NCBI GenBank assembly: GCA_013812245.1
Contig: JACCTS010000245.1
Location: forward strand, 1 to 41,639
Direction of reading: 5' to 3'
DNA: 41,639 nt
From: Rubrobacter sp.
GTDB taxonomy: Bacteria; Actinomycetota; Rubrobacteria; Rubrobacterales; Rubrobacteraceae
Position 1 is the stretch's first letter. Each line of letters opens with the position of its first letter. Positions 1-41,639 of this stretch are shown here, one piece after another. The translations under genes and the position numbers were made by a program. Under the pieces are notes generated by a model. It did not search any database, had not been told where the DNA came from, and was given only the letters and a program-made list of their open reading frames with translations.

Positions 1-45
1 GACCCGTTGAACCCGATGAACAGGACGGCCAGGCCGTCGCGACGG

Positions 46-87
46 ATCCTAATCCGCAGGTTGCAGGTTCGAGTCCTGCCGGGCGCG
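46..87 (+). other. 3' fragment of a tRNA-Arg(CCT) gene, probable integrase attachment scar
   Basis: The stretch reads as the 3' half of a tRNA: a CCT anticodon triplet followed by AA, a T-arm with stem GCAGG/CCTGC around TTCGAGT, and a 3' acceptor strand CGGGCGC with discriminator G. The expected 5' acceptor strand GCGCCCG and a D-arm are not found upstream, and the anticodon stem pairs poorly, so this is not a working tRNA gene. Integrases often use the anticodon-to-3'-end segment of tRNA genes as the att core. A tyrosine integrase remnant follows about 110 bp downstream, so an attL/attR scar is the likely reading. That role is inferred. Confidence 0.6.
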
Positions 88-198
88 CTAGAAAAATAGC
101 CGATTTGCAGGATAAACGCTTTCGACGAACAGGCCTGTGCTCGACACCTTTCGGCCCAGTGCAGCAACCGTGCAGCAACCCGTCCTGGATGTTGCTAC

Positions 199-717
199 GT
201 GCTACCGGCGACGTGCGGCCCGAGGCAAGGTGAGTGCTTGGCCTTGAGGTTCGAAGATATCGACTTCACCAAAGGTACGCTACAAGTGAGGCGGACAGTT
301 TGGCGGAACCTAGAATATTCACCCAAGACACCGCACAGCCGGCGCACCATCAAACTCCCGAAGGTAGCTCTTGACGCGCTCGAAAGACACGTACGAAACA
401 ACAATGATGCTAGGGAAGGGTGGCTGTTTCTTACCAAGCACGGCAACCCTGTAGATGCGCATAACTTCATCCACCGTCCTTGGAAGAGAATGCTAAAGAA
501 GGCAGGATTGCCGGAGAACACGCGCTACCACGATTTAAGGCACGGAGCTGCTAGCCTGCTGCTTTCTCAAAACGTACCCGTACCTGTGGTCAGCAACTAC
601 CCTGGTCATGCGAATTCCAGCATCACGTTACGGGTATACGCGCACATGATAGAAGGGATGGACGGGATGGCTGCTACGGCCATGGATGATGTACTCGGGG
701 ACCATAATAGTGCGTAA
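199..717 (+). pseudogene. Tyrosine recombinase (phage-type integrase), catalytic domain only; N-terminus lost
   Basis: The 172-residue product is the C-terminal catalytic domain of the tyrosine recombinase family, which integrates and excises mobile elements. The active-site set is visible: the first Arg in CGPRQGE, a likely beta-hairpin Lys in RRTIKLPK, HDLRH for the HxxR box, PGH for the second His, and the nucleophile Tyr in LRVYAHM. Family members usually carry a further 150-200 residues with the SAM-like core-binding and arm-binding domains. Upstream of the GTG at 199 the frame stays open only to a TAG near 97, and that stretch does not resemble an integrase, so the gene is truncated. 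CGPRQGE in place of the usual TGLRRGE and YPGH in place of LGH suggest drift. It lies between two tRNA 3' fragments and is probably inactive. Confidence 0.75.
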
Positions 718-828
718 CTATCAAGGCTGTTGTACGCCTCAGTAGCGTCTTCGTAGAGCCGAGCTGAGGGCGTCCCTAAGTTAGCGTTTGGACGCCCGGC
801 TCTTCCGTGTCCATAAGTACGGCGATTC

Positions 829-888
829 AGAGGATAAGGACATCGCCCTCTCACGGCGAAAACCCGGGTTCGAATCCCGGTGGGGTCA
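829..888 (+). other. 3' fragment of a tRNA-Glu(CTC) gene, pseudo-tRNA or attachment scar
   Basis: A perfect anticodon arm (stem TCGCC/GGCGA, loop CTCTCAC, anticodon CTC) is followed by a T-arm (CCGGG, TTCGAAT, CCCGG) and the 3' acceptor strand TGGGGTC plus A. This is the 3' two thirds of a tRNA-Glu. No complementary 5' acceptor strand GACCCCA and no sound D-stem occur at the expected distance upstream. It therefore looks like a second tRNA integration scar close to the integrase remnant. An eroded tRNA gene is the alternative. Confidence 0.6.
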
Positions 889-987
889 CTCTTTACGTAG
901 GATCCCTAGTTGTCAATGCGCCAGCCCGACGGCCGTGCCGTTAGGGTCGGCGTTAGGGTCGAATCATCGCGCGTGTGGCGGGCCCGG

Positions 988-1536
988 TCAAGCCTTCGAT
1001 CCGGGCCACGTACGATAGAGACGACACGCAGGGCGCCTACGAAAAAGTACCCTGCTCCAATTCGGCTTGATAGGTTTAACCGCCAGTTCGCTTATGGCTA
1101 ACCGCAAGACTTCTTCCAAAGCGACGCGACCGGTGGGTAGGTGACACTTGTGCAGACTTTTCGGTCCAACTTGCGCGTCCGACCGGATGTGCACGTGCGG
1201 GAATTTAACGCCTACGTGGGGGTGGTAGTGGTAAGCAATTACCTCGTCGTCGTCTTCGTCTCGCAAGCTGTATATGTAAACCTCTGTGGTCACCTTCCAC
1301 GGTCCTCGGTCGCCCGCAGCTTCCACAATGGAGTATTGCTGCTGGACCGACAAAGATAGGCGGGGATCACCTTTGAGTTGCATCGGGTCGCCGTCATTCA
1401 ATACCAACACGTGCGGATTTGTGGCTGGATGATAACCCCCACCCACACTAAACACCGCGTTCGTCACGCAGGAAACGGCTTGTTGAAGGGGCCCTAAGAA
1501 GTTGCGAACGGCTTCCGACGGAGTGCGGCCAGCCAT
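988..1536 (-). CDS. Hypothetical protein, His-rich, second gene of a two-gene accessory module
   Basis: The 182-residue protein has no family I can name with confidence. It has no membrane segment or signal peptide. The middle holds a His cluster (YHYHPHVGVKFPHVHI), followed by a segment HLPTGRVALEEVLRLAI that looks like a loop leading into an amphipathic helix, and an Arg-rich C-terminus ending in RTWPGSKA. Metal binding or hydrolase activity through the histidines is possible but unproven. It starts 13 bases after the stop of the 67-residue gene upstream, so the two are probably cotranscribed. The location beside integrase and tRNA scars suggests acquired cargo. A toxin-antitoxin or similar two-component arrangement is one option, inferred only from size, pairing and context. 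Confidence 0.55.
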   Translation of the reverse strand: MAGRTPSEAVRNFLGPLQQAVSCVTNAVFSVGGGYHPATNPHVLVLNDGDPMQLKGDPRLSLSVQQQYSIVEAAGDRGPWKVTTEVYIYSLRDEDDDEVIAYHYHPHVGVKFPHVHIRSDAQVGPKSLHKCHLPTGRVALEEVLRLAISELAVKPIKPNWSRVLFRRRPACRLYRTWPGSKA

Positions 1537-1549
1537 CCAGCGGCGACTA

Positions 1550-1753
1550 CTACCGAACTAGCGGTAGCAGCATAGCCACGTGCATGATGTCGGGGCTGTT
1601 GTCAGGATCATCGAACTTGCGGGCGTCCCACGCTTCGACAAACTCGTCGCCGGTCATGTCCAGGTAGCGGCGTGCCTGCCGATCGAACAGCTCCCGGCCT
1701 TCGTCGTCGCTCAAAGTTCTGACACTCCCGTTTGTGCGCATCGCCTGATCCAT
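1550..1753 (-). CDS. Small acidic hypothetical protein, first gene of the two-gene accessory module
   Basis: The 67-residue product starts at the ATG at 1753, chosen because AAAGGGG lies about 6 bases upstream; the longer 81-residue version in the ORF track begins inside the probable promoter. The sequence is acidic and mostly helical, with LFDRQARRYLDMTGDEFVEAWD then IMHVAMLLPLVR at the C-terminus. The pattern Arg-Tyr-Leu, Gly-Asp-Glu-Phe, Trp-Asp is typical of small conserved proteins of unknown function that occur upstream of a larger partner. Size, charge and position first in the operon would fit an antitoxin or chaperone-like partner of the 182-residue protein, but nothing in the sequence proves this. 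Confidence 0.55.
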   Translation of the reverse strand: MDQAMRTNGSVRTLSDDEGRELFDRQARRYLDMTGDEFVEAWDARKFDDPDNSPDIMHVAMLLPLVR

Positions 1754-1774
1754 GAGGTGCCCCTTTCGCTTACG

Positions 1775-1792
1775 CTGCAATTGTAACTGCAA
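1775..1792 (-). promoter_or_regulatory. Possible promoter -10 flanked by TTGCAG direct repeats
   Basis: On the minus strand the sequence TTGCAG-TTACAA-TTGCAG lies about 22 bases upstream of the 67-residue gene. TACAAT within it resembles a -10 hexamer and is bracketed by the two identical 6-bp repeats, 12 bp apart. No good -35 is seen. Such placement would suit an operator for a small autoregulator. The evidence is weak. Confidence 0.3.
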
Positions 1793-1882
1793 CACGCCGT
1801 GAAGGAAAGACGATCATCATCATCGCCGTCGGGATCATCATGCAGATCTTCGCGCTCCCGAAAACGATCAGCCGCTTTCGTG

Positions 1883-2086
1883 ATGATGACAGTCAGCGCG
1901 CTCCTGATCCTCCTGCTCCCGGCAAGATCGTCGCCAACAAGTGGCGTTCAATCTGTGGCTCGTGCGTCGGGAGGAGCCACAGCGATGAGCGAGAGAGCCG
2001 CACAGAGCGCCGCTCCGGTCCAAGATGGCACGCCGACCACGCCGGCGGGCTATGCGCGGCTGTGGCGCCGGATATTCGGGGGATAG
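1883..2086 (+). CDS. Possible small membrane-anchored or secreted protein (doubtful)
   Basis: From the ATG pair at 1883/1886 the frame reads a short hydrophobic N-terminus (MMTVSALLILLLPARSS) and then a polar tail ending in ARLWRRIFGG, 67 residues in all. No family is recognised and no ribosome-binding site is clear. In an overlapping frame (around 1807-1880) another hydrophobic stretch, KTIIIIAVGIIMQIFALP, can be read, but it has no start codon before its Met at 1840. The locus could be one small membrane-protein gene broken by a frameshift, or chance. The rest of 1754-2097 holds only the module promoter described separately. Confidence 0.25.
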   Translation: MMTVSALLILLLPARSSPTSGVQSVARASGGATAMSERAAQSAAPVQDGTPTTPAGYARLWRRIFGG

Positions 2087-2097
2087 GAGATTAACGT

Positions 2098-2332
2098 ATG
2101 CCCGTAATGACGCCGATTCACCGCAGGCTGCTAGACGAGCGCAGGAGCTACCCGCTGTGCCCCAAGCACGAAATCCGTACGGTATCGAACGACGTGGAGA
2201 TGCTCAACGTAAGCGGCGAGGTGCGCATTACGTTGTACTGCCCCAACCAAGACAGGCCGCACCCCGGCGGGCGGGTTCGAGATCGCAGAAACGTTCTTAA
2301 GCCTCAACGAGGTCCGTACGCTGCGGCTGTAG
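2098..2332 (+). pseudogene. Small hypothetical gene, probably frameshifted by a CGGG tandem duplication
   Basis: The frame starts at ATG 2098, 8 bases after a GGAG ribosome-binding site, and reads MTPIHRRLLDERRSYPLCPKHE then LNVSGEVRITLYCPN. The CPxH and YCPN motifs could form part of a zinc site. At about 2266-2275 the DNA reads GGCGGGCGGG, a tandem CGGG. Without one CGGG copy the product would continue GGFEIAETFLSLNEVRTLRL and stop at 2332, giving about 78 natural-looking residues. The ORF-track version runs on to 2415 in a frame rich in Arg, Ala and Val that looks non-coding. I therefore annotate a frameshift. A sequencing error at this GC-rich repeat is the alternative. The function is unknown. 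Confidence 0.5.
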
Positions 2333-2418
2333 CTGTGGCTTCGGTTCCAGTGATCCGACACTCAGAACGATACGCGGTTAGGATAGTTGGAATAGCCTTC
2401 GGACTGAGGGAGTAGGCG

Positions 2419-2781
2419 TTGACGCAACTGATACCGGGTGATCGCATCACGTTGATGATGAGGATTGCGCACGAAATGAACGTCCAAAGCGTGACCGCCG
2501 TCTTCCGAAACTTGGACAATCCGCACGGGGAAGCTGGCACCGTGATGGGCGAGACGGAGGTGCAGCAGCCAGTCGATCTGGGACAGGGCGAGGGCGTGGG
2601 CGTTACCCTCAACATCCGACCCGACCATCGTCCCGGCGAGTACGCCCTGGAATCGGTCAGAATCCGCAGCGTCGCGGGACAACTGTTCGAGATAGAACCG
2701 CCCTACAACGTCAGGTTCACGGTGTTGGAAGAACCGAGGTTGCCCCCGTCGATACAGAAATTCAATTTCCGACAGGCATAA
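2419..2781 (+). CDS. Hypothetical protein, probable small beta-sandwich
   Basis: The 120-residue product begins at TTG 2419 with GGGAG about 6 bases upstream. There is no signal peptide or membrane segment. The sequence alternates short strand-like stretches (DRITLMMRI, VTAVFRN, GVGVTLNIRP, YALESVRIRSV, YNVRFTVLEEP) with acidic turns, a pattern usual for an immunoglobulin-like or similar all-beta fold. RPDHRPGEYALESVRI recalls the edge strands of such domains. No catalytic motif is visible. It is the last gene of the accessory stretch and is followed by a rho-independent terminator 53 bases downstream. The function is unknown. Confidence 0.5.
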   Translation: MTQLIPGDRITLMMRIAHEMNVQSVTAVFRNLDNPHGEAGTVMGETEVQQPVDLGQGEGVGVTLNIRPDHRPGEYALESVRIRSVAGQLFEIEPPYNVRFTVLEEPRLPPSIQKFNFRQA

Positions 2782-2834
2782 GCGACTGAATAACTATCCG
2801 ACCTTGTAACACGGCCCCATTTCGGGCCTCCGAG

Positions 2835-2856
2835 CCGGTCCGATCGGGCCGGTTTT
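2835..2856 (+). terminator. Rho-independent terminator after the 2419 gene
   Basis: A 7-bp stem CCGGTCC/GGGCCGG (one G-T pair) closes a GATC loop and is followed by TTTT. It lies 53 bases past the stop of the 2419-2781 gene on the same strand. Confidence 0.7.
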
Positions 2857-2990
2857 CGCCCGGTTAGACGAGTAGATATTCAGCGCGGCGCATATTTATA
2901 GGCTAAACTTCCGAGAATTACGCCAAGGTGAAATTCATTTGCGGACTTCCGCTAATCGCCCTTCTACGAGGTTGGGTGGATAGGGGGAAA

Positions 2991-3024
2991 AGAAGGGGCG
3001 AGTTCTAAGGAGCCCGCCCCTTCT
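2991..3024 (-). terminator. Hairpin terminator for the 3071-3361 gene
   Basis: The arms AGAAGGGGCG and CGCCCCTTCT pair perfectly over 10 bp. Read on the minus strand, the hairpin is followed by TTTTCCCC, so it fits termination of leftward transcription of the small exported-protein gene. The rest of 2857-2990 shows no gene. Confidence 0.65.
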
Positions 3025-3032
3025 TCGTGCTC

Positions 3033-3068
3033 GCTAGTCCTCCCGACGCCGGCGCCGGGAGGACTAGC
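3033..3068. terminator. Long perfect hairpin directly after the 3071-3361 stop codon
   Basis: A 13-bp perfect inverted repeat (GCTAGTCCTCCCG and its complement) encloses a 10-base GC loop. It begins 2 bases past the minus-strand stop codon and lacks a T-run of its own, and the second hairpin follows 9 bases on. It may protect the mRNA 3' end or act as a first terminator stem. Confidence 0.5.
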
Positions 3069-3070
3069 TA

Positions 3071-3361
3071 TTACTCCTGTGGGAACGGCCCTGAGGGGCC
3101 GGTGGTCGGGTTGCACGCGAAGCCGGGCGTGGCTCGCCCGGGACCGCTCGGGTCCTCGTTACCCTTCTTGACTTCCTGCCCGTAAGATTGCGTCCGACCG
3201 CCCTCCTCGGGATCATCGGGCTCATCGTTTAGTCCCGAGAAAGAGCAGATCGACCGAGCATGTTCGGGGCCTTGTTCAAACTTACCCTGGGCGAACGCCG
3301 GCACCGCCAGGGCGACCATCAAGAGCGCCATCACCGCCAACATCACAACGTAGCGCTTCAC
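3071..3361 (-). CDS. Small secreted protein of unknown function
   Basis: The 96-residue product starts at GTG 3361 behind a strong AAGGGAGG site. Residues 1-24 are a classic Sec signal peptide: MKRY, a hydrophobic core (VVMLAVMALLMVALAV) and an AFA cleavage site before QGK. The mature part of about 70 residues is polar and rich in Gly, Pro, Asp and Glu, with the segments SICSFSGLNDEPDD, TQSYGQEVKKG and PGFACNPTTGPSG. Its two Cys could form one disulphide. I do not recognise a named family. The gene probably has its own transcript, since two tandem hairpins follow the stop and 83 bases separate it from the SnoaL-like gene upstream. An extracellular or wall-associated role is inferred from the signal peptide only. 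Confidence 0.7.
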   Translation of the reverse strand: MKRYVVMLAVMALLMVALAVPAFAQGKFEQGPEHARSICSFSGLNDEPDDPEEGGRTQSYGQEVKKGNEDPSGPGRATPGFACNPTTGPSGPFPQE

Positions 3362-3444
3362 ACGCTACCTCCCTTCTAGTGGGCGGGCCGACAAGATCTG
3401 CGCGCCCCTTTTTCTTTTCTGTCGACTCTGTCGTTTACTTCGGG

Positions 3445-3879
3445 TTACGCGGTGGCGGTGGCTTCCTCGTTGCTGGTGAGCTGCGCGACGATGCTCCCGC
3501 CGTCGAGCCACACGTTCTCGCGGCTGATCAGCCCATCTCGGAACTCCCACACATGCAGCAACCTGAACGAGACCCGCTTCCCATTGCCGGGCACACCGAG
3601 AAAAGTACCTGGCACCGGGCCCGTAAACTGATGCTCCATCACGCAGAAGTCCTCCCCGTAGTAACGGCGGGTGGGAACCATCTCCTCGGTTTGGACGTTT
3701 GCGATGAGGTACTCGTAGAAGCCCTGCGCAGCCTCCTTGCCGTGCACAGGGCCGTGCGGAGCTCCGACCACGTCATGCTCGATGTCCTCGGTGTACATCG
3801 CCACCGCCCCTGCGGTGTCCCCTGCCGCCTCGGCCGCTATGTGCTCCTCGACCAGGCGATCCATCTTCTCTGGCTTCAT
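3445..3879 (-). CDS. SnoaL-like / NTF2-fold protein (ester-cyclase-like)
   Basis: The 144-residue product fits the SnoaL-like NTF2 fold in length and pattern: an N-terminal helix (MDRLVEEHIAAEAAGDTAGAVAMY), TEDIEHDVVG, the HGPVHGKEAAQGFYEYL helix, and a C-terminal sheet with VSFRLLHVWEFRDGLISRENVWLDGG. Members include polyketide cyclases, small isomerases and many ligand-binding proteins, so the substrate cannot be named. The start is ATG 3879 with AAGGAGA upstream. The gene is divergent from a MarR regulator. A TTGACT-17-TACCAT promoter for it spans an inverted repeat that also overlaps the regulator's promoter, so it is probably the MarR target, induced by a small molecule. It is cytoplasmic, with no signal peptide. 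Confidence 0.75.
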   Translation of the reverse strand: MKPEKMDRLVEEHIAAEAAGDTAGAVAMYTEDIEHDVVGAPHGPVHGKEAAQGFYEYLIANVQTEEMVPTRRYYGEDFCVMEHQFTGPVPGTFLGVPGNGKRVSFRLLHVWEFRDGLISRENVWLDGGSIVAQLTSNEEATATA

Positions 3880-3951
3880 CTCCCTGTCTCCTTTTCCTGG
3901 GGCTCGCCTGTGCCGGAGGGCTACCTGCGGGCCAGTTGTCTCGTCTGCAAT

Positions 3952-3980
3952 ATGGTAAAATGTTTTTACGATGAAGTCAA
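3952..3980 (-). promoter_or_regulatory. Promoter for the SnoaL-like gene
   Basis: On the minus strand TTGACT, a 17-bp spacer and TACCAT form a near-consensus sigma-70 type promoter. The -10 ends about 73 bases before the ATG at 3879. The inverted repeat at 3955-3969 lies between and over these elements. Confidence 0.6.
3955..3969. promoter_or_regulatory. Probable MarR-family operator, inverted repeat GTAAAA-TGT-TTTTAC
   Basis: This perfect 6-bp inverted repeat with a 3-bp spacer sits in the AT-rich gap between the SnoaL-like gene and the divergent MarR gene. It covers the spacer and -10 of the leftward promoter and overlaps the -35 of the rightward one. MarR dimers typically bind such short palindromes. 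Binding is inferred. Confidence 0.55.
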
Positions 3981-3993
3981 GAGTTTTTACTAA
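3965..3993 (+). promoter_or_regulatory. Possible promoter for the MarR-family gene
   Basis: TTTACG, 17 bp and TACTAA precede a GGGAGG ribosome-binding site at 4002-4007. The predicted transcript would have a very short leader before ATG 4019. The -35 overlaps the inverted repeat, consistent with autoregulation. Confidence 0.4.
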
Positions 3994-4018
3994 ATAATTT
4001 TGGGAGGTTAGCTATCCG

Positions 4019-4495
4019 ATGGCTGATCTAACGGCAAACAGGGAGCACACCGAGGGCCGCCTACACTTCATTCAGCAATTGCGGAATCCCTACGCAACTC
4101 TGCTCTTGAGGCTGCACCGTGGTTTGTCCGACGCTGGTTACGCTGACAGCTTCCCTTCCTGGGGGACCAACATCTTCTACTGCCTCAGGGATGGAGGGCT
4201 TCGTCTGGTCGAGCTGGCCGAGCGGACCCACACTACCAAGCAGGCGATGGGTTACACGGTGAGCCGGCTCGAAGAAGCAGGTTACGTAGAACGAGTGGCG
4301 GACCCCAAGGATGGTAGGGCCAAGATCATTCGTATCACGCAACGAGGGTGGGAGATGCGCCGGCTTGCGGAAGAGATCATAGGGGAAGTGGAGGAGGAGT
4401 GCGTCCGTCGCCTCGGCGAGGAGCGGATGAGGCAGTTCGAGGAGCTGATTAAGGAAGTAAGTACCGTGGTTGCAGAGGCCACAGAGCGTGAGTGA
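4019..4495 (+). CDS. MarR-family transcriptional regulator
   Basis: The 158-residue product has the MarR layout. N-terminal dimerisation helices (HFIQQLRNPYATLLLRLHRGL) are followed by a winged helix-turn-helix at about residues 60-115: LAERTHTTKQAMGYTVSRLEEAGYV carries the recognition helix and VADPKDGRAKIIRIT the wing, with the usual D-x-R-D/G pattern. C-terminal helices close the dimer. ATG 4019 has GGGAGG 11 bases upstream. Family members are mostly repressors released by phenolic or other small ligands or by oxidation. No Cys redox switch stands out. The target is probably itself and the divergent SnoaL-like gene, through the palindrome at 3955-3969. The six-gene redox operon lies 10 kb away and could be a second target, but nothing shows this. 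Confidence 0.88.
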   Translation: MADLTANREHTEGRLHFIQQLRNPYATLLLRLHRGLSDAGYADSFPSWGTNIFYCLRDGGLRLVELAERTHTTKQAMGYTVSRLEEAGYVERVADPKDGRAKIIRITQRGWEMRRLAEEIIGEVEEECVRRLGEERMRQFEELIKEVSTVVAEATERE

Positions 4496-4565
4496 GGCGG
4501 CTACGACAGCGACGGAGAGTAGACCTTTGTTCGACTGATGATTGCGACAAAGCGCTGGTCAGCCT

Positions 4566-4946
4566 TCAAACGACGTGGAATGGGAATTCCACGAAGCCGC
4601 CTATCTCTTTGCCCAACTCGGCCACGAACTTGGGAACCTGCACTATGGGGGTGGGATTGTCAGTTACCACCGAGACCGCGACACCGTAGTCTTCTTCTGC
4701 GAAGGCTCCTTCCTCTACAAAGCTCTTGAGCCAACTATAGTCCACGTCTTCCCTGAGTCGAACCGTGGCTATAAACTCCCGAGTGTCTTCGCTACGGGGA
4801 TGAACCCGTACGTCCCAGAACTCATCAACCCGCCAGAACAAATGGCGCAGACGCCGTACCTCAGTCCGTGAGAGCCGCGAGAACCTGAGCCATGACTTCT
4901 CCTCCCTGAGGCTTTCCAGGGAGTTTTCGGTCTTCGCCTCGCTCAT
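4566..4946 (-). CDS. Hypothetical protein, paralogue of the adjacent 118-residue protein
   Basis: The 126-residue soluble protein of unknown family is the last gene of the pyrimidine operon. Its second half (VDYSWLKSFVEEGAF, EEDYGVAVSVVTDN, VPKFVAELGKEIGG, VEFPF) aligns without gaps of note to the upstream neighbour, about 40% identical by eye, so the two arose by tandem duplication. ATG 4946 lies one base after the TGA of that neighbour, which implies translational coupling. The alternating strand and helix pattern suggests a small alpha/beta or immunity-like fold, but I see no catalytic signature. Only a weak bulged hairpin is found downstream. A role tied to nucleotide metabolism is a guess from position alone. 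Confidence 0.6.
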   Translation of the reverse strand: MSEAKTENSLESLREEKSWLRFSRLSRTEVRRLRHLFWRVDEFWDVRVHPRSEDTREFIATVRLREDVDYSWLKSFVEEGAFAEEDYGVAVSVVTDNPTPIVQVPKFVAELGKEIGGFVEFPFHVV

Positions 4947-4947
4947 C

Positions 4948-5304
4948 TCATACTACACAAGTGAACGAGAAGTCGATAACCCCGCCAACTTCGCGGCTCA
5001 AGTCGATCACGAACCTGGGAGCGCGAATTTTCCCGCTCTCCTCCTCGGTCACTAGAGAGATGAGGACGCCATAGGTGTCCTCATCGATGCCATTCATCTG
5101 CACAAAATCCTTTATCCAGCGATAGTCCGCGCCTTCTTCGAGATCCCAGACCGCGTATTTCTCCGGGGCTCCGTACTGGGGATTGACTCTCGGGGCTTCG
5201 AGTCCCTCCTTGCCCTTCACCGCTTCGAGTAGATCGGCCAGCACATCATCGGTCAGATGCATGAACCTGAAGACCTGCTTCTCGCTTATACGTCGGCTTT
5301 CCAA
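4948..5304 (-). CDS. Hypothetical protein, paralogue of the adjacent 126-residue protein
   Basis: The 118-residue product has no signal peptide or membrane segment. The N-terminal half (FRFMHLTDDVLADLLEAV) looks helical. The C-terminal half carries ADYRWIKDFVQMNGIDEDTYGVLISLV, then APRFVIDLSREVGG and DFSF, shared with the next gene. TTG 5304 is the first in-frame start, 27 bases after the pyrD stop. No strong ribosome-binding site precedes it, so an internal start cannot be excluded. It is probably cotranscribed with pyrD. In many operons of this type pyrF and pyrE occupy this place. Neither paralogue shows an OMP decarboxylase or phosphoribosyltransferase motif, so they are not those enzymes. 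Confidence 0.55.
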   Translation of the reverse strand: MESRRISEKQVFRFMHLTDDVLADLLEAVKGKEGLEAPRVNPQYGAPEKYAVWDLEEGADYRWIKDFVQMNGIDEDTYGVLISLVTEEESGKIRAPRFVIDLSREVGGVIDFSFTCVV

Positions 5305-5331
5305 GGCAGATCGGAGGGCTCCGGCGAAAGG

Positions 5332-6225
5332 CTACAAAGCGCCGGTCAATTCGCTAGCGGTCGTGCCCATCCGATCCAGGTATTCCGAGAACTCGGAGAG
5401 TATCTCCTCTGGCTCCCTGACGAAGCTGGCCGTGCCGACCTGCACCGCCGTCGCGCCCGCCAGCATAAACTCGGCCACATCCGTCCCGGTAGATACTCCT
5501 CCGCTCGCAATGACGGGGATATTCACGGCGCGTGATACGTCATAGACGGCCCGCAGGGCCACGGGCTTGATGGCGGGACCGGAGAGACCACCGCGCACAA
5601 GTATGGTCTGCGCGGAGGCATCTATTGTGAGAGCGGGGATGGTGTTTATGACGGTCAGGGCGTCGGCGCCAGCCTCTTCGGCGGCGATGGCGTTGGCGAC
5701 CACGCCCTCGTTGGTGAGCTTGGCGAAGAGCGGCTTACTGGACAACGCGTCGCGGCAAGCTTCGATCACCTCCCGGGCGGACGCCGGGCCAGCGCAAAAC
5801 GTCAGGCCACCGTGCTCGACGTTCGGGCATGAGAGGTTCAGCTCGACGGCGGCGATGCGAGGATCACCGGCTAGACGGCCGCACAGGGCGACGAACTCGT
5901 CCACCGTGTCCCCCGCCACGGAGACGAATATGGGTACTCCGAGATCGAAGGCGTCCAGGCCCTCCAGGAATTTCTCGACGCCGGGGTTCTGGAGCCCGAT
6001 GGAATTGACCATCCCGGCCGGAGTCTCTGCGATGCGCGGCGGCGGGTTGCCCGCCCGCGCCCTCGGCGTCGTGGTCTTCGGCAGGATGGCGCCGTACACA
6101 CTCCCTACCTCGCCAAGCGCTTCCTTCGACAGCGTCCCGGAGGCAGGGATGAGCGGTGTTTCGAGGGCGATGCCGCATAGCTCGACCGCGAGCTTCTCGC
6201 CCGCCAGCCGCTCACGCACTACCAT
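5332..6225 (-). CDS. pyrD: Dihydroorotate dehydrogenase B, catalytic subunit
   Basis: PyrD oxidises dihydroorotate to orotate, step four of UMP synthesis. In the 1B class it passes electrons through FMN to the PyrK subunit and on to NAD+. The 297-residue TIM-barrel protein shows ELNLSCPNVEHGG with the Cys that acts as base, the Lys of LFAKLT, INTIPALTID, GGLSGPAIKP and the C-terminal FMN-phosphate loop ASGGVSTGTDVAEFMLAGATAVQVGTA. The ORF track starts 29 codons too early, inside pyrK. I chose ATG 6225, which gives [16 protein letters not shown] and overlaps the pyrK stop by 7 bases. KLTNEG in place of the common KLxPNV is a small deviation. Cys as base plus the adjacent pyrK place it in class 1B. 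Confidence 0.95.
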   Translation of the reverse strand: MVVRERLAGEKLAVELCGIALETPLIPASGTLSKEALGEVGSVYGAILPKTTTPRARAGNPPPRIAETPAGMVNSIGLQNPGVEKFLEGLDAFDLGVPIFVSVAGDTVDEFVALCGRLAGDPRIAAVELNLSCPNVEHGGLTFCAGPASAREVIEACRDALSSKPLFAKLTNEGVVANAIAAEEAGADALTVINTIPALTIDASAQTILVRGGLSGPAIKPVALRAVYDVSRAVNIPVIASGGVSTGTDVAEFMLAGATAVQVGTASFVREPEEILSEFSEYLDRMGTTASELTGAL

Positions 6226-6953
6226 GCCAGCGCCTCCGCATCGAAGACCGGGCCTTCGATGCAGGACCGGACGTACCCGCCGTCGCGCACGGGGACCACG
6301 CACCCGTTGCACGAGCCGTTGCCGCAGCCCATCCTCTCTTCCACGGAGAGCTGGCAGAAGGCGTCCTCGCCGGCAGCGCGCTTGACCGCCGCCAGCATCG
6401 GGTTCGGCCCGCAGGCGTAGACCGCAGTGTAGCGGGTGAGATCCGGGGCGGCGTCCAGAACGGTGCCTTGAACGCCCGCCGAGCCGTCCACCGTCGCCAC
6501 CTTCGCTCCGGGGAACTCACCGGCCACGGCGGCGTAGCGGGCGTCGGCGAACCCGAGGAACACGTCGTGGGGTACGCTGAGCGCGTCCAGGCGGCGGCTG
6601 AGGACCTTGAGCGGGGCGACGCCGATGCCGCCGCCGAGCAGGGCGACTGGTCCGTTCGCCCCATTGATGCGGAAACCCCGTCCGAGGGGTGAGCTGACCT
6701 CGATCCTGTCCGGGGCGTCGTCAAGCAATGCCGTTCCTCGGCCGCGCACTTCGAAGAGGAGGCTCGCGGTCTCGCCATCGTGGTCGTAGAAGGAGAACGG
6801 GCGGGCCAGGAAGGGATCGAAGGTCACCGGGTAGCCGGCCACCCGCGCCATGGCGAACTGACCCGGCTCTATCGCGCCATCCCAGCGATAGCGGATCAGG
6901 GTGTAGCCGCCGATCCACTCCCGGTCTTCGATCTTTACGCCGTGGAACTTCAC
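6219..6953 (-). CDS. pyrK: Dihydroorotate dehydrogenase B, electron-transfer (FAD/2Fe-2S) subunit
   Basis: PyrK carries FAD and a [2Fe-2S] cluster and passes electrons from PyrD to NAD+. The 244-residue product has a ferredoxin-reductase-like FAD domain with RPFSFYD, a nucleotide-binding domain with [14 protein letters not shown] and [11 protein letters not shown], and a C-terminal cluster motif [11 protein letters not shown] followed by a distal Cys in SCIEG, the usual C-x4-C-x2-C-x11-C arrangement. The ORF track extends 59 codons into carB. The GTG at 6953, giving [10 protein letters not shown], overlaps the carB stop as GTGA and is the natural start. Overlap with pyrD on the other side suggests tight coupling of the two subunits. 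Confidence 0.93.
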
Positions 6954-9900
6954 GCCCGGGCTCCCAGGAGGCGCTGCAGCGGGTTTACGCGCTGCGTGCC
7001 GCCCCGGATGGCGGACTCCACGCCCTGCACGGCGGCCGCGGCAGCGGCCAGGGTCGTGATGCAGGGCACGCCGTGCGTGAGGGCTTTGCGGCGGATAAGG
7101 TACCCGTCCGTGCGCGCCCCACGCCCCCAAGGCGTGTTCACGATCAGGTCGACCCCGCCCTCTTCGATCAGGCCGAGCACGTCATCGCCAAGCTCACCGA
7201 TCTTGGGCACGACCGCGACCGGCAGGCCATTGTTCTTGAGAACCTCCGCCGTTCCCTCGCTCGCGGCCAGCTCGAAGCCGAGATCCGCGAAGGCGCGTGC
7301 GATCAAGATGACGGACCTCTTCTCTCGATTGGCGACCGAGATGTACACCCTCCCCGAGACCGGCAGTCCCTGCCCGGCCGCAAGCAAAGCCTTGGCGAAC
7401 GCGCCGCCGAACGAACGGTCTATCCCCATCGCCTCCCCCGTCGAACGCATCTCTGGCCCGAGCAAAGGGTCCACGTCGGCGAAACGGTCGAACGGGAAGA
7501 CCGGCGCCTTGACGGAGAAGTGCCCGTTGATAGTGGCTCCAAGCCGCATATCGCGGAGCTTCTCACCAAGCAGCACCCTCGTCGCCACCTTCGCGAGCGG
7601 CACGCCGGTCGCCTTGGAGATGAAAGGCACGGTGCGCGACGCGCGCGGGTTGCACTCGATGACCATCACGTCGTCGCCGCGCACCACGAACTGCACGTTC
7701 ATCAGGCCGACGACGCCGACGGCGAGCGCAAGACGCTTCGTGTACTCTTCGACCCGTTCCAGCAAAGCCCGGTGGATGGTGATGGGCGGCGTCACGCACG
7801 AGGAGTCCCCCGAATGCACGCCGGCCTCCTCGACGTGCTCCATGATGCCGCCGACGTACACATCCTCGCCGTCGCAGACGGCATCAACATCTACCTCGAC
7901 GTAATCTTCCATGAACTTGTCGATGAGGGTCGGGTGCTCCGGGCTCGTGTCGGCGCTGGCGCTGAGGTACAGGTCAAGGTCGTCGTCGTTGTAGACGATC
8001 TCCATCCTCCTCCCGCCGAGTACGTAAGAAGGTCGAACGACCACGGGGTAGCCGATCCCACGCGCCACCCGGCGCGCCTCATCGGCCGTGAAGGCAGTCC
8101 CGAAGCGAGGGTGCGGGATGCCGAGGTCGGAGAGCAGGCGTCCGAAGCGGGATCTGTCTTCCGCGAGGTCTATGGCGTCCGGGGATGTACCCAGAATCTT
8201 CGCCCCTGCCTTCTCCAATTCACGAGCGAGCTTCAGCGGGCTCTGGCCACCGAATTGCAGGATCACACCATCCGGCTTCTCCCTGCGGATGACCTCCAGC
8301 GCGTGCTCAGCCGAGAGAGGCTCGAAGTACAGGCGCGTAGAGGTGTCGTAGTCAGTGGAGACGGTCTCGGGGTTGGAGTTGACCATCACGGCGTCGTAAC
8401 CAGCGTCCTTGAGGGCGTAGCTGGCGTGGACGCACGCGTAGTCGAACTCCACGCCCTGCCCGATGCGATTGGGGCCGCTCCCGAGGACGACGACGGAAGG
8501 GTTCTCCCCGCGTTCGACTTCATCCTCGGTCTCGTAGGTTGAGTAGTAGTACGGGGTGCGTGCCGGGAATTCGCCGGCGCAGGTATCCACGGACTTGTAC
8601 GTCGGGCTCACGCCGAGGGCGCGCCTCACGCCCCGCATGACCTCTGTGGAAGTCCCGGTCGCGGCAGCGAGGTTTTCGTCCGGTAGACCGATCTTCTTGG
8701 CTTCGAGCAGGGCTTCGCGGCTCCACTCTCCGGAAGCGAGCGAACCTTCCGACGCTACTATCCTGGCTACGGAGGCGATGAAGAAGGGATCTATTTGCGT
8801 CCGCTCGAAGATCTCCGGTATGTCCATCCCGGCGCGCAGGGCGTCGAAGATCGCGAAGATCCTGTACGCGCTCGCCTCGTCGAGGTTCGGGACCACGTCG
8901 GCGGCATCAACCTCCAGTGAAGCCATAGCTTTGAGCAGGCTCTCCGTGAACGTGCGGCCTATGGCCATGACCTCGCCGACAGAGTGCATCCTAGTGGTCA
9001 ACCTGGACGCGGCAGCCGGAAACTTCTCGAAGGCGAAGCGTGGGATCTTGGTGACCACGTAGTCGAGCGCCGGCTCGAAAGACGCAGGGGTCGCGCGGGT
9101 GATGTCGTTCGGAATCTCATCGAGCGTGTAACCGGCGGCGAGCTTCGCAGCGATCTTGGCTATCGGAAAACCCGTCGCCTTGCTCGCCAGCGCGCTCGAC
9201 CGGCTCACCCGAGGGTTCATCTCGATCACATAGAAGTCGTCGCTGTTCGGATCAACAGCAAACTGGATGTTCGAACCGCCCGTGCTCACCCCAATCTCAC
9301 GTATTATGCGTATAGATGCCGTGCGGAGGGACTGGTACTGGCGATCGGAGAGGGTCTGGGCCGGGGCGACGGTTATGGAGTCGCCGGTGTGGACGCCCAT
9401 CGGGTCCACGTTCTCGATGGAGCAGACGACGACCACGTTGTCGGCGAGGTCGCGCATGACTTCGAGCTCGAATTCCTTCCAGCCCGCGACGCTCCGCTCC
9501 ACGAGCACGCTGCCGACGGGGCTGGCGTCGAGGCCGTCCGTGACAGCGCGGCGAAGCTCGACGTGGTCGCGGGCGACGGAGCCGCCCTTGCCACCCAGGG
9601 TGAAGCTGGGCCGGATGATAAGCGGGAAGCCGACTCTTTCGGCCAGTTCCTCTGCCGCCGAGAGGTCTCGCGCCGTCCGGCTCTCCGGCACCCTGAGCCC
9701 GATGCGGTCCATGGCGTCGTGGAAGAGCTGGCGATCCTCGGCCTTGTGAATGGACTCGACGGACGCTCCCAGAAGTTCGACGCCGAACTCATCGAGAAAG
9801 CCGGCCTCGTGTAGCTCGATGGCGAGGTTCAGGGCGGTCTGTCCGCCGAGGGTCGGGAGCAGGGCGTCGGGACGTTCCCGCCGGATCACCTCCGCGACCG

Positions 9901-10117
9901 TCTCCACGGTGAGCGGCTCGACGTAGGTGGCGTCTGCGACCTCGGGGTCCGTCATGATGGTCGCTGGGTTCGAGTTCACGAGGATGACTCGATAGCCCTC
10001 ATCGCGCAGGGCGTGGCAAGCCTGGGTGCCAGAGTAGTCGAACTCGGCGGCCTGCCCGATCACGATCGGACCAGACCCTATTATCAGGATGCTGCTTATG
10101 TCGTCGCGGCGGGGCAA
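6950..10117 (-). CDS. carB: Carbamoyl-phosphate synthase, large subunit
   Basis: CarB makes carbamoyl phosphate from bicarbonate, ATP and ammonia channelled from CarA, feeding both UMP and arginine synthesis. The 1055 residues match the family length. Two homologous ATP-grasp halves each begin with a P-loop-like signature ([19 protein letters not shown] near residue 12, [19 protein letters not shown] near 555). Each carries metal-binding motifs such as [19 protein letters not shown] and [19 protein letters not shown]. An oligomerisation segment lies between them, and the last 125 residues form an MGS-like allosteric domain that binds UMP or ornithine in relatives. TTG 10117 lies 3 bases after the carA stop. 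Several long plus-strand ORFs over this gene are shadows. Confidence 0.97.
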
Positions 10118-10120
10118 GGG

Positions 10121-11227
10121 CTAGGTCGCGACCTTCTCCGAGATGGTTCCGACGAACTCGTCGAAGAGGTAGCCGGAATCACGCGGCCCCGGACTCGACT
10201 CGGGGTGGTACTGCACGCTCCAGGCGCGCCGCTCCGGGCTCCACAACCCTTCGACCGTCCCGTCATAGAGGTTGCGGTGCGTCAGCTCCACGTCGTCCGG
10301 CATGGTGTCTTCGCGCACGGAGAAACCGTGGTTCTGGCTGGTGATCTCGATCCTCCCGGTGCGCAGGTTCCGCACGGGATGGTTGGCCCCGTGGTGTCCG
10401 AACGGCATCTTGTACGTCTCGCCCCCGAGAGCAAGCCCGAGTAGCTGGTGGCCCAGGCAGATCCCGAATACCGGAACTTCTCCGAGCAGCGGACGCAGAG
10501 TATCCACCGCGTCCTCCAGGGCGGCGGGATCTCCGGGTCCGTTTGAGAGGAAGATCCCATCTGGCTCCGAAGCGAGGATCTCATCCGTACCCGTCGAACC
10601 GGGTAGCGCGAGTACCGTTGCGCCCCGGCCCCGAAGCTCCCTGTAGATGGAGCCCTTCACGCCATAATCGAGTGCCGTGACACGGCAGCGTTCATCACCG
10701 ACTGCGGGCATGAGGGTTGGCTCCGTGATGTTGGCGCTAGTGGAAGCGAGGTCGAGGCCGAGCATCGAAGGATGAGCGTTGGCCTTCTCCCGCAGAACGA
10801 GCGGGTCTTGCTCCACGGTAGAGATGACGCCACGCATCGCGCCCTTGTCCCGCAGGTGACGGGTCAGGGCGCGGGTGTCGAGGCCCTCGACGCCCATCAC
10901 GCGGTTCTCGGAGAGGAGGGCAGCGAGTGAGCGTTCGCTGGCCCAGTTGCTGTGGTGCGGGGTGTACTCGCGCACCAGGACGGCGGCAGCCTGCACCTTG
11001 CGGGACTCGTCGTCGCCCGGAATCACACCATAGTTACCGATGAGCGGGTAGGTGAAGAGCACGATCTGCCCCCGGTACGAAGGGTCGGTGATCGTCTCCT
11101 GGTATCCGACCATACTCGTCGTGAAGACCACTTCGCCGGCGACCTCGCCATCCCCGGCGAAGCTCCAGCCTTCGAAGACGGCCCCGTCCTCCAGGACGAC
11201 CGTCGCCCGGCTACGCCCGTACTCCAA
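10121..11227 (-). CDS. carA: Carbamoyl-phosphate synthase, small (glutaminase) subunit
   Basis: CarA hydrolyses glutamine and feeds ammonia to CarB. The N-terminal swivel domain has [20 protein letters not shown], and the class I glutamine amidotransferase domain carries the catalytic Cys in [16 protein letters not shown] and the His/Glu pair in [11 protein letters not shown]. The ORF track starts at 11266 (381 residues). I prefer TTG 11227 (368 residues, [15 protein letters not shown]) because AGGAG lies 6 bases upstream and the overlap with pyrC drops from 56 to 17 bases. The longer form is possible. It is cotranscribed with carB, which follows 3 bases later. Confidence 0.94.
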
Positions 11228-12517
11228 ACCTCGCTCCTGTCCTGTCGTGTACAAGCTCTCCGCCAACTATAGTACCCACGACCCGGCCCGTCAGCCTCCG
11301 ACCGAGATACGGGCTGTTCCACGACCGGCTCGACAGCGATCCCCGGTCCACAGCCCATTCCTCGGAGGGATCAACGAGCGTGAGGTCCGCGGGGGAGCCT
11401 ATCGCCATGCTCCCGCCCTCCCCGACCCACCGGCCCGGCGCGTACGACATCGCCTCGACCAGCCGCGCTAGCGAGAGCTTGCCTGTCAGTACCAGCTCCG
11501 TGTGCAGCGCCGCGAAGGCCGTCTCGTGGCCGAGGAAACCGGGCGCGGCCTGCTCCAGCGGGAGATCCTTCTCCTCAGAAGCGTGCGGCGCGTGGTCCGT
11601 CGCCACGAAATCCAGGGTTCCGTCGCGCAGGGCGTCCGTGACGGCATCGCGATCATCCAACGGGCGAAGCGGCGGGTTGACCCTGTACATCCCTTCCAGC
11701 GTGGAGACAAGCTCATCGGTGAGCGTCAGGTGGTGCGGCGTGGTGTCCGAGGTCACGTACGCGCGATCCGCGAAGAATCGGACGAGCGCGGCAGAGAGCC
11801 CGGTCGAGATGTGGGTGATGTGGGTCTTCGCCCCTGTCTCGGCGGCGAGCACCAGGGCGGTCGCCGTCGCCACGTCTTCGGCGCTTGCCGGAGATCCCGG
11901 TACGCCGGCGAGCGCGGCGGCGGCCCCGTCGTGGACGACGCCGGTCGCCAGCGTATGATCCTCACAGTGAAGTAGCACAGGCAATCCCGCTGATTGAGCA
12001 TAGAGCATGGCGTTTCGCAGAACCCCGGCAGACTGCGTTCCCAGCCCGTCGTCGGAGACGCAAAGGGCTCCGGCTTCTTTCAACAGGCGCATCTCTGTGA
12101 GGCGTTCTCCCTTCAACCCAACGTGCAGCGCGGCAGAAACGTAGGCCCGCACCCGCGACTCCTGTTCGATGCGGCGCAGCAGCCCCGACACCACGACGGG
12201 TTTGTCCACGACGGGGTCGGTGTTCGGCATCATCACTACACCCGTGAAGCCGCCGGCCGCCGCCGATGCCGAGCCGCTCTCGATTGTCTCTTCATCCTCC
12301 CGACCCGGTGTACGCCAGTGAGCGTGCACGTCCACGAAGCCTGGGAACAGGTGCAGCCCATCCGCGTCGAGCTTGCGGGCGCCCTGGAGATCATCCCCGA
12401 CCTCCGCCACGCGCCCTCCGGATAACCGCACGTCCTTCACGGCGTCGAGTCTGGTGGAGGGATCGAGGACGCGGGCGTGCCGGATGACTAGCTCGGGGCT
12501 CTGTCCGTTGCGCCGGG

Positions 12518-12521
<4 letters not shown>
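11211..12521 (-). CDS. pyrC: Dihydroorotase (class I)
   Basis: PyrC closes N-carbamoyl-aspartate to dihydroorotate, step three of UMP synthesis. The 436 residues fit class I amidohydrolase dihydroorotases. The metal ligands are visible as [12 protein letters not shown] (HxH), LLHCED, THITHIS and [13 protein letters not shown], with the substrate loop at VVMMPNTDP and SDDG for the bridging Asp region. The usual HLREPG reads HWRTPG here, a mild change at a substrate Arg site that keeps the Arg. GTG 12521 overlaps the pyrB stop by 4 bases (GTGA). Class I members often bind the aspartate carbamoyltransferase; adjacency supports this but does not prove it. Confidence 0.95.
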
Positions 12522-14018
<1,497 letters not shown>

Positions 14019-14044
14019 TTAAAGGTCGGTTCTCACTGGCAGGC

Positions 14045-14073
14045 AAGCTACCAGAGCAGACCGGGGCCGTCAA
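14045..14073 (-). promoter_or_regulatory. Promoter of the pyr operon
   Basis: TTGACG, a 17-bp spacer and TAGCTT on the minus strand form a near-consensus promoter 36 bases upstream of GTG 14009. The remainder of the 262-base divergent gap up to 14271 shows only short palindromes (GTACTTTGGTAC near 14102, GATGCATC near 14172) and no convincing promoter for the rightward operon. Confidence 0.65.
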
Positions 14074-14271
14074 GCCGTCGGCGGCCATCTTCCGGCGCCC
14101 CGTACTTTGGTACAGGTCAAGAACCGTACGCCCGCACGATGCACGAACCTCCTTTCCATCGCAACATTCGGATGCATCGAACCGGCAGACGAAAAGAGAG
14201 GTTAGTAGATTGGTGGATTTCCGCAGGCTACGGTGCAGACGGTTTCTGTTTCAGATCGGAGGCAACCCGAG

Positions 14272-14634
14272 ATGAACCCGAGTTCCTACTCACAAGAACA
14301 ACAGCGAATCTATCGCATAGACAAGTTCATCGTGTCTGAACCCGCCCGTGCCGAGTTCCTCGAAAGGGTGAAACACACCCACGAACTCCTGCGAATCCTT
14401 CCCGGCTTCATCGAGGATTCCATACTCGAAAAGATGGATGGACCCGGCGACTTCAACCTCGTCACCATCGTCGTGTGGTGGGACGCCGAAGCCATCGCAG
14501 CGGCAAAAGAGGCCGTGACGGCCAGGCATCAAGAAACAGGGTTCGATCCGCGCGAAACGTTCGATAGGCTGGGAGTTCAGGCTGACCTCGTGAACTACAG
14601 GCAGATAGATGCATGGAAGTACAGCAATGTATAG
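14272..14634 (+). CDS. Antibiotic biosynthesis monooxygenase (ABM) domain protein
   Basis: The 120-residue product fits the small dimeric ABM ferredoxin-like fold: strand YRIDKFIVSEPARAEFLERV, helix THELLRILPGFIEDSILEK, strand FNLVTIVVWWDAEAIAAAKEAVTARH, then FDPRETFDRLGVQADLVNYRQI. Relatives oxidise quinols or aromatic polyketides without cofactors, or degrade haem; no haem-specific residues stand out. The start ATG 14272 follows GGAGG by 9 bases. The ORF-track start 13 codons earlier is less likely. It opens a six-gene operon and overlaps the FMN reductase by 8 bases, so an oxygenase and reductase pairing on a quinone or aromatic substrate is a fair inference. Confidence 0.75.
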   Translation: MNPSSYSQEQQRIYRIDKFIVSEPARAEFLERVKHTHELLRILPGFIEDSILEKMDGPGDFNLVTIVVWWDAEAIAAAKEAVTARHQETGFDPRETFDRLGVQADLVNYRQIDAWKYSNV

Positions 14635-15229
14635 GCCAGTCATCGGCATCATAATCAGCACCACACGGGAAGGCAGGTTCGGCGATAAACCGGCGCGCTG
14701 GATCTTCGATATCGCGTCGGAACGGAGCGACCTCGTCTTCGAAATGGTGGACCTGCGGGATTGTCCGCTGCCATTGTTCGAGGAGACGACGGGTCCCTCC
14801 CACGAGCCACCGGAGAACGAGATGGCGCTGCGCTGGGGCGAGAAGATAGCCGGGTTCGATGAGTATATCTTCGTCACGGCCGAGTACAATCACTCCATTC
14901 CGGGCGCTCTGAAGAACGCGCTCGACCACGCATACCCCGAGTTCAACAGGAAACCGGCCGCGTTCGTGGGCTACGGCGGGGTCGGTGGGGCGCGTGCCGT
15001 GGAGCAGTTGCGTTTGATCTGCATCGAGCTCCAGATGGCCCCGACCCGCACAGCCGTACACATAGGCATGGAGCCTGTACTCGGGGTGCGGCGTGAGGGC
15101 AAGAACCTCTCAGACTACGATTTACTCAACGAGAGCGCCGGTGCGACCCTCGACGAACTCGCCTGGTGGACTCATGCCCTGAAAGCCGGCCGAGAAGCGG
15201 CTGTGGAGTCCGTCGGGGCGGAGCGATGA
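14627..15229 (+). CDS. NADPH-dependent FMN reductase / quinone reductase
   Basis: The 200-residue flavodoxin-like protein belongs to the NADPH-dependent FMN reductase family, which reduces FMN, quinones or azo dyes. Visible motifs are GIIISTTREGRFGDKPARW (phosphate loop), VDLRDCPLPLFEE and the signature FVTAEYNHSIPGALKNALDHAY for the flavin ring, with GYGGVGGARAVEQLR near the dimer interface. ATG 14627 follows GGAAG; the ORF-track start 6 codons earlier is less likely. It overlaps the ABM gene by 8 bases and the MFS gene by 4 (ATGA). It is cytosolic. It could feed reduced flavin or hydroquinone to its neighbours. Confidence 0.85.
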   Translation: MYRPVIGIIISTTREGRFGDKPARWIFDIASERSDLVFEMVDLRDCPLPLFEETTGPSHEPPENEMALRWGEKIAGFDEYIFVTAEYNHSIPGALKNALDHAYPEFNRKPAAFVGYGGVGGARAVEQLRLICIELQMAPTRTAVHIGMEPVLGVRREGKNLSDYDLLNESAGATLDELAWWTHALKAGREAAVESVGAER

Positions 15230-16719
15230 GCACCGGGGGCGAAGCCATGAGCACGAGAGCACCTGCATCCACCCGGCTCTTTCTGGCGGTGGCCGCATCA
15301 GCGGTGTTCATCTCGGTGCTCACGGCCACCATGATTAACGTCTTGATCCCACTGATAAGGTTGCAGTTCGGCGCCTCGCCGGCGCAGGTGGGATGGGTGA
15401 TAACGGGCTACTCGCTCGCCTACGCCGTCGGGGTTCCGCTCTACGGACGCATCTCGGACTTTTTCGGGGTGAGGCGCGTCTTCGCCGTGGGGCTTACGGG
15501 GTTCGCGGCGGGCGGCCTCATCTGCGCCTTCGCCCCGAGCCTCACGGTACTCGTCCTGGGACGCATCGTGCAGGGAATCGGGGGAGCAGCAATCCCGGCG
15601 CTCGCGATAGTCTCAGTGACGAAGGTCTTGCCGGCTGGAGAGCGAGGCGCGGGCATGGGGGTTATCGGATCTAGCCTGGGCGCTGCTGCTGCGGTCGGCC
15701 CCGTTGCCGGAGGTATCGTCGGGCAATTCCTCGGCTGGCGTGCCCTGTTCGTGGGCACGCTCGTCTTGACGTTGATCCTGATCCCGTTCGCCCGGCGCGT
15801 GCTGCCCAACGGTGGCTCTCAAGATGAGCGCCGCTTCGACCTGATCGGTGGCCTACTGCTCGGCCTGGGAGCCGGCCTCTTCCTCTTCGGCGTTACACAG
15901 GGACAGGGTGCAGGCTTCGCCTCATCCTCCTCATGGGGTTGCTTCCTGGGAGCTGCGCTCGCGGCATCGCTCTTCGTCTGGCGTATAAGCGGAGCCTCGC
16001 ATCCCTTCGTCTCGCCTGTACTATTCAGGAACCGGGCGTATGTGGCGGCAATCCTCGTCGGTTTCTTCGCCATGCTGGCCAACCTCTCGGCGCTCATCTT
16101 CACCCCACTACTCCTCGTCGAGGTGAACGGGCTCTCCGCGGCGGCAGCCGGGCTGGCCCTGACGCCTGGGGCGGTGGCGCTGGCCCTTCTCTCGCCTTTG
16201 AGCGGCCGTCTCTCCGACCGCATCGGCGTGAAAACTCCCATCCTGGCTGGGCTTACGCCCATGACTCTTTCGGCGCTCTTCATGTCCACCCTCGCCGCAG
16301 GAGCGTCCCCGTTCATGGTCTCGGCGGGCATGCTGGGGTTGACCGTCGGCATGTCCTTCGTTCAATCTCCGCTCGCCAATGCGGCCGCAGGCGCGCTCCC
16401 GGATGCGGAGGTCGGGGGCGGTATGGGTATCTTCCAGGGTCTGATCTTCCTCGGAGGCGGTACCGGCCCGGCGCTCCTCGGGGCATTCCTCGCGTCCCGA
16501 GAAGAGGCCGATGGTGGGGCCATCAACCCCCTGTACGTTCTCAACGCCGCCCCGTTTTCCGATGCCTTCCTGGCGATGTTTTTCGTCCTGATCATCGCCC
16601 TCTTAGCCGCGCTCGGGCTGCGGAGCGTCGCCGAAAAGAACGATCCGGATCTCCGTTCAACGCCTATGGATAACACAGAACCAGAAGAGATCGAAGTGGA
16701 AGGGAGTAAGCAGCGATGA
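15226..16719 (+). CDS. MFS drug exporter, DHA2 (14-TM) type
   Basis: The 497-residue membrane protein has the DHA2 drug:H+ antiporter pattern. TM1 is LAVAASAVFISVLTATMINVLIPLI. Motif A between TM2 and TM3 is GRISDFFGVRRVF. Motif C in TM5 is GSSLGAAAAVGPVAGGIVG. A second motif-A-like loop, GRLSDRIGVKTPI, marks the later half. About fourteen hydrophobic segments can be counted, and the C-terminus is an acidic cytoplasmic tail (EPEEIEVEGSKQR). The start ATG 15226 overlaps the reductase stop as ATGA. Substrates of such pumps include quinones, dyes and antibiotics. The surrounding redox genes suggest it exports the compound they modify, which is inferred. Confidence 0.9.
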   Translation: MSTGGEAMSTRAPASTRLFLAVAASAVFISVLTATMINVLIPLIRLQFGASPAQVGWVITGYSLAYAVGVPLYGRISDFFGVRRVFAVGLTGFAAGGLICAFAPSLTVLVLGRIVQGIGGAAIPALAIVSVTKVLPAGERGAGMGVIGSSLGAAAAVGPVAGGIVGQFLGWRALFVGTLVLTLILIPFARRVLPNGGSQDERRFDLIGGLLLGLGAGLFLFGVTQGQGAGFASSSSWGCFLGAALAASLFVWRISGASHPFVSPVLFRNRAYVAAILVGFFAMLANLSALIFTPLLLVEVNGLSAAAAGLALTPGAVALALLSPLSGRLSDRIGVKTPILAGLTPMTLSALFMSTLAAGASPFMVSAGMLGLTVGMSFVQSPLANAAAGALPDAEVGGGMGIFQGLIFLGGGTGPALLGAFLASREEADGGAINPLYVLNAAPFSDAFLAMFFVLIIALLAALGLRSVAEKNDPDLRSTPMDNTEPEEIEVEGSKQR

Positions 16720-18119
16720 AAGCGGTGTGGTTAGAGAAGTTCGGCGGTCCCGAATCGCTCGTGGCGGGAGAAGCGCCGGACCCCGTGGCAGAGCCGGGAC
16801 AGGCTTTGATCGAGGTGTCCTTCGCCAACATTACCTTCGTGGAGACCCAGTTCCGCGCGAGTGGTTTCGGGCCTTTCGAGGCGAAGCTGCCCATGATCCC
16901 GGGCAACGGCGTCGGCGGCGAGGTCGTGTCGGTCGGCTCCGGAGCCGACGACGGTCTGATCGACAGGCGGGTGGTCGCCATCACCGGCGGATCTGGTGGA
17001 TATGCCGGCCTGGTGACGGTTGACGCAGGCGGGCTCATCGAGGTGCCGGAAGGTCTGGCGCTCGACAGCGCGACGGCCCTGCTCGCCGACGGGCGCACGG
17101 CGAAGATGTTGATCCAGGCTTCCTCGTTGCGCGAAGGAGAACGAGTGCTGGTCGAGGCGGCGGCGGGCAGCGTTGGCTCCCTGCTAGTCCAGCTCGCTCG
17201 GGCGGCCGGGGCCACGGTCATCGCGGCGGTTGGAGGGGCGCGCAAGGTCGAACTCGCGCGAGAATTGGGCGCCGACATGACGGTAGATTACCGGGAGCCG
17301 GGGTGGACGGATCGGATTCGTGAGGCTACCGGAGGCGTGGACGTCGTCTTTGACGGTGTCGGCGGCGACATCGCCAGGTCCGCGTTCGGGCTGCTCGACT
17401 GCGGCGGGCGGATGATCAGCTTCGGAATGTCGAGCGGCGAGTGGGCCGGCATCCCGGATGAGGCAGCCGCGGATCGCGGTGTGACGAAGGTTGGCCTGTC
17501 GCGTCCAACGCCGGAGGAAGCCCGCGCGTTCACCGAGGACGCGCTATCCGACGCAGCGGACGGCCGGTTGCGCCCGGTGATCGGACAAACCTTCCCGCTG
17601 GAGCGGGCCGCCGAAGCGCACGCCGCCATCGAGTCTCGCGCCACCGTGGGTAAAACGCTCCTCGTGGCGCGACGGCCTGCGCCTTTCACGCGGGCGGAGC
17701 TCAGCTACCTGGAGTCTCAGACGTTGGGAAGGCTGGCGACGGCGCAGCCGAACGGGACACTCCAGGTCAGCCCGGTGGGGTTCGCCTACAACACCGACAC
17801 CGCGACCATAGACATCCGCGGGTACAACATGGCGTCCAGCCGGAAGTTCCGCAACGTCGCAGACAACGGCCGGGCGGCGTTCATCGTGGACGACATAGCA
17901 TCGCGCCAGCCGTGGCGTGTTCGGTGCCTCGAAATTCGCGGACATGCGGAGTCTATAGATCCGTCAGCCAGCGGAGGAGATCGAGACGGCGTATTCATCC
18001 GCGTCCACCCGGAGAGAATCATCGGCTTCGGGATAGACGATCCGGATCAAGAAGTCCACAAGCTCACCCCGAACACCCGCGACGCCACCGAACCTCCAGA
18101 CAGGCTCGCAAGGAAATGA
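16716..18119 (+). CDS. Fusion: zinc-independent quinone oxidoreductase (MDR) + PPOX-class F420-type oxidoreductase
   Basis: Residues 1 to about 320 are a medium-chain dehydrogenase/quinone oxidoreductase. They show MKAVWLEKFGGPESL, the catalytic-domain start of the family, then ERVLVEAAAGSVGSLLVQLAR with the NADPH Rossmann loop, GADMTVDYREPGW, GGVDVVFDGVGG and the normal family end VGKTLLVARR; no zinc ligands are seen. Residues 325 to 455 are a split-barrel PPOX domain: FTRAELSYLESQTLGRLAT, VSPVGFAYNTDTATIDIRGYN, SSRKFRNVADNGRAAFIVDD, RCLEIRGHAES and a C-terminal RVHPERIIGFGID, as in actinobacterial F420-dependent reductases. The frame is continuous across the joint, with no stop or start pile-up. 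ATG 16716 overlaps the exporter stop (ATGA). One chain would therefore hold an NADPH-using and a probable F420- or flavin-using site. Confidence 0.88.
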   Translation: MKAVWLEKFGGPESLVAGEAPDPVAEPGQALIEVSFANITFVETQFRASGFGPFEAKLPMIPGNGVGGEVVSVGSGADDGLIDRRVVAITGGSGGYAGLVTVDAGGLIEVPEGLALDSATALLADGRTAKMLIQASSLREGERVLVEAAAGSVGSLLVQLARAAGATVIAAVGGARKVELARELGADMTVDYREPGWTDRIREATGGVDVVFDGVGGDIARSAFGLLDCGGRMISFGMSSGEWAGIPDEAAADRGVTKVGLSRPTPEEARAFTEDALSDAADGRLRPVIGQTFPLERAAEAHAAIESRATVGKTLLVARRPAPFTRAELSYLESQTLGRLATAQPNGTLQVSPVGFAYNTDTATIDIRGYNMASSRKFRNVADNGRAAFIVDDIASRQPWRVRCLEIRGHAESIDPSASGGDRDGVFIRVHPERIIGFGIDDPDQEVHKLTPNTRDATEPPDRLARK

Positions 18120-18182
18120 ATGGCGAAAATCACCTTAACCAGGCCCGCACGATCTTCAGAGATAATCGGGGAGGCGATTCAG

Positions 18183-19061
18183 ATGAGCACGTTGGATCAA
18201 CGCAACAATCCCAACGCCGAAGGAGCGAGTGGTGAGTGGGAGATAGAGAAACTTGACGTGGACGCTTACCTCGCTCGCGTGGGGTATGATGGAGACCTGC
18301 GCGCCGATGTAGACACACTATTTGCTCTGCACCGGGCGCACGCTGCCCGTATCCCGTTCGAGAACCTTGACGTCGTGCTGGGACGCGGCATCTCTCTCGA
18401 CATCAAGAAGATTCAGGACAAGCTGGTCCGCCACGAACGCGGCGGGTATTGTTTCGAGCACAACCTGCTCTTCGCCGCGCTTCTGGAGCGGATCGGATTC
18501 AGGGTGAGGCGGCTCGCCGCCCGCGTGCAGCCAGCCCGCACGCACATGCTGCTCGTCGTCGAGGCCGATGGAAGGGAATGGCTCGCCGATGTCGGTTTCG
18601 GGGCGACGCTCCTGGAGCCGATCCCGTTCGAAGACGGCGCCGTGTCGCGCCAGGGTGGCTGGACCTATGGTCTCGCAAAACACGGTGACGGCTCGTGGCG
18701 GCTGCGCTCTCCCGATGCGGACGGCTGGACAGACCTCTACACCTTCACCGAGGAGCCACAGCGTTTCATTGACTACGTGGTCTACAACCACTACACGGCG
18801 ACCCATCCAGACTCACCGTTCGTGAGCCAGCCGAGGGCCGTAAGGGTCAAACCCGACGTCCGGTATACGCTTGGTGGAAGCACGTTTATCTCCAAGTTTC
18901 CCGAGGGGTCCTTGGAGAAGCGTGATCTCCCCAAAGACGAAGCGATAGAGGCGCTCCGCGACACCTTCGGTATCGTCCTCGCTCCGGAAGATGAGGCGCG
19001 ACTGCGGGAGATCTTCGCTATGGAGAAAGCAGATATCCCTGATAAAACAAGACGAAGCTGA
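18183..19061 (+). CDS. nat: Arylamine N-acetyltransferase
   Basis: NAT moves acetyl from acetyl-CoA to arylamines, hydrazines and arylhydroxylamines; in mycobacteria it inactivates isoniazid and affects steroid catabolism. The catalytic triad is visible: Cys in RHERGGYCFEHN, His in RTHMLLVV and Asp in WLADVGFG. The family opening DVDAYLARVGYDGD and RIPFENLDV are also present. I chose ATG 18183 because GGGGAGG lies 8 bases upstream. The ORF-track start at 18120, right after the previous stop, adds 21 non-family residues. Its 3' end overlaps the next MFS frame by about 70 bases. Clustering with reductases that can make amines from nitro or quinone-imine groups suggests a sequential modification, as an inference. 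Confidence 0.9.
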   Translation: MSTLDQRNNPNAEGASGEWEIEKLDVDAYLARVGYDGDLRADVDTLFALHRAHAARIPFENLDVVLGRGISLDIKKIQDKLVRHERGGYCFEHNLLFAALLERIGFRVRRLAARVQPARTHMLLVVEADGREWLADVGFGATLLEPIPFEDGAVSRQGGWTYGLAKHGDGSWRLRSPDADGWTDLYTFTEEPQRFIDYVVYNHYTATHPDSPFVSQPRAVRVKPDVRYTLGGSTFISKFPEGSLEKRDLPKDEAIEALRDTFGIVLAPEDEARLREIFAMEKADIPDKTRRS

Positions 19062-20259
19062 GATCAGACGCCGCACGCTCGCCGTGCTGGCGGTCGCTAC
19101 AGGGATCGGCAGCGTGGGTCTCGCTGCCGGTGGGACCGCAGGAGCGCTACTCGGCGCCAACCTGACCGGCACGGAGGCCGCAGCGGGTCTTCCGCTCGGG
19201 CTGCTTGTCGTGGGACAGGCAATCGCGGCGCTGGTCGTCTCCCGGCGAACGCGCCATGCGGGGCGTGGCCGGAGCTTGATCCTCGGCTACGTACTGGGCG
19301 CGCTCGGGGCCGCGCTGGTGATCTTCGCAGCCGTGAGCAGCAATTTCGTTACGCTTCTGGCAGGCTCCATCGTGCTTGGGGCGGGCAACGCCGCCATCTT
19401 TCTCACGCGCTACGCGGCTGGTGAGTTGGGTGGTGAGGCCGCGCGTGGGCGCTCGCTCGGGGTTGTGTTGTTCGCCACGGCTTTCGGCGCGATCCTGAGC
19501 CCGAACCTGCTGGGTCCGGGCGGGGAAGTGGCAAGGATGCTCGGCCTCCCGCCGCTGACGGGGCTCTACCTGCTCGCCATCCTGTCCTTCGTGATCTCCG
19601 CCATCCTCCTCGCCGCCATCTCCTACCCCGGCGTTCCGTACCTCGGACAAGGGGCCGCGCTACTCGGACCCCGCGAGATGACCAGGTCCACGCCACAACA
19701 GGCGATTTCGAGCCGCGGCATCTGGCCAGCGCGGGTTGCCCTCGTGGTTCTGGGGGCGACGAACCTCGTCATGGTGTCGGTGATGGCCGTCGCGCCCGTT
19801 CACCTGAGCACCCACGGCCACAGCCTCGACCTGGTTGGGATTGTGATCGGTGTTCACGTCGCTGGTATGTTCGTGCCTTCGCCGGTGTCGGGCCGGATCG
19901 CGGATCGAATCGGCGGCGTGCCCATCGCCGCGCTGGGTATCCTGCTTCTCGTCGTGACCGGCATCGCGGGAGCGCTCGTGAATCAGGATAGCGTGGCCTG
20001 GATCATCGTGGTCCTGGCGGTACTCGGCATCGGATGGAACCTCGGGATCGTGGGCGGGAGCATGCTACTCGCCGCTTCAGTACCGCCGGATCTGCGTCCG
20101 CGCACAGAGGGTCTCGGCGAGGTGGCGATGGGCGTCGCGGCGGGCGTGGGAGCCCCTATCGCGGGGATGGTCGTCTCTATCGGCAGCCTGTCAACCCTCC
20201 TGCTGTCCGGAGCAGGCGTTGCGGCGCTTACCTTCGTGTTCCTTCGGCCCAAAGGGTGA
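18991..20259 (+). CDS. MFS transporter, 12-TM type
   Basis: The 422-residue frame encodes an integral membrane protein with about twelve hydrophobic segments. Family marks include GSIVLGAGNAAIFLTRYAAGELGGEAARGRSLGVVLF around TM4-5, and a motif-A-like GRIADRIGGVPIAALG after the central loop. The first 28 residues (MRRDCGRSSLWRKQ and on) overlap the end of the acetyltransferase and look non-family. The real start may be nearer the hydrophobic TM1 at RRRTLAVLAVATGIG, but no ATG, GTG or TTG with a good ribosome-binding site is evident there, so I keep 18991. It is the last gene of the operon and converges on rluD with a 9-base gap and no clear terminator. The substrate is unknown. Confidence 0.8.
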   Translation: MRRDCGRSSLWRKQISLIKQDEAEIRRRTLAVLAVATGIGSVGLAAGGTAGALLGANLTGTEAAAGLPLGLLVVGQAIAALVVSRRTRHAGRGRSLILGYVLGALGAALVIFAAVSSNFVTLLAGSIVLGAGNAAIFLTRYAAGELGGEAARGRSLGVVLFATAFGAILSPNLLGPGGEVARMLGLPPLTGLYLLAILSFVISAILLAAISYPGVPYLGQGAALLGPREMTRSTPQQAISSRGIWPARVALVVLGATNLVMVSVMAVAPVHLSTHGHSLDLVGIVIGVHVAGMFVPSPVSGRIADRIGGVPIAALGILLLVVTGIAGALVNQDSVAWIIVVLAVLGIGWNLGIVGGSMLLAASVPPDLRPRTEGLGEVAMGVAAGVGAPIAGMVVSIGSLSTLLLSGAGVAALTFVFLRPKG

Positions 20260-20268
20260 ACGAGCGGA

Positions 20269-21165
20269 TCACGGCGGACCGTCGGGTAACAAACCGAGCG
20301 AGGATGCTGCCTCGCGCAGGTCATCGGGGATAACCGACTCGAATTCCATATCATCGCCGCTCACAGGGTGCCGGAAAGCCAGCCTCTCAGCGTGGAGCCA
20401 TAGACGTCTCCCCGCCACGGCCCTTCCGTAGATTGGATCCGCATATACCGGGTGGCCGATGGCGGAAAGGTGAACCCGGATCTGGTGCGTCCTCCCCGTC
20501 TCCAGCCGCACCCGGAGCATCGAGTATTCTCCGGCTTCCCGTAGCGTCTCGAAGTGCGTGACGGCGGGCTTCCCCACCCCCACGGCCATTAGAGTTGGGT
20601 TATCCGGGTCGCGGCCCACGGGCGAGTCCACCGTACCGGTAGCTGGAAGACCACCTCCGATAACGACTGCCCTGTAGATACGCCCGACCCGCCGCGCCGA
20701 CATCATCTCTACCAGCCCCGAGTACGCTGACTCGTTCTTCGCCGCGACCATCAGCCCCGAGGTGTCCCGGTCGAGGCGGTGGACGATGCCGGGCCGCATG
20801 GGATCATCCCCACCAGCGATACCCCGGTCGAGGAGCGCGTTCACCAGCGTCCCAGACGGGTTGCCCGCGCCTGGGTGGACGACGAGTCCGGCGGGCTTGT
20901 CTACTACGATCAGGAACTCATCCTCGAAGAGGATGGGGACAGGAATCTCCTCCGCCTGAAGGGTTTCGTCCGGAAGCTCCGCCTCGATCCGCTCGCCGCC
21001 CTGCACGCGGTGGGATGGCGATACTTCCCTTCCGTCGATCCTCAACAAACCATCCCGAATCAGGCGCTGTGCGACGCTCCGGCTTATGTCAAATCGACTG
21101 GCCGCCAGCCGATCCAGACGCTCCCCGGCGTCTTCCGGCGCGGCCAGGAACATCTCTGAGGGCAT
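20269..21165 (-). CDS. rluD: RluA-family ribosomal large-subunit pseudouridine synthase (RluD-like)
   Basis: The enzyme converts specific uridines of 23S rRNA to pseudouridine. The 298 residues comprise an N-terminal S4 RNA-binding domain (ERLDRLAASRFDISRSVAQRLIRDGLLRIDG), then the catalytic domain with VDKPAGLVVHPG, the Asp motif GIVHRLDRDTSGLMVAAK, and ETGRTHQIRVHLSAIGHPVYADPIYG. Target uridines cannot be read from sequence, so the RluD name is by family resemblance. It ends the long division and cell-wall transcription unit. In many genomes lspA precedes this gene; here a DUF167 gene sits directly upstream, its frame ending 4 bases before this ATG. Confidence 0.92.
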   Translation of the reverse strand: MPSEMFLAAPEDAGERLDRLAASRFDISRSVAQRLIRDGLLRIDGREVSPSHRVQGGERIEAELPDETLQAEEIPVPILFEDEFLIVVDKPAGLVVHPGAGNPSGTLVNALLDRGIAGGDDPMRPGIVHRLDRDTSGLMVAAKNESAYSGLVEMMSARRVGRIYRAVVIGGGLPATGTVDSPVGRDPDNPTLMAVGVGKPAVTHFETLREAGEYSMLRVRLETGRTHQIRVHLSAIGHPVYADPIYGRAVAGRRLWLHAERLAFRHPVSGDDMEFESVIPDDLREAASSLGLLPDGPP

Positions 21166-21169
21166 TGGG

Positions 21170-21467
21170 CTAGGGGATCAGGGCGGAGAGCCAGCGTCGT
21201 ATCTCACGCGGCTCCGCTCCGTGAAAGAGGACGACCTTGTCCCTGCCGGACGATCTCGACGCTCGAAGGGACGACCCCGAAAAGCCCGGCCAGGAAGCCT
21301 TCTATCTCCGCGTTGGCCCGACCACCGGTAGGCAGCGAGGCGATCCGGATCTTGAGCGCGGCATCCCCGTACGTTCCTTCGAGCGATGTGCTCCTGGCCC
21401 CCGGCGAGACCCGGAGGTTCAGCAAAGCTCCGTTCTTGCTCTCCCGGACGAACCCCTCAACCTTCAA
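21170..21467 (-). pseudogene. DUF167/YggU-family gene with a frameshift near its 3' end
   Basis: The first 73 or so residues match the small DUF167 family: LLNLRVSPGARSTSLEG, YGDAALKIRIASLPTGGRANAEIEGFLAGLFGV, SSVEIVR. Relatives continue with a ...RDKVV-x-V-x-G segment and a final helix. Here the track frame veers to QGQGRPLSRSGAA and stops at 21204. The +1 frame from GGGACAAGG reads DKVVLFHGAEPREIRRWLSALIP, exactly the expected ending, and stops at 21170, 4 bases before rluD. The gene therefore seems to have suffered a small indel, unless this is a sequencing error or a programmed shift. TTG 21467 overlaps the divIVA stop as TTGA. The function of the family is unknown. Confidence 0.7.
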
Positions 21468-22558
21468 CCACGCCGGCGGAGGAAGCGGCTGGCCCGGGAG
21501 ATGCGGCCTTCCTCACCGTTGCCGGATGCGTCTTTCCTCTCGGCGTCCTCCCAAAACTCGTGGGAGCCACTATCCCGGGCGAGCGTGGCCTCGTCCTGTT
21601 CCGAGGTTCCCGGAGCCTCGGTCTCAGGAGCTTCGGTTTCCGGGGCTTCGGACACCGGCTCCTCGGCCGATGCGCTCTCTCCCGAAGAATCCTCCGCCGT
21701 CGAGGGCTCTACCTCGGGCTCCTCCACCTCGGGTTCGCTCTCAGGGGACACGTCTCCTGTCTCGGTGACCGACTCACTCCCCGGCTCCTGGTTCGTTACC
21801 GGCTCGACTTCGGATGCCTCGTCAGAGGGAGATATTCCGGCGGACGGGCTCAAATCTATGCGTTGGGTCTCCTGATCCCCGGCCTCCCCAAACGGCTCGT
21901 GTTCCTCCGTCGAATCTCCCACGGGCTCCTCAATCGGGAGTTCTTCCTGGACGCCGCTCCTCTCGGCCTCGGCGGCCAGCCGGGCTGCGGCGATGGACTC
22001 CAGGTCCACGCGCTCGCGCAACGAGGACTGTATCTCGCGGGCGGTCGCCACGTCGACGTTATCCATGACCTCCATGTAGCTCTTGAGGAGGTGCCGGAAG
22101 TCCGAAGCGAAGAGTTGCTTGGCGTTCCTCAGGGCATGGTAGGACTCCTGTATCCGCTCGACACGCTCCGCAGTGTCGGCCAGCATGCGATGGGAGCGGG
22201 CCTTCGCGTCGTTGATCGTGAGCTCCGCTTCCCGGTTCGCCGTCTGGCGCGCGCTCTCAGCTTCCCGGCTGGCCGTCTGGCGCACGCTCTCGGCCTCCTG
22301 CGTGGCGGTCCGCCGCAGGTCGTTGGCCGCCTGCTCGGCGTGGACTAGCGCGGCCCGGATGGAGCTCTCCAACTCGTCGAACTGCTCCAGGCGCGAGCGC
22401 AGGCTAGTAGACTCTTCACGAAGGCGTACGTTCTCAGAGTAGGTACGCTCGAACTCGTCGGCGACCGCGTCCAGAAAGTCGTCCACCTGGTTGGCGTCGT
22501 AGCCGCGCAGGCTGCTCTTGAACTCCTTGCGGCGAACATCCGTGGGACGTATTGCCAT
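21464..22558 (-). CDS. divIVA: DivIVA/Wag31-type cell pole and septum protein with long acidic tail
   Basis: DivIVA marks curved membrane at poles and septa and directs wall growth in Actinobacteria. Residues 1-60 hold the membrane-binding domain with DVRRKEFKSSLRGYDANQVDDFLDAVADEFERTY. Residues 60-200 are coiled coil, including the repeated stretch SVRQTASREAESARQTANREAE. The last 160 residues are low-complexity, very acidic and Ser/Pro-rich (for example APETEAPETEAP), ending in a basic patch SRASRFLRRRG. At 364 residues it is longer than many relatives, mainly through this tail. ATG 22558 follows yggT by 6 bases. The basic C-terminal end after a long acidic stretch may allow self-contact or partner binding, which is inferred. 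Confidence 0.92.
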   Translation of the reverse strand: MAIRPTDVRRKEFKSSLRGYDANQVDDFLDAVADEFERTYSENVRLREESTSLRSRLEQFDELESSIRAALVHAEQAANDLRRTATQEAESVRQTASREAESARQTANREAELTINDAKARSHRMLADTAERVERIQESYHALRNAKQLFASDFRHLLKSYMEVMDNVDVATAREIQSSLRERVDLESIAAARLAAEAERSGVQEELPIEEPVGDSTEEHEPFGEAGDQETQRIDLSPSAGISPSDEASEVEPVTNQEPGSESVTETGDVSPESEPEVEEPEVEPSTAEDSSGESASAEEPVSEAPETEAPETEAPGTSEQDEATLARDSGSHEFWEDAERKDASGNGEEGRISRASRFLRRRG

Positions 22559-22564
22559 GCTATA

Positions 22565-22912
22565 TCACCCCGTCACTGGTCCGATGAAGTTTGCAATGAT
22601 CACGTTGTTCAGCAGGCTCCGCGCGATCGAGAGCCCTATTATGGCGATTATCGGCGAGAGGTCCAGCCCGAAGCCGCCAAGCTGCACCGGCGGGATGCGG
22701 CTCCGGATCGGCATCAGGATCGGGTCCGCCACCGCCCGCACCGCGTCGTAGACGGCCTGGAAGAAGGCGCTCGACGGATAGCCCGGCAGCCAGTTGATCA
22801 CGATGTTCGCCAGTATGAAACCGAAGAGTATGTAGAACGCGTAATCCACGATTCCCGAGAGCAACGCGGCCACGGAGAACCCGAAAACCTGCACGAGCCC
22901 CAGCATCTCCAT
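22565..22912 (-). CDS. yggT: YggT-family integral membrane protein
   Basis: The 115-residue protein has two hydrophobic blocks, FGFSVAALLSGIVDYAFYILFGFILANIVINWL and the C-terminal LSPIIAIIGLSIARSLLNNVIIANFI, with the family segment DAVRAVADPILMPIRSRIPP between them. YggT is regularly found between sepF and divIVA and is thought to assist division or osmotic adaptation; its role is not settled. ATG 22912 shares a base with the proC stop (TGATG), and a GTG at 22915 is an equal option. The ORF-track start at 23344 is within proC. Confidence 0.85.
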   Translation of the reverse strand: MEMLGLVQVFGFSVAALLSGIVDYAFYILFGFILANIVINWLPGYPSSAFFQAVYDAVRAVADPILMPIRSRIPPVQLGGFGLDLSPIIAIIGLSIARSLLNNVIIANFIGPVTG

Positions 22913-23712
22913 CACCGTCCCAACCCCCGCGCCTGCTCCGCCGCCGCCGCGATACCATCGTAGACGGCGCCGACGAACCCGGCTTTCTCCATCGCCACGA
23001 ACGCCGCCGCCGTGGTGCCGCCCGGCGTCATCACCTCGTCGCGCACCTGGTGGGCGCTGCGCTCCTCGAGCAACACCGCCGTGCCACCGATGGTTCCGAC
23101 GACCAGCCTCTTGGCCACGTCCCGCGGGATGCCCTCCCGAACACCAGCCTGTATCAGGGCGTCGGCGAACAAGGCCACGTAGGCCGGCCCAGATCCGTGC
23201 AGCGCCGTCGCCGCGTCGAAAAGGCGTTCTGGTAACTCCATAACGTCCCCGACGGAGCGGAAAATCTCCATGACCGTCGGCAGCATCTCGCGTCCCGGCC
23301 CGTTTGAGGTGACAACGGCGGATCCCAGGCCCACCGACGCGCACACGTTAGGCATGACCCGCAGAACCGGTGTTCCTTCCGGCAGCCCCTTCTCGATGGC
23401 GGATATGGTCACGCCGGCGGCCACGCTCGTCACCGCCTTCTCCGTGCCTTCCAGTACCGGGGCTATCTCTGCCAGGACGGTTCCCACGTCCCAGGGCTTC
23501 ACGGCCATTATGAGGAGATCGCTGTGCTCGGCCAGCTCACGGTTGGAGGGCGTGACCCACACGCCGTGTTGCTCGGCGTATGGCGTGAGGTACTCGAGGT
23601 GAACGTCGCTGGCGCCAATCTCGAAAGAGTCTGCCCCGGCGAGCCGGACCAGGAGCGAACCGCCGATCTTGCCGGCCCCGATTATGCCTACCCTCGTCAA
23701 TTTCCCCCTCAC
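22912..23712 (-). CDS. proC: Pyrroline-5-carboxylate reductase
   Basis: ProC reduces 1-pyrroline-5-carboxylate to proline with NADPH, the last step of proline synthesis. The 266-residue product has the N-terminal Rossmann motif VGIIGAGKIGGSLL, IMAVKPWDV, VTSVAAGVTISAIEKGLP, RVMPNVCASVGLG and the C-terminal signature HGSGPAYVALFADALIQAGVREGIP plus DEVMTPGGTTAAA at the active site. The start may be GTG 23712 or the TTG at 23700, which has GAGGGG just upstream. It sits between sepF and yggT, a common place in bacterial division clusters, with no known functional link. Confidence 0.95.
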   Translation of the reverse strand: MRGKLTRVGIIGAGKIGGSLLVRLAGADSFEIGASDVHLEYLTPYAEQHGVWVTPSNRELAEHSDLLIMAVKPWDVGTVLAEIAPVLEGTEKAVTSVAAGVTISAIEKGLPEGTPVLRVMPNVCASVGLGSAVVTSNGPGREMLPTVMEIFRSVGDVMELPERLFDAATALHGSGPAYVALFADALIQAGVREGIPRDVAKRLVVGTIGGTAVLLEERSAHQVRDEVMTPGGTTAAAFVAMEKAGFVGAVYDGIAAAAEQARGLGR

Positions 23713-23734
23713 GGTCCTTACAGGCCCTGCAGGA

Positions 23735-24304
23735 TTAGAGCTGGTTGAAGAAGGCCCTCTCGGCCAGCCGCTTGCGCTCCTCGGCGCTGACCTCGACGTT
23801 GCGCGGGGTCAGCAGGAACACCCGGTTGGCGACGGTCTGGATGTTTCCGTCGAGGGCGTAGGTAAGGCCCGAGCAGAAATCCACCATCCTGCGCGACAGC
23901 TCGGCGTCCACGCTCTGGAGGTTGAGGATGACCGGCTGCTGGCGCTTGAAGCGGTCGGCGAGGGCCTGGGCATCGTTGAAGCTTGCGGGCTCGACCACGC
24001 TCACACGGGTCGGGCGCTGATCCGGAACGGCGCGCAGGTGCGGCGGATTCTGGCCGCCCGCGTACCGCTCGTTCCGGTTCGACCCCTCGCTGCCAAAGAG
24101 GTCCCCGAGGGACGTGCCGAAAGCCGAGGAGCGCTCGGTGCGCCCGAGCCGCCGTACGGCAGGGCCTACTTCTTCCTCGGCAGAGCCTTGGGCGTAAGCG
24201 CCTTTGCCGTACAAAGCCTCTTCCTCCTCGTCCTCGTAATAATCATCTTCCGCGCCGAACCCGAACCACGCCGCGATCCGATCCATACGATCCCTAACTC
24301 CCAT
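23735..24304 (-). CDS. sepF: SepF cell division protein
   Basis: SepF binds FtsZ and membranes and aligns FtsZ filaments; in Actinobacteria it serves as the main FtsZ membrane anchor. The 189-residue product begins with an amphipathic membrane helix (MGVRDRMDRIAAWFGFG), followed by an acidic flexible stretch (AEDDYYEDEEEEALYG), a linker, and the C-terminal SepF domain from about residue 95: RPTRVSVVEPASFNDAQALADRFKRQQPVILNL, then SRRMVDFCSGLTYALDGNIQTVANRVFLLTP. ATG 24304 follows GGAGG by 4 bases. Its presence together with FtsA in the same cluster is unusual for an actinobacterium. Confidence 0.94.
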   Translation of the reverse strand: MGVRDRMDRIAAWFGFGAEDDYYEDEEEEALYGKGAYAQGSAEEEVGPAVRRLGRTERSSAFGTSLGDLFGSEGSNRNERYAGGQNPPHLRAVPDQRPTRVSVVEPASFNDAQALADRFKRQQPVILNLQSVDAELSRRMVDFCSGLTYALDGNIQTVANRVFLLTPRNVEVSAEERKRLAERAFFNQL

Positions 24305-24313
24305 CCTGCCTCC

Positions 24314-25021
24314 TCACGGGCCGTCACCCCCGATGATGGTCCGTCCTATTCTGACCAGAGTGGCCCCTTCTTCGACCGCCACAGCGTAGTCGTTGCTCAT
24401 GCCCATGGAGAGCTCCGATAGCTCGAAATGGGGACTCCAGCTTCCGCGTAGCCTATCACGGATCGCTCGAAGCTTCGCGAAAACATAACGCACATTCTCC
24501 GCTCGTTCAACCGCTGGCGCAAGCGTCATGAAGCCCCGCGCCCGCACCTGCCCTTCCGTACCGGCGACAGCCTCCAGGATGCGTTCGACCTCTCCTTCCA
24601 ATACGCCATACTTGGACTCCTCGCCGCTGACGTTGACCTGGATCAGCGCCTCAACTCCCCGCTCGGAAGCCCGCCTCCCAAGCTCATCGACGAGCCGCAC
24701 CGAGTCCACCGAGTGTATGAGCGAGACCCGCGGCACGACTTCCCTGGCCTTGCGCCGCTGCAGGTGACCGATGAAGTGCCACTCGAAAATGTTCCCGAAA
24801 ACGTCTTGCTTGGAGATGAGATCCTGCGCCCGATTCTCCCCAAGGAGGTCTACGCCCACCGCCGCGAGAGCCCGGATCTGCTCCGCTTCGTAGTACTTGC
24901 TCGCCACCAGGATGCGCGTCTCGCCTGGCCTGCGCCCGCTCCGCTCGAGCGCCGCGGCCACGTTCTCTCTTACGGCCGCGAGGCGGTTCCGAACCTGCGC
25001 CTCTAATTTCTCATCGGTCAT
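24314..25021 (-). CDS. yggS: YggS/PLPBP-family pyridoxal phosphate homeostasis protein
   Basis: The 235-residue single-domain TIM barrel of the alanine racemase fold binds PLP and helps keep vitamin B6 and amino acid pools in balance; it has no known enzymatic activity. The PLP Lys lies in ILVASKYYEAEQIRALAAVG, followed by LLGENRAQDLISK, FIGHLQRRKAREV, LIQVNVSGEESKYG, GFMTLAP and the C-terminal ELSMGMSNDYAVAVEEGATLVRIG phosphate loop. ATG 25021 lies 3 bases after the pgeF stop. Confidence 0.93.
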   Translation of the reverse strand: MTDEKLEAQVRNRLAAVRENVAAALERSGRRPGETRILVASKYYEAEQIRALAAVGVDLLGENRAQDLISKQDVFGNIFEWHFIGHLQRRKAREVVPRVSLIHSVDSVRLVDELGRRASERGVEALIQVNVSGEESKYGVLEGEVERILEAVAGTEGQVRARGFMTLAPAVERAENVRYVFAKLRAIRDRLRGSWSPHFELSELSMGMSNDYAVAVEEGATLVRIGRTIIGGDGP

Positions 25022-25024
25022 CTA

Positions 25025-25786
25025 TCACACCGGCTTTCGCGCCACGGCCGCAAGGTTCCGGCCCGTCAGCGGCCCCTGCTTGCGATGCGAGTAGAAGAGA
25101 TCCGGCCTGCACCCGCTGCACAGCCCGAGATCGTAGACCTTCTCGACCCCGGCCTCCGACAGGTTCACCTTGATCGCCGCGGGCAGCGAAAGATAGCGGC
25201 CGGAAACCACACCTTCGCCATACCGCCCGGCGAACGTACGCGCCAACTCTTCCGAGACCTCATAACAACAACCGCGAATACACGGCCCTATGTACGCCGT
25301 GGGAGAAGGGTCCACCATCTTCCACGCGGCCTTCGCGGATACCCCGGCGAGCGTCCCGCGCCACCCGGAGTGGACCATGCCAACTTCCTGCTCCCCAACG
25401 AGCGTCACCGGCACGCAATCGGCAACGGCGACCACCAGCGAGAATCCCGTTCTATCCGTGACCAGCGCGTCGGCTTCACCGGCGAACCCGGCCTCTGACA
25501 CCCGAACAACCTCGTCACCCGCGACCTGCTTCACCCAGGCTGATGGACGGCCATCCATCGCCTCTTGAATCCGCCGCAGGTTCTCGGTCACCGCAGCTTC
25601 GCCGTAGCCGACCACCTTCGACACGTTGAGGCTATCGTAAGGGGGATCCGAGACGCCGCCGAGGCGGGTGAAGAACCAGACCTTCGCGCGCTCGTGTTCT
25701 GGCTCAGGAGATACGAAAACGGCGCCCCCGGCTGCAGTGTGTGTCGCAGCGGGGGCGCCGTCGATGCGGATGAAGTCCTGGCGCAC
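25025..25786 (-). CDS. pgeF: Laccase-domain purine nucleoside phosphorylase / PgeF (YfiH) family
   Basis: The 253-residue protein belongs to the YfiH/PgeF family, long called polyphenol oxidase or laccase-domain. Members act on purine nucleosides, and E. coli PgeF also removes misincorporated amino acids from muropeptide precursors. Zinc ligands are visible as DCVPV with Cys, MVHSGWRGTLAGV with His, and IGPCIRGCCYEV. The N-terminus RLGGVSDPPYDSLNVS is typical. Position right after ftsZ is usual in Gram-positive bacteria and suits a wall-precursor proofreading role. GTG 25786 has GGAAGG immediately before it, so a slightly later start cannot be ruled out. Confidence 0.9.
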   Translation of the reverse strand: MRQDFIRIDGAPAATHTAAGGAVFVSPEPEHERAKVWFFTRLGGVSDPPYDSLNVSKVVGYGEAAVTENLRRIQEAMDGRPSAWVKQVAGDEVVRVSEAGFAGEADALVTDRTGFSLVVAVADCVPVTLVGEQEVGMVHSGWRGTLAGVSAKAAWKMVDPSPTAYIGPCIRGCCYEVSEELARTFAGRYGEGVVSGRYLSLPAAIKVNLSEAGVEKVYDLGLCSGCRPDLFYSHRKQGPLTGRNLAAVARKPV

Positions 25787-25801
25787 GCCTTCCGTAAAAG
25801 G

Positions 25802-26878
25802 CTATCGGCGCCGGAGGAAAGCCGGGATGTCGAGCACATCGCCATCTTGGGCAGGGGCAGCAGCGGCAACCTCGTCTTCCTGAGTATCCGTGACCGTCCC
25901 CGTCCGCTCTGCCCGGCGCTGGTTGGCGAGACGCTGGTCGAAGCCCGTGGCGATAACGGTGACGCTCACCCGGTCCCCGAAGGCCTCGTCCACCACGGCG
26001 CCGAAGATCAGGTTCGCATCCTGGTGGGCGGCGTTGTGGACGATCTCCGCCGCCTCGTTCACTTCGAAGAGCCCGAGGTCCTGCCCGCCGGTGATGTTCA
26101 GGATGATTCCGGTCGCCCCCTCGATGCTCGCCTCTAGCAAGGGACTCGAGATGGCCTGTTTCGCCGCCTCGGATCCCCGGCTCTCGCTGCTCGACTCCCC
26201 GATGCCCATGAGCGCCGAGCCGGAGTCGGACATGATCGTACGCACGTCCGCGAAGTCCAGGTTGATGAGCCCCGGCACCGTGATGAGGTCCGTGATCCCC
26301 TGCACACCCTTCCTGAGCACGTCGTCCGCCATCTTGAAAGCGTCCATCATGGAGGTTCGCTTCTCGGCCACCTGCAAGAGACGGTCGTTCGGGATGATTA
26401 TGAGCGCGTCCACGTTCTCCTTGAGGCGCTTGATGCCATCCTCGGCATATGTCGAACGCCGCCTGCCCTCGAAGGCGAACGGGCGGGTGACGACGCCCAC
26501 CGTGAGCGCCCCGGCCTCCCGTGCGATCTTGGCGACCACCGGTGCGGCCCCCGTGCCCGTGCCGCCGCCCTTGCCCGCGGTGACGAACACCATGTCCGCG
26601 CCCCGAATGGCCTCTTCGATCTCCGCCTTGTTCTCCTCGGCGGCCTCCATCCCGATCTTGGGATCAGCGCCAGCCCCCAGGCCGCGCGTGAGCTTGTCCC
26701 CGATGTGGATCTTCTGGTCCGCGTCCGTCATCTGCAACGCCTGGGCATCGGTGTTCACCGCGATGAACTCGACCCCCTGCAGGCCTGAGTTGATCATGCG
26801 GTTCACGGCGTTTGTCCCGCCTCCACCTATCCCCACAACCTTTATTACCGCTAGATAGTTCGTCCCTGCATCCAACAT
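25802..26878 (-). CDS. ftsZ: FtsZ cell division GTPase
   Basis: FtsZ polymerises at midcell into the Z-ring. The 358-residue product has the tubulin-like GTPase domain with [16 protein letters not shown] near residue 15, the signature [11 protein letters not shown] at about 104-113, RPFAFEG, and the T7 catalytic loop [12 protein letters not shown] short variable linker follows, then the C-terminal peptide [12 protein letters not shown], which binds SepF or FtsA. The ORF track starts at 26941 inside ftsA. I chose ATG 26878 ([14 protein letters not shown]), since relatives begin close to this point and GGAGG lies upstream. The linker of about 25 residues is short for an actinobacterium. Confidence 0.96.
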
Positions 26879-26922
26879 AACTCCATAGCCCTCCGTCGCC
26901 CGTTCTCCCATTCCGACCCGGT

Positions 26923-28125
26923 TCATACGCCCCGGAACCAACTCTTGACCGCCGATACTATGCTACCAAAGCTGGTGACCCTTGCACCTTTACCTTTCGG
27001 TCTAACGTCACTGTTTTGCGCGGAGAAGTATAGCAGACCTACAGCCGTCGCATACTGAGGTTTCTGTACAGGTTTAAGGTCACCCTTCACCCGGCGCGGT
27101 ATGGCTGTGCGGGTTCGCATCCCGAGCACGTCCTCCGCGAGTTCGGCCATCCCGTTGAGCAGAGAGCCCCCGCCGGTAAGGACGACGCCCCCTGGCAGCA
27201 TGTTGAGGACGCGCGCTTGATCCAGGGACTCGCGGGCGTATTCCAGGACCTCCTGAGCGCGGTACTCCAGGATCTGGCTCATAAAGTGCGCGTTGTAGTG
27301 GCGCTCGTCGAGCTTCACGGCGGCCACCGAATCCACCGAATCGGAGAGCACGCTACCGTAGCGGATTTTGAGTTCCTCAGCGGCGTCGAAAGGGACCTTC
27401 AGGCCGTAGGCGAGGTCGGAGGAGAAGCTCTCTCCGCCGATCGGTATAACAGCGGTGTGGGTAAGGGCGCCTTTCTTGAAGGTGGCGATGTCCGTGGTGC
27501 CGCCACCGACGTCCAACAGGGCTACGCCGTCCTCGCGGTCGGACTCCAGCAGGCACGCCTCGGCGGAGGCCAGCGGTTCGAGCACCACCCGCGAGACTTC
27601 AACGCCGCAATCCTCCACGGCGTAGAGCAGGTTCTGGATGCTGGAGAGCGCGCCGCTCACGACGTGGGCCCGCATCGTCACCTTGCGGGCGGCGAGACCG
27701 ACGGGCTGCTTGACGCCCTCGGAGCCGTCCAGCACGTAACTGCGGGGGACAACGTGCAAAATGCGCTCGTCTTCGTCCAGATGGAACTGGCGCGCTTCTC
27801 CTTCCAGCTTTTTCACGAAGCGCTCCGTCACCTCGAGGTTCTTGGCGCGGTTGAGCAGCGTGACCTCGGTGTTGAAGGAAGAGATGTGGCTCCCGGCGAT
27901 GCCGACGCTGATGGAACCACCGCGCACTCCGCACGCCTCCAGGGCTTCGGCGATGGACTCTGCGGCCAGTTCGCGGTCCACCACGACACCCCGCTTGAGC
28001 CCGTGGCTCGGCGCCTCTCCGACGGAGAGCACTTCTGCCCAGCCCCGCCGGCTGTCCACCCGGCCTGCGATGGCCACGATCTTGGTAGTGCCGACGTCTA
28101 TCCCGTAGACCAGCGACTGCGCCAT
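26923..28125 (-). CDS. ftsA: FtsA actin-like cell division protein
   Basis: FtsA is the actin-fold membrane anchor of FtsZ in most bacteria. The 400-residue product shows phosphate 1 ([16 protein letters not shown]), the SHI insertion domain 1C ([29 protein letters not shown]), phosphate 2 ([14 protein letters not shown]) and the adenosine motif ([17 protein letters not shown]). A long linker leads to a C-terminal amphipathic membrane helix, [13 protein letters not shown]. All key parts are intact, so the protein should work. Actinobacteria such as mycobacteria and streptomycetes lack FtsA, so its presence argues for a deep-branching lineage. It lies between ftsQ (3-base gap) and ftsZ (44-base gap). 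Confidence 0.95.
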
Positions 28126-28128
28126 GGA

Positions 28129-28833
28129 CTAACCGATCCTGCTTCCTTCCGGGACTCCGGCCCGGAAGCCTTCGGTCTCCCCCGCGCCGACCACGACTCT
28201 CCCGGCGGTGCGGAGGTCGAAACGCGGCGCCGCGGGGTTCTGGGACATGATCGCCGGAAGAGGCTTTGCCTGAGCCTCGCCGATGCTCCCGGCGAAGATC
28301 ACGGGCCGCCCCTCCACTGTGGCCTCGACGCCACCCACGCCGACGCCGTCAACCGACTCCAGCGTGACCCCATTGCCCTCAAGGACCCTCCCAGCCCTCA
28401 AAATTCCCTCCAGCCGATCCTCGTCCATGTCGACCCGCTCCAGGCTCGCTCCCCCGAGCCCCGGAAGCTCCGTCCCGTCCGCCGCGAAGACCTCCCTGTG
28501 TCCATCGATTTCGGCGTCCAATACGGCTTTCCGTTCCTCAACCTCGACTGCAACTATACCTGAACCCCAATTTTTCCGCACCTCTACACTCTCAACCCAA
28601 AGGTTAGACTCTATTTTTCTCTTCAACATTACGGTATTGAGGGTGAGCAGACTCGCACGGTCCGGTACGGCATCCCAGGCTTCGGATTCGGGAAACATGC
28701 GGGCTCCCTTGACCTCTATTCCGGTTACGGGGTAGAGCAAGTAGGAGACCATGTAGATGGCAGCGGCGGTGAGGGCGGCGACGGCTGCGGCGATGCAGAG
28801 GGAAGGCAGGATCTCTTTTGTCAAGGTTCGCAA
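28129..28833 (-). CDS. ftsQ: FtsQ/DivIB cell division protein
   Basis: FtsQ is a bitopic membrane protein of the FtsQLB subcomplex that links the Z-ring to septal wall synthesis. The 234-residue product has a short cytoplasmic N-terminus, one transmembrane segment (LCIAAAVAALTAAAIYMVSYLL), then an extracellular POTRA domain (VTGIEVKGARMFPESEAWDAV, SLLTLNTVMLKRKIESNLWVESVEVRKNW) and a beta domain with VAVEVEERKAVLDAE. TTG 28833, 3 bases after the murC stop, is the best start, with no clear ribosome-binding site, so coupling to murC is likely. A TAA codon ends murC and is unusual among these neighbours. Confidence 0.85.
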   Translation of the reverse strand: MRTLTKEILPSLCIAAAVAALTAAAIYMVSYLLYPVTGIEVKGARMFPESEAWDAVPDRASLLTLNTVMLKRKIESNLWVESVEVRKNWGSGIVAVEVEERKAVLDAEIDGHREVFAADGTELPGLGGASLERVDMDEDRLEGILRAGRVLEGNGVTLESVDGVGVGGVEATVEGRPVIFAGSIGEAQAKPLPAIMSQNPAAPRFDLRTAGRVVVGAGETEGFRAGVPEGSRIG

Positions 28834-28836
28834 GGC

Positions 28837-30174
28837 TTACAGCAGCGTCAGTAGCTCGTCGCCGACCACGGAGATGTCTCCGGCGCCCATCGTCAGCACG
28901 GTATCGTCAGGGGCGGAGATATCTCGAAGCACGCCCGGGATGGAGCTCTGCTCCGGGACGTAGTAGACATCCGGGTGGCCACGGGTTTCGCAGATGGCGT
29001 CCACGATCAGCTTCCCGTTCACGCCGGGCTGAGGCATCTCGCCGGCGCCGTACACGTCGGTTATGAGGACAGCGTCGGCAGCCGTGAAGGCGCCACCGAA
29101 CTCCCGATACAGGCGGCGGGTGCGCGAGTAGCGGTGCGGCTGGAACACGGCAATGACCCTCCCGTCCGAGGTCGTCCGGGCCACGTCGAGCGTGGCGGAG
29201 AGCTCCGTCGGGTGGTGGGCGTAGTCGTCCACTATCCGGACGCCTGAACGGTGGCCTTTGATCTGGAAGCGCCTCCGTACGCCGCCGAAGTCTTTCAGGC
29301 TCCTCGCGGCCTCAAGTGCATCCCGTCCGAGCCAGCGGGCCACCGCCGCCGCAGCCAGAGAGTTCAGCGCGTTGTGCCACCCGTGGACCCCTAGCTCCAC
29401 CATGCCCCGTTCCCGGCCGCCTTCGAAGAGCGTGTACGCGTTGGATGCCAGGATCTCCGCCCGCAGATCTCCGGCGTGGATACCGTAGGTGGTCACCAGG
29501 CACGGTGACTGTTCCGCGAGCCGCAGGCAATTTTCGTCGTCGGCGCAGACGACCAGGTGGCCGGAAGGTGGCAGGGCGGCGACGAACGTCGAGAAGGTCT
29601 CCATTACGTCGTCGAGGGAAGAATAAAAGTCTGGATGGTCGAACTCCACGTTGGTGACGACGGCGGCCTGTGGGCGGAGCATCAGGAGCGAACGATCGCT
29701 CTCGTCGGCTTCAGCCACGATCAGATCCCCCCTGCCCTCGACCACGTTGCTGCCGATGTCGTTGAGTTCGCCCCCGATCAGGGCCGTCGGGTCTTCGCCC
29801 AGGGCCTTGAGAACGTGGCTCGTCATGCTCGTGGTCGTGGTCTTGCCGTGCGTCCCGGCCACCGCAACGCTGCGCTTGCCCTCCAGAATGGACGCCAGAG
29901 CCTCGGCGCGCGCGATCACGGGTATGGACCGCCGGTGGGCCTCCAGCAACTCCGGGTTGGTCTTCGGGATGGCCGTCGAGATCACGACCCGCTCCGCGTC
30001 CCCTACCTGCTCCGTCGCATGCCCGATGAACACCTGTATGCCCATCGTCTGGAGCCGTCGGGTGTACGGCGACTCCTTGAGGTCCGAGCCCGAGACGTCG
30101 TGCCCCTGCTTCTTCAGAACCTCCGCGATGCCGCTCATGCCTGCGCCACCAATGCCTATCATGTGGATTTTCAT
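28837..30174 (-). CDS. murC: UDP-N-acetylmuramate-L-alanine ligase
   Basis: MurC adds the first residue, L-Ala, to UDP-MurNAc in the cytoplasm. The 445-residue product opens with MKIHMIGIGGAGMSGIAEVLKKQGHDVSGSD (UDP-substrate loop), then the ATP loop VAGTHGKTTTTSM, EADESDRSLLMLRP, and the C-terminal Mur ligase domain with DDYAHHPTELSATL and FQPHRYSRTRRL. ATG 30174 overlaps the murG stop by 4 bases (ATGA). murB, often the next gene, is missing here; ftsQ follows directly. Confidence 0.97.
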   Translation of the reverse strand: MKIHMIGIGGAGMSGIAEVLKKQGHDVSGSDLKESPYTRRLQTMGIQVFIGHATEQVGDAERVVISTAIPKTNPELLEAHRRSIPVIARAEALASILEGKRSVAVAGTHGKTTTTSMTSHVLKALGEDPTALIGGELNDIGSNVVEGRGDLIVAEADESDRSLLMLRPQAAVVTNVEFDHPDFYSSLDDVMETFSTFVAALPPSGHLVVCADDENCLRLAEQSPCLVTTYGIHAGDLRAEILASNAYTLFEGGRERGMVELGVHGWHNALNSLAAAAVARWLGRDALEAARSLKDFGGVRRRFQIKGHRSGVRIVDDYAHHPTELSATLDVARTTSDGRVIAVFQPHRYSRTRRLYREFGGAFTAADAVLITDVYGAGEMPQPGVNGKLIVDAICETRGHPDVYYVPEQSSIPGVLRDISAPDDTVLTMGAGDISVVGDELLTLL

Positions 30175-31274
30175 GTTGTATCCTCCCGCCCTTCGACGGT
30201 CACGTTCAACAATCTTCGGGCCACTTCATCCGCCGCTCCCGGCGTCGCCAGTTCCTTCATGCTCCCGGCGAGGCGTTCGCGGCGCTCGCTGTCTTCCAAC
30301 AAGTCTTCGACGCGGTGGCGCAGAACCTCCGAGGTGACCTCGGAATTCGGGAGCAACTCTGCAGCGCCTCTTTCCGTGAAGTAGCGGGCGTTGTGGAGTT
30401 GATGGTTTCCCGTGGCGTGTGGGAATGGGATCAGGACCGACGCCCTTCCCACAGCCGCCACGTCAAACAGGGAACCTGCCCCGGCGCGTGTGATCACGAC
30501 CTCCGCCGCCGCCACGTACCGCCAGAGATCATCAGCATATTCCAGTATTATGTGTCTATTATTTTCTGTCTGGAGGCTCGGGAAGTCCCGGCGGCCGGCG
30601 ACCTGGACGACCGTGTAAGGTGTCGCCTCCCGAAACGCCTGTTGCGCGTCCAGGTTGATCTTGAGCGCGCCGCCGCTGCCGCCGAAGATCAGGACGACCG
30701 GTGGTTCAAGGCCGAGTTCGCGCAATGCTTCTTCTCTTGACGCTTCGAAGAACTCCCGGCGGGTGGGCATCCCGACCCAGACCGCTCTCGTGAAGTGTTC
30801 CACGGCGGCCGGAAAGGTCACGAGGATCTTTTGGGTGAGGCGGCTGGCGAAGCGGTTCACGCGGCCGGGGACGGAGTTCTGCTCGTGCAGGACCGTTGGC
30901 ACGCCGAGCGTGTGGGCGGCCAGAACGGCGGGGGCGCTCGCGTATCCGCCGACGCCCAGGACGACCGAAGGCCGAAACTCTTGGATGATCCGGCGACAGC
31001 GCGATATGACGGCCTGCACGAAAAGTGCAACCGCACGGACACGGGCCCCGAGGCCACCATCCAGCCCTTTGAGGGGCAGGGAGTGGAGAACATAGCCCTT
31101 CTGCGGGACCAGGTCCATCTCTATCCCCGACGTCGCGCCGACGAACTCCACCACGGCTCCTTTCGCGCGCAGGCTATCCGCCACGCAGAGCGCGGGGATC
31201 GCGTGTCCTCCGGTCCCTCCGCCGGCGATCAAGATTCGCGACGGCTCGCGGTCTGACTTCTCTGGCTCGCTCAC
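30171..31274 (-). CDS. murG: UDP-GlcNAc:undecaprenyl-PP-MurNAc-pentapeptide GlcNAc transferase
   Basis: MurG makes lipid II from lipid I at the inner face of the membrane. The 367-residue GT-B protein shows the G-loop RILIAGGGTGGHAIPAL, a second glycine-rich loop at VVLGVGGYASAPAVLAAHTLGVPTVLHEQNSVPGRVNRFASR, and the donor site VVITRAGAGSLFDVAAVGRASVLIPFPHATGNHQLHNARY. GTG 31274 puts its first 101 bases inside the ftsW 3' end. Since the G-loop begins at residue 13, at least 65 bases of overlap are unavoidable. Confidence 0.96.
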   Translation of the reverse strand: MSEPEKSDREPSRILIAGGGTGGHAIPALCVADSLRAKGAVVEFVGATSGIEMDLVPQKGYVLHSLPLKGLDGGLGARVRAVALFVQAVISRCRRIIQEFRPSVVLGVGGYASAPAVLAAHTLGVPTVLHEQNSVPGRVNRFASRLTQKILVTFPAAVEHFTRAVWVGMPTRREFFEASREEALRELGLEPPVVLIFGGSGGALKINLDAQQAFREATPYTVVQVAGRRDFPSLQTENNRHIILEYADDLWRYVAAAEVVITRAGAGSLFDVAAVGRASVLIPFPHATGNHQLHNARYFTERGAAELLPNSEVTSEVLRHRVEDLLEDSERRERLAGSMKELATPGAADEVARRLLNVTVEGREDTT

Positions 31275-32319
31275 TATCCTCCGATATCCTGCACAGCATT
31301 CCCATGGCCGCGAAGCAGACCAGCATGCTCGTCCCGCCGTAGCTGACGAACGGCAACGTCATGCCGGCCAGCGGGAGCACGCCCATCGCCGCCCCGATGT
31401 TGAAGACGGCCTGCGCCGTGATCGTGGTGGTCAGCCCTGCCGCCATGCAGCGTCCAAGCACCGAGGGTGCTTGCAGGGCGATTCTCAATCCCGCCAGCGC
31501 CAGGAAGACGAAAGCGGCGATGACCAGCACCATCCCGAGCAGCCCGAGCTCCTCGCCTATGAGCGCGAAAATCATATCCGTCATCAACGCCGGAACGTAA
31601 GTCCCCTCGGCGCCCGCACCAGCCCCTGCTCCGAAAAGGTCGCCGGACTGTATGGCCGTCATGGACTGTACCACTTGATAGCCAGAACCCTGAGAGACGG
31701 ACCACGGGTCGAGGAAGGTCATGAACCTCTCCCGCCGGTACGGGGCGAGCAACATCACGACGAACAGAGCGGCGATGGCGGCCCCGCCAGCCAGTACCAG
31801 ATCCCGGGTGCGGACCTCCGAGGCCCAGAGTACCCCCACCACGCCCGCCAGGATCATGACGGAGGTTCCGAAGTCCGGTTCCAGAACCACCAGCCCGAAG
31901 AGCACGCCGACCACGGCCAGCAAGCCCATTGGGAGCCCGGAACCGGAGCGAAGCCGGGCCACCCAAACACTCGCCGTCACCACGGCTGCGACCTTGGCGA
32001 ACTCCGCCGGCTGCACCATGAATTGGCCCAGGTCGAACCACCTCCTGGAGCCGTCGATCTTCACCCCGATCCCGGGTATCAATACTAGGATCAGGCTGAC
32101 AAGCACGGCCACGTACAGTACCGGCCCGAATTTTCGCCAGGCTGTGTACCGGACGCGGCTCGCCAGAAAGAACAAAACCACCCCGAGCGCCACGTGGCTG
32201 GCGCGCACTACCAGGTACGACGTTCCAGAGTACCGGTAGGTCGCCGAATACACCATGACGATCCCCAACAGCGAGAGCCCGAGGGCGACCAGAAAGAGGT
32301 AGGTTCGCAGGGTCGTCAA
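31174..32319 (-). CDS. ftsW: FtsW septal peptidoglycan polymerase (SEDS family)
   Basis: FtsW is the SEDS glycosyltransferase that polymerises lipid II at the septum with FtsI. The 381-residue product has about ten membrane segments. Family marks are VQPAEFAKVAAVV, LEPDFGTSVMIL, the conserved Asp loop MTDMIFALIGEELGLLGM and the C-terminal GMTLPFVSYGGTSMLVCFAAMGML. The last 35 residues are an Arg-rich cytoplasmic tail (DRRRRDRRTRDPRALRGG) encoded within the 5' end of murG in another frame. The start is TTG 32319, 6 bases after the murD stop. Confidence 0.95.
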   Translation of the reverse strand: MTTLRTYLFLVALGLSLLGIVMVYSATYRYSGTSYLVVRASHVALGVVLFFLASRVRYTAWRKFGPVLYVAVLVSLILVLIPGIGVKIDGSRRWFDLGQFMVQPAEFAKVAAVVTASVWVARLRSGSGLPMGLLAVVGVLFGLVVLEPDFGTSVMILAGVVGVLWASEVRTRDLVLAGGAAIAALFVVMLLAPYRRERFMTFLDPWSVSQGSGYQVVQSMTAIQSGDLFGAGAGAGAEGTYVPALMTDMIFALIGEELGLLGMVLVIAAFVFLALAGLRIALQAPSVLGRCMAAGLTTTITAQAVFNIGAAMGVLPLAGMTLPFVSYGGTSMLVCFAAMGMLCRISEDSERAREVRPRAVANLDRRRRDRRTRDPRALRGG

Positions 32320-32325
32320 CCGCCG

Positions 32326-33660
32326 TCACCCCCGCCTCTCCGATACGTGTCCGGCGACGAACTCCCCGGACACGTATCGGGTAAACGCCCGGCCTCGCTC
32401 CTCGTATCCCGGAAACTGATCGAAGCTGGCGCACCCCGGCGAGAGCAATACAACGTCCCCGCTCCGCGCCAGTCTATCCGCTTCTTCCACGGCCTCCGAG
32501 AGCTCCGAGGTGACGATCACGGCTCCGTCCCACCTCTCGCGCAGGTAGTCGAAGATCCTGGGTCCCGCCTCGCCCTGGCAGACGACCGCCCGGCATCGGT
32601 CGAGGAGCGGGAGAACCTCAGCAAAATCCGTGTGCTTCTCGGAGCCACCCAGGATCAGGATCACCGGCCGGTAAAAGCTCGATAGGGTCGCCGCGACCGC
32701 CGCCGGGTTGGTCGCCTTGGAATCGTCTACGAACAGCACGCCGCCACGCTCTGCGACGATCTCCATCCTGTGCGGTTTCAGGCGATAGCCGAGAAGACCG
32801 GCCCGAATATCTTCCAGGCTTGCCCCCACCCATTCCGCCGCCGCCGCCGCGAAGAGCGCGTTCTCGTGGTTGTGGACGCCAGCGAACCGCATCTCGTCTT
32901 CGGAAGCGATCTCCGCGCCCCTGAGGAACAAGCGTCCGTCTCGTATCTCCGTGTCGCCCTCTCCAACGACGAGGGCCTCTGCAGCGAACTCGTCCGCCGC
33001 ATCCCGGCCGACAGGGTCAACCGCGCTTACCAGCGCCAGGTCATCGTGCCCCTGTCCCTCGAAGACGCGCAGCTTGTCCGCGACATACTCTTCGAACGAG
33101 GCGTGCCAGTTGAGGTGATCCGGGCGCGCGTTCAGGAGCGCCGCGACCTCGAAGCCAGGTTCATTCATGTAGTGGAGCTGGAAAGACGACACTTCGAGGA
33201 CCAGGAGCCCGGCCCGTTGAATTTCGTCCAGGCAGCCGGTCATGGCACGCCATGAGTTCCCGGCCACGGCGTGCGGAATACCGGCCTTTTCCAGGATCGT
33301 CCGGATCATATCCACCACCGTCGTCTTGCCGTTCGTTCCCGTCACGGCGATAGTCCGCACCCCCGGCCCGAGTAACTCTAGACCGAGGGCCACCTCCGAG
33401 AGCACCGGGATCCCTCGTTCCCCTGCGGCCAAGAGAACCGCGTCCCGCGGACGTATTCCGGGGCTAACGACCACCCGTCCGGCGCCCTCCAGCGCCTCCG
33501 GCCCGGCGCCGAGACGACCTTCGACGCCGAGCTTCTTCAGGGTTTCGCGCAGTCCATCTGAGTCGTTGGCGTCGGCGGCGGTCACGGGCTCTCCGCGATC
33601 AAGTAGAGCGCGGATGGCGGCGACCCCGGATTCTCCCAGCCCGTAGATCAGAGTAGACAT
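32326..33660 (-). CDS. murD: UDP-N-acetylmuramoyl-L-alanine:D-glutamate ligase
   Basis: MurD adds D-Glu to UDP-MurNAc-L-Ala. The 444-residue product starts MSTLIYGLGESGVAAIRALL, then has GIRPRDAVL, the ATP loop IAVTGTNGKTTVVDMI, LEVSSFQL, NARPDHLNWHASFEEY, and the C-terminal FVDDSKATNPAAVAATL and LLSPGCASFDQFPGYEERG. The ORF track adds 23 codons from inside the mraY end. ATG 33660 has GAGG 8 bases upstream and matches relatives. It follows mraY by 10 bases. Confidence 0.96.
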   Translation of the reverse strand: MSTLIYGLGESGVAAIRALLDRGEPVTAADANDSDGLRETLKKLGVEGRLGAGPEALEGAGRVVVSPGIRPRDAVLLAAGERGIPVLSEVALGLELLGPGVRTIAVTGTNGKTTVVDMIRTILEKAGIPHAVAGNSWRAMTGCLDEIQRAGLLVLEVSSFQLHYMNEPGFEVAALLNARPDHLNWHASFEEYVADKLRVFEGQGHDDLALVSAVDPVGRDAADEFAAEALVVGEGDTEIRDGRLFLRGAEIASEDEMRFAGVHNHENALFAAAAAEWVGASLEDIRAGLLGYRLKPHRMEIVAERGGVLFVDDSKATNPAAVAATLSSFYRPVILILGGSEKHTDFAEVLPLLDRCRAVVCQGEAGPRIFDYLRERWDGAVIVTSELSEAVEEADRLARSGDVVLLSPGCASFDQFPGYEERGRAFTRYVSGEFVAGHVSERRG

Positions 33661-33670
33661 CAGGAAAGCC

Positions 33671-34663
33671 TCAGACCGCGTTGTAGAGTAGGAGGTAATA
33701 GAGGAAGAAGCCAGCCGCCGAGAAGGCAACCTGCACGATCCAGAAGCGCACCACGATCTTGTTCTCCTCCCACCCGGAGAGCTCGAAGTGGTGGTGGATG
33801 GGGGCCATCTTGAAGACCCTGCGCCCCGTCGCCTTGAAGAAGCCGTACTGGATGATGACCGAGAGAGCCTCTATGACGAAGAGCCCCCCGATCACCGGCA
33901 AGAGCATCTCCGTTTTGGTCAGCACGGCCGCCGCGCCCAGCACGCCTCCGATGGCCAGCGAGCCAGTGTCCCCCATGAACACCTGCGCCGGATGGGCGTT
34001 GTACCAGAGGAAACCGATGATCGCCCCAACCATCGCGCCGCAGATGATCGCCACGTCGTACTGGCGTTCCAGGAACGCGATGGCCGTGTACGCCGTGAGG
34101 GCGATGGCCCCTGTCCCCGCCGCCAGCCCGTCCAGCCCGTCGGTCAGGTTGACGGCATTCGTAACCCCGGCAAGCACCAGCAGCAAGAAGACGCTGAAGA
34201 GACCAATCCCGATGATCCCAGGCCCCAGCACCAGGTTCCGGTCCAGCCCCGGCACGATCACGTTCTGCGTCACGCCCACGTAGCGCAGCGCCAGCACGTC
34301 GGCCAGCACGACCGTCACGGCGAGAAGCAGAAACTTGTACTTCACGCTCAACCCTTCGCTGCGCCTCTTGGAGATCTTTTGCCAGTCGTCGTAAAGTCCG
34401 ATTCCGGCCGTCACCGCCACCAGCAACAACGTCGCGACGGTCGGCCAATTGAACCGCGCCACCACGACCAGCGCCGCCAGCAAACCAGTCAGCATGACCA
34501 CCCCGCCCATCGTGGGTGTTCCAGCTTTGATCAGGTGGGTCTGGGGCCCCTCTTCCCGCACGAACTGGCCGAACTTGCGCATCTGAAGAAACTCTATGAA
34601 CTTCGACCCCAGCGCCACCGTAACCAGGAACGCTATCGCCGCGGCCAGCACAACGCTAAACAA
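33671..34663 (-). CDS. mraY: Phospho-N-acetylmuramoyl-pentapeptide transferase
   Basis: MraY transfers phospho-MurNAc-pentapeptide to undecaprenyl phosphate, making lipid I. The 330-residue integral membrane protein has about ten segments and the family motifs GTPTMGGVVML, LYDDWQKISKRRSEGLSVKYKF with the DD pair, NAVNLTDGLDGLAAG, VFMGDTGSLAIGG and MAPIHHHFELSGWEENKIVVRFW. The start is TTG 34663, overlapping the murF stop by 8 bases. Confidence 0.97.
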   Translation of the reverse strand: MFSVVLAAAIAFLVTVALGSKFIEFLQMRKFGQFVREEGPQTHLIKAGTPTMGGVVMLTGLLAALVVVARFNWPTVATLLLVAVTAGIGLYDDWQKISKRRSEGLSVKYKFLLLAVTVVLADVLALRYVGVTQNVIVPGLDRNLVLGPGIIGIGLFSVFLLLVLAGVTNAVNLTDGLDGLAAGTGAIALTAYTAIAFLERQYDVAIICGAMVGAIIGFLWYNAHPAQVFMGDTGSLAIGGVLGAAAVLTKTEMLLPVIGGLFVIEALSVIIQYGFFKATGRRVFKMAPIHHHFELSGWEENKIVVRFWIVQVAFSAAGFFLYYLLLYNAV

Positions 34664-36044
34664 GAGCTAAACTTTCTCTCAACCTTCGGGTCAACCGTTC
34701 GAGCCCCACACCCCTCGAACCCTTGACCACAACGTAGTCTCTGGTCCTCAAGTGATCGCCGAGCTTCTCCGCCGCTGCCTCCGAGTCCTCGAAGAGTATC
34801 GCCTCGTCGGGAAAGACCTCAGCGTACCAGCGGGCCTCATCCCCGACGCAGACGAGCAGGTCCACGCCGAGTTCCGCGGCGAGCCGTCCGGCCTCGCGGT
34901 GGTATTCGCGCGCCGCCGGGCCGAGCTCGAACATGCCGCCGAGCACGGCGACGAAGCGGCGTCCCTGGCGTAGAGCCTGGTCGGCCCCGTAGCGCAGGAC
35001 GGCCGCGACGGCGGCCGGAGAGGCGTTGTACGAGTCGTCGTAGACCACGATGTCGTCCCTGAGGCGGTGGATCTCGCCGCGAAGGCCCGTGCGCCGCAGA
35101 CGGGCGAGCCCCCTGGCGCTGGTATCGAGGTCGAGGCCGAGGGCGAGGGCTCCACCAAGCGCGGCCAGGAGCGGCGGGACCAGGTGCGTCCCGAACACCG
35201 GACACCGGACCTCGGCCGAGCGGTCGCCGAAGTGCGCGACAAAGCGCAGCCCTTCCTCGATGTCCTCGACCTCAGACGCCCACAGGTCCGCGTCATCCGC
35301 GCCCTCTCGGGCGAAGGTTATGCGCTGCCCGAGCTTCTTCCCCAGGCCGGTGGCCGCCTCCGGTACACCCAGCGGGTACACGAAAGCTCCGTCATCGGGA
35401 AGGGCAAGCGCCAGCTCGCCCTTCGTGGCGGCGATCCCTTCGACGTTTCCGAATGACTCGAGATGCATCGGGACAATGGCCGTCAGGACGCCGACCCCCG
35501 GAGGGGCTATTCCGCACAGGTGCTCAATATCCCCAGGGTGGGTGGCGCCCATCTCCAGGACGAGGACCTCTGTGCGCTCGTCCGCCGCCAGCACCGTGAG
35601 CGGAAGCCCGATCTCATTGTTGAAATTACCTTCCGTCGCCGAGACTTTCTTGCCGGCCACGCGGAGGATGGTCGCCAGCGCGTCCTTGGTCGTGGTCTTC
35701 CCAACGCTGCCGGTAATGCCGACGACGGTGGTGGCTGCGGCGTCATCCTCGGCTTCCCGCGCAAGGTTCCAGCGGGCCAGCCGTTGCAGGGCGTCCAGCG
35801 GATCCTCCACCACGAGCGTGGGGACATCGAGCGGCCGATCGGCCACGGTGGCGGCCGCGCCGCGCGAGTCGGCTTCGGGCGCGAAGTCCGCTCCGTCCGT
35901 CCTTCCCCGAAGGGCGAAAAAGAGATCCCCCTCCCTCACGCGCCGGGAGTCCACAGCCGCGCCCCGGACGAGCGCGTCGCCATCGGCGCCCACCAGTTCG
36001 CCACCGATGGCATGGGCAATCTGCGAGAGGAAGCCGGACCTCAT
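34656..36044 (-). CDS. murF: UDP-N-acetylmuramoyl-tripeptide:D-Ala-D-Ala ligase
   Basis: MurF adds D-Ala-D-Ala to complete the muropeptide. The 462-residue product has an N-terminal UDP-binding domain (ALVRGAAVDSRRVREGDLFFALRG), the ATP loop VVGITGSVGKTTTKDAL, TEGNFNNEIGLPLTVL, LEMGATHPGDIEHLC and the C-terminal DDSYNASPAAVAAVL and LGGMFELGPAAREYH. ATG 36044 overlaps the ftsI stop as ATGA. In most clusters murE lies between ftsI and murF; here it is absent. Confidence 0.97.
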   Translation of the reverse strand: MRSGFLSQIAHAIGGELVGADGDALVRGAAVDSRRVREGDLFFALRGRTDGADFAPEADSRGAAATVADRPLDVPTLVVEDPLDALQRLARWNLAREAEDDAAATTVVGITGSVGKTTTKDALATILRVAGKKVSATEGNFNNEIGLPLTVLAADERTEVLVLEMGATHPGDIEHLCGIAPPGVGVLTAIVPMHLESFGNVEGIAATKGELALALPDDGAFVYPLGVPEAATGLGKKLGQRITFAREGADDADLWASEVEDIEEGLRFVAHFGDRSAEVRCPVFGTHLVPPLLAALGGALALGLDLDTSARGLARLRRTGLRGEIHRLRDDIVVYDDSYNASPAAVAAVLRYGADQALRQGRRFVAVLGGMFELGPAAREYHREAGRLAAELGVDLLVCVGDEARWYAEVFPDEAILFEDSEAAAEKLGDHLRTRDYVVVKGSRGVGLERLTRRLRESLALV

Positions 36045-37921
36045 CGGGCCTTCGCTCCTGAGGTCCGGCGGTCTGGCGGGACGTTGAAGTAACCCAGGGT
36101 GAAACCCATCACGTCGTGGAAGGCCGGCGCTGCGGCGACCTCGCCCCAGTAGGTGGTACCGGGGTCGTCTACCGCTATCAGGGCGACGTATTCGGGGTCC
36201 GTAGCCGGGACGAACCCAATAAAGGAGGCCACGTACTCATCGCCGTAGGTGCCGGTATCGGGGTCCACCGTCTGCGAGGTGCCGGTCTTGCCACCCACCG
36301 TATAACCGGGGATCTGGGCCTTGTAACCCGATCCTTTATCGACTACGCCCTGCAGCATTCCGCGTACTATATCCGAGGTCTTTTCGCTTATCACTCGCTG
36401 GCCCGCAGGCTCCGGATCGTCGCGCTTCACCACATGGGGTGTGATCCTTTGCCCGCCGTTGACGAGCGCCGCGTACCCCGAGACGAGCTGCAGCGGAGTA
36501 ACCGAGAGCCCTTGCCCGATAGGAATGTTGCCGATAGACGAGCCGCTCCAGTCCTCGTAAGCGGGGACCACCCCAGGGTTCTCGCCCCACAGGTCCACGC
36601 CCGTAGCCTGCCCGAACCCGAAGCTACGGATGTATTCGGACAGCTTCCGCCCGCCCAGGTCCTGCGCCACATGCACCGCCCCGACGTTGCTCGACTCCCG
36701 CAAGACATCGGCGGGAGTCATTATCTCCGTCTCGTGCGGCTGCGAATCATGGATCACACGGTCCGCGACCGTCATGTGATCTGCAATGACATACCTGGTG
36801 TCCGTCGTGACCACGTTCTCCTCTAGCGCCGAAGCCACGGTAAAGGCCTTGAACGTAGACCCGGGCTCGTAGGGATCGGTCAGCACCCTGTCCCTCTGCG
36901 CTTCGGCTGAGGCTTCTTCAATGTTGTTGTTGTCGTAGCTCGGCACGTTGGCGAGGGCCACGATGGAGCCGTCATCGACCCGCATCATCACCCCGACAGC
37001 GCTCCTGGCCTTGTTCTTCTCGACGGTCTCGGCAAGAGCTTTTTCCAGCTCTTGCTGGACGGCGATATCCAGGGTGAGCGTCACGTCCTCGCCGTTCTTC
37101 AAGGTATCGTCGTAGCGCTCCTCCACCCCGCCGAACGCCTCGTCGTAATCTCCCAGGTGTCCTGTCACCTGGCTTGCGAGCGTTCCATCCGGGTACACGC
37201 GGACGGCGTCCGGGGCCACCGTGATCCCGTCTATGCGGAGTGCCCAGATGGCATCCGCCTTCCGAGGGTCCACGCCGGTGGCAACGACGCTGTATCCAGA
37301 GAGCTCGCCGTCGGGGCCGCGCTTCGTCAACAAGTGTTCTATCTTATCCGCACTTTGATCCGTCTCGGGACCGATGACGGAGGCCAGCGCGTCGGCGGCT
37401 TTCGCCGGCTCCTGTATCTGATAGGGGGTGGCGATCACGCGCACGGTGTCGTGGCTGGTCGCCAGCTTCCTGCCGTCCGCGCTCAGGATATCGCCGCGTC
37501 CCCGCGCCGCAAGCTCCGACGCGTCGGAGATCTGCACGGCGGCGAACGCCTGATCCCCCCTTCCGTCCGTGATGCTCAAATGCGCCGCCCGCGCACCCAG
37601 CAGGACACCTGCGAGCGCGACCATGGCGATCACCAGCCGTACCCGTCCCCGGCCAACCGTCCGGGGCGGGGTACCCGAATTGGAAGCGACCCGCCCCGAT
37701 GTACGACGGCGCGCCCGGCGGTTCTGGGGAAGCTGAACGACCCGGCCCCCGGAGCCCCGGCGGTCACGCCCGCTGGTGCTGCGCGCGGTCGCGCCACGGT
37801 CGCCACGAGTCGTGGTCCGGTTCCGAGGGACACTCTTGCCGCGGGTTCCGCGAGTGGAGCGATCCCGAGCCGTGCTATTGGGGGTTCTCCCTTTTCTTCT
37901 GTCCCCCACTTTGCCTGCCAT
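36041..37921 (-). CDS. ftsI: FtsI/PBP3 septal transpeptidase with a long basic N-terminal tail
   Basis: FtsI (PbpB) cross-links septal peptidoglycan with FtsW. The 626-residue class B PBP has the active-site motifs PGSTFKAF (SxxK, near residue 350), RESSNVGAV (SxN) and VGGKTGTSQ (KTG). The dimerisation domain starts after the transmembrane segment VRLVIAMVALAGVLLGARAAHL. About 95 residues before this segment are Arg, Ser, Thr and Gly rich and probably disordered in the cytoplasm, as in mycobacterial PbpB. ATG 37921 has AGGGAGG directly adjacent; GTG four codons on is an alternative. The first 47 bases overlap ftsL. Confidence 0.95.
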   Translation of the reverse strand: MAGKVGDRRKGRTPNSTARDRSTRGTRGKSVPRNRTTTRGDRGATARSTSGRDRRGSGGRVVQLPQNRRARRRTSGRVASNSGTPPRTVGRGRVRLVIAMVALAGVLLGARAAHLSITDGRGDQAFAAVQISDASELAARGRGDILSADGRKLATSHDTVRVIATPYQIQEPAKAADALASVIGPETDQSADKIEHLLTKRGPDGELSGYSVVATGVDPRKADAIWALRIDGITVAPDAVRVYPDGTLASQVTGHLGDYDEAFGGVEERYDDTLKNGEDVTLTLDIAVQQELEKALAETVEKNKARSAVGVMMRVDDGSIVALANVPSYDNNNIEEASAEAQRDRVLTDPYEPGSTFKAFTVASALEENVVTTDTRYVIADHMTVADRVIHDSQPHETEIMTPADVLRESSNVGAVHVAQDLGGRKLSEYIRSFGFGQATGVDLWGENPGVVPAYEDWSGSSIGNIPIGQGLSVTPLQLVSGYAALVNGGQRITPHVVKRDDPEPAGQRVISEKTSDIVRGMLQGVVDKGSGYKAQIPGYTVGGKTGTSQTVDPDTGTYGDEYVASFIGFVPATDPEYVALIAVDDPGTTYWGEVAAAPAFHDVMGFTLGYFNVPPDRRTSGAKAR

Positions 37922-38297
37922 CCTCCCTGTTACCGCTATAAACCTTCAAGTCCACGCCTTCGGGGTCCCGCATCTTCAACTCCTCGCGGGCGAGAGGCCG
38001 TATCCTGCCGGGGCTCGAAAGCTCCGCGACCCGCACCTCGAGATTCTCCCGCTCGGCCGCAGCGTGAGCGTTGAGTCCTTCCAACTCCGCCACCCGGTCA
38101 CCGAGTCCGGCGGATACCGTGTGCAGGTAGACGCTCCCCAGCATCAACAGCACCGGCACCACCACCAGCATCACAAACCCCCGCCGCTCCCTCGTCTTCT
38201 TGCCCTTTGAAGAACGAGAGACCGTGCGTCTCGAGGGCCGCATGGAGGGGCTCGGACCGGGAGACCGGACCGGGCGCCCTCGCTGCGGCGCGGCCAT
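37875..38297 (-). CDS. ftsL: FtsL-like septum formation initiator protein
   Basis: FtsL pairs with DivIC/FtsB in the FtsQLB complex that activates FtsWI. The 140-residue product has a basic cytoplasmic N-terminus (RPSRRTVSRSSKGKKTRERRG), one transmembrane helix (FVMLVVVPVLLMLGSVYLHTV), a leucine-zipper-like extracellular coiled coil (LGDRVAELEGLNAHAAAERENLEVRVAEL) and the family segment RIRPLAREELKMRDPEGVDLKVY. ATG 38297 shares a base with the rsmH stop (TGATG). The call rests on topology and position, since FtsL sequences diverge. Confidence 0.85.
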   Translation of the reverse strand: MAAPQRGRPVRSPGPSPSMRPSRRTVSRSSKGKKTRERRGFVMLVVVPVLLMLGSVYLHTVSAGLGDRVAELEGLNAHAAAERENLEVRVAELSSPGRIRPLAREELKMRDPEGVDLKVYSGNREDGRQSGGQKKRENPQ

Positions 38298-39238
38298 CAG
38301 CGATCATCCCGTCCGACATCTAGCGGCTCCGCAGTCCTGAACGCCACCCTGAGCCGCGCGGAAGCGCTCCGAGGGTTCTCTTCGATCTCCTCTTCCGAAG
38401 GCCGCCGGACGCCCCCCCGGCGGAAGACGGGCCGCGCTCCACACACGCAGACCGGCAACTCCGGCGGACAGACGCAGCGTCCCTCCCTGTCCGAGATGAA
38501 GCGCTTGACGGCGCGATCCTCGCCGGAGTGAAAGGTGATCGCAACCAATCTCCCGCCTGGAGTCAATAGTCTCTCCGCCGCCTTCAGCGCCCGCTGAAGC
38601 CCACCCAACTCATCATTGACGTGCACGCGCACGGCCTGAAACACCCGCTTGGCCGGGTGCCCGCCCCGCTCCGCCCAACCGACCGCAGCCCTCACGGCGT
38701 CCGCAAGGTCCAGCGTCGTCGAGAGTGGACGGCGGCGCGAGATCTCTCGCGCTACTCGCCGGGCTTTGCCACGGGGAACGCCCCCGTACCCGGAGAGCAC
38801 CCGCGACAGCTCGCCCTCGTCTACCGTGTTGAGAAAGTCCGCTGCGGAGATTCCGGAGTCCGGGTCCATCCGCATGTCCAGCGGACCTTCCGCGACGTAG
38901 CTGAAACCGCGTCCAGCCTCATCCACCTGATAGCTCGACAGCCCGAGATCGAAGAGGATCGCATCCGCCCGCTCTCCCTCGTCGACCATCTCCCACAGCA
39001 TCTCGTCGTAGGCGCCAGGTGTGAAGGTGAAACGTTCGTCGTGGATATCGGCAGCCCGGCGCACGGCGTCGGGGTCACGGTCGATACCGATGAGTCTTCC
39101 TTCAGGGCCAAGGTCTCCGAGTATTCGCCGAGAGTGTCCCCCGCCCCCGAAGGTGGCGTCCACGACCACGTCCGCCCCCGCCGGATCGAGCGCAGCCACA
39201 GCCTCCTCCAGCATGACCGGCAGATGGGAAGCGGTCAT
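38297..39238 (-). CDS. rsmH: 16S rRNA m4C1402 methyltransferase
   Basis: RsmH (MraW) methylates N4 of C1402 in 16S rRNA with S-adenosylmethionine. The 313-residue product starts MTASHLPVMLEEAV and shows the SAM loop VVDATFGGGGHSRRIL, GIDRDPDAV, ILFDLGLSSYQVDEAGRGFSY, PLDMRMD and TFHSGEDRAVKRFI. A Cys cluster (CVCPPELPVCVCG) near the C-terminus may bind metal, as in many relatives. The ORF-track start lies inside mraZ. ATG 39238 overlaps the mraZ stop (TGATG), with GTG 39241 as an option. Confidence 0.96.
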   Translation of the reverse strand: MTASHLPVMLEEAVAALDPAGADVVVDATFGGGGHSRRILGDLGPEGRLIGIDRDPDAVRRAADIHDERFTFTPGAYDEMLWEMVDEGERADAILFDLGLSSYQVDEAGRGFSYVAEGPLDMRMDPDSGISAADFLNTVDEGELSRVLSGYGGVPRGKARRVAREISRRRPLSTTLDLADAVRAAVGWAERGGHPAKRVFQAVRVHVNDELGGLQRALKAAERLLTPGGRLVAITFHSGEDRAVKRFISDREGRCVCPPELPVCVCGARPVFRRGGVRRPSEEEIEENPRSASARLRVAFRTAEPLDVGRDDR

Positions 39239-39678
39239 CACCCGGTGAACTCCCGGCCGGCAAACTCTTCCACTATCTCCGCGAACATCTCGTCCGCACC
39301 TTCCACGTAACGGTCCCACTCTTCGGTACTCCAGATCTCCAGCCTGTCGTCAACTCCCGCGAGGGTCACGTCCCTGCTCAACCCCGCGTACCGTGCCAGC
39401 TTCGTAGGGATCAAAACCCGCCCCTGGCGGTCGAGCGTCGCCTCGAAGGCCATCGAAAAGAACATCCGCGAGAGCTGACGTCCCTTCGCGGAGAGGTCGG
39501 CGTTCGCCTTGATGTTCGCCTTGAACGCCGCCCACTCATCCTGCGGGAAAGCGAACAGACACCGATCCACGCCTTTCGTGATCACGATCCCACCCTCAAA
39601 GTAGGACCGGAGCCGGGAGGGGAGAGTCAGACGCCCTTTCTCGTCCAGGGTGTGCTCGTACTCGCCTAAAAGAGCCAG
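39238..39678 (-). CDS. mraZ: MraZ transcriptional regulator, probable CTG start
   Basis: MraZ is a SpoVT/AbrB-type ring-forming DNA-binding protein that controls the dcw operon. The ORF track begins at codon 32 (115 residues) and misses the first AbrB-like repeat. Upstream the same frame reads LLGEYEHTLDEKGRLTLPSRL, the expected N-terminus, before ITKGVDRCLF, and then FEATLDRQGRVLIPTKLARYAGL as the second repeat. No ATG, GTG or TTG lies between it and an in-frame TAG at 39708. A CTG at 39678, 7 bases after AAGGA, gives MALLGEYEHTLDEKG and 146 residues, the family length. I therefore place the start at this CTG. It is the first gene of the cluster. Confidence 0.88.
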   Translation of the reverse strand: MALLGEYEHTLDEKGRLTLPSRLRSYFEGGIVITKGVDRCLFAFPQDEWAAFKANIKANADLSAKGRQLSRMFFSMAFEATLDRQGRVLIPTKLARYAGLSRDVTLAGVDDRLEIWSTEEWDRYVEGADEMFAEIVEEFAGREFTG

Positions 39679-39688
39679 AGCCTCGTCC

Positions 39689-39713
39689 TTCCACTACACT
39701 CCATTTTGACCCA
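39689..39713 (-). promoter_or_regulatory. Probable MraZ operator: three TGG repeats at 10-bp spacing
   Basis: On the minus strand TGGGT, TGGAG and TGGAA begin exactly 10 bases apart, directly upstream of mraZ, and the third box runs into the AAGGA ribosome-binding site. In E. coli MraZ binds TGGGN direct repeats separated by 5 bases in its own promoter region, the same geometry. Binding here is inferred. Confidence 0.6.
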
Positions 39714-39724
39714 CGACTGCGAAG

Positions 39725-39753
39725 ATTCTTGCATACCTGACAAAAAACCGCAA
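39725..39753 (-). promoter_or_regulatory. Possible dcw promoter
   Basis: TTGCGG, 17 bp and AAGAAT on the minus strand lie just upstream of the three TGG boxes, so a transcript start near 39718 would put the boxes in the early transcribed region. The match to consensus is modest. Other choices such as TTGTCA as -35 exist. Confidence 0.35.
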
Positions 39754-39825
39754 TCTGAGAGCTCCCTAAGGTGCCGAAGGGCCGCAATGAGCCTAATCAG
39801 GGCCTCTCTACCCTCCTACCCAGGG

Positions 39826-39840
39826 TATAGGGACCCTATA
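39826..39840. repeat. Perfect short palindrome TATAGGG-A-CCCTATA in the mraZ-tRNA gap
   Basis: A 7-bp inverted repeat with one central base, overlapped by a second inverted pair ACCCT/AGGGT to its left (39809-39826) and flanked by CTCTA/TAGAG. It may be a regulator site or a weak transcript hairpin between the tRNA genes and mraZ. The rest of 39754-40020 shows no credible gene. Confidence 0.35.
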
Positions 39841-40020
39841 GAATAGAGATTGAAAGGTGAAAAACGGTGATCTTGGACGGGGTAGAGATTGCGTACGAAG
39901 CACGGAAGATGTGGAGGGTACGGATAAGGTGGCCCAATATGTTGGGCATTGGGGAAATAGATGCGGGGTTGGTGGCGAGGGTCAGACTTTTGGCGGTGAT
40001 GCGCGATCTTGGTGAGGGGG

Positions 40021-40094
40021 TGGGCCCACCAGGACTCGAACCTGGGACCGTCCGATTATGAGTCGGATGCTCTAACCAACTGAGCTATGGGCCC
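40021..40094 (-). tRNA. tRNA with CAU anticodon (tRNA-Ile2 or elongator tRNA-Met)
   Basis: The 74-base cloverleaf is complete: acceptor GGGCCCA/TGGGCCC, D-arm AGCTCAGTTGGTTAGAGC, anticodon stem TCCGA/TCGGA with loop CTCATAA, T-arm CCAGG-TTCGAGT-CCTGG, discriminator A. CCA is not encoded. The loop CUCAUAA occurs both in elongator Met and in Ile2, whose C34 becomes lysidine. The acceptor pairs C4-G69, C5-G68 and C6-G67 match known TilS determinants, which favours Ile2. Confidence 0.93.
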
Positions 40095-40125
40095 TGGGTG
40101 CCGACCGCACGTCGCGCCAGGCCAG

Positions 40126-40198
40126 CTCCCCCGGCTGGACTCGAACCAGCAACCCTCTGATTAACAGTCAGATGCTCTGCCAATTGAGCTACAGGGGA
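40126..40198 (-). tRNA. tRNA-Asn (GUU)
   Basis: The 73-base cloverleaf has acceptor TCCCCTG/CGGGGGA, D-arm AGCTCAATTGGCAGAGC, anticodon stem TCTGA/TCAGA with loop CTGTTAA (anticodon GTT), T-arm GCTGG-TTCGAGT-CCAGC and discriminator G. CCA is not encoded. It lies 31 bases before the CAU tRNA and 38 bases after the dnaG stop, all on the same strand, so the three may share transcripts. Confidence 0.95.
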
Positions 40199-40236
40199 AA
40201 GCTTCCTATAGATTATACGGTCGAAGCGGTCTGGCT

Positions 40237-41639
40237 TCAAGATTCCGTGGCGACGGCGCGCAGGGCGTCCTTGAGCAGCGACATCTCAGACTGGATGCGA
40301 TCTTTCTCGTCGTAATCAGGGGTCTGCCGTTTGGCGCGCTCGCGACTCAGTATGCCGACCCGGATCCAGGCCTCCCGGATGGCGGTCTCTGAAGGGTATA
40401 GCTTTTCGCCCACGGCCGAGAGGGCGCTAATCTGATCCATCAGAGGACGTGCGCGCTCGTCGGCGATAAGAGGGTCGAGGTCTGCTCCGGCATGCTCTCG
40501 TAACAGGGAGAAGATCCGGACCTGCTCCTCGTCCCCGAAATCTTCGGCGCGTAACGTCAGGGGCTCGGGCAAGCCGTCGATTTCCAGACCCGTCTTCATG
40601 GGCTGCTCGGTGAGATCCGGGCGAGTCAGGCAGAGTGCTAGCAAGTCGCGGCTCGCCTGCTGTAGAGGATCGCCGGACGCCGCATTGCGCGCAACCCCCG
40701 CCGCAGCAGTGGATCGGCGTTCCTGTAGCGTCGCCGGATTAACGCCGAGTGCTTCGCTTGCGAGCCGGACGGCATCCCGGTGGAAGACAGGATCTTCGAT
40801 CTCCCTGATCAGGTCCCTAATCTCCGATACTATTCGGGCGCGCTCCGCAGGTTCTGCACCTCGGACGCGCTCGGTTTTGCGGCGGAATACGTATTCGAAC
40901 GCTGATGCCGCATCCGAGAGCAACTCCTTGAACTCTTGGGCGGAGTGCTCGAGGAGCCAGTCCGCAGGATCTTCAGGCAACCGCAAGACGCGCAGGTCAA
41001 GCTTCAGTTCGGCGGCAGCCGCAGCGGCACGCTCAATGGCTTTCTCCCCAGCAGCATCCGGATCGAAGAGGACATGGATTCTATCCGCATAGCCGCTCAG
41101 AGTCCTCAAATGAGCCGGCGTGGTCGCCGTCCCGAGGGTGGCGACGGAGTTCTTTATTCCAGACTGGTAGAGCATCAGAACGTCCGTGTAACCCTCGACA
41201 ACGAGCGCGGACCGCTCCTTGCGAATGGCCTCGGTAACCTGCGGGAACCCGTAAAGAAGGTCACGCTTGGCGAAGATCTCGGTCTCAGGGGAGTTGAGAT
41301 ATTTCGGGTGGTCGTCCCCCATCGCGCGGGCTCCGAAGCCCACGATCCTCCCGCGCCGGTCGGAGATGGGAAACGTGATTCTGCCCGCGAACCGCTCTCC
41401 ACCACGCCCCGATAGCAGCCCGGCCGCGTCGAGGATCGACCGGCCAAGTTCGAGGCGCCGGGCGGCCTCCACAAAGCCCGAACTACCACGCGGAGGAGCG
41501 TAGCCAATGCGAAATTCTTCTATAGTAGAACTTTGCAGTCCCCGGCTTTTCAGGTAGTTTCGCGCCTCTCGGGCTTCTGGAGAGTCGGATTTCAGCAAGT
41601 ACTTGTGGTAGTAGACGGTGGCGACGGCGAGGGCTTTGT
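40237..41639 (-). CDS. dnaG: DNA primase, 3' part (5' end beyond the window)
   Basis: DnaG makes RNA primers at the replication fork. The reading frame is open to the window edge: before the ORF-track start at 41598 it reads KALAVATVYYHKYLLK, so that start is internal and the zinc-finger domain lies outside. Visible are the RNA polymerase domain (ARNYLKSRGLQSSTIEEFRIGYAPP, GRITFPISDRRGRIVGFGARAMGDDHPKYLNSPET), the TOPRIM motifs ALVVEGYTDVLMLYQSGIKNSVATLGTA and LFDPDAAGEKA, and a C-terminal helicase-interaction domain. LFDPDAAG has Pro where Gly is usual but keeps the D-x-D metal pair. In many bacteria dnaG sits with rpoD; here it lies upstream of two tRNA genes and the dcw cluster. Confidence 0.95.
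   Translation of the reverse strand, partial: KALAVATVYYHKYLLKSDSPEAREARNYLKSRGLQSSTIEEFRIGYAPPRGSSGFVEAARRLELGRSILDAAGLLSGRGGERFAGRITFPISDRRGRIVGFGARAMGDDHPKYLNSPETEIFAKRDLLYGFPQVTEAIRKERSALVVEGYTDVLMLYQSGIKNSVATLGTATTPAHLRTLSGYADRIHVLFDPDAAGEKAIERAAAAAAELKLDLRVLRLPEDPADWLLEHSAQEFKELLSDAASAFEYVFRRKTERVRGAEPAERARIVSEIRDLIREIEDPVFHRDAVRLASEALGVNPATLQERRSTAAAGVARNAASGDPLQQASRDLLALCLTRPDLTEQPMKTGLEIDGLPEPLTLRAEDFGDEEQVRIFSLLREHAGADLDPLIADERARPLMDQISALSAVGEKLYPSETAIREAWIRVGILSRERAKRQTPDYDEKDRIQSEMSLLKDALRAVATES

Follow-up and report, generated by a model that had tools for sequence, protein, structure and literature searches.

A single gene of Rubrobacter sp. encodes a zinc-independent MDR oxidoreductase and a PPOX-type split barrel, and with a probability of about one half we regard its product as a genuine bifunctional detoxification reductase that goes back to one fusion event and combines NADPH-dependent MDR chemistry with F420H2-dependent PPOX chemistry, either in parallel or sequentially. 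The gene lies in the window, by which we mean the whole stretch of 41,639 nucleotides that was analysed, and the DNA and the ORF reading show it as one uninterrupted frame of 467 codons on the plus strand (positions 16716-18119, ATG to TGA, without internal stop), with the ATG of the next gene directly 3' of the TGA. It is thus confirmed that two complete enzyme domains are encoded end to end by one gene (Table 1).

Table 1. Parts of the fusion gene and its neighbours in the window
Feature	Position	Strand	Basis or remark
MDR / quinone-oxidoreductase half, residues 1-317	16716..17666	+	Pfam ADH_N, ADH_zinc_N, ADH_zinc_N_2; Foldseek to 1qor
Joint / linker, residues 318-323, ARRPAP (TQRPTP in G001)	17667..17684	+	Alignment with separate MDR and PPOX
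PPOX split-barrel core, residues 324-440	17685..18035	+	TIGR04023
C-terminal tail, residues 441-467	18036..18116	+	Alignments; common to G001 and the separate PPOX of G032
Arylamine N-acetyltransferase (NAT)	18120..19061	+	Pfam Acetyltransf_2, E 2.8e-65
MFS drug-efflux-type transporter	15166..16719	+	Closest to FexA-type models; 4-base overlap with the fusion start
NADPH-dependent FMN reductase family protein	14609..15229	+	Pfam FMN_red, E 2.7e-32
ABM-fold monooxygenase-like protein	14233..14634	+	Pfam ABM, 25.4 bits versus cut-off 23.1
Second MFS transporter	18991..20259	+	Pfam MFS_1, E 1.3e-25

The reading frame is conserved through the joint

Could an assembly artefact or a frameshift have merged two genes? 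The window's genome (G000) is a fragmented draft of 623 contigs that is 86% complete, which gives this idea some ground, but a second genome of this genus, G001 (a draft that is 90% complete), was assembled separately and carries the same fusion, with 76% identity over residues 1-467, an open frame and an identical position of the joint (ARRPAPFTRAEL in the window's fusion versus TQRPTPFTRAEL in G001). The substitutions are codon-like, as they fall mainly on third codon positions over the whole length, including the joint. In the codon comparison of the two genes, dN was 0.146 and dS 1.006 overall. The corresponding pairs were 0.156 and 1.063 (MDR half), 0.071 and 0.817 (joint, residues 300-340) and 0.116 and 1.018 (PPOX core); the dS values were obtained by the Nei-Gojobori method and are indicative only, as a dS of about 1 is near saturation. 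The low dN relative to dS, also at the joint, shows purifying selection on the reading frame through the joint. An assembly join or frameshift at this point is excluded by the stop-free ORF with the same joint in G001, and there is virtually no chance that an artefact created the gene.

Both halves belong to known families

The MDR half matches ADH_N (residues 27-112; 29.8 bits versus a gathering score of 23.5), ADH_zinc_N (153-271; 86.4 versus 31.8) and ADH_zinc_N_2 (184-316), all over the Pfam gathering cut-offs. A dinucleotide-binding loop, AAAGSVG, is present at residues 148-154, and K177 and Y192 are found at positions that we take to be the NADPH-phosphate contacts of E. coli QOR. Zinc-ligand cysteines are absent, and the only cysteine of this half is replaced in G001. 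The nearest NCBIfam models are PIG3/QOR, all below cut-off, including the PIG3 quinone oxidoreductase subfamily model TIGR02824 (173.1 bits, cut-off 296.8). The Foldseek matches of the whole predicted model are quinone oxidoreductases, including the NADPH-bound structures 4rvu and 1qor, with an E-value of 6e-30 and a TM score of 0.89 by target length for the latter, the E. coli QOR. The nearest relatives of this half are separate proteins, with 76% identity in G079 and 63% in Amycolatopsis.

The PPOX half matches TIGR04023 (PPOX class F420-dependent oxidoreductase) with 149.9 bits versus a cut-off of 85.6 and over all 115 model positions (1-115), and PNPOx_N is recognized over the Pfam gathering cut-off at residues 330-417. 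All residues that are invariant in 26 TIGR04023 members are kept. Again, the nearest relatives are separate proteins, 71% identical in an alignment with the protein of G032, which belongs to the same family as the window's genome, and 61% identical in Amycolatopsis. Only about six residues lie between the MDR end, as given by the G079 protein ('VGKTLLEVR'), and the PPOX start, as given by the G032 protein ('MVKPSSPFTKGELDYL').

The preliminary description had recognized two complete domains in a single frame, namely a zinc-independent MDR part that reaches its normal C-terminus and an F420-type PPOX domain. This is borne out in all points by the Pfam and TIGR04023 matches within the open ORF, by the unconserved single cysteine of the MDR half, by the separate G079 relative that ends at just this position, and by the full-length TIGR04023 match. 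Both halves are ordinary members of known families, and only their union is unusual and narrowly distributed.

AlphaFold predicts that both domains fold confidently, with a mean pLDDT of 94 and a pTM of 0.82 for the full fusion modelled as a single chain, confidence values of about 88-92 across the joint, and low values only in the final five residues. The input was a 48-row alignment in which the last ~10 residues of many MDR rows were misaligned, which AlphaFold tolerated; a second alignment with trimmed MDR rows was worse and was not used.

Which cofactor would the PPOX domain use?

Modelled alone, the PPOX domain reached a pLDDT of 89.8, and its top Foldseek matches were FAD-binding MSMEG_5243 (6eci), followed by others that included F420-bound MSMEG_6526 (5jv4), Rv2074 (5jab) and the heme-binding protein 5bnc. 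As these proteins bind FAD, F420 or heme, the cofactor cannot be read off the fold. F420 is nevertheless favoured, for three reasons: the family, the presence of cofD in the window's genome, which makes F420 use plausible, and the co-occurrence of the two genes. In a sample of 297 genomes of the phylum, cofD was present in 38 of the 43 genomes with TIGR04023 over cut-off versus 125 of the 254 without (Fisher p 7e-7), an association that is confounded by ancestry and was not corrected for it. F420H2 chemistry is thus more likely than flavin chemistry for the PPOX domain.

If the PPOX domain bound FMN or FAD instead, the same fusion could be a self-contained NADPH-flavin reductase in which MDR-bound NADPH feeds the flavin. 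FMN, FAD and heme binders all occur among the PPOX split barrels, the top structural matches bind FAD, an FMN reductase gene is part of the same operon, and no cofD match was obtained in the fusion-bearing G001 draft. On the other hand, the strong match is to a family that is named F420-dependent, and the presence of this family tracks cofD, which the host has, so that we consider a flavin enzyme unlikely.

A further idea is cofactor recycling, in which the MDR domain hands the hydride of NADPH to F420 and the PPOX domain spends the reduced F420 on its substrate, and in which a separate F420 reductase would be needless. No npdG/Fno match over cut-off was obtained in the window's genome, which agrees with this idea, but that genome is only 86% complete, and we know of no F420 activity of the MDR fold. 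Recycling is therefore highly unlikely.

The fusion lies in a variable block of putative detoxification genes

From 14233 to 20259, six genes of the same orientation follow one another, each overlapping or abutting the next, in the order ABM-like protein, FMN reductase, MFS transporter, fusion, NAT and second MFS transporter, and this row looks like a small detoxification operon. A sigma-70-type promoter was not matched in the region. The best NCBIfam match of the upstream MFS protein is FexA with 449 bits, far under the cut-off of 900, and it is thus a distant relative and not the resistance gene itself. Fusion and NAT are adjacent in the window as well as in G001, with an MFS gene upstream in both, and the two NAT proteins are 72% identical.

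The fusion is part of a block of about 6 kb (14010-20268) between pyrR and rluD. In nine other genomes of the family that were inspected, including the congener G002, which has no insert, the genes for RluD and PyrR lie close together; PyrR was not seen within the 1.5-kb flank in G021, G032 and G036. In G001, NAT, fusion and MFS gene follow rluD in a block that is related to that of the window but different. As the block between rluD and pyrR is present in some genomes and absent from others, the fusion belongs to a variable segment. Elsewhere in the window, a MarR-family regulator gene is found at 4019-4495 (Pfam MarR_2), and an ORF at 199-717 looks by eye like the C-terminal portion of a tyrosine recombinase/integrase.

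Distribution and origin

Among 40 genomes of the class, which comprise one family, the fusion occurs only in G000 and G001, and in a sample of 396 Actinomycetota genomes (the phylum of G310, the genome with the Amycolatopsis locus L009) the G001 copy is the sole other full-length match. Within the class and this sample, the architecture search across genomes that had been proposed at the outset thus yielded one further case, and the architecture is not common there; a join or an internal stop at the joint, about which the preliminary description had cautioned, was looked for and not found, and the fusion is kept in G001. The TIGR04023 loci inspected in the 297-genome phylum sample included no further case of MDR and TIGR04023 in one ORF. 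PPOX ORFs of 240-473 aa were checked as candidates for further fusions at 12 loci, none of which has an MDR in the same ORF. None of 359 plasmid records with a match covers 80% of the fusion protein, a plasmid search with a 301-base query spanning the joint matched the MDR side only, and a contig scan of the genomes gave separate relatives only. In Nonomuraea, which gave the best DNA match at the joint, the MDR gene stands alone and PPOX is absent nearby. We did not find the architecture or the family described in the literature.

The two fusions group as sisters in the maximum-likelihood tree of each half (support 100/99 for MDR and 97/92 for PPOX), and a single fusion event therefore suffices to explain them. 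The sequences are consistent with two genes having been joined end to end once in this genus.

Separate genes for both enzyme types can also be found together. A 3.1-kb contig of G223 (C97) carries, all in one orientation, genes for an MDR, for two glyoxalase-family proteins and for a TIGR04023 PPOX. The MDR encoded there (L108:2209-2628) is 79-92% identical to that of the window (79% at the N-terminus), with residues 98-279 missing in frame, which is either a real deletion or an assembly collapse. On contig C82 of G001 (L040:706-5300), a TIGR04023 gene adjoins a diverged MDR gene whose product is 33% identical; a gene for a 1017-aa protein that appears transposase-like by eye lies downstream of this pair. 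The two clusters weakly suggest that MDR and TIGR04023 enzymes serve the same processes.

Proposed function

The N-terminal MDR domain would use NADPH to reduce quinones or enones, and the C-terminal TIGR04023 domain would use F420H2 to reduce related electrophilic aromatic compounds. For FDORs of M. smegmatis, F420H2-driven reduction of quinones, coumarins and dyes has been described (PMC5449967), and F420H2-dependent reduction by FDORs has been tied to reductive detoxification (PMC8498797). Acting in parallel or successively, the two activities could represent the reductive step of a detoxification operon that comprises reductases, NAT and MFS efflux, and the tether may mainly serve to hold both activities together at a fixed ratio. 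While we infer both cofactors, the substrates and the cooperation of the domains, a bifunctional detoxification reductase is the most economical reading because of the NAT and efflux genes alongside and the FDOR precedents.

The domains could also be independent passengers, joined in frame by a neutral and harmless event between neighbouring operon genes and not cooperating at all. The near absence of a linker, the ordinary features kept in both halves, the clusters with separate MDR and PPOX genes and the limitation to two genomes would all suit such an origin, and the occurrence in only two genomes also implies that the benefit of the fusion may be slight. However, the fusion has stayed intact and was never re-split over a dS of about 1, which is near saturation, and mere passengers therefore appear unlikely. 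The preliminary description had envisaged that the fusion couples NADPH and deazaflavin or flavin chemistry on one substrate, which is possible but unsupported. We found no record of NADPH/F420 coupling in one chain, and it is very unlikely that the single chain connects F420 chemistry with the NADPH pool, be it on one substrate or by a hydride hand-over between the domains.

If the halves cooperate as in the proposed detoxification reductase, the fusion hints at both the functional partner and the probable type of substrate of TIGR04023 proteins. Such proteins are common among actinobacteria, and we found no substrates on record for them. The fusion would then also be a natural two-domain NADPH/F420 reductase that could be tried in biocatalysis. 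If they do not cooperate, it is a minor lineage-specific fusion. In either case, it is a true, conserved and rare combination of domains whose families are already known.

Comparison with known systems

The MDR half shares with QOR / zeta-crystallin (E. coli 1qor, mycobacterial 4rvs/4rvu) the complete fold, the NADPH-type loop and the lack of cysteine zinc sites, but known MDR quinone oxidoreductases end at about 320-335 aa, whereas the chain described here continues into a second enzyme. Similarly, the PPOX half is a member of the FDOR-B-like split barrels of TIGR04023 and shares 60% identity with a free-standing, annotated protein of this family from a Nocardia plasmid. Such proteins are usually free-standing, and most of those listed have frames of about 120-190 aa, whereas here the domain forms the C-terminal part of a fusion.

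The same genome encodes a 353-aa protein with a PPOX domain ahead of a nitroreductase domain (contig C234, L007:1492-2553), about 13 kb from cofD on that contig, and long frames with a PPOX match below cut-off are found repeatedly in the family. This protein likewise joins a PPOX split barrel to another redox enzyme, but it differs in the N-terminal position of the PPOX domain, in the nitroreductase partner and in its TIGR04023 score of 47.1, which is below cut-off. A precedent for gene fusion in F420 biology is FbiB, in which CofE is fused to the nitroreductase-family domain FbiE (PMC8498797); unlike the fusion described here, FbiB is a biosynthetic enzyme, and its domains are unrelated to those of the MDR-PPOX protein.
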